Below, in pieces: positions 1-64,000 of a stretch of DNA of 64,000 nucleotides. Under the pieces are notes generated by a model that was not told the origin of the DNA, searched no databases, and worked only from the letters and a program-made list of their open reading frames with translations. Position 1 is the first letter of the stretch; each line of letters begins with the position of its first letter. A program made the translations under genes and the position numbers. This DNA is from Ascidiaceihabitans sp. (lineage in GTDB: Bacteria > Pseudomonadota > Alphaproteobacteria > Rhodobacterales > Rhodobacteraceae). Location of the stretch: positions 1-64,000 of the forward strand of contig JAOKHV010000008.1 of the NCBI GenBank assembly GCA_028248455.1. Direction: 5' to 3'.

Positions 1-2
1 GA

Positions 3-296
3 AAGCACGGATCACCCAAGATCATCACGACAGGCAAGCTGGTATCCTATGGCGCGGCTTTTCGTGAGATTGGCGCTGTAGATCGTCAATTATGCGGAGG
101 CCGAGCAAACAATCGGTGTGAAAATTCGCATCTGCCATTTCGACGACGAGAACGAGCGATGCAGAAGTTTAAAAGTTGTGCAATGCTCCAGATATTTGCT
201 AGCTATCACGCCCAGATATACAACCACTTCAATCATGAAAGACATCTAGAAAGCAGACAGACGTGTAAGAAAAAAATGCAGTGCCGCTCTCATTGA
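3..296 (+). pseudogene. IS6-family (IS26-like) transposase, C-terminal part, cut by window edge
   Basis: Frame 3 reads KHGSPKIITTGKLVSYGAAFREIGAVDRQLCGGRANNRCENSHLPFRRRERAMQKFKS...YNHFNHERHL then stop; resembles the C-terminal DDE region of IS6-family transposases. The N-terminal part lies outside the window. Confidence 0.7.
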
Positions 297-511
297 GTGG
301 TTCATTTTCTGTGCTGTATGATGGTTGACTCGAGGTGCCTTTTACGGATGTTTAAGTTTGTCTGACAACACCCTTTTGAGAGCTGTAGCAACCTAACGCT
401 AAACTCCGATCATTCCGGTGGCAGTTGGCAGTTAGCAATAAAAACGCGTTTCTGGCCAATTGAAGTATTGCATATTTAAACGTCGTTGCTGTCTATTTTT
501 CGTTTTATGCC

Positions 512-1963
512 TCAAGATCGCTGAATAACTAATCGCGCCGTTACACCCGTTGCGGAATCTTCAAATGTCAGCCGGCCGCCATGCAATTTGGCGATTGTTG
601 CCACAATCGTAAGTCCAAGTCCGTGGCCATCTATCGTCGTGGTGTTTTCACCACGTTGAAACGGTGCCAAAAGCTCTTCTATCTCTGCGGCAGAACTTTC
701 AGATCCTTCATCTTCGATGATGATGGTCGCGGACTGCGCGTTTGCTTCTAGGGATACCGTTGCGCGGCGACCATACTTAAGCGCATTCTCGATCAAGTTG
801 GTGATTGCCCGTTCAAGCGATACGGGACGCCCATAAACGATTATGTCACGATCATTTGACACCACACCGTAGCCTTGTCGCGACATGAAGATAGATGTCC
901 CACCTTTAACGATGACGTCTTTAGCTTTGCGCAATGTCACTGGACGGTCGACGTCTTGGTAGTTGGAAACGATAGCATCCAACAGCGACGTCAACGACAG
1001 GTTACGCGGTTCTTCGGCGCCCATTTCCACATGAGTATAGGTCAGCACGCTTTCGATGATGTCTGTCATGCTGTCGATGTCGGTTTCAAATTTGCGGCGT
1101 AAGTCGGCGTCTTGGATCAACGCGGCGCGCAGGCGGAGCCTTGTGGCAGGTGTGCCAAGATCGTGGCTCACGCCCGAGAGGACGGCGGCACGGCCAGCCA
1201 ATTGCTCGCGTTCGATTTCCAGGTAGCTGTTAACTGCTGTTATGATTTCTTGCAGTTCTTGTGTGCCAGTTGGGTCATAGTGAGTGGGACCGCCGACGCG
1301 TCGGCGGTTTCTCAGCTGTCCTGCAAAGGACAAGAATGACACGGGTAAATTCAACGCTACAGTCATGAGAATGCCGGTGGTGACCGCCGCCAAAAGCGCT
1401 GCTAGTATGCGGCGATCAGGAGGGGCAGCGGCGCACCCCCAAACCGTGTCGCCTTCTATTTCAATCCAGTCGGCATCGCCCATGCGGGCCACGACAAACG
1501 GATCGCTACATAACGTGGCCAATTTTCGGGTGATCGAGCCCATGCTTTCTGCCGCCGTTTGCCCGTCGCGGCGTGGTAGATCTGCAAGACCGTAGGTCAG
1601 ATCAGGTGAAAGGATAGCCATAGTGACAGAGGCCCCAGAGATCTGATTGGCAACATTGGGCAAGATTGGGACAATCGTGATCCGCGAGGCAGGCGAAGCA
1701 CCCGCAATTTGGCGGAATGACCCGCTTGTTGCATGTATCTGGTCGTCGGCGGGTAGGCGCACGAACTCTATGCCTTCTGGGGGGGCGGTGCCGTTTTGCA
1801 TAGCGTAATACAAAGTCACGCCAGCATCGTAGGCTCGGGTGCCATGTGTGCGCCAATCGGACGTGGATTTTGTCCACATCCAAACCGTGCCACCGCCCAT
1901 AATAAACGCCGAAAGGACCAATATGGATCCTATCATGCGCAGACTGTTTAGAGGGTTTTTCAC
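512..1963 (-). CDS. Sensor histidine kinase
   Basis: N-terminal TM, periplasmic region, HAMP-like region, 'SGVSHDLGTPATRLRLR' H-box, 'NLIENALKYG' N-box, 'GHGLGLTIV' G-box; overlaps the response regulator gene. Confidence 0.92.
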   Translation of the reverse strand: MKNPLNSLRMIGSILVLSAFIMGGGTVWMWTKSTSDWRTHGTRAYDAGVTLYYAMQNGTAPPEGIEFVRLPADDQIHATSGSFRQIAGASPASRITIVPILPNVANQISGASVTMAILSPDLTYGLADLPRRDGQTAAESMGSITRKLATLCSDPFVVARMGDADWIEIEGDTVWGCAAAPPDRRILAALLAAVTTGILMTVALNLPVSFLSFAGQLRNRRRVGGPTHYDPTGTQELQEIITAVNSYLEIEREQLAGRAAVLSGVSHDLGTPATRLRLRAALIQDADLRRKFETDIDSMTDIIESVLTYTHVEMGAEEPRNLSLTSLLDAIVSNYQDVDRPVTLRKAKDVIVKGGTSIFMSRQGYGVVSNDRDIIVYGRPVSLERAITNLIENALKYGRRATVSLEANAQSATIIIEDEGSESSAAEIEELLAPFQRGENTTTIDGHGLGLTIVATIAKLHGGRLTFEDSATGVTARLVIQRS

Positions 1964-2697
1964 GTGTCTGACACCACGACATCTGCGGCGAATATATAAC
2001 CGACCCCGCGTTCCGTTTTCAGAATTTGGGGCTCCTTCGGGTTCGCTTCGATCTTGTTACGCAAGCGACCTACCAAAACATCAATCGCGCGGCCTGTCGC
2101 GTCATTGGGAGGCTGGCCTTCGCCAGTGGCGTCTAGGTTGGTCGCAATTTCCTCACGTGTGAGGGGGATGTGCGGGTTGGCGAGTAACACTTGCAACAAT
2201 GCGGTTTCGCGGTGCGATAGGGCGACTTGCACTTTTACAGGCGATAGAACGTCGCCCGTTTTGGCGTCATACGTCCATCCATGGAACTGAAATGTTTTGG
2301 TGTTGCGGCGGTGCACCAAGGACGCCGACCGACGCGCGCGCGACAGCACTGCTTTGACTCGCGCCAGCAACAAATTAGGGTTAAACGGTTTGGCGATATA
2401 ATCGTCAGCGCCAACCGCATAGCCTTCCATACGCTGGTGATCGGCAGATAAAGCAGACACCATAATAATCGGCACGTCCTGTTCTCGCCGCAGCCGCTTA
2501 CAAATTTCCAGTCCATTCTCATCGCCCAGCATTACGTCGAGTAAGACCAGATCAACGCGGCCCCCATCGATATGGTTGCGGACCTCGGTCTCATTGGCAG
2601 CCGGTAGGGCGATCGACCCGTTTTGTCGCAGAAACTGCGTCATCATCTGCCGCATGTCAGGGTCATCATCGACAACAAGGATACGTGGAATCGCCAT
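1960..2697 (-). CDS. OmpR-family response regulator
   Basis: Receiver motifs 'ILVVDDDPDMRQMM', 'DLVLLDVMLG', 'GADDYIAKPF' plus a C-terminal winged-helix 'LKTERGVGYIF'. Confidence 0.95.
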   Translation of the reverse strand: MAIPRILVVDDDPDMRQMMTQFLRQNGSIALPAANETEVRNHIDGGRVDLVLLDVMLGDENGLEICKRLRREQDVPIIMVSALSADHQRMEGYAVGADDYIAKPFNPNLLLARVKAVLSRARRSASLVHRRNTKTFQFHGWTYDAKTGDVLSPVKVQVALSHRETALLQVLLANPHIPLTREEIATNLDATGEGQPPNDATGRAIDVLVGRLRNKIEANPKEPQILKTERGVGYIFAADVVVSDT

Positions 2698-2930
2698 GGT
2701 TCAATTTCTCCGACGCACGATGAGGTTTCTTATCAGACAATGGTGCGCCAACTTGTTATGTAACAGAATGCAACAAAATCTAGAGCAACGTAACAGCTTG
2801 TAACAACGCGCGCCAATTTCTGCATCCGCTCGACGAATGCCCCACATGTTGCAATTGCATAGATACAGTTGTTGCTGTCAGTTAAGCATTCGAGCCGCGA
2901 AGAGCGGTCTTTTTTGGGAGGAAATCGAAA

Positions 2931-4181
2931 ATGAAATCTTACGTATTGAGCACCGCCTCTGCGATTGCCGTTTGCGCCGCTGGCGTAGCATCCGCTGACG
3001 GTCACGCTGAAGCAGAAGTTCTGCACTACTGGACATCCGGTGGCGAAGCGAAATCTGTCGCCGTTTTGCAAGAAGAATTCGCTGCAAACGGCGGCACATG
3101 GACAGACATGCCAGTCGCTGGTGGCGGCGGTGACGCGGCTGGTACAGCCCTGCGCGCACGTGTTCTGTCCGGAAACGCGCCGACAGCGGCACAGATCAAA
3201 GGCCCAGCCATTCAGGAATGGTATGCCGAAGGCGTTCTGGCTGACATTTCCAGCGTTGCAGAAGCCAATGACTGGGCGAACCTGCTTCCAGCCTCTATCG
3301 CAGCACACATGCAGTGCGAAGGCACTTGGTGTGCGGCACCGGTAAACGTACACCGTGTTGACTGGATCTGGGCCAACACAGAAATCTTGGCGGCTAACGG
3401 CCTCGAGATGCCAACAACTTGGGACGAGTTCAACGCTGCAGCCGAAACACTGCAAGCCGCTGGCATCATTCCACTGGCCCACGGTGGTCAGGCTTGGCAG
3501 GACGCGACTGTGTTCGAAACTGTTGTTCTGGGTCTCGGCGGCGCTGAGTTCTATCAGGCAGCCCTCGTAAACCTCGAGACAGAGGCGCTGACATCCGACA
3601 CGATGATTGCAGCGTTTGATCAGATGCGCACCATGCGTGGCTATGTTGACCCAAACTTCTCTGGTCGTGACTGGAACCTCGCTACAGCAATGGTCATGAA
3701 CGGCGAAGCCGCTTTCCAGATCATGGGTGACTGGGCAAAGGGTGAATTCCTCGCTGCTGGCAAAGTGCCGGGCGTTGATTTCTCTTGCGCGTCGACACCG
3801 GGTGATGGCTACCTTTATAACGTGGATAGCTTTGCGATGTTCTCAGTTGATGGTGACGGCAAAGCCGCTGGCCAAGAGCTTCTGGCAGAACTCATAATGG
3901 GTCCAAAATTCCAAGAAGTGTTCAACATGAACAAAGGCTCCATCCCAGCCCGCACAGATGTTGACCTGTCTGGATTTGATGAATGTGCGCAGCTTTCGGC
4001 GGCTGACATGGCGTCCACCAACGACGGTGGCACATTGATGCCGTCCTACGCACATGGCATGGCGCTTTTCGGTGCTCAGTCGGGTGCGATCACTGACGTT
4101 GTCACAGCACACTTCAACTCTGACATGTCCTCTGCTGACGCTGTTCAGATGCTGGCCAACGCTGTTGCGAACTCCATGTAA
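2931..4181 (+). CDS. CUT1-type sugar ABC transporter substrate-binding protein
   Basis: Signal peptide; 'VLHYWTSGGEAKSVAVLQEEF', 'MGDWAKGEF'; first gene of an SBP-permease-permease-ATPase operon. Confidence 0.92.
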   Translation: MKSYVLSTASAIAVCAAGVASADGHAEAEVLHYWTSGGEAKSVAVLQEEFAANGGTWTDMPVAGGGGDAAGTALRARVLSGNAPTAAQIKGPAIQEWYAEGVLADISSVAEANDWANLLPASIAAHMQCEGTWCAAPVNVHRVDWIWANTEILAANGLEMPTTWDEFNAAAETLQAAGIIPLAHGGQAWQDATVFETVVLGLGGAEFYQAALVNLETEALTSDTMIAAFDQMRTMRGYVDPNFSGRDWNLATAMVMNGEAAFQIMGDWAKGEFLAAGKVPGVDFSCASTPGDGYLYNVDSFAMFSVDGDGKAAGQELLAELIMGPKFQEVFNMNKGSIPARTDVDLSGFDECAQLSAADMASTNDGGTLMPSYAHGMALFGAQSGAITDVVTAHFNSDMSSADAVQMLANAVANSM

Positions 4182-4202
4182 TCGCTATTGATTATCAGAA
4201 TT

Positions 4203-4228
4203 GGCCTTATCCGTTCGCGGGTAGGGCC
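4203..4228 (+). promoter_or_regulatory. Intercistronic stem-loop between SBP and permease genes
   Basis: ggccttatccg-ttcg-cgggtagggcc; 11-bp stem allowing G:U pairs, TTCG loop, in the gap 4181-4252. Confidence 0.55.
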
Positions 4229-4251
4229 ACCAAATTAGGGGGACACATGAA

Positions 4252-5124
4252 ATGACACGCTGGTTGCAAGACAACATGCCAAAGATCGTCTTGGCACCAT
4301 CATTCATCGCCGTCATGGTTTTTGTGTATGGGTTTATTGGCTGGACGGCTTGGGTGTCGCTGACACGCTCGCGCCTAATGCCGCGCTATGAAATTGATAG
4401 CTTCATTCAATACGGTCGCCTCGCCGACTCACCACGGTTTGAGACCGCGATGGTGAACCTCGCCATCTTTGGTACGCTATTCATCGTGATCGCCATGGTG
4501 CTGGGACTGCTTCTGGCGATCCTGCTGGACCAGAAAATTCGCATTGAAGGCGCGATCCGAACAATTTATCTTTATCCCATGGCCCTGTCGATGATCGTCA
4601 CAGGCACGGCATGGAAATGGATCCTGAACCCCGAACTTGGCATCGAAGCCACTATCAAAGGCTGGGGGTTCGCCAATTTTGAATTCAAATGGCTGGTTGA
4701 TCCTGACATGGCTATCTACACCGTTGTGCTGGCCGCTGTTTGGCAAAGTTCCGGCTTTGTTATGGCGCTGTTTCTGGCCGGACTTCGCTCTGTGGATGAA
4801 GAAATTATCAAGGCCGCGCAAGTCGATGGCATCCCTACTTGGCGTGTTTATTCAGCGATTATTATTCCGTCGATGGCCCCGATTTTCCTCAGCGCGTTCA
4901 TCGTGTTGGCCCATCTCGCGATCAAAGCCTTCGACCTCGTTATCGCGCTTACTGGCGGTGGCCCGGGTTACGCGACCGATCTTCCAGCCACCTACATGTA
5001 TGCCATGGCGTTTTCGCGCGGTGATATTGGGCAGGCGGCAAGTTCGGCCATGGTTATGATGCTTGTCGTGTTCACGATTGTTGTGCCTTACCTCTATTCA
5101 GAATTGAGGACCAAAGATGACTGA
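4252..5124 (+). CDS. Sugar ABC transporter permease (MalF-like)
   Basis: Multiple TM segments; EAA-loop 'EEIIKAAQVDGIPTWRVYSAIIIP'. Confidence 0.92.
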   Translation: MTRWLQDNMPKIVLAPSFIAVMVFVYGFIGWTAWVSLTRSRLMPRYEIDSFIQYGRLADSPRFETAMVNLAIFGTLFIVIAMVLGLLLAILLDQKIRIEGAIRTIYLYPMALSMIVTGTAWKWILNPELGIEATIKGWGFANFEFKWLVDPDMAIYTVVLAAVWQSSGFVMALFLAGLRSVDEEIIKAAQVDGIPTWRVYSAIIIPSMAPIFLSAFIVLAHLAIKAFDLVIALTGGGPGYATDLPATYMYAMAFSRGDIGQAASSAMVMMLVVFTIVVPYLYSELRTKDD

Positions 5125-6010
5125 TATGTCTTACGCCCCAACCCGCACCCAAAGCCCGACGACCAAACTTGTTCTGCGCTTTGTGCTTTACATCCTTCTC
5201 GCCTTATTCGCGCTGTTCTATCTCATGCCGCTGTTTGTGATGATTACAACATCTCTGAAATCATTGGATGAAATCCGCACTGGTGACCTGGTGTCCCTCC
5301 CGCGCGAGGTCACTTTTGATGCGTGGCGCACGGCGTGGTCCAGCGCCTGTACGGGTATCCAATGTGAAGGCGTGCGCCCATATTTCCTGAATTCACTTCT
5401 GATCGCCATTCCTGCGGTTCTTATCTCTACGATCATCGGCGCGTTGAATGGCTACGTTGTGGCGCAATGGAAGTTCAAAGGCGCGAACATCTTTTTTGCA
5501 TTGTTGTTATTTGGTTGCTTCATCCCGTTTCAGGTTGTGCTGCTGCCAATGGCGATCGTGCTGGGCAAGCTCGGCATCTCTGGCACCATTCCGGGTCTAA
5601 TTTTTGTTCACGTAATCTATGGCCTCGGTTTTACCACGCTGTTTTTTCGTAATTACTATGTGAGCATTCCGTCCGAACTGACTAAAGCCGCCATGATTGA
5701 TGGTGCAGGCTTCTTTCGTATCTTCTGGTCGATCTTCATGCCGCTGAGCCTGCCGATCATCGTTGTATCTGTCATCTGGCAATTCACCCAGATCTGGAAC
5801 GACTTCCTGTTTGGAGTGAGCTTCAGCCAAGCTGGAACTCAGCCTGTGACAGTCGCTCTTAACAACATCGTAAATTCGACCACAGGCGTCAAAGAATACA
5901 ATGTGGATATGGCTGCTGCGATCATCGCTGCTCTGCCAACTCTGCTTGTTTATGTCGTTGCTGGCAAATATTTCATCCGCGGTCTGACCGCTGGTTCTGT
6001 AAAGGGATAA
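5117..6010 (+). CDS. Sugar ABC transporter permease (MalG-like)
   Basis: 'PSELTKAAMIDGAGFFRIFWSIFMPLSLP' EAA loop; TM segments; overlaps the upstream permease. Confidence 0.92.
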   Translation: MTDMSYAPTRTQSPTTKLVLRFVLYILLALFALFYLMPLFVMITTSLKSLDEIRTGDLVSLPREVTFDAWRTAWSSACTGIQCEGVRPYFLNSLLIAIPAVLISTIIGALNGYVVAQWKFKGANIFFALLLFGCFIPFQVVLLPMAIVLGKLGISGTIPGLIFVHVIYGLGFTTLFFRNYYVSIPSELTKAAMIDGAGFFRIFWSIFMPLSLPIIVVSVIWQFTQIWNDFLFGVSFSQAGTQPVTVALNNIVNSTTGVKEYNVDMAAAIIAALPTLLVYVVAGKYFIRGLTAGSVKG

Positions 6011-6015
6011 ATCAG

Positions 6016-7113
6016 ATGTCACCTATTCTCGAAGTTAAGAATCTCTACAAGAACTACGGGTCCACCGAAGTCCTGAAGGACATCATTGTGTCGATCGAAA
6101 AAGGGGACTTTCTAGTCCTCGTCGGGCCCTCTGGTTGTGGCAAGTCAACGCTGTTGAATTGTATCGCAGGTCTTGAGCCGATCACAGGCGGAGATTTGTT
6201 CATTGGCGGGCAAAACATGACCAACGTCAGCCCCAAAGACCGCGACATTGCGATGGTTTTTCAATCCTACGCTTTGTATCCGACCATGACCGTGGCCAAG
6301 AACATCACCTTCGGAATGAAAGTACGCGGCATCGATCAGGCAACACAAGACGCCAAGCTTAAGCACGTTTCCACACAGTTGCAGATCGAACCGCTGTTGC
6401 ATCGCAAACCGGGCCAGTTGTCTGGTGGTCAGCGCCAGCGTGTCGCGATGGGCCGTGCCCTGGTGCGGGATCCTAAGTTGTTCCTATTTGACGAACCACT
6501 GTCCAACCTGGATGCAAAACTGCGTGTCGAGATGCGGACTGAGATCAAAGCCCTGCATCAACGGCTTGGTGCGTCCATGGTTTACGTCACACACGATCAG
6601 ATCGAAGCCATGACGCTGGCGACCAAGATCGTTGTGATGAAAGGCGGCGTGATTCAGCAAATCGGGACACCAGCCGAGATTTACAATCGTCCTGCCAACT
6701 TGTTTGTCGCCGACTTCATGGGCAGCCCTGCGATGAACCTGATCCCAGCCAAGACAAAAAAGAATGGCAAAGGCACGCAGATTGAAATCGCACGCAACAA
6801 CGCCGATCCGATTGTCTTGACAGAAAAGCGCAGCACCGACTTACCCGAAAATATCATTATTGGTGTGCGGCCTGAAGACATCGTAGACGCTGCCTTTGCC
6901 CGCACCGACGACACGCAACAAGCGGACTGTATGATTGATATTGTTGAACCCGCAGGTGCCGATACGTTTGCGGTGATGCAGCTTGGCGGTAAACACGTGA
7001 CAGCGCGCTTGCATGCTGAAACAACAGCTGCCGCAGGCACATCACAGCGTCTGGCGTTTGATCTTGGAAAGGTCTCCTATTTTAAACCTGAGACCGGTTT
7101 GCGCCTAAATTAA
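6016..7113 (+). CDS. Sugar ABC transporter ATP-binding protein (UgpC/MsmK type)
   Basis: Walker A 'GPSGCGKSTLLN', signature 'LSGGQRQRVAMGRALVRDP', Walker B 'LFLFDEPLSNLDAKLR', C-terminal TOBE region. Confidence 0.95.
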   Translation: MSPILEVKNLYKNYGSTEVLKDIIVSIEKGDFLVLVGPSGCGKSTLLNCIAGLEPITGGDLFIGGQNMTNVSPKDRDIAMVFQSYALYPTMTVAKNITFGMKVRGIDQATQDAKLKHVSTQLQIEPLLHRKPGQLSGGQRQRVAMGRALVRDPKLFLFDEPLSNLDAKLRVEMRTEIKALHQRLGASMVYVTHDQIEAMTLATKIVVMKGGVIQQIGTPAEIYNRPANLFVADFMGSPAMNLIPAKTKKNGKGTQIEIARNNADPIVLTEKRSTDLPENIIIGVRPEDIVDAAFARTDDTQQADCMIDIVEPAGADTFAVMQLGGKHVTARLHAETTAAAGTSQRLAFDLGKVSYFKPETGLRLN

Positions 7114-7116
7114 CCG

Positions 7117-7360
7117 CATGCGTTTGGATCAGATACTGGCGGGACGAATGCACGATTTGCTTTGTACAAAGCCGGAGCAATAGTCCCGCAAACAGTTCGC
7201 AATTTCAGCAATGAGGACCGGCCGCACCTTTACGATATAATAATGGCTTATCTCAATGAACACGCGCCCGTGCAGCTGGATGACATGGTAGTCGCCGTTG
7301 TGGGGCCGGTTCACGGCGATCAAGCGGTGCTGACAAACTGGAAATGCACAGGCTCGCCTC
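7117..7360 (+). pseudogene. Decayed glucokinase (N-terminal fragment)
   Basis: In-frame 'FGSDTGGTNARFALYKAGAIVPQTVRNFSNEDRPHLYDIIMAYL...DDMVVAVVGPVHGDQAVLTNWK', matching the glucokinase 'GDIGGTNARFAL...AVAGPV.GD...LTN' pattern. Similarity stops after LTNWK and the frame collapses. Confidence 0.75.
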
Positions 7361-7374
7361 CGGCTCACAGCTAT

Positions 7375-7803
7375 TTAAAAAAATGCTTGGGCAGCAATTG
7401 CCAAGAAAAGGTATCTCAAGCCTTTCGCAATGCTTACCAACAATAGAAAAGAGATTAATGGTTCGCGCATGACGCCTGCGATAACAGTTATCGGATCCCC
7501 AATAAAGGGTAGCCAGCTTCCTATGAGTGTCCACCGACCGTACCGATGGTACCAAATTTGAGCCCGCGCCAGTTGCGATTGTGAACTTGGAAACCAACGG
7601 TTTTCTTGGAAATTTAAAAGGTAACCTCCAAGCCACCAATTGATGACAGCACCAAGGACATTTCCTACGGTTGCAACAATTATCAACAACACTGCAGGTT
7701 GTTTGGTTGTGGCGAGTAACCCTACTAGGACGGCCTCAGATTGCATGGGAATAATTGTAGCTGCAACAAGCGCGGAAAAGAAAAGGCTCAAGTAGGATAT
7801 CAT
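7375..7803 (-). CDS. YqaA-family / DedA-like small membrane protein
   Basis: 'SALVAATIIPMQSEAVLVGLLA...VGNVLGAVINWWLGGYL...WTLIGSWLPFIGDPITVIAGVMR'. Confidence 0.85.
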   Translation of the reverse strand: MISYLSLFFSALVAATIIPMQSEAVLVGLLATTKQPAVLLIIVATVGNVLGAVINWWLGGYLLNFQENRWFPSSQSQLARAQIWYHRYGRWTLIGSWLPFIGDPITVIAGVMREPLISFLLLVSIAKGLRYLFLAIAAQAFF

Positions 7804-8124
7804 GATTTTTGGTACCTGATGTGTGTGGTGTTGGGCGGTCAGCCTATATATTTTTTAATATCTGTCTGGTCCCGCCTACGCAGTCTTAACAGCTGATATC
7901 AGATGTTATTTTAGGCGCGTTTGCCCAAAGCTCGCAACATTATGACATCAATTTTACAGGGTTATATTCATGTTATGGAGCTATCTTTAAAGTGGTCTCT
8001 GTAAAAATTTGTGTTTTTGATTATTAACCAACTTTAGTTGAGTATGGTTGCATGGCCATCCTCGTAAGGTTTGTGTAAGATTGGCATTGTTTCGTAGCTA
8101 AGCTTATCCCGAGGTATCTCAAAA

Positions 8125-9774
8125 ATGACAATACAGAAACGGACCGCAGACTTGTTGGACTTTGTGCGAAGCAAGTTGAAAATGTCCCCAATCGTTTTGG
8201 TGGGCATTACAATCTTGTTTGTATTACTTGTTGATAACAGGACGTTCTGGTCGATTGGGTCGGAAGCTTTTGAGGGGAATGCACTGTCATTTGTCGGCTT
8301 TGTTTGTGCCCTGTTCTGTTTGACGCTTGCTGTTTTTAGCCCTTTTGCCTTTCCAGCGATAGCCAAACCTTTTGCAATTTTCATTCTGATTTTAAGTAGT
8401 ATTACATCCTATTATATGGACAATCTCGGGGTATTTATTGACCGTGAGATGATACAAAATGTGATAGTCACAACTTTGACTGAGTCCAAACATCTGATCA
8501 CTTTTAGTTTCGTGGCACATGTTTTGATCTTTGGTATCTTGCCTGTGTTGGTTGTTTGGGGTGTCCAAATAAAAAAGCAAAGTAAGCTTGCCACTTATGG
8601 CGTCCCTATTGTAGTTTCGTTTGTCTCATTGGTTTTAACCGTTAGTTTGCTTATTGTAGATCTGAGAACCTATTCCTCGGTGACGCGCGACCGCAGAGAT
8701 TTCCTTGGCAGCTATCAACCAGGCGCACCAATTTTTGAAGCAGTTCGATATGCAAATATGATGCGCAAAACCATCAATACTGTTGCGCAGCCCTTGGGAG
8801 AGGATGCCGTTAAAGGAACAGCTTATGTAAACGCTAAAACCCCATCTCTGACAATCCTGGTCATTGGTGAAACTGCACGTGCTCAAAACTTTAGTTTAAA
8901 CGGCTATGGGGTGAATACAAACCCCGAACTCTCTGGGTCGTCAGTGTTGAGTTTTCGTGATGTGTCCTCGTGTGGCACATCGACTGCCGTATCTCTGCCT
9001 TGCATGTTTTCAAAATTCGGCCGTGCTGACTATACTTATGAAAAGGGTCTATCTAACCAGAATGTTCTGGATGTGTTATCGCATGCTGGTTTAGTCGTTG
9101 AATGGTGGGATACCAATACAGGCCACAAAGGGATCGCTGAACGAATTCCTTCGCGGTCTTTGGCAACAGAAAACCAGCCAGAGTTTTGTCGATCAGGGGA
9201 ATGTGACGACGGCATATTCCTAGACAGGCTAAAAACATACACATCTGGTATCACCGAAGACACTGTTCTTGTGTTTCATCAGATTGGATCACATGGCCCT
9301 GCCTATTACCTCAGGTATCCGCTGGAGTTTGAAAAATTCAAACCAGCTTGTCGCACCGCTGAATTCATGAACTGTACGGCGGAGGAAATCGTGAATGTTT
9401 ACGACAATACGATTGCTTACACTGACAAAGTGCTGGCTGAAACAATTGCATTCCTGAAGTCGCAGGAAAATCTAAGCACGTCCTTGCTTTACGTTTCGGA
9501 TCATGGAGAATCTTTGGGGGAGGGCGGTTTGTACTTGCATGGAGCACCGTATTTCATGGCTCCTGCAGAGCAGACCAAAGTGCCTATGATCCTTTGGATA
9601 TCTGACGTTTTCGCAAGCCAGTACAATCTTCAAAAAGAATGTTTAGCGGACAAAATCTCCTTATCTTTTAGTCACGACAACATGTTTCATTCCCTCTTGG
9701 GCATGCTTGATATTCAGACGCGGGAACGTAATCCTGATCTTGATATTTTTGCATCCTGCAAACTGACGAAATAG
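8125..9774 (+). CDS. eptA: EptA-like phosphoethanolamine transferase (lipid A)
   Basis: N-terminal TM domain; sulfatase-like domain with 'ILVIGETARAQNFSLNGYG', 'SCGTSTAVSLPCMFS', 'QIGSHGPAYYLRYP', 'YVSDHGESLGEGGLYLHGAPY'. Confidence 0.9.
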   Translation: MTIQKRTADLLDFVRSKLKMSPIVLVGITILFVLLVDNRTFWSIGSEAFEGNALSFVGFVCALFCLTLAVFSPFAFPAIAKPFAIFILILSSITSYYMDNLGVFIDREMIQNVIVTTLTESKHLITFSFVAHVLIFGILPVLVVWGVQIKKQSKLATYGVPIVVSFVSLVLTVSLLIVDLRTYSSVTRDRRDFLGSYQPGAPIFEAVRYANMMRKTINTVAQPLGEDAVKGTAYVNAKTPSLTILVIGETARAQNFSLNGYGVNTNPELSGSSVLSFRDVSSCGTSTAVSLPCMFSKFGRADYTYEKGLSNQNVLDVLSHAGLVVEWWDTNTGHKGIAERIPSRSLATENQPEFCRSGECDDGIFLDRLKTYTSGITEDTVLVFHQIGSHGPAYYLRYPLEFEKFKPACRTAEFMNCTAEEIVNVYDNTIAYTDKVLAETIAFLKSQENLSTSLLYVSDHGESLGEGGLYLHGAPYFMAPAEQTKVPMILWISDVFASQYNLQKECLADKISLSFSHDNMFHSLLGMLDIQTRERNPDLDIFASCKLTK

Positions 9775-9785
9775 GCGCGCCAATT

Positions 9786-10187
9786 ATGACATCTAAAAAT
9801 GTGGTCGTTAGACCTAAGCCGGACCGTATAACGGGCATCAAACACCTGTTTGCTGCTGCAAGCTATTCTGTTGGGGGCATCCGGCGTTTGTGGCAAGAAA
9901 CTGCATTTCGCCATATTATTCTGATGCTCGTTTTGTGCCTGACCTTGCTTTTTGTAATCGGTGCTAACCTGACAGAATTTAGTATTTTGTTGATCCTGTT
10001 TTTCGCCCTTGTTGCTGTTGAAGCACTCAATACTGCAATTGAATGTATCGTTGATCACCTTGCTCCAAACTGGGAGGAGTTCGCGCGCGATGCCAAGGAT
10101 TTGGGGTCCTTGGCAACGATGTGTCTTCTTTTTGCAAACGGACTGTATTTATCTGTTCTGTTCCTGCGTTTTTTTGAAATTATCTGA
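9786..10187 (+). CDS. dgkA: Diacylglycerol kinase
   Basis: '[35 protein letters not shown]' matches the DgkA catalytic helix signature. Confidence 0.9.
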
Positions 10188-10198
10188 GAGTTATACCT

Positions 10199-10891
10199 AT
10201 GAACATGTTCAAAATTGTTGCTGTTCCGATGCATAAAGAAGGCCGCAAGTTTGTTGCAATCTTTGCAGCAATTACCGTGGGCTTATCGTTTATCTGGGAG
10301 CCATTGTTCTGGTTAGGATGTGGTGCCACGGTTTGGTGTTATTATTTCTTTCGCGATCCAGTGCGTTTAATTCCCCAAAAGGAAGGATTGGTGCTGTCAC
10401 CTGCAGATGGTATCGTGTCTCTTATTGAGGATGTAATGCCGCCAGTCGATCTCGATCTAGGCGATGAACCCGTCACCCGCATTTCTGTATTCATGAACGT
10501 ATTTAATTGTCATGTTAACCGAGCACCGATTTCGGGCGAAATCAGACACATCGTATATCGGCATGGTAAATTCTTGAATGCTTCTTTCGACAAAGCCAGC
10601 GAGTTTAATGAACGTAACTGCCTGACCATCGAGGCAGATGATGGTACTAAGATTGGCGTTGTACAGATCGCGGGCCTTATTGCACGACGCATTGTTTGCT
10701 TTGTCCAAGAAGGGGAGAAAGTTTCGGTTGGAGAACGGTTTGGTTTGATCCGTTTCGGAAGTAGACTTGATGTTTACTTGCCCAAAGGCGTTGCACCCGC
10801 AATTGCGGTTGGTACCACTGCAGTTGCAGGAGAGACAGTTTTGGCGGATCTACGGGCCGCTGACGTGGCCGCAATCGGTGTCTTAGAATGA
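10199..10891 (+). CDS. psd: Phosphatidylserine decarboxylase (short form)
   Basis: '[24 protein letters not shown]', '[21 protein letters not shown]', C-terminal '[12 protein letters not shown]' (GS processing site). Confidence 0.93.
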
Positions 10892-11634
10892 CAAGCGCAA
10901 AGACTATAAAAATAAGGCATATCGTGCCAAGTATGGTGACTGTTTTTGCAATTTGTGCCGGCCTTACTTCCGTCCGGATGAGTTTAGAAGGCCATTTGGA
11001 AACGGCGCTTGCTTTCATCCTTTTAGCTGTTTTTCTGGACGCAGCTGATGGGAAGTTGGCCCGGTTTCTCAATACAGCCAGTCCGTTTGGGGCGGAATTA
11101 GACACGCTTGCCGATTTTTTTAATTTTGGTATCGCGCCTGGTATTTTGCTTTTCAACACCCTCTATTTGGGCACGGTAAACGCAAACATGGGTTGGCTTG
11201 CGACGCTTGTTTTGGCCGTATGCTGCGCTCTCAGATTGGCGCGGTTTAATTTGTCATTGGGCGATTCAAATGTTGTCATGAAAAAGGATAATTTTTTTGT
11301 TGGTGTTCCGGCCCCAGCAGTGGCTTGCCTCGCGTTGATGCCAGTTTTCATGCATCTCTCAGGTTGGCACAATGTGGATCAGCCTATTATACGTACGGTC
11401 TATATCATTGGTGTCGGTTTACTTGCCGTTAGCACAATACCAACTTTTTCGATAAAACATGCTTCGATAAAACGCAGCCAAATGCCATTTGCCATCATTA
11501 CGGCAGTGATCGCGGTAGTTGGGATTATGACCTATCCGTGGTCTATGTTGGTAGCGCTTAATCTCGTCTATTTGGGCACATTACCATTTTCTTACGTGGC
11601 GCACAAAAACCAGGTTGAAAATGGGAACCGGTAG
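10888..11634 (+). CDS. pssA: CDP-diacylglycerol-serine O-phosphatidyltransferase
   Basis: CDP-alcohol phosphotransferase motif '[26 protein letters not shown]'; ATGA overlap with psd. Confidence 0.93.
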
Positions 11635-11648
11635 ATGCGCATTCGGGA

Positions 11649-12020
11649 TTGGAAACCAACGCGGAAAAGATTAATCTTAATACGGTGACAAAGCTTTTGC
11701 TGAATGAGCTAAAAAGCCGACTTCCAATTCATTTTAGGGTAGAAATTTATGAGCCTGGAGGCATCCTTGAAAGTAATTTAGATCCAGATGCATTAATAAT
11801 GATGTTAAAAGATCTCTTCGATAATACCGCGAAATATTGTAACGGAGCGGCCGGAATGATCGTTGACGCAAGTCGTGGTGGTGAGATTTCGATATACAGC
11901 GATTGTGAGCCGTTGTCTGGTAATGATCTTCTGACCTCACTGAGAGATATGTGCGCAAATCGAATTTGGTTGACGGTTAGGGTTTGTGATTGTCAATTGT
12001 GCAGTCTTTTTGCGAGCTAA
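11649..12020 (+). pseudogene. Truncated sensor histidine kinase (HATPase fragment)
   Basis: 'LDPDALIMMLKDLFDNTAKYCNGAAGMIVDASRGGEISIYSDCEPL' resembles the kinase N-box region; the H-box and G-box are missing. Confidence 0.55.
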
Positions 12021-12140
12021 CTGGCGCTACTTTGGCAATCAAATCCCCGATGGCTCGTATTTAACGTGCGTTTACTGCGCATTTGGCATTGCCAAAGGAT
12101 TAGCACAATAATGCGCTCTTTGGAGCAAGAAATTGAAGCG

Positions 12141-12728
12141 CTATTTGGCTGACATACTGTCAGCTTGCTTTGTTGCTGCAGCAGGTTTCCGCGTGAATAG
12201 CACAAAGATGCCACGCCACTTGGTTGCAAATAATGCTGTAACAAGAATACCGGTCATGGCACCTGATATCACCGCCGATATAGTGTGTGCGTCGAGCATC
12301 ACCCGAGCATACATAGTTAACAACATTAGCGGGATAACGATTAGCCCCAACCAGAAACTGTAGCGTCGCATCGTAAAGTATGCACCTGCACTTGCTAGGG
12401 TGACATGACCTGATGGCATGTTGTGTTTTGAATTTGGGGATCTTGGGCGTTGTCCAAGACGGGTGCCCATGACAGTTACATCATTTAGCAGACGCTTTGG
12501 TCCATGGGATGCGGCAATACCGGCGACGGTCACAACCGCTAGTTGCTTTAATCCTGTCCAGTCTCGCAACAGCATGATCGCTGCGACAGGAAGCAGGGTA
12601 TTAATGTGGCGCCCGTACTCCTCTGTGGACATCACTAACCTCGATGCCTGTCCGCCGCGAGGGTCAGAATAGTCGTTTTCCATATCTGAAGGATAGATCG
12701 TGGCTGAAAGGATGACTAAGATCGACAA
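12141..12728 (-). CDS. PAP2-superfamily phosphatase
   Basis: 'KRLLNDVTVMGTRLGQRPRSPNSKHNMPSGHVTLASAGAYFTMRRY...ARVMLDAHTISAVISGAMTG' fits the PAP2 KxxxxxxRP/PSGH/SRxxxxxHxxxD pattern. Confidence 0.88.
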   Translation of the reverse strand: MSILVILSATIYPSDMENDYSDPRGGQASRLVMSTEEYGRHINTLLPVAAIMLLRDWTGLKQLAVVTVAGIAASHGPKRLLNDVTVMGTRLGQRPRSPNSKHNMPSGHVTLASAGAYFTMRRYSFWLGLIVIPLMLLTMYARVMLDAHTISAVISGAMTGILVTALFATKWRGIFVLFTRKPAAATKQADSMSAK

Positions 12729-12888
12729 AAGAACTGCAGTTTTGTGTTTCCTGAAAGCGACCGACGGCTGACGAAGAATTTGAAAAATATTTATACTCCA
12801 ATGATGCGATGTGAATATTTTGTAAATTTTACAGTATTCTGGTGTTTTATGAAAGCCACCAATACCGGAGGTTTAATACGAATAAGTA

Positions 12889-14505
12889 CTATTTCTTTAC
12901 TCGGAAAATATTGAATTCCGGCTTGTAGATGTCGCTCTTCATCCCGAACGCCCCCATCACGCTATGAAATGGGATATCATGTGGAAAGGTTACGGCAGGG
13001 ATTATGTCGGCATCGGTTATGCCCTTACGCGCCTTAAATCCATCAGACATCCAAACAAGAAATGGGATTTCGCGCTGTTGCTTAGGTGCCACCGCGTTTG
13101 GCGCACCATGAAGATAGAACCCGCTTTCTCCAAGCGACTGGCCATGATCTGACACGTAGATCAGCACAGTGTCCGCATCCACACTCTTAAGCTGTGCAAT
13201 TAGATCGGTCAAAAGGAAATCTGTATAGCGGATGGAATTATCATAAGCGTTTGAAAGCTCTTCTTTTGAACACTTCGAGACCTGAACCGTTTTGCACTCT
13301 GGTTTGAAGTGAGCGAACGCCTCTGGGTATTTGGAATAGTACGAAGGGCCATGGCTACCTGACTGATGTAATGTCACAAAAATACGATCTGAGGTGGACG
13401 CCGTAAGAGTATCAGCTAACTTCCAATTCAGCGCCTCATCCAGTTCCGGCCGCGGGCAGGGCGCTTTTGTACATCTTTGGGCAATTTCGTCTGCGCGTTC
13501 ATATGTAGTTACTTTTACAGGCGGTGGGCCTGAGTTGTTCGTACGGTAGATAGTTTCGATACCAAATCGCGTCAAATAACTTGGCAATGGTTCAAATTTG
13601 GTGTGGGAAGACGCCTCACTTCCTTCGTGTGTCAGAATACAAGCGGTTGAGGATATTGTGTTTGTAGAACAGGAAAAACCGATCGGCAAAGCCGTCATCG
13701 ATGTTGTTTCTGTGAATTCGTTGGTGTCTCTTGCATAGCCATAATGCGAGAAACTCTCGGCGCGGGTTGCTTCACCGATGACTAGTAAAACAACCGCTTT
13801 GCGCATCGGGGTCACGTCATCAAAAACTGCGTCTGGCAACAGCGTTTGGTCGCGGTTATTAAGTGCTATTTTGTTAAAATGTCTTGCAGTATTGACCACG
13901 TAAGACCATGGCAGGATCTTACTGCCCATTCTTGAGGCATGCTGATCATACCAAAGCCACGTGGAAGACGACATGTAAAGCCATGCAACCAAGACGACAA
14001 AAGACACAAGGCTGCCAAGTAAGCGAAGGAGCCATGTTGAACGCCTCACTTCGACCCACCAGATAAAAAGCGTTGGGAGGATACCCAGAACAAAAAGGTA
14101 TAAAAGAATAGAGAAATGCCATAGACCAGTTGCCTCGTTTCTATCCGTACTGAGGATGTTAGCAATCATTGTGCGGTCCAGCTCCATGTTATAGTTTAAC
14201 ATGAAATACAGGGCAGCAGCGTTTGATACCGCAAAAAGGGACCCCAGCATTTTAAGTGCCGTGATTGAAAACGTAGCGACCAAAAATAAAATAGCTGCCA
14301 ACAGAAAATACTGAACCATTTGCAGCGAAAAAATTTGCAACCAACCTTCAGGTTCAGGCAGCGCTGAAACTGAAGTTCCGTAATTGAGCAGCGGCCTTTG
14401 AAAAAGCGCCAGGTTGCCAGCTGTTATGGAAAATACAAAGATAAATACATTTGTCTTGGGCCGCCATTTAAGGATATTTTTCACCGAACATGCATCTTTG
14501 GGCAA
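12889..14505 (-). CDS. Second EptA-like phosphoethanolamine transferase
   Basis: 'VVLLVIGEATRAESFSHYGYARDTNEFT', 'FVTLHQSGSHGPSYYSKYPEAF', 'YVSDHGQSLGESGFYLHGAP'. Confidence 0.9.
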   Translation of the reverse strand: MPKDACSVKNILKWRPKTNVFIFVFSITAGNLALFQRPLLNYGTSVSALPEPEGWLQIFSLQMVQYFLLAAILFLVATFSITALKMLGSLFAVSNAAALYFMLNYNMELDRTMIANILSTDRNEATGLWHFSILLYLFVLGILPTLFIWWVEVRRSTWLLRLLGSLVSFVVLVAWLYMSSSTWLWYDQHASRMGSKILPWSYVVNTARHFNKIALNNRDQTLLPDAVFDDVTPMRKAVVLLVIGEATRAESFSHYGYARDTNEFTETTSMTALPIGFSCSTNTISSTACILTHEGSEASSHTKFEPLPSYLTRFGIETIYRTNNSGPPPVKVTTYERADEIAQRCTKAPCPRPELDEALNWKLADTLTASTSDRIFVTLHQSGSHGPSYYSKYPEAFAHFKPECKTVQVSKCSKEELSNAYDNSIRYTDFLLTDLIAQLKSVDADTVLIYVSDHGQSLGESGFYLHGAPNAVAPKQQREIPFLVWMSDGFKARKGITDADIIPAVTFPHDIPFHSVMGAFGMKSDIYKPEFNIFRVKK

Positions 14506-14830
14506 TTTTTTTTCCTCAGGAAAGTTGCGTTAAAAAGTAGCTAATCTTGTAAAAATTATACTATTCCCCATAAACGTATTAGTGCCCTTATGAAACCCGC
14601 TTACCTAATACCTGCTTTCTATAGTTTGGGATCGGTCGGCTCGTCGCTCGTTAATGCCTCCAACTTGGGGCAAGCCGATGTATCTTTATCGCAGTTATTG
14701 GAAAGGTTTCGAACGGTGTCTTGCAACTGATTAAGGTTTTTAAGGTATTGTCAGATAACTTTGACGTCCGATTGATTAGTTCTTAATTAATTATGAATAA
14801 CTACAGTAAATCCATTTAAGCACTTCAAGA

Positions 14831-15007
14831 TGAGCCTCCCTCTTTGAAGTGGTCCGCCCCTGTAGTTAGGAAACGGATGAACATAAATGGCCATCAAGAA
14901 ACCCAAGCCTGAAGAGATTGTCGTGAAGTTACGGCAGGTTGAAGTTCTCATGGGGCAAGGCATGCCCCAGATTGACGCGATCCGTCAGATCAGTGTGACT
15001 GAACAAA
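14831..15007 (+). mobile_element. Truncated left end of an IS3-family element (same element as 51509-52726)
   Basis: Begins with tgagcctccctctttgaagtggtccg and encodes [40 protein letters not shown]; nearly the same as the intact copy, then diverges after 'gaacaaa'. Confidence 0.9.
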
Positions 15008-15035
15008 CCGATGAAATCAAATGTGGGGTGTAACT

Positions 15036-15181
15036 AAAAAACGGCCCCATGGGAGGATGGGACCGTTTCTAAACAACCGAAACACGATCTGGGAGGAAAG
15101 TATCGTTCGGTATCTATGCATCGCGATTAATGCGATTTTGTTTGAACAGCGGTGGCATCAAGGGAGGAGAGATGCCACCGC
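15036..15181 (-). ncRNA. Array of hairpins with CCUCC-type (anti-SD) loops, CcsR/'cuckoo' sRNA-like
   Basis: Three consecutive stem-loops on the minus strand: 15149-15181 (10-bp perfect stem gcggtggcat/atgccaccgc, loop ctctcctcccttg), 15077-15110 (loop containing ctttcctccc), 15036-15068 (loop cctccc, followed by a T-run like a terminator). All lie directly downstream of a DUF1127 gene. Confidence 0.75.
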
Positions 15182-15229
15182 CAGTACAGGCGCTCAAGGT
15201 AGGAGAAATCACGCCCGATTTCTGAATTC

Positions 15230-15454
15230 TTATTGTGCGTATGCTGTTTCCCAAGCGATGCGGCGTACTTCAGAGCGAGAGATGCCCAAGTCTGCCAAAT
15301 CGCGGTTGCTCAGGGCACCCAATTCATTCATCGTGTTCTTGTACACACGACGTTTTGCTTGGCGCTCTGCAGCGGCGGCAAATGCTGTTGATACTGTAAA
15401 CATTAGACGTTCAATCAAAGTCGCGTTGGCGGCTGTATCTGTAAAGTATGTCAT
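15230..15454 (-). CDS. DUF1127-domain small protein (YjiS/CcaF1-like)
   Basis: 74 aa; 'RRVYKNTMNELGALSNRDLADLGISRSEVRRIAWETAYA' is a typical DUF1127 C-terminus. Confidence 0.93.
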   Translation of the reverse strand: MTYFTDTAANATLIERLMFTVSTAFAAAAERQAKRRVYKNTMNELGALSNRDLADLGISRSEVRRIAWETAYAQ

Positions 15455-15739
15455 GTCTTGTCCTTTCGGGACTGCGTCTTAGTGGTCGGTTTAGACAGTG
15501 GATTGTTCGTCTGTCTTCGTAGGTGTTGATGGAGAAATAGTTGATTTGAGTGTTGGTACAACAGACAGATCGGCAATTCCGGTATGTACAATTTGCATAG
15601 CTATTAGAGGTAACAATTTTTGTGCGTGTTGAGGGTAAATTGGGTGTTTTGAAAAGGTCCTGCAAACGGTCAGTTTTTGCTAACCAACAGCGAGATTATT
15701 GCTGCAGTGTCGATAAGGCCCGATGTGTCTCCAACGTCG

Positions 15740-17515
15740 TTAGACGGTAAAGAAACGCGTCTGCTTTGACTTGGGTAGGAGCACGATTTCCCTCTTATTT
15801 TCAGCACACAACGTCGTTTGAGCCAAATGTTGGCTCATGAAAACTTGTCCTGTTAGATGGTCTAAAAAGCCAGTTTTTTTCAGTTGGTCTATCACAGGGC
15901 CTTTCACTTCTGAGAAGTGGAACGTTACCTTGCTCGCCTCCAGCCGCTCATTGATTGTTTCCAAAGATTCCAGTGCGGACATGTCCATTGTGTTTACGGC
16001 CGAGCACATCAGAACTACATGTTTTAGTTCTGGGCGCTGCGCGACCTCGTCATAGATTCGGTCTTCCAAGAAACGCGTGTTGGCAAAGTATAGGCTTTCA
16101 TCAACGCGGATAGAAAGGACCTCTGGGGTGGTTATAACATCATGGCGCAATACATTTCGGTAGTGTTCTGTGCCTGAAATCTGCCCAACGATCGCCATAT
16201 GTGGCCGTGATGTTTTGTAAAGATGGATCAGGATTGAGATGGCCACACCGGCTGTGACGCCCAGTTCAACGCCTAGAACCAAAGTGACGCCCATCGTTGC
16301 AGCCACGGCAGCAAAGTCGGCCTTTGAATGACGCCACGACTTTTTGACGATCGTGAAATCCACCAAAGACAGAACCGCCACAATGATGGTTGCCGCAAGG
16401 GTCGCTTTGGGCAGATGGAAAATCAACGGCGTCAAAAACAGGGAGGCCGCAAGGAGCCCAATTGCGGTATAACCACCAGCCGCAGGTGTATCCGCGCCAG
16501 CATCATAATTAACAATAGAGCGTGAGAAGCCTCCGGTTACCGGAAAGCCGCCGGTGAACGAGGCACCCAAGTTGGCAGCTCCCAAACCAATCAGTTCTTG
16601 ATCCGGATCAATCCGCTGCCGTTTCTTGGCTGCCAATGTCTGTGCGACAGATACGGATTCGACAAAACTGATGATCGAGATCAGGACGGCTGATGCGATC
16701 AAGCTGCTCCACATATCCATTGAAAACGATGGGAGTGTTAGTAATGGTAAACCCTTCGGCACGTCACCGACAACTTTGACTCCGCTGGCGGCCAGATCAA
16801 ACCCCCAAACAATCAAAGTCGTGGCAACGATTGCTGCTACAGGCCCGGCTTTTGCAACAATGCCGGCCAAACGCTGTGAGACTCCAAACTCAAGGAGTAG
16901 GGGGAGCAATCCCTTACGTACCCAAAACAGAAATCCCGTGGCAGTGACCCCAATAACTGCTGTGAGCCAATTGATGTGCGACAGGTTATGGGCCAGCGAT
17001 CCAATAAGATCCGGCAGCGTGTGGCCATATGCTTCGATCCCGAGGATGTGTTTCAATTGGCTGGCCGCGATGATGAGGCCGGACGCGGTGATGAATCCCG
17101 CGATCACGGGGTGGGACAGGAAATTAGCCAAGAACCCCAAGCGCAGCAGTCCTAACGCAAGTAAGATAAGGCCCGATAGGAACGCCAGTGTAATGGCTGC
17201 AACGATATATTCTGACGTTCCCGGTACAGCGATTTTACTGACGGCGGCCACAGTCAACAAAGACACCACAGCAACAGGTCCAACAGCCAACGCACGACTG
17301 GTGCCAAATACTGCATAAAGCACTACGGGCAACATCGAGGCGTAAAGCCCCATCTCGGGCGGTAGTCCAGCAAGCAGAGCGTACGCAAGTGACTGCGGGA
17401 TCAACATGATCGTCACAATCACAGCCGCAACAAGATCGTTCGTTAGGGTTCCGCGATTGTATGCTCGACCCCAGTCAAGGATCGGAAGGTACTTTGCCAA
17501 TTGAGAGGGGTTCAT
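15740..17515 (-). CDS. SulP-family anion transporter with STAS domain
   Basis: 'DLVAAVIVTIMLIPQSLAYALLAGLPPEMGLYASMLP', 'GSFTGGFPVTGGFSRSIVNYDAGADT'-type motif, C-terminal STAS 'SAVNTMDMSALESLE'. Confidence 0.95.
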   Translation of the reverse strand: MNPSQLAKYLPILDWGRAYNRGTLTNDLVAAVIVTIMLIPQSLAYALLAGLPPEMGLYASMLPVVLYAVFGTSRALAVGPVAVVSLLTVAAVSKIAVPGTSEYIVAAITLAFLSGLILLALGLLRLGFLANFLSHPVIAGFITASGLIIAASQLKHILGIEAYGHTLPDLIGSLAHNLSHINWLTAVIGVTATGFLFWVRKGLLPLLLEFGVSQRLAGIVAKAGPVAAIVATTLIVWGFDLAASGVKVVGDVPKGLPLLTLPSFSMDMWSSLIASAVLISIISFVESVSVAQTLAAKKRQRIDPDQELIGLGAANLGASFTGGFPVTGGFSRSIVNYDAGADTPAAGGYTAIGLLAASLFLTPLIFHLPKATLAATIIVAVLSLVDFTIVKKSWRHSKADFAAVAATMGVTLVLGVELGVTAGVAISILIHLYKTSRPHMAIVGQISGTEHYRNVLRHDVITTPEVLSIRVDESLYFANTRFLEDRIYDEVAQRPELKHVVLMCSAVNTMDMSALESLETINERLEASKVTFHFSEVKGPVIDQLKKTGFLDHLTGQVFMSQHLAQTTLCAENKREIVLLPKSKQTRFFTV

Positions 17516-17542
17516 AAGTCAGTGACCTTGATGGAGGGTGAA

Positions 17543-17968
17543 TTAGGCGGCGCTTGTAACAAGTCGGGGTGCTAAGGCTCGTAGATCGTATCCTGCTTTG
17601 CCTGCCGTATCGATGATGACCTCGACGGATTGCCCGCGGGATGCGGCGCTTAGGGCCCAAAGCGTTGTGGCACGTGCGCCGCTGCGGCAATAAGCAAGGA
17701 CAGGATGGGGATTGTCACCCGTCGCGACATCAAATGCCTGCACATCTTCCGTGGTTATATTGCCTGGCGTGACCGGAATTTGGTGGACGTTGATGCCATG
17801 GGCATCTGCCGCTGCACAAATGTCGGACACAGTGGGTTGCCCATGTTCTTCACCCTCAGGGCGCGCAATAACAATGGTACGCACCCCAAGTTCCGCAATC
17901 TTTGCCATATCGGCAATACTTATTTGTGGTCCGACAAATGTGTGGGCATCAAGTTGGTTCGTCTGCAT
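17543..17968 (-). CDS. TIGR01244/DUF442-family protein-tyrosine-phosphatase-like sulfur transferase
   Basis: 'VGPQISIADMAKIAELGVRTIVIARPEGEE', 'HPVLAYCRSGARATTLWALS' active-site loop. Confidence 0.88.
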   Translation of the reverse strand: MQTNQLDAHTFVGPQISIADMAKIAELGVRTIVIARPEGEEHGQPTVSDICAAADAHGINVHQIPVTPGNITTEDVQAFDVATGDNPHPVLAYCRSGARATTLWALSAASRGQSVEVIIDTAGKAGYDLRALAPRLVTSAA

Positions 17969-17993
17969 TTTGAATGGTCCTAGTGTCTGGGTC

Positions 17994-18878
17994 TTAAAGT
18001 TTGTTGATCGGCACCTTTAAAACAGGTCGCCCTGCGGAATCTTCAGGGATCTCGCCTGCGCGCATGTTGACCTGTAGTGATGGTATGATCAGCTTAGGCA
18101 TCGGCAAGGTCGCGTCACGCTCTGAGCGGAGTTTAACAAAGGCCTCACGGGTCACGCCGCCGCCCACATGGATGTTGTGGGCTTTCTCGTCGGCAACCGT
18201 GGTTTCCCATGCAATATCGCGCCCATTGGGGCCGTAGTCGTGGCACATGAACAAACGCATTGTATCAGGAAGCGTCAGAACCTTTTGGATCGAGTCGTAT
18301 AAGTCACCCGCGTCACCACCTGGGAAATCGGCGCGTGCAGACCCGCCGTCGGGCATAAACATCGTATCACCGGCGAACGCGGCGTTGCCCATGACATGAA
18401 CCATACAAGCAGGCGTGTGGCCCGGAGTAGCGATTGCAAAAGCGTTTATTGAACCGATCTGATAACTGTCACCGTCTTGGAATAATCTGTCGAATTGCGA
18501 CCCGTCACGTTGAAAATCGGTGCCCTCGTTGAACACTTTTCCAAAAGTTTCTTGGACTTCCATGATGCGCGCGCTGATACCAATTTTACCGCCCAGCTTG
18601 TCCTGCAAATAGGGAGCGCCAGAAAGATGGTCGGCGTGGACATGCGTTTCTATGATCCACTCAAGTGTAAGATCGTTTGAACGAATGTGATCTACGATCC
18701 GGTCTGCATGATCATGGGTGATCTGGCCTGACGCATAATCAATGTCCATCACAGAATCCACTACAGCACAGGCTTTGGTACTTGGATCGCTGATTACATA
18801 GCTGATGGTGTTCGTGGCAGCGTCAAAGAAGGCTTCGACGTCAGGTTTCGTTGCCATGTCGATGTTTAAATGGTCCAT
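17994..18878 (-). CDS. MBL-fold persulfide dioxygenase-like protein (Blh/ETHE1 type)
   Basis: 'ETHVHADHLSGAPYLQDKLGGKIGI', 'TPGHTPACMVHVMGNAAFAGDTMFMPDGGSARADFPGG', 'FMCHDYGPNGRDIAWET'. Start set at MDHLNIDMATKP because the longer ORF overlaps the next gene. Confidence 0.92.
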   Translation of the reverse strand: MDHLNIDMATKPDVEAFFDAATNTISYVISDPSTKACAVVDSVMDIDYASGQITHDHADRIVDHIRSNDLTLEWIIETHVHADHLSGAPYLQDKLGGKIGISARIMEVQETFGKVFNEGTDFQRDGSQFDRLFQDGDSYQIGSINAFAIATPGHTPACMVHVMGNAAFAGDTMFMPDGGSARADFPGGDAGDLYDSIQKVLTLPDTMRLFMCHDYGPNGRDIAWETTVADEKAHNIHVGGGVTREAFVKLRSERDATLPMPKLIIPSLQVNMRAGEIPEDSAGRPVLKVPINKL

Positions 18879-18889
18879 CTGGTGTCCTT

Positions 18890-19321
18890 TCACGTCTCTT
18901 GTTTTGCCGTCGAAGGTGATGCTACGTATTTTGCAGCGATCATGCCCAACAGCATTGTGGCTATGAAAATAAGTGTCCCCGTTGATCCCAATGCCAGCGA
19001 CGTTACCGCTGGGCCTGGGCAGAATCCGCCCAATCCCCAACCGACGCCAAACGTTGCTGCACCAGCGATAAGGCGTGCATCGAAATCTGTGCGTGTTGGC
19101 ATATGGAACATATCGCTGAAAAATGGCGTTGCGCGTTTTTGGGCCAACCAAAAGCCAGGCATCGTTACCATGATTGCGCCGCCCATCACAAAGGCAAGGC
19201 TAGGATCCCAAGAGCCGAATAGGTCAAGAAAGTTCTGAACTTTGGCAGGGTTCGCCATGCCCGATAGAATTAGGCCGGTTCCGAACAATAGGCCCGAGAT
19301 GAGTGTCAGAATATTACGCAT
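18890..19321 (-). CDS. YeeE/YedE-family (DUF6691) membrane protein
   Basis: 'LLFGTGLILSGMANPAKVQNFLDLFGSWDPSLAFVMGGAI...GFCPGPAVTSLALG'. Confidence 0.9.
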   Translation of the reverse strand: MRNILTLISGLLFGTGLILSGMANPAKVQNFLDLFGSWDPSLAFVMGGAIMVTMPGFWLAQKRATPFFSDMFHMPTRTDFDARLIAGAATFGVGWGLGGFCPGPAVTSLALGSTGTLIFIATMLLGMIAAKYVASPSTAKQET

Positions 19322-19325
19322 AGTC

Positions 19326-19760
19326 TTAGCTCCCCACGATGTGACGAATGATGAAAACGGTCACAAATGCAGTGGCCATGAAGGTTATTGTGGCAGCGAT
19401 AGAGCGCGCTGACCCTCGCGATATACCGCAGACACCATGGCCACTTGTGCAACCATTCCCCAAAACTGACCCAAATCCAACCAAAAGACCGGCAATGGCA
19501 AGAGCAGGGCCACCTGCTGAGATGACTTGGTCAGGTATCGTACCGGTCAACGCAATCCACAGCGGGGCCGCAATCAATAGGCCAAATACAAAAGTGATAC
19601 CTTGAGGCAAGCCAGCCTTATCCGCAGAGGGTGGAAGCATGCGTGCGACGATACCGCTAATGCCTGCAATCCGCCCATGCATTGCCATCAGTAAGACAGC
19701 CGAAAGGCCAATCAGCGCACCGCCAAGAAGTGATGTGATTGGGGTAAATTCAGTTTCCAC
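19326..19760 (-). CDS. YeeE/YedE-family membrane protein
   Basis: 'LGGALIGLSAVLLMAMHGRIAGISGIVARML', 'LLVGFGSVLGNGCTSGHGVCGISRGSARSIAATITFMATAFVTVFIIRH'. Confidence 0.92.
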   Translation of the reverse strand: METEFTPITSLLGGALIGLSAVLLMAMHGRIAGISGIVARMLPPSADKAGLPQGITFVFGLLIAAPLWIALTGTIPDQVISAGGPALAIAGLLVGFGSVLGNGCTSGHGVCGISRGSARSIAATITFMATAFVTVFIIRHIVGS

Positions 19761-19873
19761 CTAGAGTTTCCTTATTCTGTTGCCATAAGTTAGCGCAGGG
19801 TTTTGTGACTCACTTGCACTTATATTAATAATTGTTTATATAAATAAATACGCATACACAAGGGTTACGTTCA

Positions 19874-20179
19874 ATGTTAGACATCAAGGCGCTCGAACCG
19901 AAAATCACAGAAGCTGCAAAGCTGATGACGATGCTGTCGCAACCCGTGCGCCTTCGCCTGATGTGTATTTTGCTGAGCGGAGAGCAGAGCGTGCTAAGCC
20001 TTGCTGAAAGTGCAGGGCTTTCGCAGCCAGCGATGTCGCATCACCTGAAAAAACTACGCGACGCCGATTTGGTAGCCACACGCCGTGACGGTCAGACGAT
20101 CTACTATTCATTGAAGGGCGTTGAAGCCGCACAAGTCATCAAAGTGCTGCACAGTCTTTATTGCCCCGACCAAATCTGA
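19874..20179 (+). CDS. ArsR-family regulator, BigR/SqrR-like
   Basis: 'MLSQPVRLRLMCILLSGEQSVLSLAESAGLSQPAMSHHLKKLRDADLVATRRDGQTIYYSL...LYCPDQI'; two Cys at positions resembling the BigR/SqrR pair; divergent from the persulfide operon. Confidence 0.85.
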   Translation: MLDIKALEPKITEAAKLMTMLSQPVRLRLMCILLSGEQSVLSLAESAGLSQPAMSHHLKKLRDADLVATRRDGQTIYYSLKGVEAAQVIKVLHSLYCPDQI

Positions 20180-20269
20180 AAATTCCAAATAACATGTTGA
20201 TCATTGCGCCAACTCCATAATTTTTTGACGGAACTGCGCAAGGCATCTTAAGAAGGTCATCCAAGGTAA

Positions 20270-20692
20270 ATGGTTGACCCATATCATACTACGAATGCGA
20301 CAAGAGGTTGTGCGTCCCTGGATCAGGCGGGTAACTTCATGGCACCAACCTTGGTCAAATGTGACAGCCATGAAATCGAGACTTTGGACATAGGGCTGTT
20401 TGGGTTTATCATGTCCCTCATTCCGTCTGACACGGAAGAAGAGGCGAGAGCACTGGCCAACAGCACAACCTTTGGTCTTGGCTCAGGTGTCTTTACCCAA
20501 AATCTTGCACGTGCGCATCGTGTGTCTGCGCGACTCAAAGCTAGAATTTGCTGTGTGAATACCTACCGTGCCGTTTCTCCAATTGCGCCTTTTTTTGGGG
20601 TTGGTACAATCACTCTGGGTATGGGAGAGAGGCAGGTCTCGTTGCGATCAACGATTACACCCGCACGAAAACCACGTGGATCAACACGTTAG
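20270..20692 (+). pseudogene. Degenerate aldehyde dehydrogenase C-terminal fragment
   Basis: 'GNFMAPTLVKCDSHEIE...FGLGSGVFTQNLARAHRVSARLKARICCVNTYRAVSPIAPFFGV' follows the ALDH C-terminal pattern but lacks the catalytic region. Confidence 0.75.
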
Positions 20693-20807
20693 ATGAACCA
20701 ATGGCGAACCCTTTTGTGATACGGTGATTTTTAGTCCTTGGGCAGTCAGTAGTCATTCGTCCTGATTGGGGCTTCCATTAAAAAATCGGAATAATTGTGA
20801 CGATGAG

Positions 20808-20849
20808 AATAGCCTTGGCTAACTCTCTATAGAGTTAGCCAAGGCTATT
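20808..20849. terminator. Perfect 19-bp inverted repeat (strong hairpin)
   Basis: aatagccttggctaactct-ctat-agagttagccaaggctatt; 19-bp arms with a 4-nt loop. Confidence 0.7.
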
Positions 20850-20938
20850 TTGCGCTTTATAACACCCAGATATTATGTGCTTTCATAATGCTGACAGACG
20901 CACTAGGCGTTCCTATCATCGCAATCTTGGGGATAACC

Positions 20939-21487
20939 ATGGCGCAAAAAGCTACCATTCATAAAGTTGAACTGTCCGTTTGCGATATGGATCGTCACTA
21001 TTATGAAACCCACAAACTGACTGTAGCCAAGCACCCCTCGGAAACAGATGAACGCTTGATGGTTCGTGTTCTTGCATTTGCGTTGAATGCGCACGAGCAA
21101 TTGGAAATGACCAAAGGTCTTTCAACTGATGACGAACCTGACATTTGGCAAAAAAGCCTAAGTGGTGAATTGGAGCTGTGGGTCGCGCTGGGTCTACCCA
21201 GTGAGAAGATCGTTCGCCAATCTTGTGGTAAAGCGGATCAAGTAGTCATTTGCACATACGGTGGGACCACGGCGGAAATTTGGTGGAACAAAATCAAGAA
21301 TAGCACGACTAGATTTGATAACCTTCAGGTGCTGAATTTTGCTGAGAAAGACACTACTGAACTTGGCAAACTGGCCAACCGTTCGATGAAGGTTCAGGTG
21401 AACATTCAAGACGGGGATGTAATGGTTAGTGTCGATGAAAGCATTGTTTACGTTACCCCCATCAAATGGAACGACGCGGGTCGTTGA
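20939..21487 (+). CDS. YaeQ family protein
   Basis: 'MAQKATIHKVELSVCDMDRHYYETHKLTVAKHPSETDERLMVRVLAFAL...LWVALGLPSEKIVRQSCGKADQVVICTYG'. Start moved to MAQK. Confidence 0.92.
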   Translation: MAQKATIHKVELSVCDMDRHYYETHKLTVAKHPSETDERLMVRVLAFALNAHEQLEMTKGLSTDDEPDIWQKSLSGELELWVALGLPSEKIVRQSCGKADQVVICTYGGTTAEIWWNKIKNSTTRFDNLQVLNFAEKDTTELGKLANRSMKVQVNIQDGDVMVSVDESIVYVTPIKWNDAGR

Positions 21488-21512
21488 GCGCAAATTTTGC
21501 CAGCTTAGCAGA

Positions 21513-23048
21513 TTAAATCGCGTGCTCACTGTCCAGTGCTTTAAAGAAGCGTCGACTGTCATCCGCGACTGCATCGTGCTTTTCGTCGCTCATACGCGCA
21601 TAGCTTTTGTATATTAATCCCATGCGTGGGTTGCCGGCGAAGTGCTCGCGGTTGCGGGTTAGAAAATCCCAATAAAGATAGTTAAACGGGCAAGCGTCCG
21701 GACCATTCTTTTTGGCAACCTTATAGTGGCACGACTTACAGTAATCTGACATCTTGTTGATGTAGGCACCACTGGATGCATAGGGTTTTGACGCCACAAC
21801 ACCGCCATCTGCGAACAGTGCCATGCCCGTTACATTTGGCAATTCCACCCATTCGTAGGCATCTGCATAGACCAACAAGAACCATTCGTTCACTTCGTCT
21901 GGGTGGATGCCAGCAATCAATGCAAAGTTGCCAAGGACCATAAGACGCTGGATGTGATGCGCGTATGCGTTTTCTTTGGTTTCGGTTACGCATTGGCGTA
22001 GGCAATTCATTTGCGTGTCACCGGTCCAGTAAAAATCGGGAAGCGCGCGTGTTGCGTTCAGATGATTGGCCTCTTTGTATTCGGGCATTTTCAGCCAATA
22101 GATGCCGCGAATGTATTCTCTCCAGCCTAGGACTTGGCGGATGAACCCCTCGACTGAATTCAAAGGCGCGTCGCCCTCGTAATAGGCGCGTTCTGCTCGG
22201 CGAATGCATTCCAAAGGGTCAAGTAGGCCACAGTTCATGTAAAGGCTGATGTGGCTGTGATACATCCATGGTTCGCCTTGAACCATTGCGTCTTGGTAAT
22301 CGCCAAAGGTTTGAAGACGTGTGTCGATAAAGCGGTCCAATGCCGCTAATGCTTGTTCGCGTGTGACAGCATAGTGAAACGGCAATAGGTCCCCGAAATG
22401 GTCGGGAAAATGTTGTTCTACCAACGCCATAACTTCTGTTGTGATGGCATCAGGCGTGGTGTGGTAAGTCGAAGGTACATTTAACCCCTCATTTGGTGGC
22501 TTTCTGTTTTCTGCGTCAAAATTCCATTGCCCACCAACAGGTTGGGCATCATTCATTAAAACGGAATATCTGCGGCGCATTTCCCGATAGAAATACTCCA
22601 TGCGCAGCTGTTTTCGCCCTTCGACCCAGTCATTGAATGCGCCGTGGGTGCATAGAAAACGGCTGTCATCCAGGATCGTCACCGTGGCGTCCAACTGCTC
22701 TCTCCAACGGGACATTTCATCACGCAGCCGATATTCAGACGCTTCGGTCACAACAACATCAGTTTTGTTGGTCTCGGCTAAGGCGCGTTTCACTTCATTC
22801 AAAAACGAGCCTGAATTTTGTGGATCATCATAAGCGGTGTATCGAACATTAAACCCCTGCGCACGCAGCTCATTTGCAAAGTGGCGCATGGAGGAAAAGA
22901 CAAATGCGATCTTCTTTTTGTGATGTTTGACGTAGGTCGCCTCAGTCTTCACCTCGCACAATAAAATGAGGTCGTTCTTTTTTGACGTGTCTTTGAGGCT
23001 AGAGATGCCCACTCCCAATTGGTCCCCAAGGATCAGTCGCAATGTCAT
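21513..23048 (-). CDS. Cryptochrome/photolyase family protein (DPRP / PhrB-like, FeS-containing type)
   Basis: 'LRLILGDQLGVGISSL', 'GFIRQVLGWREYIRGIYW', 'NLYW..'-type C-terminus 'MSDYCKSCHYKVAKKNGPDACPFNYLYWDFLTRNR' with FeS-ligand-like cysteines. Confidence 0.92.
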   Translation of the reverse strand: MTLRLILGDQLGVGISSLKDTSKKNDLILLCEVKTEATYVKHHKKKIAFVFSSMRHFANELRAQGFNVRYTAYDDPQNSGSFLNEVKRALAETNKTDVVVTEASEYRLRDEMSRWREQLDATVTILDDSRFLCTHGAFNDWVEGRKQLRMEYFYREMRRRYSVLMNDAQPVGGQWNFDAENRKPPNEGLNVPSTYHTTPDAITTEVMALVEQHFPDHFGDLLPFHYAVTREQALAALDRFIDTRLQTFGDYQDAMVQGEPWMYHSHISLYMNCGLLDPLECIRRAERAYYEGDAPLNSVEGFIRQVLGWREYIRGIYWLKMPEYKEANHLNATRALPDFYWTGDTQMNCLRQCVTETKENAYAHHIQRLMVLGNFALIAGIHPDEVNEWFLLVYADAYEWVELPNVTGMALFADGGVVASKPYASSGAYINKMSDYCKSCHYKVAKKNGPDACPFNYLYWDFLTRNREHFAGNPRMGLIYKSYARMSDEKHDAVADDSRRFFKALDSEHAI

Positions 23049-23088
23049 GTTAGGTTCCTTTGTTCACGAAAGTTGGGCAAGGGGGGTG

Positions 23089-23304
23089 TTATTTATATTC
23101 AGCGCGGCGGTCACCAAATGTGCGCACGCGTTTGCGCCAAGCCCTGTAGCTGCCGCTTTTGAGAGTCTCCCGCATTAGGTTTTTTACCTGTTTTTCACTG
23201 ATCCCATACTCGCGTTTTATGTCACTAAAGCTAACATGATCAGAAAGAGCCATTTGAACTATTTCACTAACGTGTGCGGTGCTTAATTCGGTGTTTGTAT
23301 TCAT
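23089..23304 (-). CDS. TIGR03643/DUF2805 family small protein
   Basis: 'EIVQMALSDHVSFSDIKREYGISEKQVKNLMRETLKSGSYRAWRKRV'. Start set at MNTNTELS. Confidence 0.85.
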   Translation of the reverse strand: MNTNTELSTAHVSEIVQMALSDHVSFSDIKREYGISEKQVKNLMRETLKSGSYRAWRKRVRTFGDRRAEYK

Positions 23305-23488
23305 TTTTCCTAGGTAGTGTGAATGGGCTGTCTGACAAGCCATGAACCCCATGGTTTCTAACGAAACCTTTGAAAGTCATCGGGTGCTACATTTGCAAGT
23401 TGCGCTCACGCCTGTGCATCGACAAATGTAGGGTATTGGCCCCATCCTGTTTGGCGCTGACCCATGACATTGTATTCTGGAGGTTCCT

Positions 23489-23767
23489 ATGGCTGATACC
23501 GATGAAACAAACACTAAGACGCATTATATTTGCCAAACTTACGTTGAGAAAAAGCAAGGTTCTGGCGTGGTGACTTTGGCAATTGACAAACAGTTTGAGT
23601 ACTCCAAGGCTTCAGATGCCAAAGAACGTGCGGAACGCGAATACCGCAATGAGACCTGTGTGGGGGCTGACGCCTACATGATCGTTGAAGATTCACAATC
23701 TGATGAAGTTGGGACGCCTGATTTTCTGGTACGCCTTGGCAACGTGCCAGACGATGATGGGTCCTGA
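23489..23767 (+). CDS. Hypothetical protein
   Basis: 92-aa ORF with upstream ggaggttcct RBS-like sequence and acidic C-terminus; no family recognised. Confidence 0.55.
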   Translation: MADTDETNTKTHYICQTYVEKKQGSGVVTLAIDKQFEYSKASDAKERAEREYRNETCVGADAYMIVEDSQSDEVGTPDFLVRLGNVPDDDGS

Positions 23768-23803
23768 CCCAAGACTTTATGGGTCAGGGGGCAAATTAAT
23801 CTG

Positions 23804-24260
23804 TTATAGACGATGCCGCATGATCTTGAAGGATCTCTGGTGCTCTTTGAACTCAGGATCAACGGTCTTGGTCAGCTGATCGGTTTTGGCTTTTTTTATC
23901 AATCGTTCGGCCAGTATAAATGAAAAGATTGCTGTGAATATTCCCCCAGTCATTTGTCCAATTAGCACACCTTGAGCTCTCCACAGCTGCGCGCCAAAGT
24001 AGACTATAGGGGGCGTGCCCAGTTGACCCACGTTGAATAGAATGGGTGCCTTAGATTGTTGCAGGCCGCGTTACCAACAAAGATAATACTTCCATGCCAG
24101 TGAGAGTGGGCCGCAGAATAAGAAGACGAGATCGCGTGTTACGCCGCTTGCATTGACCAGGTCCGCGATTGGTGCGCGTGTAAGGTAAAAGACAAACGCA
24201 TCAGGGATCTCGTAGACGACAATCAAGACCATGCTGCTGTTAAACGCACAACGTACGCGC
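23804..24260 (-). pseudogene. MATE-type efflux protein fragment, frameshifted
   Basis: 'PPIVYFGAQLWRAQGVLIGQMTGGIFTAIFSFILAERLI' plus upstream pieces 'YEIPDAFVFYLTRAPIADLVNASGVTRDLVFLFCGPLSLAWKYYL' in another frame; reads as a broken MATE C-terminus. Confidence 0.55.
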
Positions 24261-24280
24261 CCATGACGAAATCAGGCACC

Positions 24281-25087
24281 TTAGGTATCGCGTTTGGCAA
24301 TCCAGTCGTGGGCAGGGTCATTTTCAAAACGCCATTTGCGCAAGGGGCCTGCCATCACATTTAGATAATACAAGTCATATCCATAAGGGGCACCGCAAGG
24401 GTGGTGGCCTTTGGGTACTAAAACCACATCGCCGTCCTTCGCTGCCATGGTTTCATCCAACTCACCGTCTTCGGTATACACACGTTGAATTGCAAATCCT
24501 TGAGTGGGATTGAGACGGTGGTAATAGGTTTCCTCAAGGTAGGTCATGTCGGGGTAGTTATCTTCGTCATGGCGGTGGCTTGGGTAAGACGACCAATTTC
24601 CAGAGGGTGTGAACACCTCGGTGACCAGCAGGCTGCCTGCAACGTCACGATCTTCCATCGCGATATTGTTGATGAACCGCTGGTTTTGTCCAATGCCACG
24701 TCGGGTCAATTCGATACCATCTGGCCCTATGCGTTGTGCTGGATAGTCGCCTTTTACGGGCGCGGTACAAACGGCCAAAACGCAGTCGGTGGTGGCTGTT
24801 GCTGTCCAGTGGCTATCGCCGGGAACATAGGCGCAGTGGGGTGCTGTCTTTTCGAAAACAGACATGCGGTCGCCCATTTTACCAAAGTCGATGCCTGCGG
24901 CTTGGATCGCAGCGTGGCCCTCGACAAGAACCAAAATCACTTCGCGATCTCCTGTTGCCTCGTTGGCCGTTTCACCTGCTTCGAGGTGATAAAGACCAAA
25001 ACCAACATACTCCCATCCGGCCGTTTCTGGCGTAATGTCGTGTACTTTACCGGATGTACTAGTTGGTGAGTGGAGAAGATTTGCCAT
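24281..25087 (-). CDS. iolB: 5-deoxy-glucuronate isomerase
   Basis: 'TPETAGWEYVGFGLYHLEAGETANEATGDREVILVLVEGHA', 'PSHRHDEDNYPDMTYLEETYYHRLNPTQGFAIQRVYTEDGELDETMAAKDGDVVLVPKGHHPCGAPYGYDLYYLNVMAG'. Confidence 0.94.
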   Translation of the reverse strand: MANLLHSPTSTSGKVHDITPETAGWEYVGFGLYHLEAGETANEATGDREVILVLVEGHAAIQAAGIDFGKMGDRMSVFEKTAPHCAYVPGDSHWTATATTDCVLAVCTAPVKGDYPAQRIGPDGIELTRRGIGQNQRFINNIAMEDRDVAGSLLVTEVFTPSGNWSSYPSHRHDEDNYPDMTYLEETYYHRLNPTQGFAIQRVYTEDGELDETMAAKDGDVVLVPKGHHPCGAPYGYDLYYLNVMAGPLRKWRFENDPAHDWIAKRDT

Positions 25088-25116
25088 GTGAAAATTTCAA
25101 TTCATTAGTGTTGGAT

Positions 25117-25347
25117 TTATGGATTTTCCGATGGAGCATTTGCGTCATCGGGCAAAACGAAATCAAAGAAAAAGACATAAGTTGAGTAGACGCCTATGCA
25201 CACCATTAGCAACGCCCATACGGTGTTACCTGCGGTCGCCTCGACGACCGTCCATCCTGCAAGGACTGCAATCAGGACAATCCGTCGCCAAAGCGGGCGA
25301 AAAAAGGGGTGGCGCAATTCTAGGGCGTTGGGCCGCCGTTTGGTCAC
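25117..25347 (-). CDS. Hypothetical two-TM membrane protein
   Basis: GTG-start candidate VTKRRPNALELRHPFFRPLWRRIVLIAVLAGWTVVEATAGNTVWALLMVCIGVYSTYVFFFDFV; lies between iolB and the ABC ATPase gene. Confidence 0.6.
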   Translation of the reverse strand: MTKRRPNALELRHPFFRPLWRRIVLIAVLAGWTVVEATAGNTVWALLMVCIGVYSTYVFFFDFVLPDDANAPSENP

Positions 25348-25363
25348 TGTGCCACTCCAATCA

Positions 25364-26158
25364 TTAAACGGTACCGCCCAAGGAACCTTCAAGCGAGGCT
25401 AGCTCTTGACCGCCAGCCATTAGGTCTTGAAGTGCTTCGGGTGTGATACCGCCACGTTCCGCTGTGCCGTGTGTTGTTCCGCGATTTAAAACCGTAAAAC
25501 GATCCCCTACGGCCAAAGCATGACGCACATTGTGCGTGATGAAGACAACCGCCACACCTTCTTTGCGCACCTTGTCGATAGTTGCCAAAACATTGGATGT
25601 TTGGCGTACGCCCAGTGCAGAAGTTGGTTCATCTAAGATCAATACCTTTGCACCGAAATGCACAGCACGTGAAATAGCCACAGTTTGTCTCTCACCACCC
25701 GAAAGGGTACCAACCGCTTGATCTGGGCCACGTAGATTGATGCCCATTTTACGCATGGCTTCCATTGTTTCATGGTCCGCTTTTTCACGGTCATAAAACT
25801 GGATGCCCGCGATCTTCTTTGTTGGCTCATTGCCCAAGAAGAAATTACGACTGACAGACATCAAAGGAATCATTGCAAGGTGCTGGTGCACTGTCGCAAT
25901 TCCAGCTTCCATGGCATCGCGGGGGTTCTCAAAGTTTTGAACGTTGCCACCTACAATTATGTCACCCTCAGTTGGCTTCACAACACCCGACATCGTTTTG
26001 ATGAAGGTTGATTTGCCCGCGCCGTTGTCACCTAGAAGGCAATGACATTCGCCCGGATAAATTTTGATAGAAACACCGGCAAGCGCAATCACTGGCCCGT
26101 AAGTTTTTCTGATGTTGTGCATCTCGATGATGGGTTTTTTTTCTGTTTGAGCATTCAT
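25364..26158 (-). CDS. CUT2-type sugar (inositol) ABC transporter ATP-binding protein
   Basis: Walker A 'GDNGAGKSTFIK', 'LSGGERQTVAISRAVHFGAKVLILDEPTSALG'; single NBD. Confidence 0.93.
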   Translation of the reverse strand: MNAQTEKKPIIEMHNIRKTYGPVIALAGVSIKIYPGECHCLLGDNGAGKSTFIKTMSGVVKPTEGDIIVGGNVQNFENPRDAMEAGIATVHQHLAMIPLMSVSRNFFLGNEPTKKIAGIQFYDREKADHETMEAMRKMGINLRGPDQAVGTLSGGERQTVAISRAVHFGAKVLILDEPTSALGVRQTSNVLATIDKVRKEGVAVVFITHNVRHALAVGDRFTVLNRGTTHGTAERGGITPEALQDLMAGGQELASLEGSLGGTV

Positions 26159-26159
26159 A

Positions 26160-27278
26160 TCAACGCTCTCCTGTAATCAAGCGACGGATGTATGTGTTTA
26201 GGATCACGGCACCAAGCAGGATAACACCAAGGAACACGCGGAAGAGTGAGCTTTCAACTCCGGCAAAGAATAGGCCTTGCTGCACAACACCGAAGATCAA
26301 TGCCCCAAGTGCAGCGCCGATGACGGAACCATATCCACCCGTCAAAAGTGCACCGCCGATGACGACTGCTATGATGGCTTCAAACTCTTTAAGCAAACCG
26401 CGGTCCGCTCCAGCTGAGCCAAACTCCATAACCTGACATGTCGCAAATACGGTTGCGCAGAAAGCCGTGAACATGAACATCAAGATTTTAACCTTACTCA
26501 CAGGAACACCTGAATTACGTGCAGCTTCTGCATCGCCACCAGATGCAAAGACCCAGTTGCCGAAACGTGTTTTGGTTAAGAGGATATGTCCAAATATAAC
26601 GAGAGCCAGCGCCCAAACGATCAACATTGGAATGCCGTCAACCACTGGTTGGCCTGCACGTGTGCCGCGTGAAAACACTGCGATAACACCTAGGTCACCT
26701 AGGTAAATAAAGAGGCCTTGTAAAATTTTGCCGCCAAAAACAATGCTGAGCCAATCTCCCTCTGCAGCTTCACGAATGCCACCGATGATGGTTTTGCGCT
26801 CAATTGTTTGAGGTAGGAAGATTGTGAACCCCCGAAGAATGAATAAAAAAGCCAAAGTTACTATGAAGCTAGGTAGGCCAGTTCTGATGCAAATCAGGCC
26901 ATTCAATGCACCGATTGCCATGCAGATTACGAAAGTTAATATGATCGCCATCCACATGGGCCAACCAAATGTGACCCCGAAGATTGCGATGAGCATGCCG
27001 GCGAAACCGATCATCGAACCGACGCTCAGGTCAAATTCGCCAGCAATCATCAGTAGGCATGCGCCCACGGCAATGATCATAAATTGGGCAGAGACCACCG
27101 ACCAGTTCATCACGCCCTGCACGCTGAACATGCCGCTGTCGCCGGCTAAGAAGATAAATACCGCAAATACTGCGATCGTCCCGATGATTCCACCAAGTTC
27201 AGGGCGTATCAGCGCGTTGCGAAACGACGACATCTCGTTGACGCGTTCGTCGTTTCCAGTGGTTGTCTCGTTGGACAT
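26160..27278 (-). CDS. CUT2-type sugar ABC transporter permease
   Basis: 'GACLLMIAGEFDLSVGSMIGFAGM', 'NGLICIRTGLPSFIVTLAFLFILRG', 'ASGGDAEAARNSGVPVSKVKI'. Confidence 0.93.
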   Translation of the reverse strand: MSNETTTGNDERVNEMSSFRNALIRPELGGIIGTIAVFAVFIFLAGDSGMFSVQGVMNWSVVSAQFMIIAVGACLLMIAGEFDLSVGSMIGFAGMLIAIFGVTFGWPMWMAIILTFVICMAIGALNGLICIRTGLPSFIVTLAFLFILRGFTIFLPQTIERKTIIGGIREAAEGDWLSIVFGGKILQGLFIYLGDLGVIAVFSRGTRAGQPVVDGIPMLIVWALALVIFGHILLTKTRFGNWVFASGGDAEAARNSGVPVSKVKILMFMFTAFCATVFATCQVMEFGSAGADRGLLKEFEAIIAVVIGGALLTGGYGSVIGAALGALIFGVVQQGLFFAGVESSLFRVFLGVILLGAVILNTYIRRLITGER

Positions 27279-27312
27279 TTCATTCTTCCTATAGGTCTTA
27301 TTAGAAACAATA

Positions 27313-27345
27313 AGGGCGGTGCCTTCGTTTAGAAAACGCCGCCCT
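27313..27345 (-). promoter_or_regulatory. Intercistronic stem-loop between SBP and permease genes
   Basis: agggcgg...ccgccct arms in the gap between the SBP stop (27357) and permease start (27278). Confidence 0.55.
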
Positions 27346-27356
27346 CAGTTTATATT

Positions 27357-28307
27357 TTAGCGGTATTCACCAGCAAATTTTTCAACCATTTCTAGACCAG
27401 AAGCTGTTACGAAGCCCGGGCCAGAGTTGATATTATTACCAGGCAAAACACCGTAACGGTGGTAGTTCGCCATCACAACAACTGGCAAGTAAGCCTGCAA
27501 GAATGGCTGTTGGTCGATACCCCAGCTGATAACGCCAGCTTTGATGCCATTAACGATCTCTGCACCCAGGTCAAATGTACCAAAGTAGATGTCGCCAGCC
27601 ATGCCGTTTTCGTCAAGAGCCAACAATGTTGGATCTGCAGAGGTTGGGCCTAGTGTGAGAACAGCGTCTGTTTCTGGGTTAGCAGTCAAGTAAGCCAATA
27701 CACGGTTTTTAATCTCAGCTGGATCTTGGCCAGAGTCGATCATTTGGTTGCCCAGCTCAATGCCTAGACCATCTGCAAAGCCTTGGCAGCGATCAGTCGA
27801 TGAAGGTGAAGAGATGTAGTGATTAACACACAGGAAGCTTCCAACGCCGTCGCCTTTAGCACGAAGACCAGCAGCTAGACCTGCGTCATACTCAGGTTGG
27901 CCAACGTACATAAGTGCGCCAACTTCACGTGCCTGATCCGGTGTACCAGAATTCATGATGATGACGTCAACGCCGCTTGCGACTGCGTCCATGATTGGGC
28001 CTTTAAGCACATCATAGTCAGCGAGTGTTGTGATGATGCCGTTTGGACCAGAAGCAGCTGCCTGTTCAATGATGCGTGCCATATCACCCAAATCACCAGT
28101 TGGTGGGTTGCGGTATTCAACCTCAACGCCCATCTGATCACCAGCAAGTGCGATGCCATTTTTGATTGTATTCCACCAGCTGTCGCTGTCAGGCGCGTGG
28201 CTGACAAGTACGTATTTCAGGTTATCACTGTGGCCATCAGCAACTGCTGTGAGTGGTGCTGCAAAAAGCGCTGCGCCAATCGCGAGCGACTTGATTACTG
28301 TTTTCAT
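27357..28307 (-). CDS. CUT2-type sugar (inositol) ABC transporter substrate-binding protein
   Basis: Signal peptide MKTVIKSLAIGAALFAAPLTAVA; periplasmic-binding fold 'YVLVSHAPDSDSWWNTIKNGIALAGDQMGVEVEYRNPPTGD'. Start set at MKTV after an aggaggacct-like RBS. Confidence 0.92.
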   Translation of the reverse strand: MKTVIKSLAIGAALFAAPLTAVADGHSDNLKYVLVSHAPDSDSWWNTIKNGIALAGDQMGVEVEYRNPPTGDLGDMARIIEQAAASGPNGIITTLADYDVLKGPIMDAVASGVDVIIMNSGTPDQAREVGALMYVGQPEYDAGLAAGLRAKGDGVGSFLCVNHYISSPSSTDRCQGFADGLGIELGNQMIDSGQDPAEIKNRVLAYLTANPETDAVLTLGPTSADPTLLALDENGMAGDIYFGTFDLGAEIVNGIKAGVISWGIDQQPFLQAYLPVVVMANYHRYGVLPGNNINSGPGFVTASGLEMVEKFAGEYR

Positions 28308-28389
28308 GAGGTCCTCCCAGACGTTTCTATTCTTTTGTGTCTCGCGGGTTTCCCGCCAACAACGAAATCTAACCATACCATTATTCAGA

Positions 28390-28405
28390 TTGCAACCGGT
28401 TGCAA
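28390..28405. promoter_or_regulatory. LacI-family operator (palindrome)
   Basis: TTGCAACCGGTTGCAA, perfect 16-bp palindrome between divergent SBP and lacI genes; identical copy at 32663-32678. Confidence 0.85.
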
Positions 28406-28466
28406 AAATTGTTTTTACCTTTTCGTTTCCCAAACATATAACGTCATGAAAATAGGGAGTAACTAG

Positions 28467-29462
28467 GTGGCAGTAACACTGAAAGAAGTGGCGGAACGGG
28501 CGGGCGTTTCGCGTTCGGCGGTCTCGCGGACCTATACCGATGGTGCTTCGGTCTCCCCAAAGACTCGCAAAAAGGTTGAGAAGGCGGCGAAAGAGTTGGG
28601 ATACAGCCCTAACGCTTTGGCTTCGTCACTGACCACAGGACGGACCAAATTAATCGGTCTGATCTCAAACAACTTTCACAACCCATTGTTCTTGGAAGTG
28701 TTCGATCTATTTACGCGTCGTTTGCAAGAGAAAGGGCTGCGGCCTTTGTTAGTCAACCTGACCGATGAAACTGATCCTGAGAGTTCGTTGAGGATGCTAA
28801 AACAGTATTCAGTTGATGGCGTAATCGTCGCATCATCAACCCTTTCACCGGAGTTTGCCAAGGCGTTTCATGACGCCAAAATTCCGGTTGTTCATTCATT
28901 CGGACGCTTTGCCAGTGCCCCTGATGTACATGTTGTTGGGGTTGATAACGTCGAATGTGGACGGATGGCAGCGCGGACTTTGTTAGCACGCGGTTATAAG
29001 TACATTGGTTTCCTGGGCGGACCTAAGGGGGCGACTTCAACAGTTGATCGTCGTGCGGGCTTTTTGGAGGTGATTTGGCAAGCCAAGGGGATCAAAGTGA
29101 AGGAATCCAATGCCGCAGCCTATTCGTTTGAGGCGGGGCGGACGGCGATGTTGAAAGAATTAAAGGGAACCCACGCAGAAGCGTATTTTTGCGGGGATGA
29201 TGTTATGTCGATTGGTGCACTTAGCGCGATCAACTCGTCAGGATTATCTGCACCCAAAGACATTGGCATTATTGGGCTGAATGATATGGAAATGGCGAAG
29301 TGGGAGAACATTGACCTCACCACAATTCGCCAACCGATTAAGCAAATCGTCGACAGCTCTGTTGAGCTGGTTATGGCGGCCCTAGAGGACAGCAACAGGC
29401 ATCCCGAAGCGCGGCTATTTTCATGCCAAGTTATAGAACGCGGAACGCTTCGGCCCATTTGA
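28467..29462 (+). CDS. LacI-family transcriptional regulator (inositol regulon)
   Basis: GTG start; HTH 'TLKEVAERAGVSRSAVSRTYTDGASVSPKTRKKVEKAAKELGYSPNALA'; type I periplasmic-binding C-terminal domain. Confidence 0.95.
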   Translation: MAVTLKEVAERAGVSRSAVSRTYTDGASVSPKTRKKVEKAAKELGYSPNALASSLTTGRTKLIGLISNNFHNPLFLEVFDLFTRRLQEKGLRPLLVNLTDETDPESSLRMLKQYSVDGVIVASSTLSPEFAKAFHDAKIPVVHSFGRFASAPDVHVVGVDNVECGRMAARTLLARGYKYIGFLGGPKGATSTVDRRAGFLEVIWQAKGIKVKESNAAAYSFEAGRTAMLKELKGTHAEAYFCGDDVMSIGALSAINSSGLSAPKDIGIIGLNDMEMAKWENIDLTTIRQPIKQIVDSSVELVMAALEDSNRHPEARLFSCQVIERGTLRPI

Positions 29463-29475
29463 TAGGGCCGAAGCT
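29448..29475. terminator. Convergent hairpin terminator overlapping lacI stop
   Basis: gcttcggccc-atttgata-gggccgaagc, perfect 10-bp arms between convergent genes. Confidence 0.65.
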
Positions 29476-29481
29476 ATTAAA

Positions 29482-30615
29482 TTACTTCTGGAACATTGGC
29501 GGACGTGCATCCACCCAAACGCCTTGCTGCTTTGCTGAATCAACAGACGCGTAAACAGCCGCCATTGAACGCAAACCATCCACAGCAGTAGGATAGTTGG
29601 CTGAACCGCCGCCCAACCTTGCCGCCAGGTCCACGTAGATGTTCGCGACTGCCAAAGGGAACCCCTCTGGGTGTGCGATGCCTACGCGAGACATGCGGTT
29701 TGCATCATCTGAAAGGCCATCTTCGCCCTTTTCAATGATTTCGATACGTCCGCCCTGTCTGTGAAAATACACTTGGTTTGGTTGCTCTGATGCCCAGCGA
29801 ACACCGCCTTTTTCGCCAAAGACTTGAATGTCCAAGCCATGTTGGCGGCCCAGTGCAATTGTCGACGTCCATAGGCGACCAACGATGCCACCATCCGTGC
29901 GGAAGTTGACCATCGCGTCGTCTTCTAACACACGCCCTTCAACGGTTGAGGCAAAGTCTGCGGAAAGCGTCCGGACTTCGTCGCCAGTGATGAAACTGGC
30001 CAAGTGCAGTGCGTGGATCCCACAGTCTGCCATTTGCCCTGATACACCCGCTTGGGCCGGATCGTAGCGCCAGCGTACGCGCGGGTTCGTTGCATCATCA
30101 CCAGCTGCGTGGTGGCCATGGCTAAAGTTGGTCACGACCGTGCGGATTGCACCCAGTTCACCGCCTTCGACCATTGCCCGCATTTGGCGCACCATAGGGT
30201 AAGCGCTGTAACAGTAGTTTACCGCGCAAACCTGACCGGTGGCTTCGGCGATTTTGACGATCTCTTCGCCTTCTTCAACGGTCATAGTCATCGGCTTTTC
30301 GCACAGGACGTTAAAACCAGCCTCCAAGAAGGATTTGGTTATCTCGAAGTGCGTGTTGTTTGGTGTTGCAACGGTCACGAGATCAAGTTTATCCTCGCGG
30401 CCTTTTTCACCAGCCAACATTTCCTTCCAATCGCCGTATGCGCGGTCTTGAGCAACGCCAAGTGACTGCGCATATGCTTTGCCTTTGGCCGGATCAACGT
30501 CCAAGGCTCCGGCCGTAAAGGAAAAATGCCCGTCGGCTTGTGCGCCTAGGCGGTGGGCTGGTCCAATTTGGCTGCCTTCGCCGCCGCCAATCATGCCCCA
30601 TTTTAGTTTTGTCAT
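29482..30615 (-). CDS. Gfo/Idh/MocA family oxidoreductase
   Basis: 'WGMIGGGEGSQIGPAHRLG', 'NVLCEKPMTMTVEEGEEIV', 'DCGIHALHLASFITGDE'. Confidence 0.93.
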   Translation of the reverse strand: MTKLKWGMIGGGEGSQIGPAHRLGAQADGHFSFTAGALDVDPAKGKAYAQSLGVAQDRAYGDWKEMLAGEKGREDKLDLVTVATPNNTHFEITKSFLEAGFNVLCEKPMTMTVEEGEEIVKIAEATGQVCAVNYCYSAYPMVRQMRAMVEGGELGAIRTVVTNFSHGHHAAGDDATNPRVRWRYDPAQAGVSGQMADCGIHALHLASFITGDEVRTLSADFASTVEGRVLEDDAMVNFRTDGGIVGRLWTSTIALGRQHGLDIQVFGEKGGVRWASEQPNQVYFHRQGGRIEIIEKGEDGLSDDANRMSRVGIAHPEGFPLAVANIYVDLAARLGGGSANYPTAVDGLRSMAAVYASVDSAKQQGVWVDARPPMFQK

Positions 30616-30627
30616 ACTCAGGTTTCC

Positions 30628-31524
30628 TTAGCTAAATCCGATGGATTGGAGGTAGGCGCGATTGATTTTGGCATCGCCAAGCGCATCAGTGTCAGGCAGG
30701 GTTGGGTCGCAATCTTGCTCAACAGTGCACCAGCCCTCAAAACCGTTTTCGATTAGAATTTCACGCACGCGCGGGAAGTTTACATCACCGTCGCCAAGGT
30801 TACTGAAAATGCCCTGACCGCAAGCGTCATAGAAGCCTGTACCTTTTGCAAGAACGTCAGCTTTCACGACAGGATTTATGTCCTTGAAGTGCATGTAGCT
30901 AATCCGTGAAATGTAACGCTCCATGAAAGAAATAGGGTCAAAGCCAGCGTAAGAATGGTGGCCGGTATCAAAGCAAATCTTCAGGTGGTCTTCGTCGACT
31001 TCATCTAGCAGGCGAATCAACTCAGGCTCAAAGTCCATGAACCCCGCAGCGTGGGCATGGATGCCAACAGTTAAGCCGTATTCTTCAGCGCCCATTTTCG
31101 CCACCTGTGCGATGCCGTCACGGAACACAGTCCATTCAGCCTTTTCCATCTGCTCTGCATCATCGGCGCGACCAGCTGTAGGGGCGCGGCGCTCAGAAAT
31201 AGAGTCGATCAATACGAGATGCTTTGCGCCATGCGCCGCCAGTGCTTTGCATGTGCGAATTGATGCATCCATGACCTCATCCCACTTCGCAGGATCATGG
31301 AAGGGGCGGAAAACAACGCCGCCGATCAATTCCTGATCATGTTCGGCCAAAGCGTCGGCTAGAATCGCAGGATCTTCGGGCATGAAGCCAACGGGCCCCA
31401 GTTCGATACCTTTATAGCCAGCTTCTGCGTTTTCACGCAGCACATCGCGCCATTGTGGGTTGCGCGGATCATCCGCAAATTCGACACCCCATGAACATGG
31501 GGCATTTCCAATTTTAATTGTCAC
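30628..31524 (-). CDS. iolE: Myo-inosose-2 dehydratase (IolE) / sugar phosphate isomerase-epimerase family
   Basis: GTG start VTIKIGNAPCSWGVEFADDPRNPQW; TIM-barrel xylose-isomerase-like motifs 'ICFDTGHHSYAGFDPISFMERY', 'EGWCTVEQDCDPT'; inositol gene context. Confidence 0.88.
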   Translation of the reverse strand: MTIKIGNAPCSWGVEFADDPRNPQWRDVLRENAEAGYKGIELGPVGFMPEDPAILADALAEHDQELIGGVVFRPFHDPAKWDEVMDASIRTCKALAAHGAKHLVLIDSISERRAPTAGRADDAEQMEKAEWTVFRDGIAQVAKMGAEEYGLTVGIHAHAAGFMDFEPELIRLLDEVDEDHLKICFDTGHHSYAGFDPISFMERYISRISYMHFKDINPVVKADVLAKGTGFYDACGQGIFSNLGDGDVNFPRVREILIENGFEGWCTVEQDCDPTLPDTDALGDAKINRAYLQSIGFS

Positions 31525-31538
31525 GAGCGTGGTCTCCT

Positions 31539-32642
31539 TTAATCGCTCTGAACCGAGGTCCAAGACCCCGATGTTTGGGATGAACGCACAGCAGATATGA
31601 TCCGCGAAACGTCTAAGCCATCATCAAAGGCCGGCCAACGTGGTGTCTTATCGGCAATCGCCTCAAGAAAATCGCGGGCCTCGATGATGATCTGATCTTG
31701 ATACCCTGTGCCGTGGCCGGGGCCTTGGCAAAACGGTTCGTAATCTGGGTGGGCTGGACCGGTTAAGATCTTGCGAAATCCACGTTCGGCCTCTGGGCCT
31801 TCGGCTTTGTATAGCCATAGTGCGTTTTGATCTTCTTGGTCGAAGCGGATGGCACCTTTGGTACCTGTGATTTCATATGCATAGCCCATTTTGCGCCCAG
31901 TTGCGATGCGGCTGAAATACATGTGACCCATTGCACCATTGGCAAAACGGCACATCATTTGAGCGTGATCGTCATTGGTGACAGGTGCGCCACCACGATC
32001 GTTGTGAACGGTTTCGATTTGGCCCATTACGTTGTCAATTGGCCCAAGTAACGCGAGTGCCGCATTGATCATGTGTGGTGCAAGGTCGCCCATGGTGCCG
32101 TTGGCTTCACCACTGGTGCGCCAGTTTGTTGGAATGGTAGGATCTGCCAAAAAGTCTTCAGTATGTTCGCCGCGAAACCATGTGACCTGACCCAGTGCGC
32201 CGTCTGCAATCAATTGCCGCGCGTATTGCGAAGCAGGTGTGCGGATGTAGTTGAACCCGATCATATTCACGAGCCCGCTGTCTTTTGCTGCTTGAACCAT
32301 TGCTTGGGCGTCATCGACTGAGGCCCCCAATGGTTTTTCACAAAAAACAGGTTTTCCAAGCGAAAAAGCAAGTTCAGCGGCGGCGCGGTGTGTTGATTGA
32401 GGAGAGGCGATTACGATCGCTTCGACTTTTGGATCGCGTATCAATTCCTCCCAATTTTGGGCTGCACGAGCGAATCCAAAAGAATCGCGATATTTTTCTG
32501 CAGAGGCCAATGAGGATGCTGCGACCATTTCCAGACGTGGCCTTAGACGTGTATTAAATACAGCGCCAACAGCAGCATAGGCTACAGCGTGGGCTTTACC
32601 CATGTAACCACCGCCAATGATGCCAATTCCTAATTCTTGCAT
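31539..32642 (-). CDS. Gfo/Idh/MocA family oxidoreductase (inositol dehydrogenase-like)
   Basis: 'GIGIIGGGYMGKAHAVAYAAVG', 'KPVFCEKPLGASVDDAQAMV', 'MGDLAPHMINAALALLG'. Confidence 0.93.
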   Translation of the reverse strand: MQELGIGIIGGGYMGKAHAVAYAAVGAVFNTRLRPRLEMVAASSLASAEKYRDSFGFARAAQNWEELIRDPKVEAIVIASPQSTHRAAAELAFSLGKPVFCEKPLGASVDDAQAMVQAAKDSGLVNMIGFNYIRTPASQYARQLIADGALGQVTWFRGEHTEDFLADPTIPTNWRTSGEANGTMGDLAPHMINAALALLGPIDNVMGQIETVHNDRGGAPVTNDDHAQMMCRFANGAMGHMYFSRIATGRKMGYAYEITGTKGAIRFDQEDQNALWLYKAEGPEAERGFRKILTGPAHPDYEPFCQGPGHGTGYQDQIIIEARDFLEAIADKTPRWPAFDDGLDVSRIISAVRSSQTSGSWTSVQSD

Positions 32643-32662
32643 TCTGCCTCCTTAAAAACCGA

Positions 32663-32678
32663 TTGCAACCGGTTGCAA
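32663..32678. promoter_or_regulatory. LacI-family operator (palindrome), second copy
   Basis: gaTTGCAACCGGTTGCAAtc, between divergent 31539-32642 and iolD; identical core to 28390-28405. Confidence 0.85.
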
Positions 32679-32765
32679 TCTGGGTATCTTTAAATCAATA
32701 AGAGCGTCAAGCGCGATCCAGCATCTGGGTCAATAAATTGAACTATTCAGAGAAGGACAGACCTG

Positions 32766-34631
32766 ATGGGTGAGAACACCGTTCGTCTGACGACAGCACA
32801 AGCGATAATCCGGTATTTGAATGCGCAGTTCATTGAAATTGATGGAACACGTCAACGTTTTTGTGGTGGTGGCTTTGGTATCTTTGGGCATGGCAATGTG
32901 ACCTGCCTGGGAGAGGCCTTGTATGATCACAAGGAAACATTGCCATTATATCGTGGTCAAAACGAGCAAGGCATGGGTTTTGCGGCAGCAGCCTATGCGA
33001 AATACCATCTGCGTCGTCGCTTTATGTTCTGCACGGCCTCTGCAGGGCCAGGCACTGCGAACCTTTTGACTGCTGCGGCGCTTGCGCATGCGAACCGTTT
33101 GCCGATGCTGATGTTGTGCGGCGATACGTTTTTGACCCGCTTGCCGGATCCGGTTCTTCAGCAGCTTGAGCACTTCAACAATCCGGCGTTGGGGGTGAAC
33201 GACTCATTTCAGGCGGTAACGCGCTACTGGGATCGCATCACCCATCCCGCGCAAGTCATCCAGACTTTGCCAGCGGCATTAGCAACAATGCTGGATCCAG
33301 CAGATTGCGGTCCAGCCTTCTTGGGTTTGCCTCAAGATGTTCAGGGTTGGGCCTATGACTATCCGGTTTCGTTTTTTGAGGAAAAAAACCACCGCATTCG
33401 TCGCCAAGCCCCCGATGCTGACGACTTGGCGGACGCCGTTGCGCTGCTAAAGTTGGCTGAACGCCCCGTTATCATTGCCGGTGGCGGTGTGCAGTATTCT
33501 GGCGCGGTTGCTGAATTGACACAGTTCGCGGAAGCACACCAAATACCAGTTATTGAAACTATTGCCGGTCGTGCAAACCTTGTGAACGACCACGCGCTGA
33601 ACATTGGCCCTGTCGGTGTCACGGGGTCTGACAGCGCTAACTCTGTTGCGGAACTCGCGGATGTTATTTTGTCTGTAGGATCAAGGTTACAAGACTTCAC
33701 AACGGGTTCATGGACTGCCTTTGCGCAGGATGCGAAGCTGATCTCGTTGAATGCGGCGCGCCACGATGCTGGTAAACACCAATCGTTGCCCATCGTAGGT
33801 GACGCAAAGCTGGGACTGCAGCAATTGGCTGGCGCGATGAATGGATATAAAGCGCCGTCAAGCTGGACAGAATATGCCATTGGCGTTCGCAAAGAATGGG
33901 ACGCGTATGTTGCAGGCAACGTAAACGTCGACAACGGACCCAATTCATATGCGAAAGCAATCGGAATTGTGAATAACCTTGCTGGAAAACGTGATCGTGT
34001 TGTGGCTGCTGCTGGTGGTTTGCCTGCTGAGGTGACTGCGAACTGGCGTACGCTGGACATCGGCACAGTTGACGTTGAATTTGGGTTTTCCTGCATGGGT
34101 TATGAATTGGCTGGTGGATGGGGCGCACGGATTGCCCAATCAGAATCAGAGCCAGATGCAGACACAATAGTGTTCACAGGTGATGGTTCATACATGCTGA
34201 TGAACTCAGATATCTATTCGTCTGTACTAACGCAGAAGAAGATGATCGTTCTGGTGCTGGACAATGGCGGCTTTGCCGTCATCAATAAACTGCAAAACAA
34301 TACCGGCAATGAGAGCTTCAATAACCTTCTTGCTGACTCGCCTACAATTCCTGCAGCCTTCCCAGTAGATTTCGTGGCCCATGCGGCCTCAATGGGCGCG
34401 CACTCGACGTATGTCGATACGCCCGACCAATTGGCACAGGCGTTCAAGGCTGCAAAAGCAGCGGATAAGACTAGCGTAATTGTTATGAACGTTGACGCCT
34501 ATGAGGGTTGGACAACTGAGGGTCACACATGGTGGGAAGTCGGCACTCCTCATGTGACGGACAATCCGAAGATTCGAGAAAAGCACCTTGAGATTGAAGC
34601 AAGCCGTTCCAAGCAAAGAAAGGGTGTTTGA
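32766..34631 (+). CDS. iolD: 3D-(3,5/4)-trihydroxycyclohexane-1,2-dione hydrolase
   Basis: ThDP-dependent enzyme; 'GIFGHGNVTCLGEALYDHKETLPLYRGQNEQGMGFAAAAYAK', 'FTGDGSYMLMNSDIYSSVLTQKKMIVLVLDNGGFAVINKLQ'. Confidence 0.95.
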   Translation: MGENTVRLTTAQAIIRYLNAQFIEIDGTRQRFCGGGFGIFGHGNVTCLGEALYDHKETLPLYRGQNEQGMGFAAAAYAKYHLRRRFMFCTASAGPGTANLLTAAALAHANRLPMLMLCGDTFLTRLPDPVLQQLEHFNNPALGVNDSFQAVTRYWDRITHPAQVIQTLPAALATMLDPADCGPAFLGLPQDVQGWAYDYPVSFFEEKNHRIRRQAPDADDLADAVALLKLAERPVIIAGGGVQYSGAVAELTQFAEAHQIPVIETIAGRANLVNDHALNIGPVGVTGSDSANSVAELADVILSVGSRLQDFTTGSWTAFAQDAKLISLNAARHDAGKHQSLPIVGDAKLGLQQLAGAMNGYKAPSSWTEYAIGVRKEWDAYVAGNVNVDNGPNSYAKAIGIVNNLAGKRDRVVAAAGGLPAEVTANWRTLDIGTVDVEFGFSCMGYELAGGWGARIAQSESEPDADTIVFTGDGSYMLMNSDIYSSVLTQKKMIVLVLDNGGFAVINKLQNNTGNESFNNLLADSPTIPAAFPVDFVAHAASMGAHSTYVDTPDQLAQAFKAAKAADKTSVIVMNVDAYEGWTTEGHTWWEVGTPHVTDNPKIREKHLEIEASRSKQRKGV

Positions 34632-35614
34632 TGCAAGTTTTAGACGGCATCAAACAAAAGAACTTTCTTGTGATCGGTCGTGTAGGATTGGACATGTGCC
34701 CCGAACCTGCAGGCGCTGCGATTGAAGATGCCACCACGATGATGGTTGCGATGGGGGGATCGTCTGCCAATATCGCTGCGGGGCTAGTAAAGTTTGGGAT
34801 GAAAGCCACCTTAGTCACGCGCGTGTCTGACGATGCTGTGGGGCGTTATTGCTTTAACCAATTGGGTCATTACGGAGTTGATGCGGCGCATGTAAAACCA
34901 GTCTCTGGTGAGTTTCGCAATTCTTTGGCTCTGTATGAAACGCGCGTCGAAGATCACAATTCGGTGATTTACCGTAATGGTGCGGCAGATTTCCAGATGA
35001 GCATCGAAGATGTTGAGGCCGTAGATTACAGTCAGTTTGGCGCGTTGATCACTGCAGGTACCGTCTTTGCCGCCGAACCATCACGTTCTGCAGCATTTCG
35101 CGCGTTTGAACTGGCCAAAGCGGCGGGCATACCGGTAATTTTTGATGTGGATTATCGTCCATACAGCTGGCCGTCACCGCAAGTTGCCGAAGAGGTTCTA
35201 TCCAAAGCAGGCGACATTTCAGACATCATCGTCGCCAATGACGAAGAATTTGGATTTATGGCCGGTGGTATCGAAAAGGGATTGGCCAAGGCCGAAAGCT
35301 TAGCCAAATCCACAGCCAGCATCGTTGTTTACAAAATGGGCCACCTTGGTGCGATCACTTTTGCAAATGGTACCCAAACTCAAAGTGGTATTTTTAAAGT
35401 AGAAGCACTGAAGCCCACAGGTGCAGGTGACAGCTTTATGGCGGGTTTTGTAGCAAGCCTTGCTGACGGGCGCGACATGGATGAGGCCGTTCTACGCGGC
35501 TCTGCATGTGCGGCCATTGTTGTGGCCAAGCCGGGCTGTGCGCCTGCGATGCCAGATAACGTAGCACTCGAGGCCTTCTTGGCCATTCACCCAGGGGCCA
35601 GCACACCCGTTTGA
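34628..35614 (+). CDS. iolC: 5-dehydro-2-deoxygluconokinase
   Basis: PfkB-family kinase 'FLVIGRVGLDMCPEPAGA', 'KPTGAGDSFMAGFVASL'; single-domain length of 328 aa. Confidence 0.93.
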   Translation: MMQVLDGIKQKNFLVIGRVGLDMCPEPAGAAIEDATTMMVAMGGSSANIAAGLVKFGMKATLVTRVSDDAVGRYCFNQLGHYGVDAAHVKPVSGEFRNSLALYETRVEDHNSVIYRNGAADFQMSIEDVEAVDYSQFGALITAGTVFAAEPSRSAAFRAFELAKAAGIPVIFDVDYRPYSWPSPQVAEEVLSKAGDISDIIVANDEEFGFMAGGIEKGLAKAESLAKSTASIVVYKMGHLGAITFANGTQTQSGIFKVEALKPTGAGDSFMAGFVASLADGRDMDEAVLRGSACAAIVVAKPGCAPAMPDNVALEAFLAIHPGASTPV

Positions 35615-35631
35615 TCTGAAAAGGATTCCCG

Positions 35632-36474
35632 ATGCATATCGCTCCATTTGACAACCAAAACAAACCGATCGTTGATGTTGGTGACGCTCTTGTTCCGTTG
35701 AACTTCTTCAACATTGTTAAGCTCAAAAAGGGCGAAAGCTACGGTTATTCCGTTCCAGGTTTTGAAACCTGTATCGCGCCCGCAACAGGTCTCATCGACG
35801 TTTCAGTTGGTGGATTCGAAGCCAAGCAATTGGGCGGACGCGGCGTTGATGTTTGGGACGGTGAGCCTGAGGGCGTTTATATCCCAACGGGTATGGAAGC
35901 ACAATTTATATGCCTGTCTGACGAAGCGGAAGTGTTCATAGCGGGCGCGAAATTCGACGAGGTTCTTGAACCCTTCGTTGTGCGCCACGACGAAATTGAC
36001 TTGGTCCAATACGGATCGGACGACACAAAAACGCACCGTAAAATCAAACATATTTTAGGTCAAAAACAACATGGCCGCGTTGGTCGTCTTTTGGTGTCGG
36101 AACTATTCACTGTTGGGGCAGGGGGCTGGTCAGGTTTCCCAAGCCACAAGCATGACACCAACCAACTGCCTCTCGAAACGCGCCATGATGAAACCTACAA
36201 TTTCCGCTTCAAGCCCAACTATGGGTCTGGTCTGCAGATGTTGCAGCGCGAGGATAATGAACCTGGCGATGCTTACCACATCATGAATGGGTCTACGGTC
36301 TGTATTGATAAGGGGTATCATCCTTGCTGCGTTCTGCCAGGATATGAAATGTATTATTTCACAATTCTTGGCGGGTTAACGCAGCGGTCATTGGTTCAGA
36401 ACTTCCAAGAAGCGCATAAAGAACAATTACATACGATCCCTGGAATTCTCGATATGGTAGCTAAATTCAAATGA
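35632..36474 (+). CDS. IolB-family isomerase, second paralog
   Basis: 'FPSHKHDTNQLPLETRHDETYNFRFKPNYGSGLQMLQREDNEPGDAYHIMNGSTVCIDKGYHPCCVLPGYEMYYFTILGG' parallels IolB motifs. Confidence 0.88.
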   Translation: MHIAPFDNQNKPIVDVGDALVPLNFFNIVKLKKGESYGYSVPGFETCIAPATGLIDVSVGGFEAKQLGGRGVDVWDGEPEGVYIPTGMEAQFICLSDEAEVFIAGAKFDEVLEPFVVRHDEIDLVQYGSDDTKTHRKIKHILGQKQHGRVGRLLVSELFTVGAGGWSGFPSHKHDTNQLPLETRHDETYNFRFKPNYGSGLQMLQREDNEPGDAYHIMNGSTVCIDKGYHPCCVLPGYEMYYFTILGGLTQRSLVQNFQEAHKEQLHTIPGILDMVAKFK

Positions 36475-37301
36475 CACTTGCGACACTAAAAGACGTTTTG
36501 CAGCCCGCCCTAACAGGTGGTTATGCTGTGGGTGGCCTGGTCACCTTGGGCTGGGAAGACATGCGCGCTTACGTGAATGCAGCCGAAGCTGAAGGGCTGC
36601 CTGTTATTTTGCAAGCGGGTCCATCCTGTCGTGCAAATACGCCGCTTCCGATCCTTGGAAAAATGTTCCGTACATTGGCCGAAACTGTATCCGTTCCAGT
36701 CGTAGCCCACCTAGATCATGGCTATACGTTTGAGGAATGCCAAGAGGCGCTCGACAGCGGGTTTACCTCTTTGATGTATGATGGATCGCGCAAGCCGCTT
36801 GCACGAAACATTGATGAAACTGCGCGCATTGTGGAAATCGCTCATGCCGCTGGGATTTCCTGTGAAGGTGAGATCGGGTTCGTGGGTTATAGTGAAGGCG
36901 AAAACTCGCTTGGGACCGATCCTGAAGAAGCTGCGATTTTTGCCCGCGACAGTGGTGTCGATGCAATGGCCATTTCAGTGGGAAATGTTCACTTACAACA
37001 GAACCACGAGGGTGGTTTGGACGAGGTGCGTATTCGGGCCATTGAAGCGCTAACAGAAGTGCCATTGGTTATCCACGGCGGATCAGGCGTACCGCTTCAG
37101 CAACGCCAGCGTTTGGCGCGAGCATCCAAGGTCTGCAAATTCAACATCGGTACCGAGCTTCGATTGGGTTTTGGTAAATCTATCCGTCAGATATTGGCTG
37201 ACGACGTTAATGTGTTTGACCGCATCCAAATTCTTAAACAAATCGAACCAGACCTTCAAGTTGCTGCGCAAATCGCATTGCGTGGTATCGCGGCTGGTTA
37301 A
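36471..37301 (+). CDS. Class II (fructose-bisphosphate/tagatose type) aldolase, IolJ candidate
   Basis: 'ADPEAEGLPVILQAGPS'-type N-terminus, 'VPVVAHLDHGYTFEECQEALDSGFTSLMYDGSRKP', 'EGEIGFVG', 'LVIHGGSGVP'. Confidence 0.9.
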   Translation: MTLATLKDVLQPALTGGYAVGGLVTLGWEDMRAYVNAAEAEGLPVILQAGPSCRANTPLPILGKMFRTLAETVSVPVVAHLDHGYTFEECQEALDSGFTSLMYDGSRKPLARNIDETARIVEIAHAAGISCEGEIGFVGYSEGENSLGTDPEEAAIFARDSGVDAMAISVGNVHLQQNHEGGLDEVRIRAIEALTEVPLVIHGGSGVPLQQRQRLARASKVCKFNIGTELRLGFGKSIRQILADDVNVFDRIQILKQIEPDLQVAAQIALRGIAAG

Positions 37302-37316
37302 AATTAAGGAATTACT

Positions 37317-38303
37317 ATGATATCAATTGGTCTTTTGGGCTGTGGCCGTATCGGTCAGGTTCATGCACGCAGCCTGGCGCGCATTGCATCTGCCAACTTG
37401 GTTGCGGTTGCGGATTTCGTGCCAGAGGCAGCCGAAGAATTAGCAGGACAGTATGGCGCAGAGGCGCGTAGTGCTGAAGACATCATTACCGCGACTGATA
37501 TTGATGCGGTGATCGTTGCGACGCCGACAACCCTGCATTACGATCAAATTCATGCATTAGCTAAAGCTGGCAAAGCGATCTTCTGTGAAAAACCAATTGA
37601 TCTGTCCTCTGAACGTGCGGCTGAATGCAAAACTGCGGTTGAAGCCGCGGGCGTTGGATTTTTCACAGCCTTCAATCGTCGTTTTGATCCAAATTTCTCG
37701 CACCTCAAGACACAGCTTGATGCAGGTGTGATTGGCGCAACAGAAATGGTGGTAATTACTTCTCGCGATCCATCCCCACCTCCAGTTAGCTATATAAAGC
37801 AGTCAGGTGGCCTGTTCCGTGATATGATGATCCACGATCTTGATATGGCGCGTTTCCTTTTAAGTGAAGAACCTGTTGAGTTGTTCGCCACAGGTTCATG
37901 CCTTGTCGATCCAGAGATCGGTGAAGCAGGGGATATCGACACTGCTGCTGTAACGCTCAAAACGGCATCAGGTAAAATTGTGCTCATCAATAACTCGCGG
38001 CGGGCAACGTATGGATATGATCAACGGATTGAAGTCCACGGTTCTGACGGCATGTTACGCGCAGCTAACAAACTTGAGCATCTGGTTGAGCAAGCAGGCG
38101 GCAATGGATTCACCACAGCGCCGAACAAACACTTCTTCCTTGAACGCTATGAGGCGGCCTACATTGCTGAGATGGAAGCCTTTATCGGCGCTGTCAACGC
38201 GGACACTTCGCCAACGCCAGGTATCGCGGATGGTGTAGCTGCACAGCGCCTTGCGGATGCAGCGGCCAAATCCCTTGAGACAGGCCAACCTGTTCAGTTG
38301 TGA
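37317..38303 (+). CDS. iolG: Inositol 2-dehydrogenase
   Basis: 'IGLLGCGRIGQVHARSLARIASANLVAVADFV', 'GKAIFCEKPIDLSSERAAE', 'GFFTAFNRRFDPNF'. Confidence 0.92.
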   Translation: MISIGLLGCGRIGQVHARSLARIASANLVAVADFVPEAAEELAGQYGAEARSAEDIITATDIDAVIVATPTTLHYDQIHALAKAGKAIFCEKPIDLSSERAAECKTAVEAAGVGFFTAFNRRFDPNFSHLKTQLDAGVIGATEMVVITSRDPSPPPVSYIKQSGGLFRDMMIHDLDMARFLLSEEPVELFATGSCLVDPEIGEAGDIDTAAVTLKTASGKIVLINNSRRATYGYDQRIEVHGSDGMLRAANKLEHLVEQAGGNGFTTAPNKHFFLERYEAAYIAEMEAFIGAVNADTSPTPGIADGVAAQRLADAAAKSLETGQPVQL

Positions 38304-38376
38304 CGCTGTTGTCTTGGTTGTAGATTGAAACGGGCTTTGCTGCCAAATAGGGCGCAAAGTCGATTTTCTTGATACG

Positions 38377-39480
38377 CTATGACCGTTTTAAAGACGTCGC
38401 TCCAATCTGTGCCAGCGTGGTGCTGGTTTCGTCGCGCAAGACATCCCAAAGACGTTGCAACCCTTCCTCGCCGCCCGCTGCGATTGCGAATTGTAGGATG
38501 CGCCCTAAGAATGTAAAATCAGCGCCTTGATCGTATGCTTTTACCACGTCTTCGCCACTGCGCAGTCCTGAGTCAAAGAACAGTGGGAAATCAGGTCCAA
38601 CCGCTTTGCGAATGGCAGGTAGAACTGAAATTGGTGATGGGGCGCTGTCTAGTTGTCGGGCACCGTGGCTGGATACTTGGACAGCATCTATGCCAGCATC
38701 CCGCAGCATGACCGCATCCTCAGCATCCAACACACCCTTAACGACCAAGTTGCCGGGCCACATATCGCGCAGTTGGGCAAGCGTGTCCCAGTTGGCGCGT
38801 GCGCGGCTTTCTGTGCGGTCAAAGGAATATCCGAGCATGTCAAAGTTCGCCATTTCAGGGCGGCCTTTGAACAGCGTAGTCAAGGACCAGCGCGGGTGCA
38901 GTGCAAAATCGACGAATTGTTTGGGGCCAATACGGAATGGCATTGTAAAACCGTGGCGCAGTTCACGAGGGCGCCGGCCAACTTCGGCAACGTCTACGGT
39001 GAGGACGATAGTTTGATAGCCAGCAGCTTTGGCGCGTTCGACCAGTTTGAAAGTCCCAACGCCGTCACCACTGAAATACAGTTGGAACCATGCGTTACCC
39101 TCAGCTGCTTCGATCAATGGCTCCATCGCGGTAGATGCGACTGTGGATACGCCTAACGGCACGTTTTTACGCGCGGCAAGGCGCGCCAGCATAAGGTCGG
39201 CACCAGCGCCTGAAAGGTTGCACATGCCCATCGGGCTAATGCCAAAGGGTGCGTTGGTCTTTTGACCGAATACTGAGGATGTGAGATCGCGCTTACTGAC
39301 GTCGCGAAGTATGCGAGGCCGCAAGGTCAAAGCGTCAAAGGCAGCGCGATTACGTGCTGCCCCTGTTTCACGCCCTGCGGCCCCGTCAATGTAGTCGAAC
39401 ACCATCCAAGGAAGGCGGCGCTGGGCAATCCGGCGTGCGTCTTCGCTTGAATGAATGTTCATTGTCATCTTAGCTGGCAA
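38377..39480 (-). CDS. FMN-dependent alpha-hydroxy acid dehydrogenase; candidate sulfolactate dehydrogenase (SlcD-like)
   Basis: LldD family: 'RRLPWMVFDYIDGAAGRETGAARNRAAFDALTLRPRIL', 'QVSSHGARQLDSAPSPISVLPAI', 'FFDSGLRSGEDVVKAYDQGADFTFLGR'; overlaps comE. Confidence 0.92.
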   Translation of the reverse strand: MPAKMTMNIHSSEDARRIAQRRLPWMVFDYIDGAAGRETGAARNRAAFDALTLRPRILRDVSKRDLTSSVFGQKTNAPFGISPMGMCNLSGAGADLMLARLAARKNVPLGVSTVASTAMEPLIEAAEGNAWFQLYFSGDGVGTFKLVERAKAAGYQTIVLTVDVAEVGRRPRELRHGFTMPFRIGPKQFVDFALHPRWSLTTLFKGRPEMANFDMLGYSFDRTESRARANWDTLAQLRDMWPGNLVVKGVLDAEDAVMLRDAGIDAVQVSSHGARQLDSAPSPISVLPAIRKAVGPDFPLFFDSGLRSGEDVVKAYDQGADFTFLGRILQFAIAAGGEEGLQRLWDVLRDETSTTLAQIGATSLKRS

Positions 39481-40024
39481 CCGCTGTCATAAAGCGATCG
39501 CGGATCACGACAGGGTCTTTGGTGATGACAGGTAGCTTGATGTTGCCACTGTCACATTTGGACACAATGATCGTCATCTTCTTGCTGTCGAGTGCTGCTT
39601 GTAAAACCTTGCCGGTATCGACGTCCTGACACTCAACAACATTCTCACAACCACAGGCTTTCGCCACTGCTGTCAGGGATGTTTTCATGCCAGCGTATGT
39701 TGGCTGGTCACCCGTTGAGCCGTAAGAGCCGTTGTCGATGATCAACAGAATGTAGTTGTCAGCAACGTTGTTGGCGATTGTGGGCAAGGTACCAAGGTTG
39801 GTCAAAACAGAACCATCACCATCAATTGAGATAACAGTTTTGTCTTGCGACAAAGCAAGGCCAAGACCGATGGATGAAGACAGACCCATGGTGCCCAACA
39901 TGTAGAAGTTGGTTGGCTGATCATCGATCATGTGTAGTTCTTGGCTTGGGAGGCCGATGTTGCAAACGACCAATTGGTCACGAAGGATTGGCGCGATTTC
40001 GCGCAGGATTTCAGAACGTATCAT
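39470..40024 (-). CDS. comE: Sulfopyruvate decarboxylase beta subunit
   Basis: 'GTMGLSSSIGLGLALSQDKTVISIDGDGSVLTNLGTLPTIANNVADNYILLIIDNGSYGSTGDQPTY' ThDP domain. Start set at MIRSEIL, ATGA-overlapping comD. Confidence 0.9.
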   Translation of the reverse strand: MIRSEILREIAPILRDQLVVCNIGLPSQELHMIDDQPTNFYMLGTMGLSSSIGLGLALSQDKTVISIDGDGSVLTNLGTLPTIANNVADNYILLIIDNGSYGSTGDQPTYAGMKTSLTAVAKACGCENVVECQDVDTGKVLQAALDSKKMTIIVSKCDSGNIKLPVITKDPVVIRDRFMTAVAS

Positions 40025-40554
40025 TGGTCGCCGTAGCCTCCCCAGAAGGACGCATCCGTAAGGATCGCCACAGGTTTGTTGCACATGAATGTGTATTTCA
40101 GGATCGCATCGAGTTCGTCCGCATCAGCTTCTTTGTGGAAGTGATAGGTCGGGATGTTCAACTGGTTCAGCAATGCCTTTGTGTGCACAGCCATTTCGAC
40201 CTGACACGCCACTGGTTCACGCAGCTCGCCACGGTATGAAATCAGCATCGGAAGTGGCATGCGGTAAAACTGTGTCAGCGTCGCCAAGGTGTTGATTGTG
40301 ACACCGATTGCTGTGTTTTGCATGATGATTGCCGGGCGTTTGCCACCCATCCACGCACCAGCGCAAAGGCCCATGCCTTCGTCTTCTTTGTTCGCTGGAA
40401 TGTGAAAAATTTCTTCACGCTCTTCGACTTCTTCGATAACGCCGGCAAGCTGCTTGCAGGGCACCGTCGTGATGAATGAAACGTCGTTTGCGACGAGGTC
40501 ATCTACGATTTTTTTAGATATACTCACGGCTGAGTAAGCTCCTTTGATAAGCAA
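40021..40554 (-). CDS. comD: Sulfopyruvate decarboxylase alpha subunit
   Basis: 'NDVSFITTVPCKQLAGVIEEVEEREEIFHIPANKEDEGMGLCAGAWMGGKRPAIIMQNTAIGVTINTLATL'. Confidence 0.9.
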   Translation of the reverse strand: MLIKGAYSAVSISKKIVDDLVANDVSFITTVPCKQLAGVIEEVEEREEIFHIPANKEDEGMGLCAGAWMGGKRPAIIMQNTAIGVTINTLATLTQFYRMPLPMLISYRGELREPVACQVEMAVHTKALLNQLNIPTYHFHKEADADELDAILKYTFMCNKPVAILTDASFWGGYGDQ

Positions 40555-40571
40555 CCAAATGGGTTGCGGGA

Positions 40572-41561
40572 TTAAGTATGAGGATTAAGGATGATCTTTG
40601 GCGCGGCGGTTAGGCCCGCGCGAATGTCTGAAAAGGCAGATGCTCCATCTGAAAGTGGGCGTTGTTCGGTCCAGTCCAAGGTGCCTAAGCGTCCGTCAAA
40701 GATGGCGGCTGCAGTATCGTGAAAATCCTGGGCTGTGTAGGTGTATGTACCAATGAAGGTGATCTCTTGCAGGGTCATGCGACGTACATCTAAACCACCT
40801 GTGCCTTCGCCCAAGCCGATGTGCCCAATTACGCCACCGGGGCGCGTATGTGCAGATGCTGTTTCGCGTGTCGCTGCGTAGCCCACGCCGTCGATAACCA
40901 GATCGAACATTGCATCTGCTGACAGGTCATCGGGTGAAATAGCCGTTTGGCCGCATTGCTTGTTCAACACATCACGGCGCAACGCGTTTGGTTCCACAAT
41001 TGTTACGTCGCTAACGCCTTGGGCCGACAATGATAGGGCTGCACCCAGGCCAATGGCACCACCACCGATTACAAGCGCAGTTTTCGCCGAACCGCTCAAC
41101 GCCTCTTTGGCAAGTCTCACAGTATGCCAGCCGCAGGCGATGGGTTCCGCAAGGGACGCAGCATCTAGGGATACACGTTTTGGAACAGTCACAAGGTTCT
41201 CACCGCGCATCGCGATGAATTGCGTAAACGCACCTTCGCGCGGCGGCATGGAAATGATCATTCGTTCTGGACACAGGTTGTCACGACCAGATTTACAGGC
41301 AGGGCATGTGCCACATGTGACCAACGGATTGACGGTTACGCGCTCGCCATCACGCGGGCCACCGACAATAACGCCTGCTGCCTCATGCCCTAGGATCAAT
41401 GGGGCAGGGCGGCGATCATCATGGCCAAGGTATGCATGCATATCAGAACCACAGACACCAACCGACATTACCTTGATCAGGTGTTGATCGGCCTCAGGTG
41501 TTGGATCAGGGACATCGCGGAAATCCAGTTTTTCAGGGCCGTCATAAACCAATGCTTTCAT
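40572..41561 (-). CDS. Zinc-dependent alcohol dehydrogenase (HpsO/HpsP candidate)
   Basis: 'GVCGSDMHAYLGHDDRRPAPLILGHEAAGVIVGG', 'VTCGTCPACKSGRDNLC'. Confidence 0.92.
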   Translation of the reverse strand: MKALVYDGPEKLDFRDVPDPTPEADQHLIKVMSVGVCGSDMHAYLGHDDRRPAPLILGHEAAGVIVGGPRDGERVTVNPLVTCGTCPACKSGRDNLCPERMIISMPPREGAFTQFIAMRGENLVTVPKRVSLDAASLAEPIACGWHTVRLAKEALSGSAKTALVIGGGAIGLGAALSLSAQGVSDVTIVEPNALRRDVLNKQCGQTAISPDDLSADAMFDLVIDGVGYAATRETASAHTRPGGVIGHIGLGEGTGGLDVRRMTLQEITFIGTYTYTAQDFHDTAAAIFDGRLGTLDWTEQRPLSDGASAFSDIRAGLTAAPKIILNPHT

Positions 41562-42319
41562 TTCGCTGTATATCCTCCGTCAACCATAAGGACTTGCCCC
41601 GTTACAAATGCTGATGCGTCAGAGCATAAAAACAAGAGTGGGCCATCAATATCTTCGAGCTTACCATTGCGCCCAACGCAGGTTTGGGCAGCATTGCGTG
41701 CCGCACGTTCTGGATCAGCAAACACTGGCCCAGTGAGTTCCGTTGCAAAAAAACCCGGTCCAATCGCATTTGCGTTGATGCCATTACCAGACCAACTTTC
41801 GGCCATTGCGCGGGTCAACTGGCCAATACCTGCTTTGGATGCACCATAACTAAGGCCGGCAGGGAACGCGCGTGTGGTTTGAAGCGATGCAAAGTTCACA
41901 ATGCGTCCCCAACCTTTGGCCTTCATGTGTGGGATCAACGCTTGGGTCAAAAAGAAGGGTGCCGCAAGGTTCAGATTCATCGTGACGTCCCAGCCCTCGG
42001 CGGTCACATCATCAGCCGTCTCACGGGTGTTAATTCCCGCTGCATGCACGATAATGTCAGGTGCGCCAAAGGGTTCTGCGATCCGTGCTGCAATCTCGCT
42101 TATCTGATCACGTTGCGACAGGTCCGCCGCGACAGTTGCAGCGTTTGCGCCTGTCGCTTCTGCCCATGCTGTTAGAGCGTCGGCGCGGCGTGCAACGCCA
42201 ACCACCTTTGCACCAGCAGTCACCAAAGCGATGGCCGCCTGTTGACCAAGGCCAGCACTGGCCCCAGTCACACAGGCCACACGGCCTGTCAGGTCAAACA
42301 TTTGGGCAACGTTACTCAT
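41558..42319 (-). CDS. SDR-family oxidoreductase (HpsO/HpsP candidate)
   Basis: 'VACVTGASAGLGQQAAIAL', 'SYGASKAGIGQLTRAMA', 'FVTGQVLMVDGGYTAK'. Confidence 0.93.
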   Translation of the reverse strand: MSNVAQMFDLTGRVACVTGASAGLGQQAAIALVTAGAKVVGVARRADALTAWAEATGANAATVAADLSQRDQISEIAARIAEPFGAPDIIVHAAGINTRETADDVTAEGWDVTMNLNLAAPFFLTQALIPHMKAKGWGRIVNFASLQTTRAFPAGLSYGASKAGIGQLTRAMAESWSGNGINANAIGPGFFATELTGPVFADPERAARNAAQTCVGRNGKLEDIDGPLLFLCSDASAFVTGQVLMVDGGYTAK

Positions 42320-43628
42320 TACCAGTCAAATCGAATGTTTCGTCAGGGAAGTATTTTTCTAAACGAACATCTGCAGCCCGCGCGTGCCCTTCCATGCCCT
42401 CAAGGCGTGAAATGCGAGCTGTCGCCTCAGCAATGCGTTTTGAACCATCGCGTGTTGTGCGCTGCCACGTCACGATTTTCATGTATTTGTGGACAGATAA
42501 ACCGCCTGTGTATCCAGCGGCACCAGATGTTGGCAGAACGTGGTTCGTGCCAGACGCTTTGTCGCCGTAAGAAACGGTGGTTTCTTCACCCAAGAACAGT
42601 GAGCCATAGCAGCTAAGACGATCCAACCACCAATCCAGATCTTCGGCCTGAACAGTCAGGTGCTCCGGTGCATATTCGTCAGATACAGCGGCCATTTCTT
42701 GGCGGTCTGCACATAGGATCACTTCGGCATAATCGCGCCATGCTGCAAAGGCATTTTCTCGGTTTAACTCTGGTAGGTCGTCAATCAAAGCAGGAACACG
42801 GGCCATGACATCTTTGGCCAATGTGCTGTCATCGGTGATTAACCAGACAGGAGAGTTATAACCGTGCTCTGCTTGAGACACCAAATCGGTCGCAACGATA
42901 TGTGGGTCAGCCGTTTTGTCCGCTAGTATCAAGCTGTCAGTTGGACCCGCAATCATATCGATGCCAACGCGACCAAATAGAATACGCTTTGCTTCTGCTA
43001 CAAACTGATTGCCGGGACCAACAAGGATGTTGGCTTTTGGCAGGCCAAACAAACCGTAGGTCATTGCCGCAATACCTTGGACGCCACCAAGAGCCATAAT
43101 TGTATCAGCACCACAGATGTGTGCCGCGTAAACGATCGCTGGTGCAACGCCCACGCCGGGACGTGGCGGGGACGTTGCAGTAATGTGGTTACATCCCGCA
43201 ACTTTTGCGGTTGTCACTGTCATGATTGCAGATGCAATGTGGCTGTAACGACCGCCGGGAACATAGCAACCTGCAGCTTCAACTGGGATCGCTTTTTGAC
43301 CTGCAATCATCCCCGGAACGATCTCGTATTTGATGTCGCTAACTGTGGTTTTTTGTGCTTCGGCGAAGCGACGTACGTTGTCGTGGGCGAATTGAATGTC
43401 TTCTTTCAGCTTTTGTGGAACTAGGTTACATGCCGCAGCGATCTCTTCATCCGTGAGGATAATATTGCCATCGTAGTTATCGAATTTTTTGGCGTACTCG
43501 CGTGCTTTTTCGTCACCGCCTTCGTTGATATCGTCCAGTATAGTCTGAACAATATCGTGCACATCAGATGCGCCTGACTGTGCAGTTAAAGTTGCTTTTT
43601 TAAGGTATTTTCTAGCCATGTTTTTCAT
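42312..43628 (-). CDS. hpsN: Histidinol dehydrogenase family; candidate sulfopropanediol 3-dehydrogenase HpsN
   Basis: 'CYVPGGRYSHIASAIMTVTTAKVAGCNHITATSPPRPGVGVAPAIVYAAHICGAD', 'DMIAGPTDSLILADKTADP', 'QAEHGYNSPVWLITDD'; in an operon with TRAP and comDE rather than his genes. Confidence 0.85.
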   Translation of the reverse strand: MKNMARKYLKKATLTAQSGASDVHDIVQTILDDINEGGDEKAREYAKKFDNYDGNIILTDEEIAAACNLVPQKLKEDIQFAHDNVRRFAEAQKTTVSDIKYEIVPGMIAGQKAIPVEAAGCYVPGGRYSHIASAIMTVTTAKVAGCNHITATSPPRPGVGVAPAIVYAAHICGADTIMALGGVQGIAAMTYGLFGLPKANILVGPGNQFVAEAKRILFGRVGIDMIAGPTDSLILADKTADPHIVATDLVSQAEHGYNSPVWLITDDSTLAKDVMARVPALIDDLPELNRENAFAAWRDYAEVILCADRQEMAAVSDEYAPEHLTVQAEDLDWWLDRLSCYGSLFLGEETTVSYGDKASGTNHVLPTSGAAGYTGGLSVHKYMKIVTWQRTTRDGSKRIAEATARISRLEGMEGHARAADVRLEKYFPDETFDLTGNE

Positions 43629-43631
43629 GCC

Positions 43632-45014
43632 TTACTTATAGATTTCTGGAAGTAACGTTGTGGAGATTGCTGGAACGAATGCGATTAATAAAACAACGAC
43701 CAACATGCACAAAACGAAAGGAATAGCTCGCCAAGCAATTTTTAGGATCGACTCGCCTGATATGCCAGAAACGACAAACAGGTTTAATCCAAGGGGGGGC
43801 GTAATAAACCCGACGCCCAGTGCAGTGATCATCATAATGCAGAACTGAATTTCATTCATACCGATGCTGTCCGATAATGGCTTAAGAATTGGAGCTAAGA
43901 TTACGATGTTTGGAGTGGTTTCCATTACACAGCCAGCAGCGATCAGGATGCCGATCATCATGAGGATGAGAATGGTCGGATTGTCGGTCATTGCTGTGGC
44001 CGTGGATACAAAACCCTGTGGAACTCCCATGATAGCAAGCGCTTGTGCCAATGGCAGTGAGAAAGCGATAATCGGTAATATGATCCCGTTGACCTTCGCA
44101 GAACTCATCAGCATAGCCGGAAAATCTGCAAGTTTAAGCGTACCAATAGTAAAGCCAATAATGATGGTGACCACTACCGCTGTTGCTCCAGCTTCAGTGG
44201 GAGTCAGACGACCTGAAAAGATGCCGTAAAAGATGATTGCGGGAACAATAAAAGCATACCAGCCCGATGCGAGTGCGTGGCGCAATTTGGAGAAGTATTC
44301 GGTTGCTGATAGATTGCCACCCCCTTCATAGCTGTAGATACGATTGACGATGATATTGGTGATTAGTATCGCAATAAGGATCGACAAACCTGGTATGATT
44401 GCTGCTAGGAATAGTGTGGAGGCAGAAATTCCAAGGATCAGACCTACGATTATATAGGCAATCGATGGTGGAATTAAAATTCCAGTACAAGCGCCTGCTG
44501 CAACTAGCGCGCAGGCATATGGGCGCGGGTAACCACTTTCAACCAACCGGTCGATAGTCATACGGCCCACTGCTGCAGCACCCGCAGCGTCGGAACCTGA
44601 AATTGCGGCAAACATACCACAGACTAAAACTGTCGCGGATCCGAATCCACCTTTTGCGAACTGTGTCAAAGCTTCGGCCACATTCAAAAACTTACGAGAT
44701 AGGCCTGTTCGTACGAGTATATCGCCGGTGAGTATAAACAGTGGAATGGCTGTTAGTGCGAAAGCGTCAATGCCGTGAAATAAGCTTTCACCCAATAGGG
44801 CCAAGGGCAAATCCCCGGCCATAAGTAACATCAACGTCGCCGCCACGCCGATGGAAGCCCATATAGGTACTGCCAATGCGCAAAGCAGAACAAATAGGAT
44901 TACAGGGATATAAAAATCCCATCCAAGGATTACAATTGTTTCTATAGGTCCAAAAAGCATGCCTCTGTCCTCAATCAAACAATTTGTCGCCTTCGTAGAC
45001 GGGGCTTCCGTCAC
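43632..45014 (-). CDS. TRAP transporter large permease (DctM), DHPS importer candidate
   Basis: Many TM segments; 'PLFILTGDILVRTGLSRKFLNVAEAL', 'GIGVGFITPPLGLNLFVVSGISGESILKIAWRAIPFVL'-type C-terminus. Confidence 0.93.
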   Translation of the reverse strand: MTEAPSTKATNCLIEDRGMLFGPIETIVILGWDFYIPVILFVLLCALAVPIWASIGVAATLMLLMAGDLPLALLGESLFHGIDAFALTAIPLFILTGDILVRTGLSRKFLNVAEALTQFAKGGFGSATVLVCGMFAAISGSDAAGAAAVGRMTIDRLVESGYPRPYACALVAAGACTGILIPPSIAYIIVGLILGISASTLFLAAIIPGLSILIAILITNIIVNRIYSYEGGGNLSATEYFSKLRHALASGWYAFIVPAIIFYGIFSGRLTPTEAGATAVVVTIIIGFTIGTLKLADFPAMLMSSAKVNGIILPIIAFSLPLAQALAIMGVPQGFVSTATAMTDNPTILILMMIGILIAAGCVMETTPNIVILAPILKPLSDSIGMNEIQFCIMMITALGVGFITPPLGLNLFVVSGISGESILKIAWRAIPFVLCMLVVVLLIAFVPAISTTLLPEIYK

Positions 45015-45483
45015 GAAGAGAGCTTATATCGCGCAAAAAAGACTGGGTAAGGCGAACAATCATAAGTGCAAAACCCAAAGGCACTGCCATGAAGAACCAC
45101 ACCATGGAAATACGAAGGCCATGACTGACCGATCCAAATTTCCAGGATACATGTACCGTTTCCCATGACCAGTAGAGTGCAATTGCTGCAACGATGAACA
45201 TCACGAAATCACCGAATATGTAAATAAGAGCTTTCACGCGCGGGCCAACGTAATGAATCAAAACATCAATTCGGATATGTACACGCTCTTTAACTGCCGC
45301 AGCCGCTCCGACCCATGCCAAATAAATGAACGAGTATCGTACAATTTCTTCACCCCATATCGAAGAGTAAGCGAAGATTTCACGGCGTAAGACCTCGATT
45401 GCCATAGTTAGCACAATCATTACGTAGAAGACTAAAAGCATCCATCGTTCGGCGTTCTTATCTAATTTATGAAGCAATCTCAT
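44971..45483 (-). CDS. TRAP transporter small permease (DctQ)
   Basis: 170 aa, 4 TM; 'RYSFIYLAWVGAAAAVKERVHIRIDVLIHYV', 'FMAVPLGFALMIVRL'. Confidence 0.93.
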   Translation of the reverse strand: MRLLHKLDKNAERWMLLVFYVMIVLTMAIEVLRREIFAYSSIWGEEIVRYSFIYLAWVGAAAAVKERVHIRIDVLIHYVGPRVKALIYIFGDFVMFIVAAIALYWSWETVHVSWKFGSVSHGLRISMVWFFMAVPLGFALMIVRLTQSFLRDISSLRDGSPVYEGDKLFD

Positions 45484-45564
45484 GAGAAACCTCTCTAGTG
45501 GACGCTGCCACTAGTGGTGGATTGAACGCGTCAGGATTAAATTTGTGTTTGATTTGACCTATGA

Positions 45565-45590
45565 GGCGCGCAGCAGTTTTGATGCGCGCC
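45565..45590 (-). promoter_or_regulatory. Intercistronic stem-loop between dctP and dctQ
   Basis: ggcgcgca...tgcgcgcc, perfect 8-bp arms in the 45483-45602 gap. Confidence 0.55.
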
Positions 45591-45601
45591 GATAGATTTA
45601 A

Positions 45602-46750
45602 TTAGGCATCATGGACATAGTAGCGTCCTTGGGTGCCCGCAGCTTCTTCAATCTTGGCGAAGGTGTCCATGGAACCTGCAAGATCTTTCTTAAAGCTGTC
45701 CCATTCGGATAGTTGGTATCCACCAACCGCTTGCCATTCAGCCAACTGGTCATCAGTCAATGAATGGAATTCTACGCCAGCTTTACGCAATTCTGCCATA
45801 GCGAAATTTCGCGCAGAAGGTACCTTGGCAAGGTTCTGTTGACGGGTGATTTCAGCCGCTTCCATGATGCCATCTTGAACATCAGAAGGCATAGAATTGA
45901 ACCATTCGAGGTTGCAGGAGTAAACCTGTGAGTCTGGCACTGCCTGTGTGAATGTTACGTGTGAAAGCAAGTCTTTGAAACCAAACACAAGTAACGCGCC
46001 AACAGATGGGTCGAGTGCGTCTGCAACACCTTGCGCAATTGCTGATGGTGTTTCACCCCATGCAACTGGTGTTGGGTTCGCGCCAACCATGCGGTAGTAT
46101 TGCTGCAACATTGCCGAACCAGGAACGCGAAATTTTACGCCGTCTAAATCACCGGGGGTCATCACAGCACCTGCTCCACCCTTACGGACAGCAACAACTC
46201 TTGGGTCAATGTTTACGTAGAACAATGCCTTGAAGCCAGCTGCCTCTACCTTTGGGTTCACTTCTCTTGCCCATACATCTGAATGTACAAGATTGGTGAA
46301 GCGTTGATTGGAGCCGCACAGGTAGGGCATGTTAATGAGGTCTACTACGCTTGCAAATGGTGCAAAGTTAGACAGCGAATGCTGTGCGGCCTGAATTGTA
46401 CCTGTTTGCACAGATTGCGCTAAAGCGCCGCCTGCACCAAGCTGACCACCAGGTGCCAGTTTTACGTAAACTTTTCCGTTTGTGGCATTTTGAATGTTTT
46501 CTTTTAGGTCTAACTGCATGATGGGATAGCTGCGTGTTGCTCCCAACACATAGGCGGTCGCTATTGTCATCACATGATCAGCGGCTTTTTCACGGTCGTT
46601 TTCTTCTTTTGCAGTTTGTGCTGTGGCTTCGGTTGACCATAACGATCCCGCAGCACCAGCTACTACGGCTGCTGTAAATGCTCCTGAGCTTGCTAATTTC
46701 AAGAAATTACGGCGCTCAACTGTTTTCACTTTTTTGATATCTTTGAACAA
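45602..46750 (-). CDS. TRAP transporter substrate-binding protein (DctP)
   Basis: Tat-like signal 'RRNFLKLASSGAFTAAVVAG'; 'GGALAQSVQTGTIQAAQHSLSNFAPF', 'DLDGVKFRVPGSAMLQQYYRMVGANPTPVAWGE'. Confidence 0.92.
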   Translation of the reverse strand: MFKDIKKVKTVERRNFLKLASSGAFTAAVVAGAAGSLWSTEATAQTAKEENDREKAADHVMTIATAYVLGATRSYPIMQLDLKENIQNATNGKVYVKLAPGGQLGAGGALAQSVQTGTIQAAQHSLSNFAPFASVVDLINMPYLCGSNQRFTNLVHSDVWAREVNPKVEAAGFKALFYVNIDPRVVAVRKGGAGAVMTPGDLDGVKFRVPGSAMLQQYYRMVGANPTPVAWGETPSAIAQGVADALDPSVGALLVFGFKDLLSHVTFTQAVPDSQVYSCNLEWFNSMPSDVQDGIMEAAEITRQQNLAKVPSARNFAMAELRKAGVEFHSLTDDQLAEWQAVGGYQLSEWDSFKKDLAGSMDTFAKIEEAAGTQGRYYVHDA

Positions 46751-46782
46751 TTTAGTGTCCTCCCTGGACGGTTACTGCAGCG

Positions 46783-46956
46783 CTATTTTTTAGCGTCAGC
46801 TTCTTTCTTTAGAATTGCGAATACGAATAATACTGCGGCACCTGACAAAACTAACATTTCGCCTATATCGTTGAGAAATGCAGAGTTGAAATAAGAACCA
46901 AGGCCAACATTTACACTGAAAACTGCAAATAATAGCATTGAAAGAAGTAATTGCAT
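46783..46956 (-). CDS. Small membrane protein (57 aa), not in ORF track
   Basis: MQLLLSMLLFAVFSVNVGLGSYFNSAFLNDIGEMLVLSGAAVLFVFAILKKEADAKK*; two hydrophobic segments, RBS-like 'cgaaaggccacagc' before ATG; just upstream of dctP. Confidence 0.72.
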   Translation of the reverse strand: MQLLLSMLLFAVFSVNVGLGSYFNSAFLNDIGEMLVLSGAAVLFVFAILKKEADAKK

Positions 46957-46995
46957 GCTGTGGCCTTTCGTAATCGTTGTCTCTAGTTTTTACAA

Positions 46996-47033
46996 TGTAA
47001 GCCTTTACAATATTAAAATGCAAGCGCTTACAT
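46996..47033. promoter_or_regulatory. Pair of LacI-family operator-like palindromes
   Basis: tgtaagcctttaca (46996-47009) and atgcaagcgcttacat (47018-47033), between the TRAP operon and a divergent LacI gene. Confidence 0.7.
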
Positions 47034-47103
47034 TGCTATTGCAGGGGTTTCATTTTTTTTATACACTTCCTATTGCATTAATAAGGCTAAAACTGGGCCG
47101 TGA

Positions 47104-48138
47104 TTGTGGATATCGATGTCAAAAGAACAACCGACCCCAACCTTGCAAGATGTTGCAACTGCGGCAAAAGTTTCCACCGCGACGGTTTCGCGATGTTTGA
47201 ACTTTCCAGATCAGGTCAAAGAAAAGACTCGCACTAAAGTTCTCAAAGCTATCAAAATGCTGAGCTACTCGCCAAACTTTGGTGCACGTGCGATGGCGTC
47301 GCGCCGGACAGACACAATCGGTGCAATTATACCAACAATGGGAAATGCTATTTTTGCTCGTGGTCTGCAGGCCTTTCAAGACGAGCTGCATCTACATGGT
47401 TTTACTATGTTAGTTGCCAGTACTTCTTATTGCGAGGACATCGAGGAAGAACAAATTCGCGCGCTTGTTGGGCGTGGTGCTGATGCCTTACTGCTCATAG
47501 GGCATGCGCGCAGCCCAGAGATCTATCGCTTTCTTGAAGCTCAAGGGGTGCCTGCACTTGTAACGTGGGCTTTTGATACTAACCTATCACGTCCTTCGAT
47601 TGGCTTCGACAATCAGAAAGCTATGTGCAGAATGGCTAAGAAAGTGATCGATTTAGGCCACAGAAATCTCGCACTAGTTTCGGCGGAAACTATCCTGAAC
47701 GACCGAGCAAAGGCGCGCCAATTGGGACTAGAAGACGCGATGGTTGCAGCTAACCTTTGTGCTAAAACGCTACATATTGTGAAGACAACGTACGGTATCG
47801 AGGAAGGCGCAACTGCGTTTGAACAGGTGATGAAAGCAGCACCTCAGACAACTGCTGTTTTTTGCGGTAATGATGTTTTGGCTGTGGGTGCCTTGCGAAG
47901 GGCACGAGAGTTAGGTTTTAAAATACCACAGGATGTATCCATCATCGGCTTTGACGACATTGAATTGGCAGAAATCGCCTATCCTGCACTTACAACTGTC
48001 CACGTTCCTCACCGTGAGATGGGGCGCAGGGCAGGAGAGGCACTGATAAGACTATTAAATGAAGGGACGCAAATCGAAGCTGTTGAACTTGAAGCGAACA
48101 TAGTTTTTCGCGATACACTTGCCCCTGCTAGAAACTGA
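47104..48138 (+). CDS. LacI-family transcriptional regulator (divergent from DHPS/TRAP operon)
   Basis: HTH 'TLQDVATAAKVSTATVSRCLNFPDQVKEKTRTKVLKAIKMLSYSPNFGARAMA'; GntR-like LacI-family sensor domain. Confidence 0.94.
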   Translation: MWISMSKEQPTPTLQDVATAAKVSTATVSRCLNFPDQVKEKTRTKVLKAIKMLSYSPNFGARAMASRRTDTIGAIIPTMGNAIFARGLQAFQDELHLHGFTMLVASTSYCEDIEEEQIRALVGRGADALLLIGHARSPEIYRFLEAQGVPALVTWAFDTNLSRPSIGFDNQKAMCRMAKKVIDLGHRNLALVSAETILNDRAKARQLGLEDAMVAANLCAKTLHIVKTTYGIEEGATAFEQVMKAAPQTTAVFCGNDVLAVGALRRARELGFKIPQDVSIIGFDDIELAEIAYPALTTVHVPHREMGRRAGEALIRLLNEGTQIEAVELEANIVFRDTLAPARN

Positions 48139-48312
48139 GCCCTTGTTGCGCCTTTGGCGAGAAGAGCGTCTTAGAGGCGTGATAGGGTTGGGCGGCCGAT
48201 TGAAAGTTTTTTTAGAAACCCAAACCATTTAACCTGTGGGTACAGCTTAGTCTTGAATTTGGAAGCCAGAGCGTTACGTCTAGCAAAACGGAAAAATAAA
48301 TGGATGAAATAG

Positions 48313-49062
48313 ATGAAGCATTTTGGGTCAATTTTTTCTGCGTTAATGGCTGTCATTTTTTCAGTTAACGCGTCTCATGCTGAGGAAAATTCAAATTTTT
48401 CCGTTGGGTTAGTTGCCGTCTCTGGAAGCTCAATTTATTCTAATGATAAAACTAGATCAGCCTTCATGCCATCCCTCAGCTACAATTCTGAAAAAATTTC
48501 AGTTAGCTTAGAAAAGGGGTTGTCTTACAAATTCTTTGATGGTGGAAAAGTCAGCTTAGCAGCTTCTATAAGGCCCAATCTTAGGCCCTATAAAAGCAGC
48601 TATTCGACTGATTTATCTGGGATGGAAAGAAGCAACTTTTATGACGGAGTTCTAAATGTGTCATACGAGCTATCCCGCGGGCTGAAAGCTAAGTTGGCAA
48701 TCGGAAAAGAACTCACAACAGAACACAATGGAAATACTGCTGACTTATCACTTAGCCAATTCGTTCCAATTTATGGACAGCCAATTATTTTGACAGCAGG
48801 GGCTAAGTGGTATGATGGAAAGCGTGCAAACTACTTTTATGGCGTGAACTCCAGTGAGGTCTCTAATCAACGTCCGCGATATGCGCCTGGTAGTGCCACT
48901 TTACCCTATCTGTCTATAAGTACCTTTCGTCCGATCAATGAGCATGTAAATTTGTTTGCGAATGTTAATTTCAACTTCTTTCCCAGCAATGTAGTTAACA
49001 GCCCAATTGTTGAGCGCAAAAGTTCAGCATCTGTTGTTATCGGATTAAATTATGATTTCTGA
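48313..49062 (+). CDS. MipA/OmpV-family outer-membrane protein
   Basis: Signal peptide; beta-rich repeats ending in 'SASVVIGLNYDF' (terminal aromatic). Confidence 0.78.
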   Translation: MKHFGSIFSALMAVIFSVNASHAEENSNFSVGLVAVSGSSIYSNDKTRSAFMPSLSYNSEKISVSLEKGLSYKFFDGGKVSLAASIRPNLRPYKSSYSTDLSGMERSNFYDGVLNVSYELSRGLKAKLAIGKELTTEHNGNTADLSLSQFVPIYGQPIILTAGAKWYDGKRANYFYGVNSSEVSNQRPRYAPGSATLPYLSISTFRPINEHVNLFANVNFNFFPSNVVNSPIVERKSSASVVIGLNYDF

Positions 49063-49166
49063 TTAATAACTTCATTCCTGTGTTTGACGCCAGCGCCTAT
49101 GGGTCCAAATAGCGTTATTTGCTAAGAAAGTGTTCTTGGCTCATCGTAATCACTGACGAGCGGAAG

Positions 49167-49356
49167 ATGAGACAGACAACTGGGACACTTAAAAGCCCTG
49201 GCGAGAAGCTGGTCAAAGATATCAAACGCGCCACGCGCAAGCATTATTCATCCGAAGAGAATATCAGGACCGTCCTGGATCCTGGATGGGCTGCGCGGGG
49301 AGGACAGCATAGCTGAGCTGTGCCGTCGTGAAGGCATATCAAAGCGAGGCTCAGCC
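49167..49356 (+). pseudogene. IS3-family transposase OrfA fragment, frameshifted
   Basis: 'KSPGEKLVKDIKRATRKHYSSEENIRTVLD' continues after a frameshift as 'GLRGEDSIAELCRREGISKR'. Confidence 0.72.
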
Positions 49357-49456
49357 TCTCCAGTAATTTTAATGGCTGAATTAGAGAAGTCATACGGTTT
49401 GAAAATTTAATAAAATAAATTAAGCTGGTGAGGGAACCTAAGAGTTAACGGACGTT

Positions 49457-49753
49457 ATGATAAGCAGTTTTGAAACAATCCTTGCGCTTAAAAAGCTTAT
49501 GCTTCTTATGGAAGTAGACCTCGGCATAGACGCTCTAAGTGACGATGCAAAAACTTTATTGGTAGCTATCTCTGATGTGCAAAATTCGGATGGTAGTTTC
49601 ATAAGCTACGCTGCGCATAATCATGAACTGACTAAGCAGATGCCTCACGCTTCATATCATCGTGCGCTGAAGGCACTTATTGATAATAAGTTCATCAAAT
49701 TACACCCTGAGTATAAAAAGTCTCATTATGTTTTAATTGCGAAAAATTCGTAA
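49457..49753 (+). CDS. Hypothetical small protein, possibly winged-helix
   Basis: 98 aa; 'LSDDAKTLLVAISDVQNSDGSFISYAAHNHELTKQMPHASYHRALKALIDNKFIKLHPEYKKSHYVL' looks helix-turn-helix/wing-like. Confidence 0.5.
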   Translation: MISSFETILALKKLMLLMEVDLGIDALSDDAKTLLVAISDVQNSDGSFISYAAHNHELTKQMPHASYHRALKALIDNKFIKLHPEYKKSHYVLIAKNS

Positions 49754-49878
49754 TGCTCTGAATATCAGCATCAAAACAACAAAACACACAAGCGTCCCTA
49801 AAGTGTCTCCAATCAGAAACGCTAACATTGTGAAACGCAGAGCAATAATGGGCCACAGAAGCGGCTGCGTATTGCAGT

Positions 49879-51508
49879 TGTAGCGGAGTAAAATTCCGCC
49901 AGTTTGTGTCCTTCGTTTAGTCGGAGGGCGGGAGATGTATTCTGTGGATATTTATAGTCGTGTGCGCCGTGCCTGTTTGAAGGACGGCATGTCAGCTCGA
50001 GAAGCGGCGCGTTATTTCAACAAGGATCGTAAGACGATCGCGAAGATGCTGCGTCATGAGCTGCCTCCCGGGTATCGCCGCTCAGAACCGCCACATCGTC
50101 CAACCCTTGATGCTTATGTTGGTGTCATCGATGAGCTGCTGCGCTCTGACAAAGCCCTGATCAAAAAACAGCGTCACACGTCGAAGCGCATTTTTGAACG
50201 ACTGCGTGACGAACATGGGTATGCTGGCAGCCTCACGACGGTGACTTATTACGTGCGTGAACAAAAGCGGCGCACCAAAGAGGTCTTTGTGCCGCTGTCG
50301 CACCGTCCAGGCCATGCGCAGGTGGATTTTGGAGAGAACCTTGGTGTAATTGGTGGCGTGGAATGCAAGATCCACTTCTACGTGATGAGCTTACCACATT
50401 CTGACGCGGTATTTGTGAAGGGGTATCCAGCCGAGACAACCGAGGCGTTTTGTGATGGCCACGTCTCGGCCTTTGCTTTCTTTGGCGGCATTCCTCAATC
50501 CATTCTCTATGACAACACTAAGATCGCTGTGGCTCGCATTTTAGGGGACAGGACGCGCGTCCGCACGCGTCGGTTTACAGAGTTGCAATCGCATTACTTG
50601 TTTGATGACAAGTTCGGCCGGCCTGCGCGGGGCAATGACAAAGGCAACGTTGAGGGTATGGTTGGATACACCCGCCGCAACTTCATGGTGCCTGCGCCGC
50701 GCTATGCCAGCTTTGATGATTTGAACGCACATCTCGAACAGAGGTGCTTAGAGCGTCGGGGCGACAAACTGCGCGGCCACAACCAAACCATTGGCGACCG
50801 CCTCATGTTGGACTTAGAAGCCCTAATGGGATTGCCCGTCGCAGAATATGAAGCATGCGATCATGTCAGCACACGGGCCACGTCGATCTCGATGGTGCGT
50901 TACAGGAGCAATGATTACTCAGTGCCGGTGGCTTATGCCCACCACGATGTTCACGTGCGTGGGTTTGTGCATGAGGTTATCATTGGATGTGGCAACGAGA
51001 TTATTGCCCGTCACAAAAGATCTTACGCGTCAGCGGATATGATCTTTGACCCGCTCCACTTTTTGCCCTTGCTTGAACAAAAGGTGGGTGCTTTGGATCA
51101 GGCCGCGCCTTTGCAGGGTTGGGATCTTCCGGATGCCTTCGCCACGCTGCACCGGTTGCTTGAGGCCAGAATGGGCAAACCAGGCAAGCGGGAATACGTC
51201 CAGGTCCTGCGCCTTTTGGAGACGTTCGAGATGAGCGTTGTGCAAGGCGCAATCCAGCAGGCCATTGATATGGGGGCGATTGGCTACGACGCGGTAAAAC
51301 ATCTTGTGCTGTGTCGGGTTGAGAAACGGCCACCACGGTTGGACTTGGACTTCTATCCCTACTTGCCAAAGGCCAACGTCGGCACAACACGCCCATCCAG
51401 CTACTTGAGTCTGATGGGGAGGACTGCGGCATGACCCAAGCCCCTCAGATACTTTTGCGGCATCATCTTAAACAACTGCGTCTCCCAACGTTCCAAGGCG
51501 AGTATGCC
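49879..51508 (+). mobile_element. IS21-family element, truncated by IS3 insertion (istB mostly lost)
   Basis: Left end about 'tgtagcggagtaaaattccgcc' (tentative), istA intact, istB only 26 codons (MTQAPQILLRHHLKQLRLPTFQGEYA) before the IS3 end. Confidence 0.82.
49935..51434 (+). CDS. istA: IS21-family transposase IstA
   Basis: 'YSRVRRACLKDGMSAREAARYFNKDRKTIAKMLRHELPPGYRR', 'HAQVDFGENLGVIGG', 'ILYDNTKIAVARILGDRTR'. Confidence 0.95.
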   Translation: MYSVDIYSRVRRACLKDGMSAREAARYFNKDRKTIAKMLRHELPPGYRRSEPPHRPTLDAYVGVIDELLRSDKALIKKQRHTSKRIFERLRDEHGYAGSLTTVTYYVREQKRRTKEVFVPLSHRPGHAQVDFGENLGVIGGVECKIHFYVMSLPHSDAVFVKGYPAETTEAFCDGHVSAFAFFGGIPQSILYDNTKIAVARILGDRTRVRTRRFTELQSHYLFDDKFGRPARGNDKGNVEGMVGYTRRNFMVPAPRYASFDDLNAHLEQRCLERRGDKLRGHNQTIGDRLMLDLEALMGLPVAEYEACDHVSTRATSISMVRYRSNDYSVPVAYAHHDVHVRGFVHEVIIGCGNEIIARHKRSYASADMIFDPLHFLPLLEQKVGALDQAAPLQGWDLPDAFATLHRLLEARMGKPGKREYVQVLRLLETFEMSVVQGAIQQAIDMGAIGYDAVKHLVLCRVEKRPPRLDLDFYPYLPKANVGTTRPSSYLSLMGRTAA

Positions 51509-51565
51509 TGAGCCTCCCCCTTTGAAGTGGTCCGACCCTATAGTTAGGAAAACGGAGGACCAGAG

Positions 51566-51844
51566 ATGGCCATTAAGAGACCCAAGCCTGAAGAGATTGT
51601 CGTGAAGTTACGGCAGGTTGAAGTTCTGATGGGGCAAGGTATGCCCCGGATTGATGCAATTAGACAGATCAGCGTGACTGAACAAATCTATTACCGTTGG
51701 AAGAAGAAGTATGGCGGAATGGGCACGGAACAACTCAAGGAACTGAAGCGGCTACAGAAAGAGAACGAGCGTCTGCGTCGTGCGGTTTCTGATCTGACAT
51801 TGGATAAGTTGATCCTGAAGGAAGCTGCATCGGGAAACTTCTGA
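51566..51844 (+). CDS. IS3-family transposase OrfA
   Basis: '[52 protein letters not shown]...[27 protein letters not shown]'. Confidence 0.94.
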
Positions 51845-51921
51845 GCCCCTCACGTCGGCGGGCCTGCATTGACCATGTTCGTAGTGAGTTCAAGGTTTCT
51901 GAACGACGTGTTTGTCGCGTT

Positions 51922-52692
51922 TTGGGTCAGCACCGATCCACACAACGCCGATTACCACGTGGACGCGCTGACGAAGAACGTTTGGTCGAGGACATGATCG
52001 AGCTGACGCGCCAGTACGGTCGATATGGCTACCGTCGGATCGCAGCCTTGTTGAGAGATGCTGGTTGGCAGGTAAATGACAAACGTGTCGAACGGCTTTG
52101 GCGACGTGAGGGGCTTAAAGTGCCAATGAAACAACCGAAGAAAGGCCGGCTCTGGCTGCATGACGGGTCGTGTGTCCGCCTCCGTCCTAAGTATCGTAAC
52201 CACGTTTGGTCGTATGACTTCGTACACCACAGAACTGACGACGGCAGAGCCTTTAGGACGCTCAATATCTTGGATGAACACAGCCGGGAATGCCTGGCGA
52301 TCCGGGTGAAACGGAAATTGAATTCGAACGAGGTGATAGATGCTCTGACTGACCTGTTCATCCTGCGGGGTGTGCCTGCTTATATTAGGTCTGACAATGG
52401 CCCAGAGTTTATCGCCGAGGCCGTCAGGAATTGGATCAAGGCGGTTGGGGCAAAAACTGCCTACATCGAACCTGGATCACCCTGGGAGAACGGGTACTGC
52501 GAAAGCTTCAATGGGCGAATGAGGGATGAATTGCTGAACGGCGAAATCTTCTATTCCCTGCGTGAAGCCCAAATCATCATTGAAAGATGGAGGAACCATT
52601 ACAACACCAAACGCCCACACAGTGCATTGGGTTACCGCCCACCTGCGCCAGAGGCCATCGTGCCCATGGACCAAAGGCCAATCATGCACTAA
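51922..52692 (+). CDS. IS3-family transposase OrfB (DDE integrase core); probably expressed by frameshift from OrfA
   Basis: '[30 protein letters not shown]', '[19 protein letters not shown]', '[26 protein letters not shown]'. Confidence 0.94.
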
Positions 52693-52824
52693 CTTTCAAA
52701 TTGGACCACTCAAGTGGGGCTGCTCAGTGTGATCAACTTCATTTTTGTGTCCTTTCGATAAGTCACAATATGATAGCAGTTTATTTTTTTTCTGATCGTT
52801 ATCAATAGCTATAACTTAAAAGTT

Positions 52825-54141
52825 TTAACTATTAGCATCCTTATTCAGCCACTCACCGCAATGCTTACACTTGATTGCTTTTTCTTTGATGTCTTCTGCG
52901 CAGAATGGACAAGAAGTTGTCTGGTCTGCTTTGATTGCTGCAGTCTTTTTTGCTGTTCGACCACTGTGCAGATCAGCGTTTAGTCGAGGGCTGACTTTGC
53001 TGTAATGTTTGTCTATCATCGTCGTGCTGTTGCCAAGTTGCTTTGCAAGCATATGAGTGCTCATACCTCGTGATAGATCTTGGGTCGCATAGTAGTGTCT
53101 CAGACTATAAAGCGTCCGCTCTTTGTCGTCTGCTCCACTCTTCATCGATAAATTATGAAGTAAAGCGTTGAATGCTCTGTTCAAGTTAAAGACCGTCGCA
53201 CGTTCGCCAAGTCTGTTTACAAAAACAAACTCGTCATTCTTAGACTTGAGTAAATCGTCAATATCACTGAAGTTTAATTTTGGGTTTAGTTGGCTCTGGC
53301 GTAGCAAGATATCTGCTAGACTATCGCGACCAATGAGTGATCGACTGTTTGTTTTACCGTCTACGCTGAACTCGAGATATTTCTCGTCATCTTTTTTATA
53401 CCAATCGATATGTCGCCAACGAAGATTTAACGCTTCAGTTCCATGTCTGATCCCAGTGTTCGCAAGAACCATGACATAGTTTCTGAGTGTTTCTCTGGTT
53501 GCCGCAGCTTTCGGTCTTGATGTCGTAGTATGAAAATCTCTTAAATTACGAGTTAATCGATTATATTCAGCGTTTGAGAAACTACCTCTGCTTTGAGTAG
53601 CAACACCTTTGTTCAGCAGGGTAGGGCGCATCGCTTTCGTAATCCAGCCATTCAACTCTGCTTCATCGAGCACCTTATTGAGTGCTGCATTATGATTGTT
53701 GATCCCTGATTGTGAGAACCGCTTTTCATGTTTTTCGTCTCGCCAAGTGTTAAACTCAGTCAGTGCTTTCAAGTTGATTTTATTGATATCTGTATTTGCA
53801 AAATATGGAATGAACCAAACTTTTAATGCGGATATGTAATCATTATACGCTGACTTACCCAGACCAGCGTCTAGGTCGTCATTCATGCGCTTTATCGTAT
53901 GCTCTGCAGCATGACGGAACTTACGAGTAGAGGCGGGTAGGTTGTTGGCAATTCTTGCTTCTGTTTCGTAGTAGATTTTCAAAGCAATTTCTTTTGCTAA
54001 TTCTAGGTCAGCTGTCTTTGTGCTGCGTCTGATATTTGTACCATTTTCAAGTGATAACCGCGCATACCAATTATCGCTGTTTTCTCGTTTATCAAGAACC
54101 AGTTTTTTGTGTATGGAAATTGCTTTGACGCCAGCACTCAC
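52825..54141 (-). CDS. Tyrosine recombinase/integrase with C-terminal zinc ribbon
   Basis: 'ANTGIRHGTEALNLRWRHIDW', 'YSLRHYYATQDLSRGMSTHMLAKQLGNSTTMIDKHYSKV' (R..HxxR..Y); C-terminal 'CPFCAEDIKEKAIKCKHCGEWLN'. Confidence 0.92.
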   Translation of the reverse strand: MSAGVKAISIHKKLVLDKRENSDNWYARLSLENGTNIRRSTKTADLELAKEIALKIYYETEARIANNLPASTRKFRHAAEHTIKRMNDDLDAGLGKSAYNDYISALKVWFIPYFANTDINKINLKALTEFNTWRDEKHEKRFSQSGINNHNAALNKVLDEAELNGWITKAMRPTLLNKGVATQSRGSFSNAEYNRLTRNLRDFHTTTSRPKAAATRETLRNYVMVLANTGIRHGTEALNLRWRHIDWYKKDDEKYLEFSVDGKTNSRSLIGRDSLADILLRQSQLNPKLNFSDIDDLLKSKNDEFVFVNRLGERATVFNLNRAFNALLHNLSMKSGADDKERTLYSLRHYYATQDLSRGMSTHMLAKQLGNSTTMIDKHYSKVSPRLNADLHSGRTAKKTAAIKADQTTSCPFCAEDIKEKAIKCKHCGEWLNKDANS

Positions 54142-54298
54142 ACTTATCTCTCTACTTTCTCATCTACCTGATTTTATTGATGATACTGGTAGGAGTGCAG
54201 GAATCAATGAGAAAACTGTCCACGGACTGTGTATGAATTGTGTATGAGATTTTTCGTGTGTTTTTAGAGTAATTAATCATTTAAGTGATTGATTTTAT

Positions 54299-54372
54299 TG
54301 GAGGCGAGTACGAGAATCGAACTCGTGTACACGGATTTGCAATCCGCTGCATAACCACTCTACCAACTCGCC
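54299..54372 (-). tRNA. tRNA-Cys (anticodon GCA)
   Basis: Minus strand ggcgagttggtagagtggttatgcagcggattGCAaatccgtgtacacgagttcgattctcgtactcgcc-t-cca; cloverleaf pairs, U73 discriminator, encoded CCA. Confidence 0.95.
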
Positions 54373-54517
54373 GCCAGGGTAGTACGAGAGGGATTAGCCC
54401 AATTGATTTGCGCCTGCAAGGCCCCCTATGCTCAATTTGCATCAAGCTGACATTGCCGTGCGGGATCAGATGTGGCACATCAGGGCTCAAATAGAAATTG
54501 ACGAACGAGTTCAGCAG

Positions 54518-55171
54518 ATGACAGACTTTGCGATGCGCCGCACAATGATGGTCGACACACAGGTTCGCCCTTCAGATGTGACTAAATTCCCAATCATCGA
54601 TGCGATGTTATCGGTTGCGCGTGAGGACTTTGTCCCCACAGCACAAAGAGAAGCGGCTTATATGGGTGAAAACCTGCCTTTGGGCGGTGCCCGTGTGGTT
54701 TTGGAGCCACGTACTCTGGCAAAAATGCTGGATGCTTTGAACATTCAAAACAACGAATTGGTTTTGGATATAGGCACTGGATTCGGGTATTCTTCGGCTG
54801 TTGTGGCACATATGGCCGAAGCCGTTGTCGCTGTTGAAGAAGACGAAGCGATGGTGGCGGATGCCCAAGAAGCTTTGAGCACAGCTGGAATGGACAATGT
54901 GATTCTCCATACAGGCTCGCTGACAGCAGGCGCTGCGCAGCATGGTCCGTACGATGTTGTGTTGGTCCAGGGCGGAGTTGAAGAAATTCCTGCAGCTTTG
55001 TTGGACCAGTTGAAAGAGGGGGGCCGCATCGCGGGTATCTTTATGACGGGTGCCCTTGGTGAAGTTCGTGTTGGTCACAAGATCGATGGTAAGATGAATT
55101 GGCGCATGTCCTTCAATGCAGGTGCGCCTGTCTTGGATGGCTTTGTGCAGGCGAACAGCTTTAAATTATAA
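54518..55171 (+). CDS. pcm: Protein-L-isoaspartate O-methyltransferase
   Basis: 'MTDFAMRRTMMVDTQVRPSDVTKFPIIDAMLSVAREDFVP', 'LVLDIGTGFGYSSAVVAHMAEAVVAVEEDEAM'. Start moved to MTDFAMR. Confidence 0.9.
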   Translation: MTDFAMRRTMMVDTQVRPSDVTKFPIIDAMLSVAREDFVPTAQREAAYMGENLPLGGARVVLEPRTLAKMLDALNIQNNELVLDIGTGFGYSSAVVAHMAEAVVAVEEDEAMVADAQEALSTAGMDNVILHTGSLTAGAAQHGPYDVVLVQGGVEEIPAALLDQLKEGGRIAGIFMTGALGEVRVGHKIDGKMNWRMSFNAGAPVLDGFVQANSFKL

Positions 55172-55274
55172 TCTTTCGTTTAGGACGGAGTTTAATCACG
55201 TTACTGTTTGAGTGGCCTGTTGTCCGAATCTCTGACCCGCTGTAATGTTGGCTCAGGCAAGAGTGGTATAACAA

Positions 55275-56123
55275 ATGTCAGACCCAGTGACGAATATAGA
55301 AGTTGAAGATGTGTTGTCGTCTATCCGTCGATTGGTTTCGGATGACAATCGTCCGTCAATGAAAGCGGCTGCAACAGTAGCGCAATTCTCAGATCGATTG
55401 ATTTTAACACCTGCTTTGCGTGTTGCAAATGATCAAGGCGAAGTTGTTGCAGAATCTACTATTCAAGCATGGTCCGAGTTTGGTGCTGATCCTGAAGGCC
55501 ACGATGCAAATAATGCGGAAACATCAGAAAACGGCGACGATACGGGTTCCGAAGAACACGTTTCAGATGATACCGAAGCGACCTTTAATCACTCTAAAGA
55601 AAAATTGCATGAAGATGTGGCCGAAAAAGCTGCTGAACCTGCGCCAGAGCCCTTTGTTTTGGAAGCGGTTGTCTGTGACGTCGCGCCGAAAATCGATGGG
55701 CCGTCTGAAGATGCTGAGCCAGATTCGTCAATAAACGAAGCTGCATTCTTTGCTGGTCAGACCGAATCTCTGACATCCAAAATTGCAGCACTTGAGGCGG
55801 CCATTGGTAAAACAGACGACCAGTGGGAGCCTGATGACACTGGTGGCAGTGACTACTCCGGCACCGAAGCTCCATCAATGAAGTGGGGCGATGCTGCAGA
55901 AGTCAGCTTTGATGAAGATCCTGAGGCTGACTCTACGATGCAGCACAGTGGGATTGCTTCGTCTGCTGATGGGATTTTGGATGAAGAAGCTCTTCGTGAT
56001 CTTATTAGCGAAATTGCACGCGAGGAATTGCAGGGCGCTTTGGGTGAACGTATCACTCGCAATGTGCGCAAACTGGTGCGCCGTGAAATTCGCAGTGCTC
56101 TCATAGCGCAAGAACTCGAATAA
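55275..56123 (+). CDS. DUF2497 (PopZ-like) family protein
   Basis: N-terminal 'VEDVLSSIRRLVSDD', acidic middle, C-terminal 'ILDEEALRDLISEIAREELQGALGERITRNVRKLVRREIRSALI'. Confidence 0.85.
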   Translation: MSDPVTNIEVEDVLSSIRRLVSDDNRPSMKAAATVAQFSDRLILTPALRVANDQGEVVAESTIQAWSEFGADPEGHDANNAETSENGDDTGSEEHVSDDTEATFNHSKEKLHEDVAEKAAEPAPEPFVLEAVVCDVAPKIDGPSEDAEPDSSINEAAFFAGQTESLTSKIAALEAAIGKTDDQWEPDDTGGSDYSGTEAPSMKWGDAAEVSFDEDPEADSTMQHSGIASSADGILDEEALRDLISEIAREELQGALGERITRNVRKLVRREIRSALIAQELE

Positions 56124-56170
56124 CCTACTAAAAATCAGATGGACTTTAACGTTTTTGACTGCCTGCGACC

Positions 56171-56620
56171 TTGCGCATTCTAGGGGCTGCTGTGATCGGG
56201 GCGATTTTACCTGATGTGTCGTTGTCTCTGATGGGGGGGCTGATTCTGTTGAAAATCCTGCCCGAGACTGTGTTTGGTGAACTGTATTCTTCAGATGCCT
56301 GGCAGATGGTTTTCGCGATCGACAACTTGTTCCTTATTTGGCTAGGATTTTTTTGCGCTGGCCATTTGGAGGCGCAGCCAATGGGCTATCGCACTTGCGG
56401 GTGCAGCGCCTCTGCATTTGGCGTTGGATTTTCCATTGCATCACGATGATCGACGTGCCCAATTTTTGGCTGGCTTCGTGGTGGGTGTTCGAAAGCCCCA
56501 TGAGTTACAGGGACATAGATCAAGGGGCACGGTGGGTTGCCTCAATTGAGGATTTTCTGGCCCTTATTGCATTTGTGATGCTGTGGCTGCGCAAAGCACC
56601 TTGGTGGGTGATTGGCTAGT
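56171..56620 (+). pseudogene. Frameshifted integral membrane protein (metal-dependent-hydrolase/'CobQ-annotated' type of Rhodobacteraceae)
   Basis: Frame 1 'RILGAAVIGAILPDVSLSLMGGLILLKILPETVFGELYSSDAWQMVFAIDNLFLIWLG'; later frame 'WVFESPMSYRDIDQGARWVASIEDFLALIAFVMLWLRKAPWWV'; these read as one protein split by frameshift(s). Confidence 0.6.
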
Positions 56621-56715
56621 GCATTCCGATGGTACTGGCCGAATTGTGGCTCGTGCTTCAGTGGCTGTTCATCTTCCAGAAATAAATAGTCGACAAAATT
56701 CGCGTCCTACAAATG

Positions 56716-56746
56716 AAAAACGCGCCCGAACAAAGGGCGCGTTTTT
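56716..56746. terminator. Bidirectional Rho-independent terminator
   Basis: aaaaacgcgccc-gaacaaa-gggcgcgttttt; 12-bp perfect arms with A/T tracts. Confidence 0.85.
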
Positions 56747-56777
56747 CAAAATTAATCATAGCAGTTAGATCAAACTA

Positions 56778-57098
56778 TTATGCCGCTTCAGCCTGTTGGG
56801 CTGCGTTGCGACGTTCGCTTTCTTCGCGTGACAGGGCTACGGAAGTCCGTACACCTTTGCCAACAAAGTCCATCAGACCAGTTACAACCCGTTCGTTAGG
56901 GTCAATACCTGCGCAGCTAAGTACTTCGCGACCATCGCGAGAGCGTGCCCAACGAGCGATTTGTTCTGGACCATTGCCATATTTCTTGTCGTCAGCAATT
57001 GCATCGTCCAGTGCAGCCAGTACGACAGCTGCGAATAGTTTGCGTGCACGATTACCTTGTTCGTTATTAAAGGCAGTGCCGTCAACGAAGTCTTTCAT
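56778..57098 (-). CDS. Conserved small hypothetical protein (DUF6280-like)
   Basis: 'MKDFVDGTAFNNEQGNRARKLFAAVVLAALDDAIADDKKYGNGPEQIARWARSRDGREVLSCAGIDPNERVV'. Start at MKDF after aaaggac RBS. Confidence 0.75.
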   Translation of the reverse strand: MKDFVDGTAFNNEQGNRARKLFAAVVLAALDDAIADDKKYGNGPEQIARWARSRDGREVLSCAGIDPNERVVTGLMDFVGKGVRTSVALSREESERRNAAQQAEAA

Positions 57099-57318
57099 CC
57101 GTCGTCCTTTCAATTATTTTTGCGCTTGTCTTCTTGGCGTGAGATCTCTTATGGCCTAATTAACTCGATTCGGATAGGCTGATTTTGCATAGCTTCTATG
57201 CAAATTGTGCATACCTCTTGCTGAGCTCTTCGACATATCGTTGTCTTGCAGTGGACCATCCAACTAGATATAGAAACGAACAACTTTCCATCAACCTTTT
57301 GACGTGGTTTTGACACAT

Positions 57319-57882
57319 ATGCCTAAAATTAACGGAAACGAAATTCGCCCAGGAAATGTACTGGAACACAACGACAGCCTTTGGGCTGCGGTCAAAGTGG
57401 ACCACGTAAAACCCGGAAAAGGTGGCGCATTTGCACAGGTCGAACTGCGCAATCTTCGCAATGGTTCGAAGTTGAACGAGCGCTTTCGCAGCGCCGACAA
57501 AGTAGAAAAGGTGCGCCTTGAGCAAAAGGACCAACAGTTCTTGTTTGAGGACGATGGTCTTTTGACAGTGATGGACATGGAAACCTACGAACAGGTTCAA
57601 TTGCCAGCCGAGTTGCTGGGTGAGACCCGTCCGTTCCTGCAAGATGGTATGACCATCGTTGTTGAATTCCACGATACTGAAGCTTTGAACGCACGTTTGC
57701 CGCAAAAAATAATCTGCAAGATCGCGGAAACTGAACCAGTGGTTAAAGGCCAGACAGCCGCGAATTCGTTCAAACCAGCTATTCTTGAAAATGGCGTAAA
57801 AGTTATGGTGCCACCGTTTGTTGGCCCAGACGAAGACATCGTCGTGAACACAGACACGATGGAATATTCCGAACGCGCCTAA
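57319..57882 (+). CDS. efp: Elongation factor P
   Basis: '[51 protein letters not shown]...[23 protein letters not shown]'. Confidence 0.96.
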
Positions 57883-57910
57883 TTGGCCTGAACGTTATCC
57901 TTAAAATTCA

Positions 57911-57938
57911 AAAGACCCTTCTTTTCAGGAGGGTCTTT
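57911..57938. terminator. Rho-independent terminator after efp
   Basis: aaagaccct...agggtcttt followed by a T-run, between convergent efp and ygfZ. Confidence 0.85.
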
Positions 57939-57959
57939 TTCGTTTTGAGGGAGGCTGGC

Positions 57960-58715
57960 CTACTTTTGGCCGTCCCACGTGACTGTGGCCTCACCAGCCT
58001 GCATTGGTCCTGTTGCGCGATCAAAGCGCAGATAGGCAATGGCGACATCGCCCGCGCGGCTTAGTAATGTGCCTGCAGCCTTGTCATTCGCGATAATGGG
58101 CGTGCCATTTTCCGCAGCACCCGTTATTTTGACCTGAGCCAAACCCTTGCGCAGTTCCGTTTTGTGTTTCATCCGCGCGGTCACTTCTTGGCCTACATAA
58201 CAGCCTTTGCGAAAATCAACGCCGTTAAGACGCTCAAAACCTGCTTCAAGGATGAATGTATCAGGCGTGAGGTCTATCCCACTGGCCGGAACGGTATGTT
58301 GGACCTGAAGGGCGCTCCAGTCGACATCTGTGTCGGCTGCCTCATCACTTCTATAGGCGCGCCATCCCAGATCAGACGTGCGCGGGTCGATGTAGCCGTC
58401 CTTCGGAAGGTCAGATAAACCACGGTGCACGTCCAGGTCTGTTTGGGAAATTTGAACATCGGCGCGTAGTTTGTACATCGTCAATCGCTGCACCAATGCA
58501 TCCGTTTGGACCGCGTCCGTGTCCATCAGGATATCGTCGCCATCAGCCAGAAGAAAGAAGTCTGCTAGATATTTGCCCTGAGGCGTTAGAATGGCGGCAT
58601 AGACCAAACCATTGTCCACTTTTCCAACATTATTTGTGACCAACCCTTGCAAGAAATCGCGCGTGTCTTTTCCGCTTAGGCGTAAAATGCGGCGTGTAGG
58701 TACAGTGGAGGTCAT
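57960..58715 (-). CDS. ygfZ: Folate-binding YgfZ/GcvT-like protein
   Basis: 'GKDTRDFLQGLVTNNV', 'DFRKGCYVGQEVTARMKHKTELRKGLAQV' (K-G-C-Y-x-G-Q-E motif). Confidence 0.92.
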   Translation of the reverse strand: MTSTVPTRRILRLSGKDTRDFLQGLVTNNVGKVDNGLVYAAILTPQGKYLADFFLLADGDDILMDTDAVQTDALVQRLTMYKLRADVQISQTDLDVHRGLSDLPKDGYIDPRTSDLGWRAYRSDEAADTDVDWSALQVQHTVPASGIDLTPDTFILEAGFERLNGVDFRKGCYVGQEVTARMKHKTELRKGLAQVKITGAAENGTPIIANDKAAGTLLSRAGDVAIAYLRFDRATGPMQAGEATVTWDGQK

Positions 58716-58782
58716 TCGTTAGTTCCTCTTGAGGTTATTAGTGTCATATAGCACCTTGTCGTGACTTCAAAAGGGCTGAGAC

Positions 58783-59457
58783 ATGCGTGCACCGATTTCT
58801 GTTATAGTGCCAACACTGAATGCGGGCATTGGGCTGCATCATACCCTGTCTTGTTTGATGGAAGCCTTAGACGCTGGATTGATCCGTGAGGTGATTGTGT
58901 CTGACGCGGGATCAACGGATAAGACACTGGAGATTGCCAAAGATTGGGGAGCCGAAGTTATGAGTAGCGCGCCTTCGCGTGGTGGACAGCTGCAGCGGGG
59001 ATGCGGCGCGGCCAAAGGCGAATGGTTGTTGGTGTTACATGCGGATACTGTTCTGAGTGAGGGCTGGGTCAATGCTGCGGCCCAACACCTGCAAACAGGG
59101 GGCGCTGGCTGGTTCAGTCTACAGTTTGATGGAGGCGGCGTTAAAGGGCGACTAGTTGCGTTATGGGCGAATTTGCGCAGCCGCTTGGGGCTTCCATACG
59201 GTGATCAAGGTTTGCTTATATCGCGCGATTTATATGACATTGTTGGTGGTTACCGTGATATCCCTTTGATGGAGGATGTCGCGTTGGTACGTGCTCTGAA
59301 GGATAAGTTGCGCCGGATCGATGCCACCGCGACAACGAGTGCGGCGAAGTACCAGAACCAAGGTTGGCTCAAACGCGGTGGTCGTAACCTAATCACATTA
59401 CTGCAGTATTTTGCAGGTGTTGATCCTGAGAAGTTAGCAGACCGTTATCGTCGTTAG
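58783..59457 (+). CDS. TIGR04283-family glycosyltransferase (GT2)
   Basis: 'ISVIVPTLNAGIGLHHTLSCLMEAL', 'EVIVSDAGSTDKTLEIAKDWGAEVMSSAPSRGGQLQRG', 'LPYGDQGLLISRDLYDIVGGYRDIPLMEDVALVRAL'. Confidence 0.92.
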   Translation: MRAPISVIVPTLNAGIGLHHTLSCLMEALDAGLIREVIVSDAGSTDKTLEIAKDWGAEVMSSAPSRGGQLQRGCGAAKGEWLLVLHADTVLSEGWVNAAAQHLQTGGAGWFSLQFDGGGVKGRLVALWANLRSRLGLPYGDQGLLISRDLYDIVGGYRDIPLMEDVALVRALKDKLRRIDATATTSAAKYQNQGWLKRGGRNLITLLQYFAGVDPEKLADRYRR

Positions 59458-61418
59458 CCGAAGAACTTAAATTTCATCCGTTCAAAGATTCCTTGGTGGG
59501 CAGCAGGAGCGACGTCGGTTGAGCGGCCAAATTTTGACTGCTTGGGAACATCGCTGACCTGTTTTCCGTCACGAAATTGTAGGCGATACAAGTCGTTATA
59601 GATGCCGCCGCGTTTCAGCAATTCATCATGCGTGCCCTGATCCATGACGCGACCGCGATCCATGACCACGATTTTGTCGGCACCACGAATGGTGGACAAG
59701 CGGTGCGCAATCACGATCGTAGTGCGACCAGCAGACAGTCTGTCCAATGCTTCTTGAACTACGTTTTCAGATTGGGCATCCAGTGCTGATGTGGCCTCGT
59801 CCAGCAACAGGATTGGCGTGTCTCTCAGTAGGGCACGTGCGATTACAACGCGTTGGCGCTGGCCACCTGAAAGAGCGGAACCACGCGGCCCAACTTTGGT
59901 ATCCAAGCCTTTGGGAAGATTTTCAAGGAAGTCAGATACGTGCGCTGCATCTAGAACGCCTTTCAGCTGTTCGTCGGTTACATCTGTACGACCGAGCAGG
60001 ATGTTTTCGCGCAGGGTTTCGTCAAACAGCAGCGCTTCCTGTGTTACGACAGAGAAAAGACCGCGCAAATCGTTCAGCGCAATATCTGGGGTAGGGACGC
60101 CGCTGATCTCGATGGACCCCGTCTGTGGGTCCACAAGACGGGTCAGCAGATTGAAAATCGTAGATTTGCCAGCACCTGAAGCGCCGACAAGAGCTGTCGT
60201 TTTGCCAGGCTTTGCGACCAACGAAAGGTCATGTAGCACTGTATTGTCGCCGTAAGCCAAAGTAACATTTTTTAATGTAACTTCTGGTGTGCCGTCTGGA
60301 ATTGCGACAGGACTCTCGGTTGTCATCAGTGTGATTGGTGCCTCCAATAATTCTTTAACCCGTTCAATTGCAGCAGCTGCGACCTGCCAGAGTCCACTCA
60401 CTCCGCCCAAACGGCGCAGGGGTTCGAAGGCAAAGCCCATGGCAGTGAAGAAGGTCATGAACTGGCCGATCGATTTTTCACCGGCGATGATTTCTGAGCC
60501 GCCGTAAAGAATTACGGACATGAACCCAATACCTGACATGATATCGACCATCGCAGGAATCGCTGAGGCACCAACGGCAGATTTGATTTCAGTGCGCACA
60601 AACCGCTTTGTCAGCGTCTTGTATTGGCGGGATTGGTACTGTTCTAAGGCGTTCAATTTGATTTGAACGATGCCGTGGAACACTTCGTCCAAGCGTGTGC
60701 TGAGGTGTGCGCCCAAATCTCGGGCAATGCCGGCTTGGCGGCGCACATAGCGTTGTGCAATGGCAGCGGGAAGAACGAGGGCTGGAATGCCCACACAGGC
60801 CAGCAGTGCCCATATTGGGTCAATGCTGATCGCGATTCCAAGCAAAATAAACAACCCGATCAAATCGCGCCCTGCACCCGTGATGATTGCGCGCCAGACA
60901 TCGCGAACGGCGTTAACATCTGCCTGAACTCGTTGGATCAAGAAGCCGGGTGGGTGTGATTGATGGAAAGCGCCATCTTGCTTCATCATTTGTGTTAACA
61001 AATCAACGCGCAACGCTGCTGCAGTGCGCTCCGCAATTGTGGTTAAAAGCAGTTTTTGAGAGATAGAAGAAATTGCACGCACGACAAAGATCGTGATCAA
61101 CATCGCGCCAACCCAGTACAGAGTTGTGCTGTTGCCTGCCACAAATGCATCGTCAAACATCGGTTGCATCATGTAACTGAGCGCGCCGAGCGTTGATCCC
61201 TCAAGGAACATGAAGAAGACGGCCAAGCCCATCATTGGAACGTGTTTTTTCAGGTATCCGCGCCACAGCCACGCAATCAATTGCCCGGATGGTTGGTTTT
61301 CTGTCTGATCTTGTATAGGATTATTTGATGCGGTCACGGGGTGCGCCTGTGTCGTTTTTATCAATCGGTTAACTGGGTGTTTAGAGCGAAGCAAGTGCTG
61401 CAGCAAGCGAATGCGCAA
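59454..61418 (-). CDS. ABC exporter, fused TMD-NBD (MsbA-like)
   Basis: 'GASGAGKSTIFNLLTRLVDPQTG', 'LSGGQRQRVVIARALLRDTPILLLDEATSALDAQSE', N-terminal six-TM domain. Confidence 0.93.
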   Translation of the reverse strand: MRIRLLQHLLRSKHPVNRLIKTTQAHPVTASNNPIQDQTENQPSGQLIAWLWRGYLKKHVPMMGLAVFFMFLEGSTLGALSYMMQPMFDDAFVAGNSTTLYWVGAMLITIFVVRAISSISQKLLLTTIAERTAAALRVDLLTQMMKQDGAFHQSHPPGFLIQRVQADVNAVRDVWRAIITGAGRDLIGLFILLGIAISIDPIWALLACVGIPALVLPAAIAQRYVRRQAGIARDLGAHLSTRLDEVFHGIVQIKLNALEQYQSRQYKTLTKRFVRTEIKSAVGASAIPAMVDIMSGIGFMSVILYGGSEIIAGEKSIGQFMTFFTAMGFAFEPLRRLGGVSGLWQVAAAAIERVKELLEAPITLMTTESPVAIPDGTPEVTLKNVTLAYGDNTVLHDLSLVAKPGKTTALVGASGAGKSTIFNLLTRLVDPQTGSIEISGVPTPDIALNDLRGLFSVVTQEALLFDETLRENILLGRTDVTDEQLKGVLDAAHVSDFLENLPKGLDTKVGPRGSALSGGQRQRVVIARALLRDTPILLLDEATSALDAQSENVVQEALDRLSAGRTTIVIAHRLSTIRGADKIVVMDRGRVMDQGTHDELLKRGGIYNDLYRLQFRDGKQVSDVPKQSKFGRSTDVAPAAHQGIFERMKFKFFG

Positions 61419-61478
61419 TTGACGCTCGCGTAAAGCAGCTTAGGTTGCCTTTCAGACGCAAGCAAAAAGGGTCCCTTC

Positions 61479-62687
61479 ATGACACAGAATCCCATTGCCG
61501 CAAACGGGCGCGGATACCTCGCAATTCCTGGGCCATCGGTTATGCCGGACGCTGTTTTACAAGCGATGCATCGCCCATCTCCAAATATTTATGATGGCGA
61601 GTTGTTGGAAATGACAGCGACCCTGATCCCTGATTTGAAGCGGGTTGCACGCACAAACGGCAAATGCGCGATTTATATTGGCAATGGCCATGCGGCGTGG
61701 GAAGCCTCCCTTTCCAATGTATTGTCTGCGGGTGATCGTGTTTTGGCCCCGATTACAGGCCTATTTGGGCATGGCTGGGCGGATATGGCGCGTGGTTTGG
61801 GTGTTGAGGTTGATGTGCTTGATTTCGGCAAGCAAAGTCCGATGGATATGGCGCGGATCACACAGGCGTTAAAAGAAGACACAGACCGCCAGATTAAAGC
61901 CGTTTTAGCCGTTCATGTGGATACATCCAGTTCAATCCGCAATGATTTTGCTGCGCTGCGCCGCGCGATTGATGATGCAGGGCATCCCGCGTTGTTGATG
62001 GCTGATTGCATCGCCTCCTTAGGCTGTGATCAATTTGAAATGGATGTATGGGGCGTCGATGTTATGGTCGCGGCCTGTCAAAAAGGTTTGATGGTCCCAG
62101 CGGGCGTTTCATTCGTATTTTTCAACGAAAAGGCAGAGGCCGTGCGCAATGCGATGCCACGTGTCAGCCGCTATTGGGACTGGGTTCCGCGCGGTGCTCC
62201 TGAACAATTTTGGCAGTATTTCAATGGGACTGCGCCGACGCACCATTTGTTTGGGTTGCGGGCCGCATTGGATATTATCCACGACGAGAGCATGGAAAAA
62301 GTCTGGGCGCGTCATGCGGTTTTGGCGCGTGCGATTTGGGCGGCTTGTGATGCTTGGGGGCAGGTGGGTGCGCTTCAAATGAACGTGGCTGAGGTTAAGG
62401 ATCGCAGCAATGCAGTGACATCTCTAAGTCTCGCTTCCCCGGATGGAACAAGATTGCGCGAATGGGTTGAGGCCAACATCGGTCTCACCTTGGGAATTGG
62501 CCTTGGCATGGGGGAAGAAGGCGAACGCAGCTCTGATGGTTTTTTCCGCTTTGGTCATATGGGCCATGTGAATGGTCAGATGATTATGGGCCTCCTGGGC
62601 GGAGTGGAGGCAGGATTGACTGCGCTGAATATCGAACACGGTACTGCTGCACTTGAAGCTGCAGCAGCCGTGATCGCCAAAGGATAG
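61479..62687 (+). CDS. Class V PLP-dependent aminotransferase (alanine/serine-glyoxylate aminotransferase-like)
   Basis: 'YLAIPGPSVMPDAVLQAMHRPSPNIYDGEL', 'GVDVMVAACQKGLMVPAGVSFVFFN'. Confidence 0.9.
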   Translation: MTQNPIAANGRGYLAIPGPSVMPDAVLQAMHRPSPNIYDGELLEMTATLIPDLKRVARTNGKCAIYIGNGHAAWEASLSNVLSAGDRVLAPITGLFGHGWADMARGLGVEVDVLDFGKQSPMDMARITQALKEDTDRQIKAVLAVHVDTSSSIRNDFAALRRAIDDAGHPALLMADCIASLGCDQFEMDVWGVDVMVAACQKGLMVPAGVSFVFFNEKAEAVRNAMPRVSRYWDWVPRGAPEQFWQYFNGTAPTHHLFGLRAALDIIHDESMEKVWARHAVLARAIWAACDAWGQVGALQMNVAEVKDRSNAVTSLSLASPDGTRLREWVEANIGLTLGIGLGMGEEGERSSDGFFRFGHMGHVNGQMIMGLLGGVEAGLTALNIEHGTAALEAAAAVIAKG

Positions 62688-62690
62688 ACC

Positions 62691-63791
62691 TTATTCTGCT
62701 GCGTCTTTTAGAGCTTTGGGAAGTGCAGCATCTAACAGGGCCAAGTCGTCTGATGTTCCACAGCTTATGCGGATGCACCGGTTTTGCGGCGCGACAAAGG
62801 GCATGCGAACGAACAACCCTTCGTTGATCAACGCAGCCAGAACCCTTTGTGCAAATGCAGCGTCTTGGCCGCAATCTATTGTCACAAAGTTGGTTGCTGA
62901 CGGGATCACAGTAAGTCCATTTTCACGGGCAATCTTTGTGATCTGATCACGTGCGTCGCTGATGAGTGCAACGGTTTCAGATAGATATGCTTGATCTTGC
63001 AATGCTGCTAGCGCACCTGCTTGGGCCGCGCGGTTCATGCCAAAATGATTGCGGACCTTGTTAAATGCGGCAATGAGCTCTGGGTGCCCGATTGCATAAC
63101 CGACGCGTGCCCCCGCCAACCCATAAGCCTTTGAAAAGGTGCGCATACGGATCACGCGTGGGTCATCAGGATTCACTTGTGTTGCGGTGCCTTCGGGGGC
63201 TGTCTCAACATATGCCTCGTCTAGAACCAACAAGCAGTCGGCAGGCAAAATATCTAGGGCCGCAGTCAACGTTTTACCCTTGTGCCACGTCCCCATCGGA
63301 TTGTCAGGGTTGGCAAGGTAAACCAATCTAGCACCAGTTTCGGCTGCTTTGCTAAACAGCGTGTTGGGATCTTCGTGATCATCAAGGTAGGGAACTTTGT
63401 GCAAAGTACCGCCAAAGCCTGCCACGTGATAATTGAACGTCGGATAGGCCCCGTCTGATGTGACGACGACATCGCCATCTGCAACAAAAAGGCGGACCAA
63501 GTAGCCCAATAAGCCATCAATACCTTCGCCAACAACGATATGATCAGCCGAACAACCGTGGTGTTTGGCAAGAGCATGGCGCAAGTCATAGCTTTCTGGA
63601 TCGCCGTACATCCATTGGGCGGTTTCGGCCATGGCCTGAACTGCCTTTGGAGATGGGCCGAATACATTTTCATTCGCTCCAAGGCGCGCACCAAAGGTAC
63701 GCCCTTGTGCCCGTTCCTGGGTTTCCGGGCCCACAAATGGCACGGTTGATGGCAATGATTGAGCGAGGGCGGTAAAGCGAAAATTTGTCAT
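62691..63791 (-). CDS. Class I/II aminotransferase (histidinol-phosphate aminotransferase-like)
   Basis: 'RLGANENVFGPSPKAVQAMAETAQWMYGDPESYDLRHALAKHHG', 'RTFSKAYGLAGARVGYAIG'. Start set at MTNFRFTA. Confidence 0.9.
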   Translation of the reverse strand: MTNFRFTALAQSLPSTVPFVGPETQERAQGRTFGARLGANENVFGPSPKAVQAMAETAQWMYGDPESYDLRHALAKHHGCSADHIVVGEGIDGLLGYLVRLFVADGDVVVTSDGAYPTFNYHVAGFGGTLHKVPYLDDHEDPNTLFSKAAETGARLVYLANPDNPMGTWHKGKTLTAALDILPADCLLVLDEAYVETAPEGTATQVNPDDPRVIRMRTFSKAYGLAGARVGYAIGHPELIAAFNKVRNHFGMNRAAQAGALAALQDQAYLSETVALISDARDQITKIARENGLTVIPSATNFVTIDCGQDAAFAQRVLAALINEGLFVRMPFVAPQNRCIRISCGTSDDLALLDAALPKALKDAAE

Positions 63792-63887
63792 TTCAAATTC
63801 GTAACCTATGGCGCTGTGGGCGGGCAACCCTTGAAAACGGTGTGATGTGTGCTTACTTGAGAATGGTTCGCAACTGGAGATTTCGGC

Positions 63888-64000
63888 ATGGCTAAGATGA
63901 CACGTCGTGGATTTATGGCAGCAGCAATGGCGACAGGCGCGATGCGCTTTGTACCAGTTGGTGTTGGTATTGCGGCAAAAGCTGCGCAGGGGCGTTGGAT
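63888..64000 (+). CDS. Tat-signal secreted protein, N-terminus only (runs off window)
   Basis: MAKMTRRGFMAAAMATGAMRFVPVGVGIAAKAAQGRW...; twin-arginine signal at the window edge. Confidence 0.65.
   Translation, partial: MAKMTRRGFMAAAMATGAMRFVPVGVGIAAKAAQGRW

Follow-up and report, generated by a model that had tools for sequence, protein, structure and literature searches.

The closest described counterpart of the locus studied here is the CcaF1-CcsR system of Rhodobacter sphaeroides. The published account describes co-transcription of CcaF1 with the CcsR RNAs and RNase E maturation aided by CcaF1, presents CcaF1 as an RNA-binding protein with an effect on the maturation of CcsR, assigns the promoter to the RpoHI/RpoHII type, and cites the association of DUF1127 and CcsR as the CIN1 locus (PMC10253847). 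The stress-related CcsR RNAs derive from a 3' untranslated region (3'UTR) (PMC8625941), and the flhR mRNA is a target of the R. sphaeroides CcsR RNAs (PMC8307010). In Sinorhizobium meliloti, the anti-Shine-Dalgarno (aSD) loops of NfeR1/ar14 pair with translation starts and regulate mRNAs (PMC7143759). Activation of this cuckoo-type RNA by LsrB is already known in S. meliloti, where the LsrB motif in the NfeR1 promoter is TGCA-N6-GCAT (PMC10746234). LsrB/VtlR has been reported to be unique to the Rhizobiales and always to lie next to trxB there (PMC11975290); the VtlR box of Brucella is CAATGCAGCCATGCA (PMC12595884).

The stretch analyzed here (the window, 64,000 nucleotides from Ascidiaceihabitans sp.) contains a CIN1 locus, that is, a DUF1127 gene with CcsR/cuckoo RNAs, which is ordinary in type and offers a compact example from a marine group of the Rhodobacteraceae. 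The locus itself is of a known kind, and what this analysis adds is an LsrB-type operator found across the Rhodobacteraceae together with an orthologue of LsrB. An extension of the LsrB circuit to the Rhodobacteraceae or to DUF1127-CcsR operons was not found in the open-licence papers that were searched.

Layout of the locus and its hairpins

The features of the locus, in the order in which the minus strand is read, are as follows.

15574-15599, minus strand: decayed LsrB/VtlR-type operator, consisting of the dyad TATGCAAATTGTACATA and the box I remnant TACATACCGGAATTG, at the position homologous to the intact boxes of relatives
15534-15561, minus strand: putative core promoter of the form TTG-N18-CTAT, with TTGTAC (15556-15561), 16 nt and TATTTC (15534-15539)
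15457-15467, minus strand: probable ribosome-binding region of the DUF1127 gene (GAAAGGACAAG), judged from its sequence
15230-15454, minus strand: DUF1127 gene, CcaF1-like, 74 amino acids (PF06568, 43.2 bits; cut-off, 23.3)
15144-15221, minus strand: CcsR1-type sRNA unit, HP1 plus HP2 (RF02791, 30.3 bits, below the gathering score of 65.3)
15187-15217, minus strand: HP1, the first of the two hairpins of the CcsR unit, with a stem of 7 bp and the loop CTCCTACC (fold, alignment)
15147-15183, minus strand: HP2, the second of these two hairpins, with a stem of 13 bp and the loop TCTCCTCCCTT (fold, alignment)
15076-15112, minus strand: HP3, imperfect stem, loop motif TTTCCTCCC (minimum-energy fold, alignment)
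15036-15070, minus strand: HP4, 14-bp stem, loop CCTCCC, followed by a T-run (fold, alignment)

The DUF1127 proteins of the closest relatives are 90 to 97% identical to the 74-amino-acid protein of the window. A second DUF1127-like place in the same genome (L002), which scores 21.7 bits and thus lies under the cut-off, lacks CCUCC hairpins. RpoHI/RpoHII-type promoters are recognized by TTG at -35 and TAT at -12, and the TTG-N18-CTAT sequence at 15534-15561 fits this pattern as a putative promoter. Its TTGTAC element aligns with a conserved TTGTGC element in related loci. A plus-strand open reading frame that runs across the array (15021-15482) was taken as a mechanical antisense reading and given no weight. 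Directly past the terminator, a plus-strand open reading frame of 48 amino acids (14887-15033) presumably resembles the start of an insertion-sequence transposase; a Pfam search with it returned no match, even at an E value of 10.

An initial annotation of this DNA, made from the letters alone, had described a DUF1127 gene followed on the minus strand by hairpins with CCUCC loops, and the PF06568 match and the minimum-energy fold bear this out. It had counted three stem-loops after the stop codon. All three are real, and the array has four because a motif that had been noted as a weaker ttctcctacc is in fact the substituted loop of the first hairpin, HP1, on a stem of 7 bp at 15187-15217. The 10-bp hairpin placed at 15149-15181 exists as HP2, with a stem of 13 bp and an extent of 15147-15183; likewise, the hairpin with a ctttcctccc loop at 15077-15110 is HP3, with an extent of 15076-15112 and an imperfect stem. 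The proposal that the last hairpin (given as 15036-15068), with its cctccc loop and T-run, is a terminator agrees with the 14-bp stem of HP4 at 15036-15070, which is probably both an aSD hairpin and an intrinsic terminator.

Loops 2 to 4 each contain CCUCCC. The loop of HP1 reads CTCCTCCC in aligned relatives versus CTCCTACC in the window, owing to a C-to-A change at 15200 on the minus strand; this change is either lineage specific or a base error in the assembly. The minimum-energy fold of the 200-nt 3'UTR (15030-15229), a check that the initial annotation had proposed, contains the hairpins and has an energy of -70.9 kcal/mol, compared with a mean of -47.4 ± 3.7 kcal/mol for 200 dinucleotide shuffles, none of which was as low (z, -6.4). 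A partition-function calculation on the presumed transcript leaves the HP2 and HP4 loops fully open, that of HP2 with an unpaired probability of 1.0, and those of HP1 and HP3 partly to mostly open. CCTCC occurs 34 times on the minus strand of the window and is enclosed by a hairpin with a stem of at least 8 bp in only three cases, the strongest two of which are HP2 and HP4.

Family matches and conservation among relatives

At gathering thresholds, the Rfam search over the window yielded only a tRNA, and no small RNA family reached its cut-off. In a model search of the kind also suggested at the outset, the covariance model of CcsR1 (RF02791) matches HP1-HP2 with 30.3 bits and an E value of 1.7e-5, below the gathering score of 65.3, and across the genome this is the sole significant CcsR1 match (E, 1.6e-5); the assembly of 2.08 Mb is 76% complete, so that other copies may be missing from it. 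A weak match to ar14 (RF02344) covers 15035-15188 with 28.8 bits and an E value of 0.0015, below the gathering score of 58.8. Since both scores fall below the cut-offs, curated membership in these families does not follow directly. The low CcsR1 score is typical: among 121 Rhodobacteraceae genomes, CcsR1 matches with an E value of 0.001 or less were obtained in 99, and only 7 of the 121 exceed the cut-off. Matching relatives from the same genus score 31 to 36 bits at the same place, those from other genera score 38 to 62 bits, and the locus L115 scores 104 bits. The four loci L113 to L116 are all above the cut-off, and in them CcsR1 starts no more than 1 or 2 bases from the stop codon of a DUF1127 protein of 71 amino acids, the length given for CcaF1 of R. 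sphaeroides (PMC10253847). Among the 30 RF02791 loci retrieved, 22 have a DUF1127 gene upstream on the same strand and 8 (L120, L123, L124, L125, L128, L132, L133, and L136) have none within 1.5 kb.

A lack of conserved stem-loops in related genomes had been named in advance as one of the observations that would speak against the assignment. Among 90 related DUF1127 loci (84 distinct loci, since six are duplicates), 83 carry at least two CCUCC-loop hairpins behind the gene. The mean number of such hairpins in the 500 nt past the stop codon is 4.8 per locus over the 90 loci, compared with 0.16 in the upstream stretch and 0.02 on the antisense strand of the same loci. The stems covary: when 15 HP1-HP2 units are aligned, two-sided changes are seen at 10 of 18 pairs and 93.7% of the cells are paired, and for HP4 the corresponding values are 7 of 13 pairs and 98.4%. 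The double changes in HP1-HP2 and HP4 exceed those in every one of 500 shuffles, the covariation score of HP1-HP2 was reached by 0 of 500 shuffles, and the signal is lost when the partner columns are slid by 1 to 3 positions. The loop is nearly invariant across the aligned relatives while the stems covary. Judged from these sequence comparisons, the hairpin structure is under selection. HP3 can be aligned among the close relatives of the window; in more distant ones its stem aligns poorly.

Sequence, structure, synteny, and relatives thus all support the homology to the DUF1127-CcsR locus that was originally put forward, and the expectation that copy number and sequence would differ from those of R. 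sphaeroides was right, the window having one full CcsR unit and two further hairpins. The HP1-HP2 unit is present twice in L009 as a tandem duplication, which explains how copy number can vary; CIN1 arrays would then grow by duplication of two hairpins, as in L009, and erode by substitution in loop 1. Near the CIN1 locus of Sulfitobacter sabulilitoris, a cobalamin riboswitch (RF00174, 97 bits) was observed on the minus strand (L041:2909-3124).

An LsrB/VtlR-type operator and its candidate regulator

Upstream of the DUF1127 gene, most of the related loci share a common operator with the consensus aTGCAnTTnCTGCATaGCaGCATtG followed by TTGTGCAnnTGCAGCAT. Upstream of 61 of the 84 loci lies a sequence that agrees with the Brucella VtlR box at no fewer than 12 of 15 positions, in the same orientation in 59 of the 61; the reversed motif is found in 0 of 84, and shuffles gave 0. 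The S. meliloti motif TGCA-N6-GCAT is present in 67 of the 84 loci, and its reverse is again in none. In the 66 loci in which both elements could be parsed, box I lies 26 nt (51 loci) or 27 nt (15 loci) from the TTGTGC element. When 49 genomes were scanned with TGCATRGCNGCATTG, each match upstream of a DUF1127 gene preceded three or more CCUCC hairpins, and the remaining matches were in or beside unrelated genes with 0 or 1 hairpin after them. The box and the hairpins occur together in 67 of the 84 loci, hairpins without the box in 10, the box with fewer than two counted hairpins in 5, and neither in 2. Three of the five loci with the box and few hairpins (L087, L088, and L092) have visible CCTCC repeats that were missed by the counting rule, and 5 of the 10 loci with hairpins and no box are the window and its clade. 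The operator is present in the CcaF1-type loci L113 to L116 too, and the operator or its second half lies upstream of five of the eight CcsR-type loci that have no DUF1127 gene within 1.5 kb (L120, L123, L124, L125, and L132).

Some loci depart from this arrangement. The DUF1127 genes of L105 and L109 have an operator-like box and no CCUCC hairpin array downstream. L046, L057, and L096 have hairpins with another upstream element, of the type GCATAACGGCAATGCAGCG..ACGTTGTTCAGG, which is perhaps a divergent operator. The genome G004 has two CIN1 loci, L037 (G004:C9:105496-105714) and L036/L007 (G004:C49), and the operator box of the second (TGCATAGCGGCAATG) is better preserved than that of the first.

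The first box has decayed in the window and likewise in L003 to L007, the relatives closest to it. The remnant TACATACCGGAATTG (15574-15588) agrees with the Brucella VtlR box at 10 of 15 positions, which is chance level, and what has been kept is the position and the 26-nt spacing to the TTGTAC element. The link to LsrB is therefore a statement about the family that is weakest at this locus, and if the LsrB reading holds, control in the clade of the window would have moved toward the core, RpoH-like promoter.

A candidate regulator was sought with one trxB-linked LysR protein as the query against 20 Rhodobacteraceae genomes; of eight alphaproteobacterial genomes from outside this set, six have a LysR gene directly after trxB. 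A full-length match was found in 17 of the 20 (45 to 50% identity; E, 3e-79 to 1e-89), and the next-best paralogue had 34% identity or less. An orthologue is thereby recognized in 18 of the 20 genomes, one of which, that of the window, has a fragment cut by the end of a contig (G000:C10:215-784; 54% over residues 1 to 190). In a tree, the Rhodobacteraceae proteins, with that of the window genome included, group with trxB-linked LsrB (support, 100/98). A LysR regulator beside trxB was not found in the Rhodobacteraceae checked; the upstream neighbour there is an AsnC/Lrp-like gene. Another candidate from the window genome, a LysR protein of the GcvA type, was dropped, as the trxB-linked LsrB queries gave a much better orthologue. 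Among the 20 genomes, an LsrB match was absent from G003 (53% complete) and G010 (94% complete). The CIN1 locus of G010 is preceded by a perfect operator box (C4:794996-795010), and this combination may reflect incompleteness or may be evidence against the LsrB reading.

On balance, we consider it fairly probable from the sequence comparisons that the LsrB/VtlR orthologue directly activates the DUF1127-CcsR operons of the Rhodobacteraceae by way of a two-part operator, CTGCATaGCAGCATTG and then TTGTGCAnnTGCAGCAT, whose parts are 26 to 27 nt apart and which overlaps the -35 element. This proposal covers operons like that of CcaF1 in R. sphaeroides and several CcsR loci that lack DUF1127. It would be compatible with the RpoHI/RpoHII view of the promoter, since the TTGTGC element could serve both LsrB and RpoH. 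If true, LsrB control across the Rhodobacteraceae would imply that the LsrB-cuckoo RNA circuit of S. meliloti predates the split between Rhizobiales and Rhodobacterales, and the redox-responsive LsrB circuit and the aSD sRNA arrays would form one conserved alphaproteobacterial module.

Proposed mechanism, alternatives, and comparison with known systems

The window demonstrates the anatomy of the locus and conserved C-rich loops on covarying stems, and the mechanism is one that we infer by analogy. As in R. sphaeroides, a single transcript would start about 70 to 80 nt upstream of the DUF1127 gene, span this gene and the four hairpins, and end at the HP4 terminator. RNase E, aided by the DUF1127 protein, would then cut the 3'UTR into small RNAs; HP1-HP2, the complete two-hairpin unit, would yield one CcsR RNA, and HP3-HP4 would yield a second, terminator-bearing species. 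On the model of CcsR and NfeR1, the loops may pair with the purine-rich Shine-Dalgarno (SD) regions of target mRNAs, which would repress translation and shift C1 and transport metabolism under stress. In this genome, weaker pairing is expected of loop 1 with its C-to-A change. The explanation as a whole, a CIN1 locus with CcsR-type processing and aSD action, appears highly probable to us; the Rfam scores below the cut-offs, the incomplete assembly, and HP3, the weaker hairpin with a loop that is partly open in the ensemble, count against it.

It is unlikely that the hairpins act only in cis, as a structured 3'UTR and terminator that stabilize or process the DUF1127 mRNA and give rise to no trans-acting sRNA. 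HP4 and its T-run do make a good terminator, and CcsR RNAs do come from a 3'UTR (PMC8625941). However, such a role has no need of CUCCUCCC repeated in several loops while the stems vary freely, 8 of the 30 retrieved hairpin loci of the RF02791 type have no DUF1127 gene closer than 1.5 kb, and the CcsR RNAs of R. sphaeroides act on the flhR mRNA (PMC8307010). That the loops mainly sequester the DUF1127 protein, giving feedback instead of mRNA targeting, seems very unlikely. This idea draws on the RNA binding of CcaF1 and its effect on CcsR maturation (PMC10253847), and on the joint occurrence of the gene and the hairpins in most loci. The conserved part of the loops, however, is complementary to SD cores, the aSD loops of NfeR1 regulate mRNAs (PMC7143759), and loci with hairpins and no DUF1127 gene exist.

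Repeats with conserved loops do occur between bacterial genes, which is what might suggest a dispersed, REP-like element. We rejected this reading, and with it a chance cluster of C-rich hairpins, as scarcely credible, because the genome has a single significant CcsR1 match and the hairpins are strand specific and positioned behind DUF1127; the covariation of the stems also argues against both.

The preferred reading as a CIN1 locus with aSD RNAs can be set against three described systems. Like CcaF1-CcsR1-4 of R. sphaeroides (RF02791), the window has a small DUF1127 gene with a two-hairpin CCUCC-loop unit and a probable terminator behind it in the same orientation, and it has a putative -35 element of the TTG type. 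It differs in having one full CcsR unit with HP3 and HP4 in place of four CcsR RNAs, in its shorter loops (CUCCUCCC versus CCUCCUCCC), in the substitution in loop 1, and in an Rfam score below the cut-off. With ar14/NfeR1 of the Rhizobiales (RF02344, the cuckoo RNAs), it shares variable stems, aSD loop motifs, and a last hairpin that is probably the terminator, and most of its Rhodobacteraceae relatives share the LsrB-type TGCA-N6-GCAT upstream. NfeR1, in contrast, is an sRNA encoded by a gene of its own, has three loops, and is controlled by NtrC as well, whereas the hairpins of the window follow a DUF1127 gene and its own LsrB-type site has decayed. Finally, the Rhodobacteraceae resemble the LsrB/VtlR regulon of Agrobacterium, Brucella, and Sinorhizobium (AbcR, VrsA, NfeR1, and DUF1127 genes) in the type of operator and in having an orthologue of its LysR regulator; unlike in that regulon, the regulator does not adjoin trxB in the Rhodobacteraceae checked, and the operator of the window is a decayed one.
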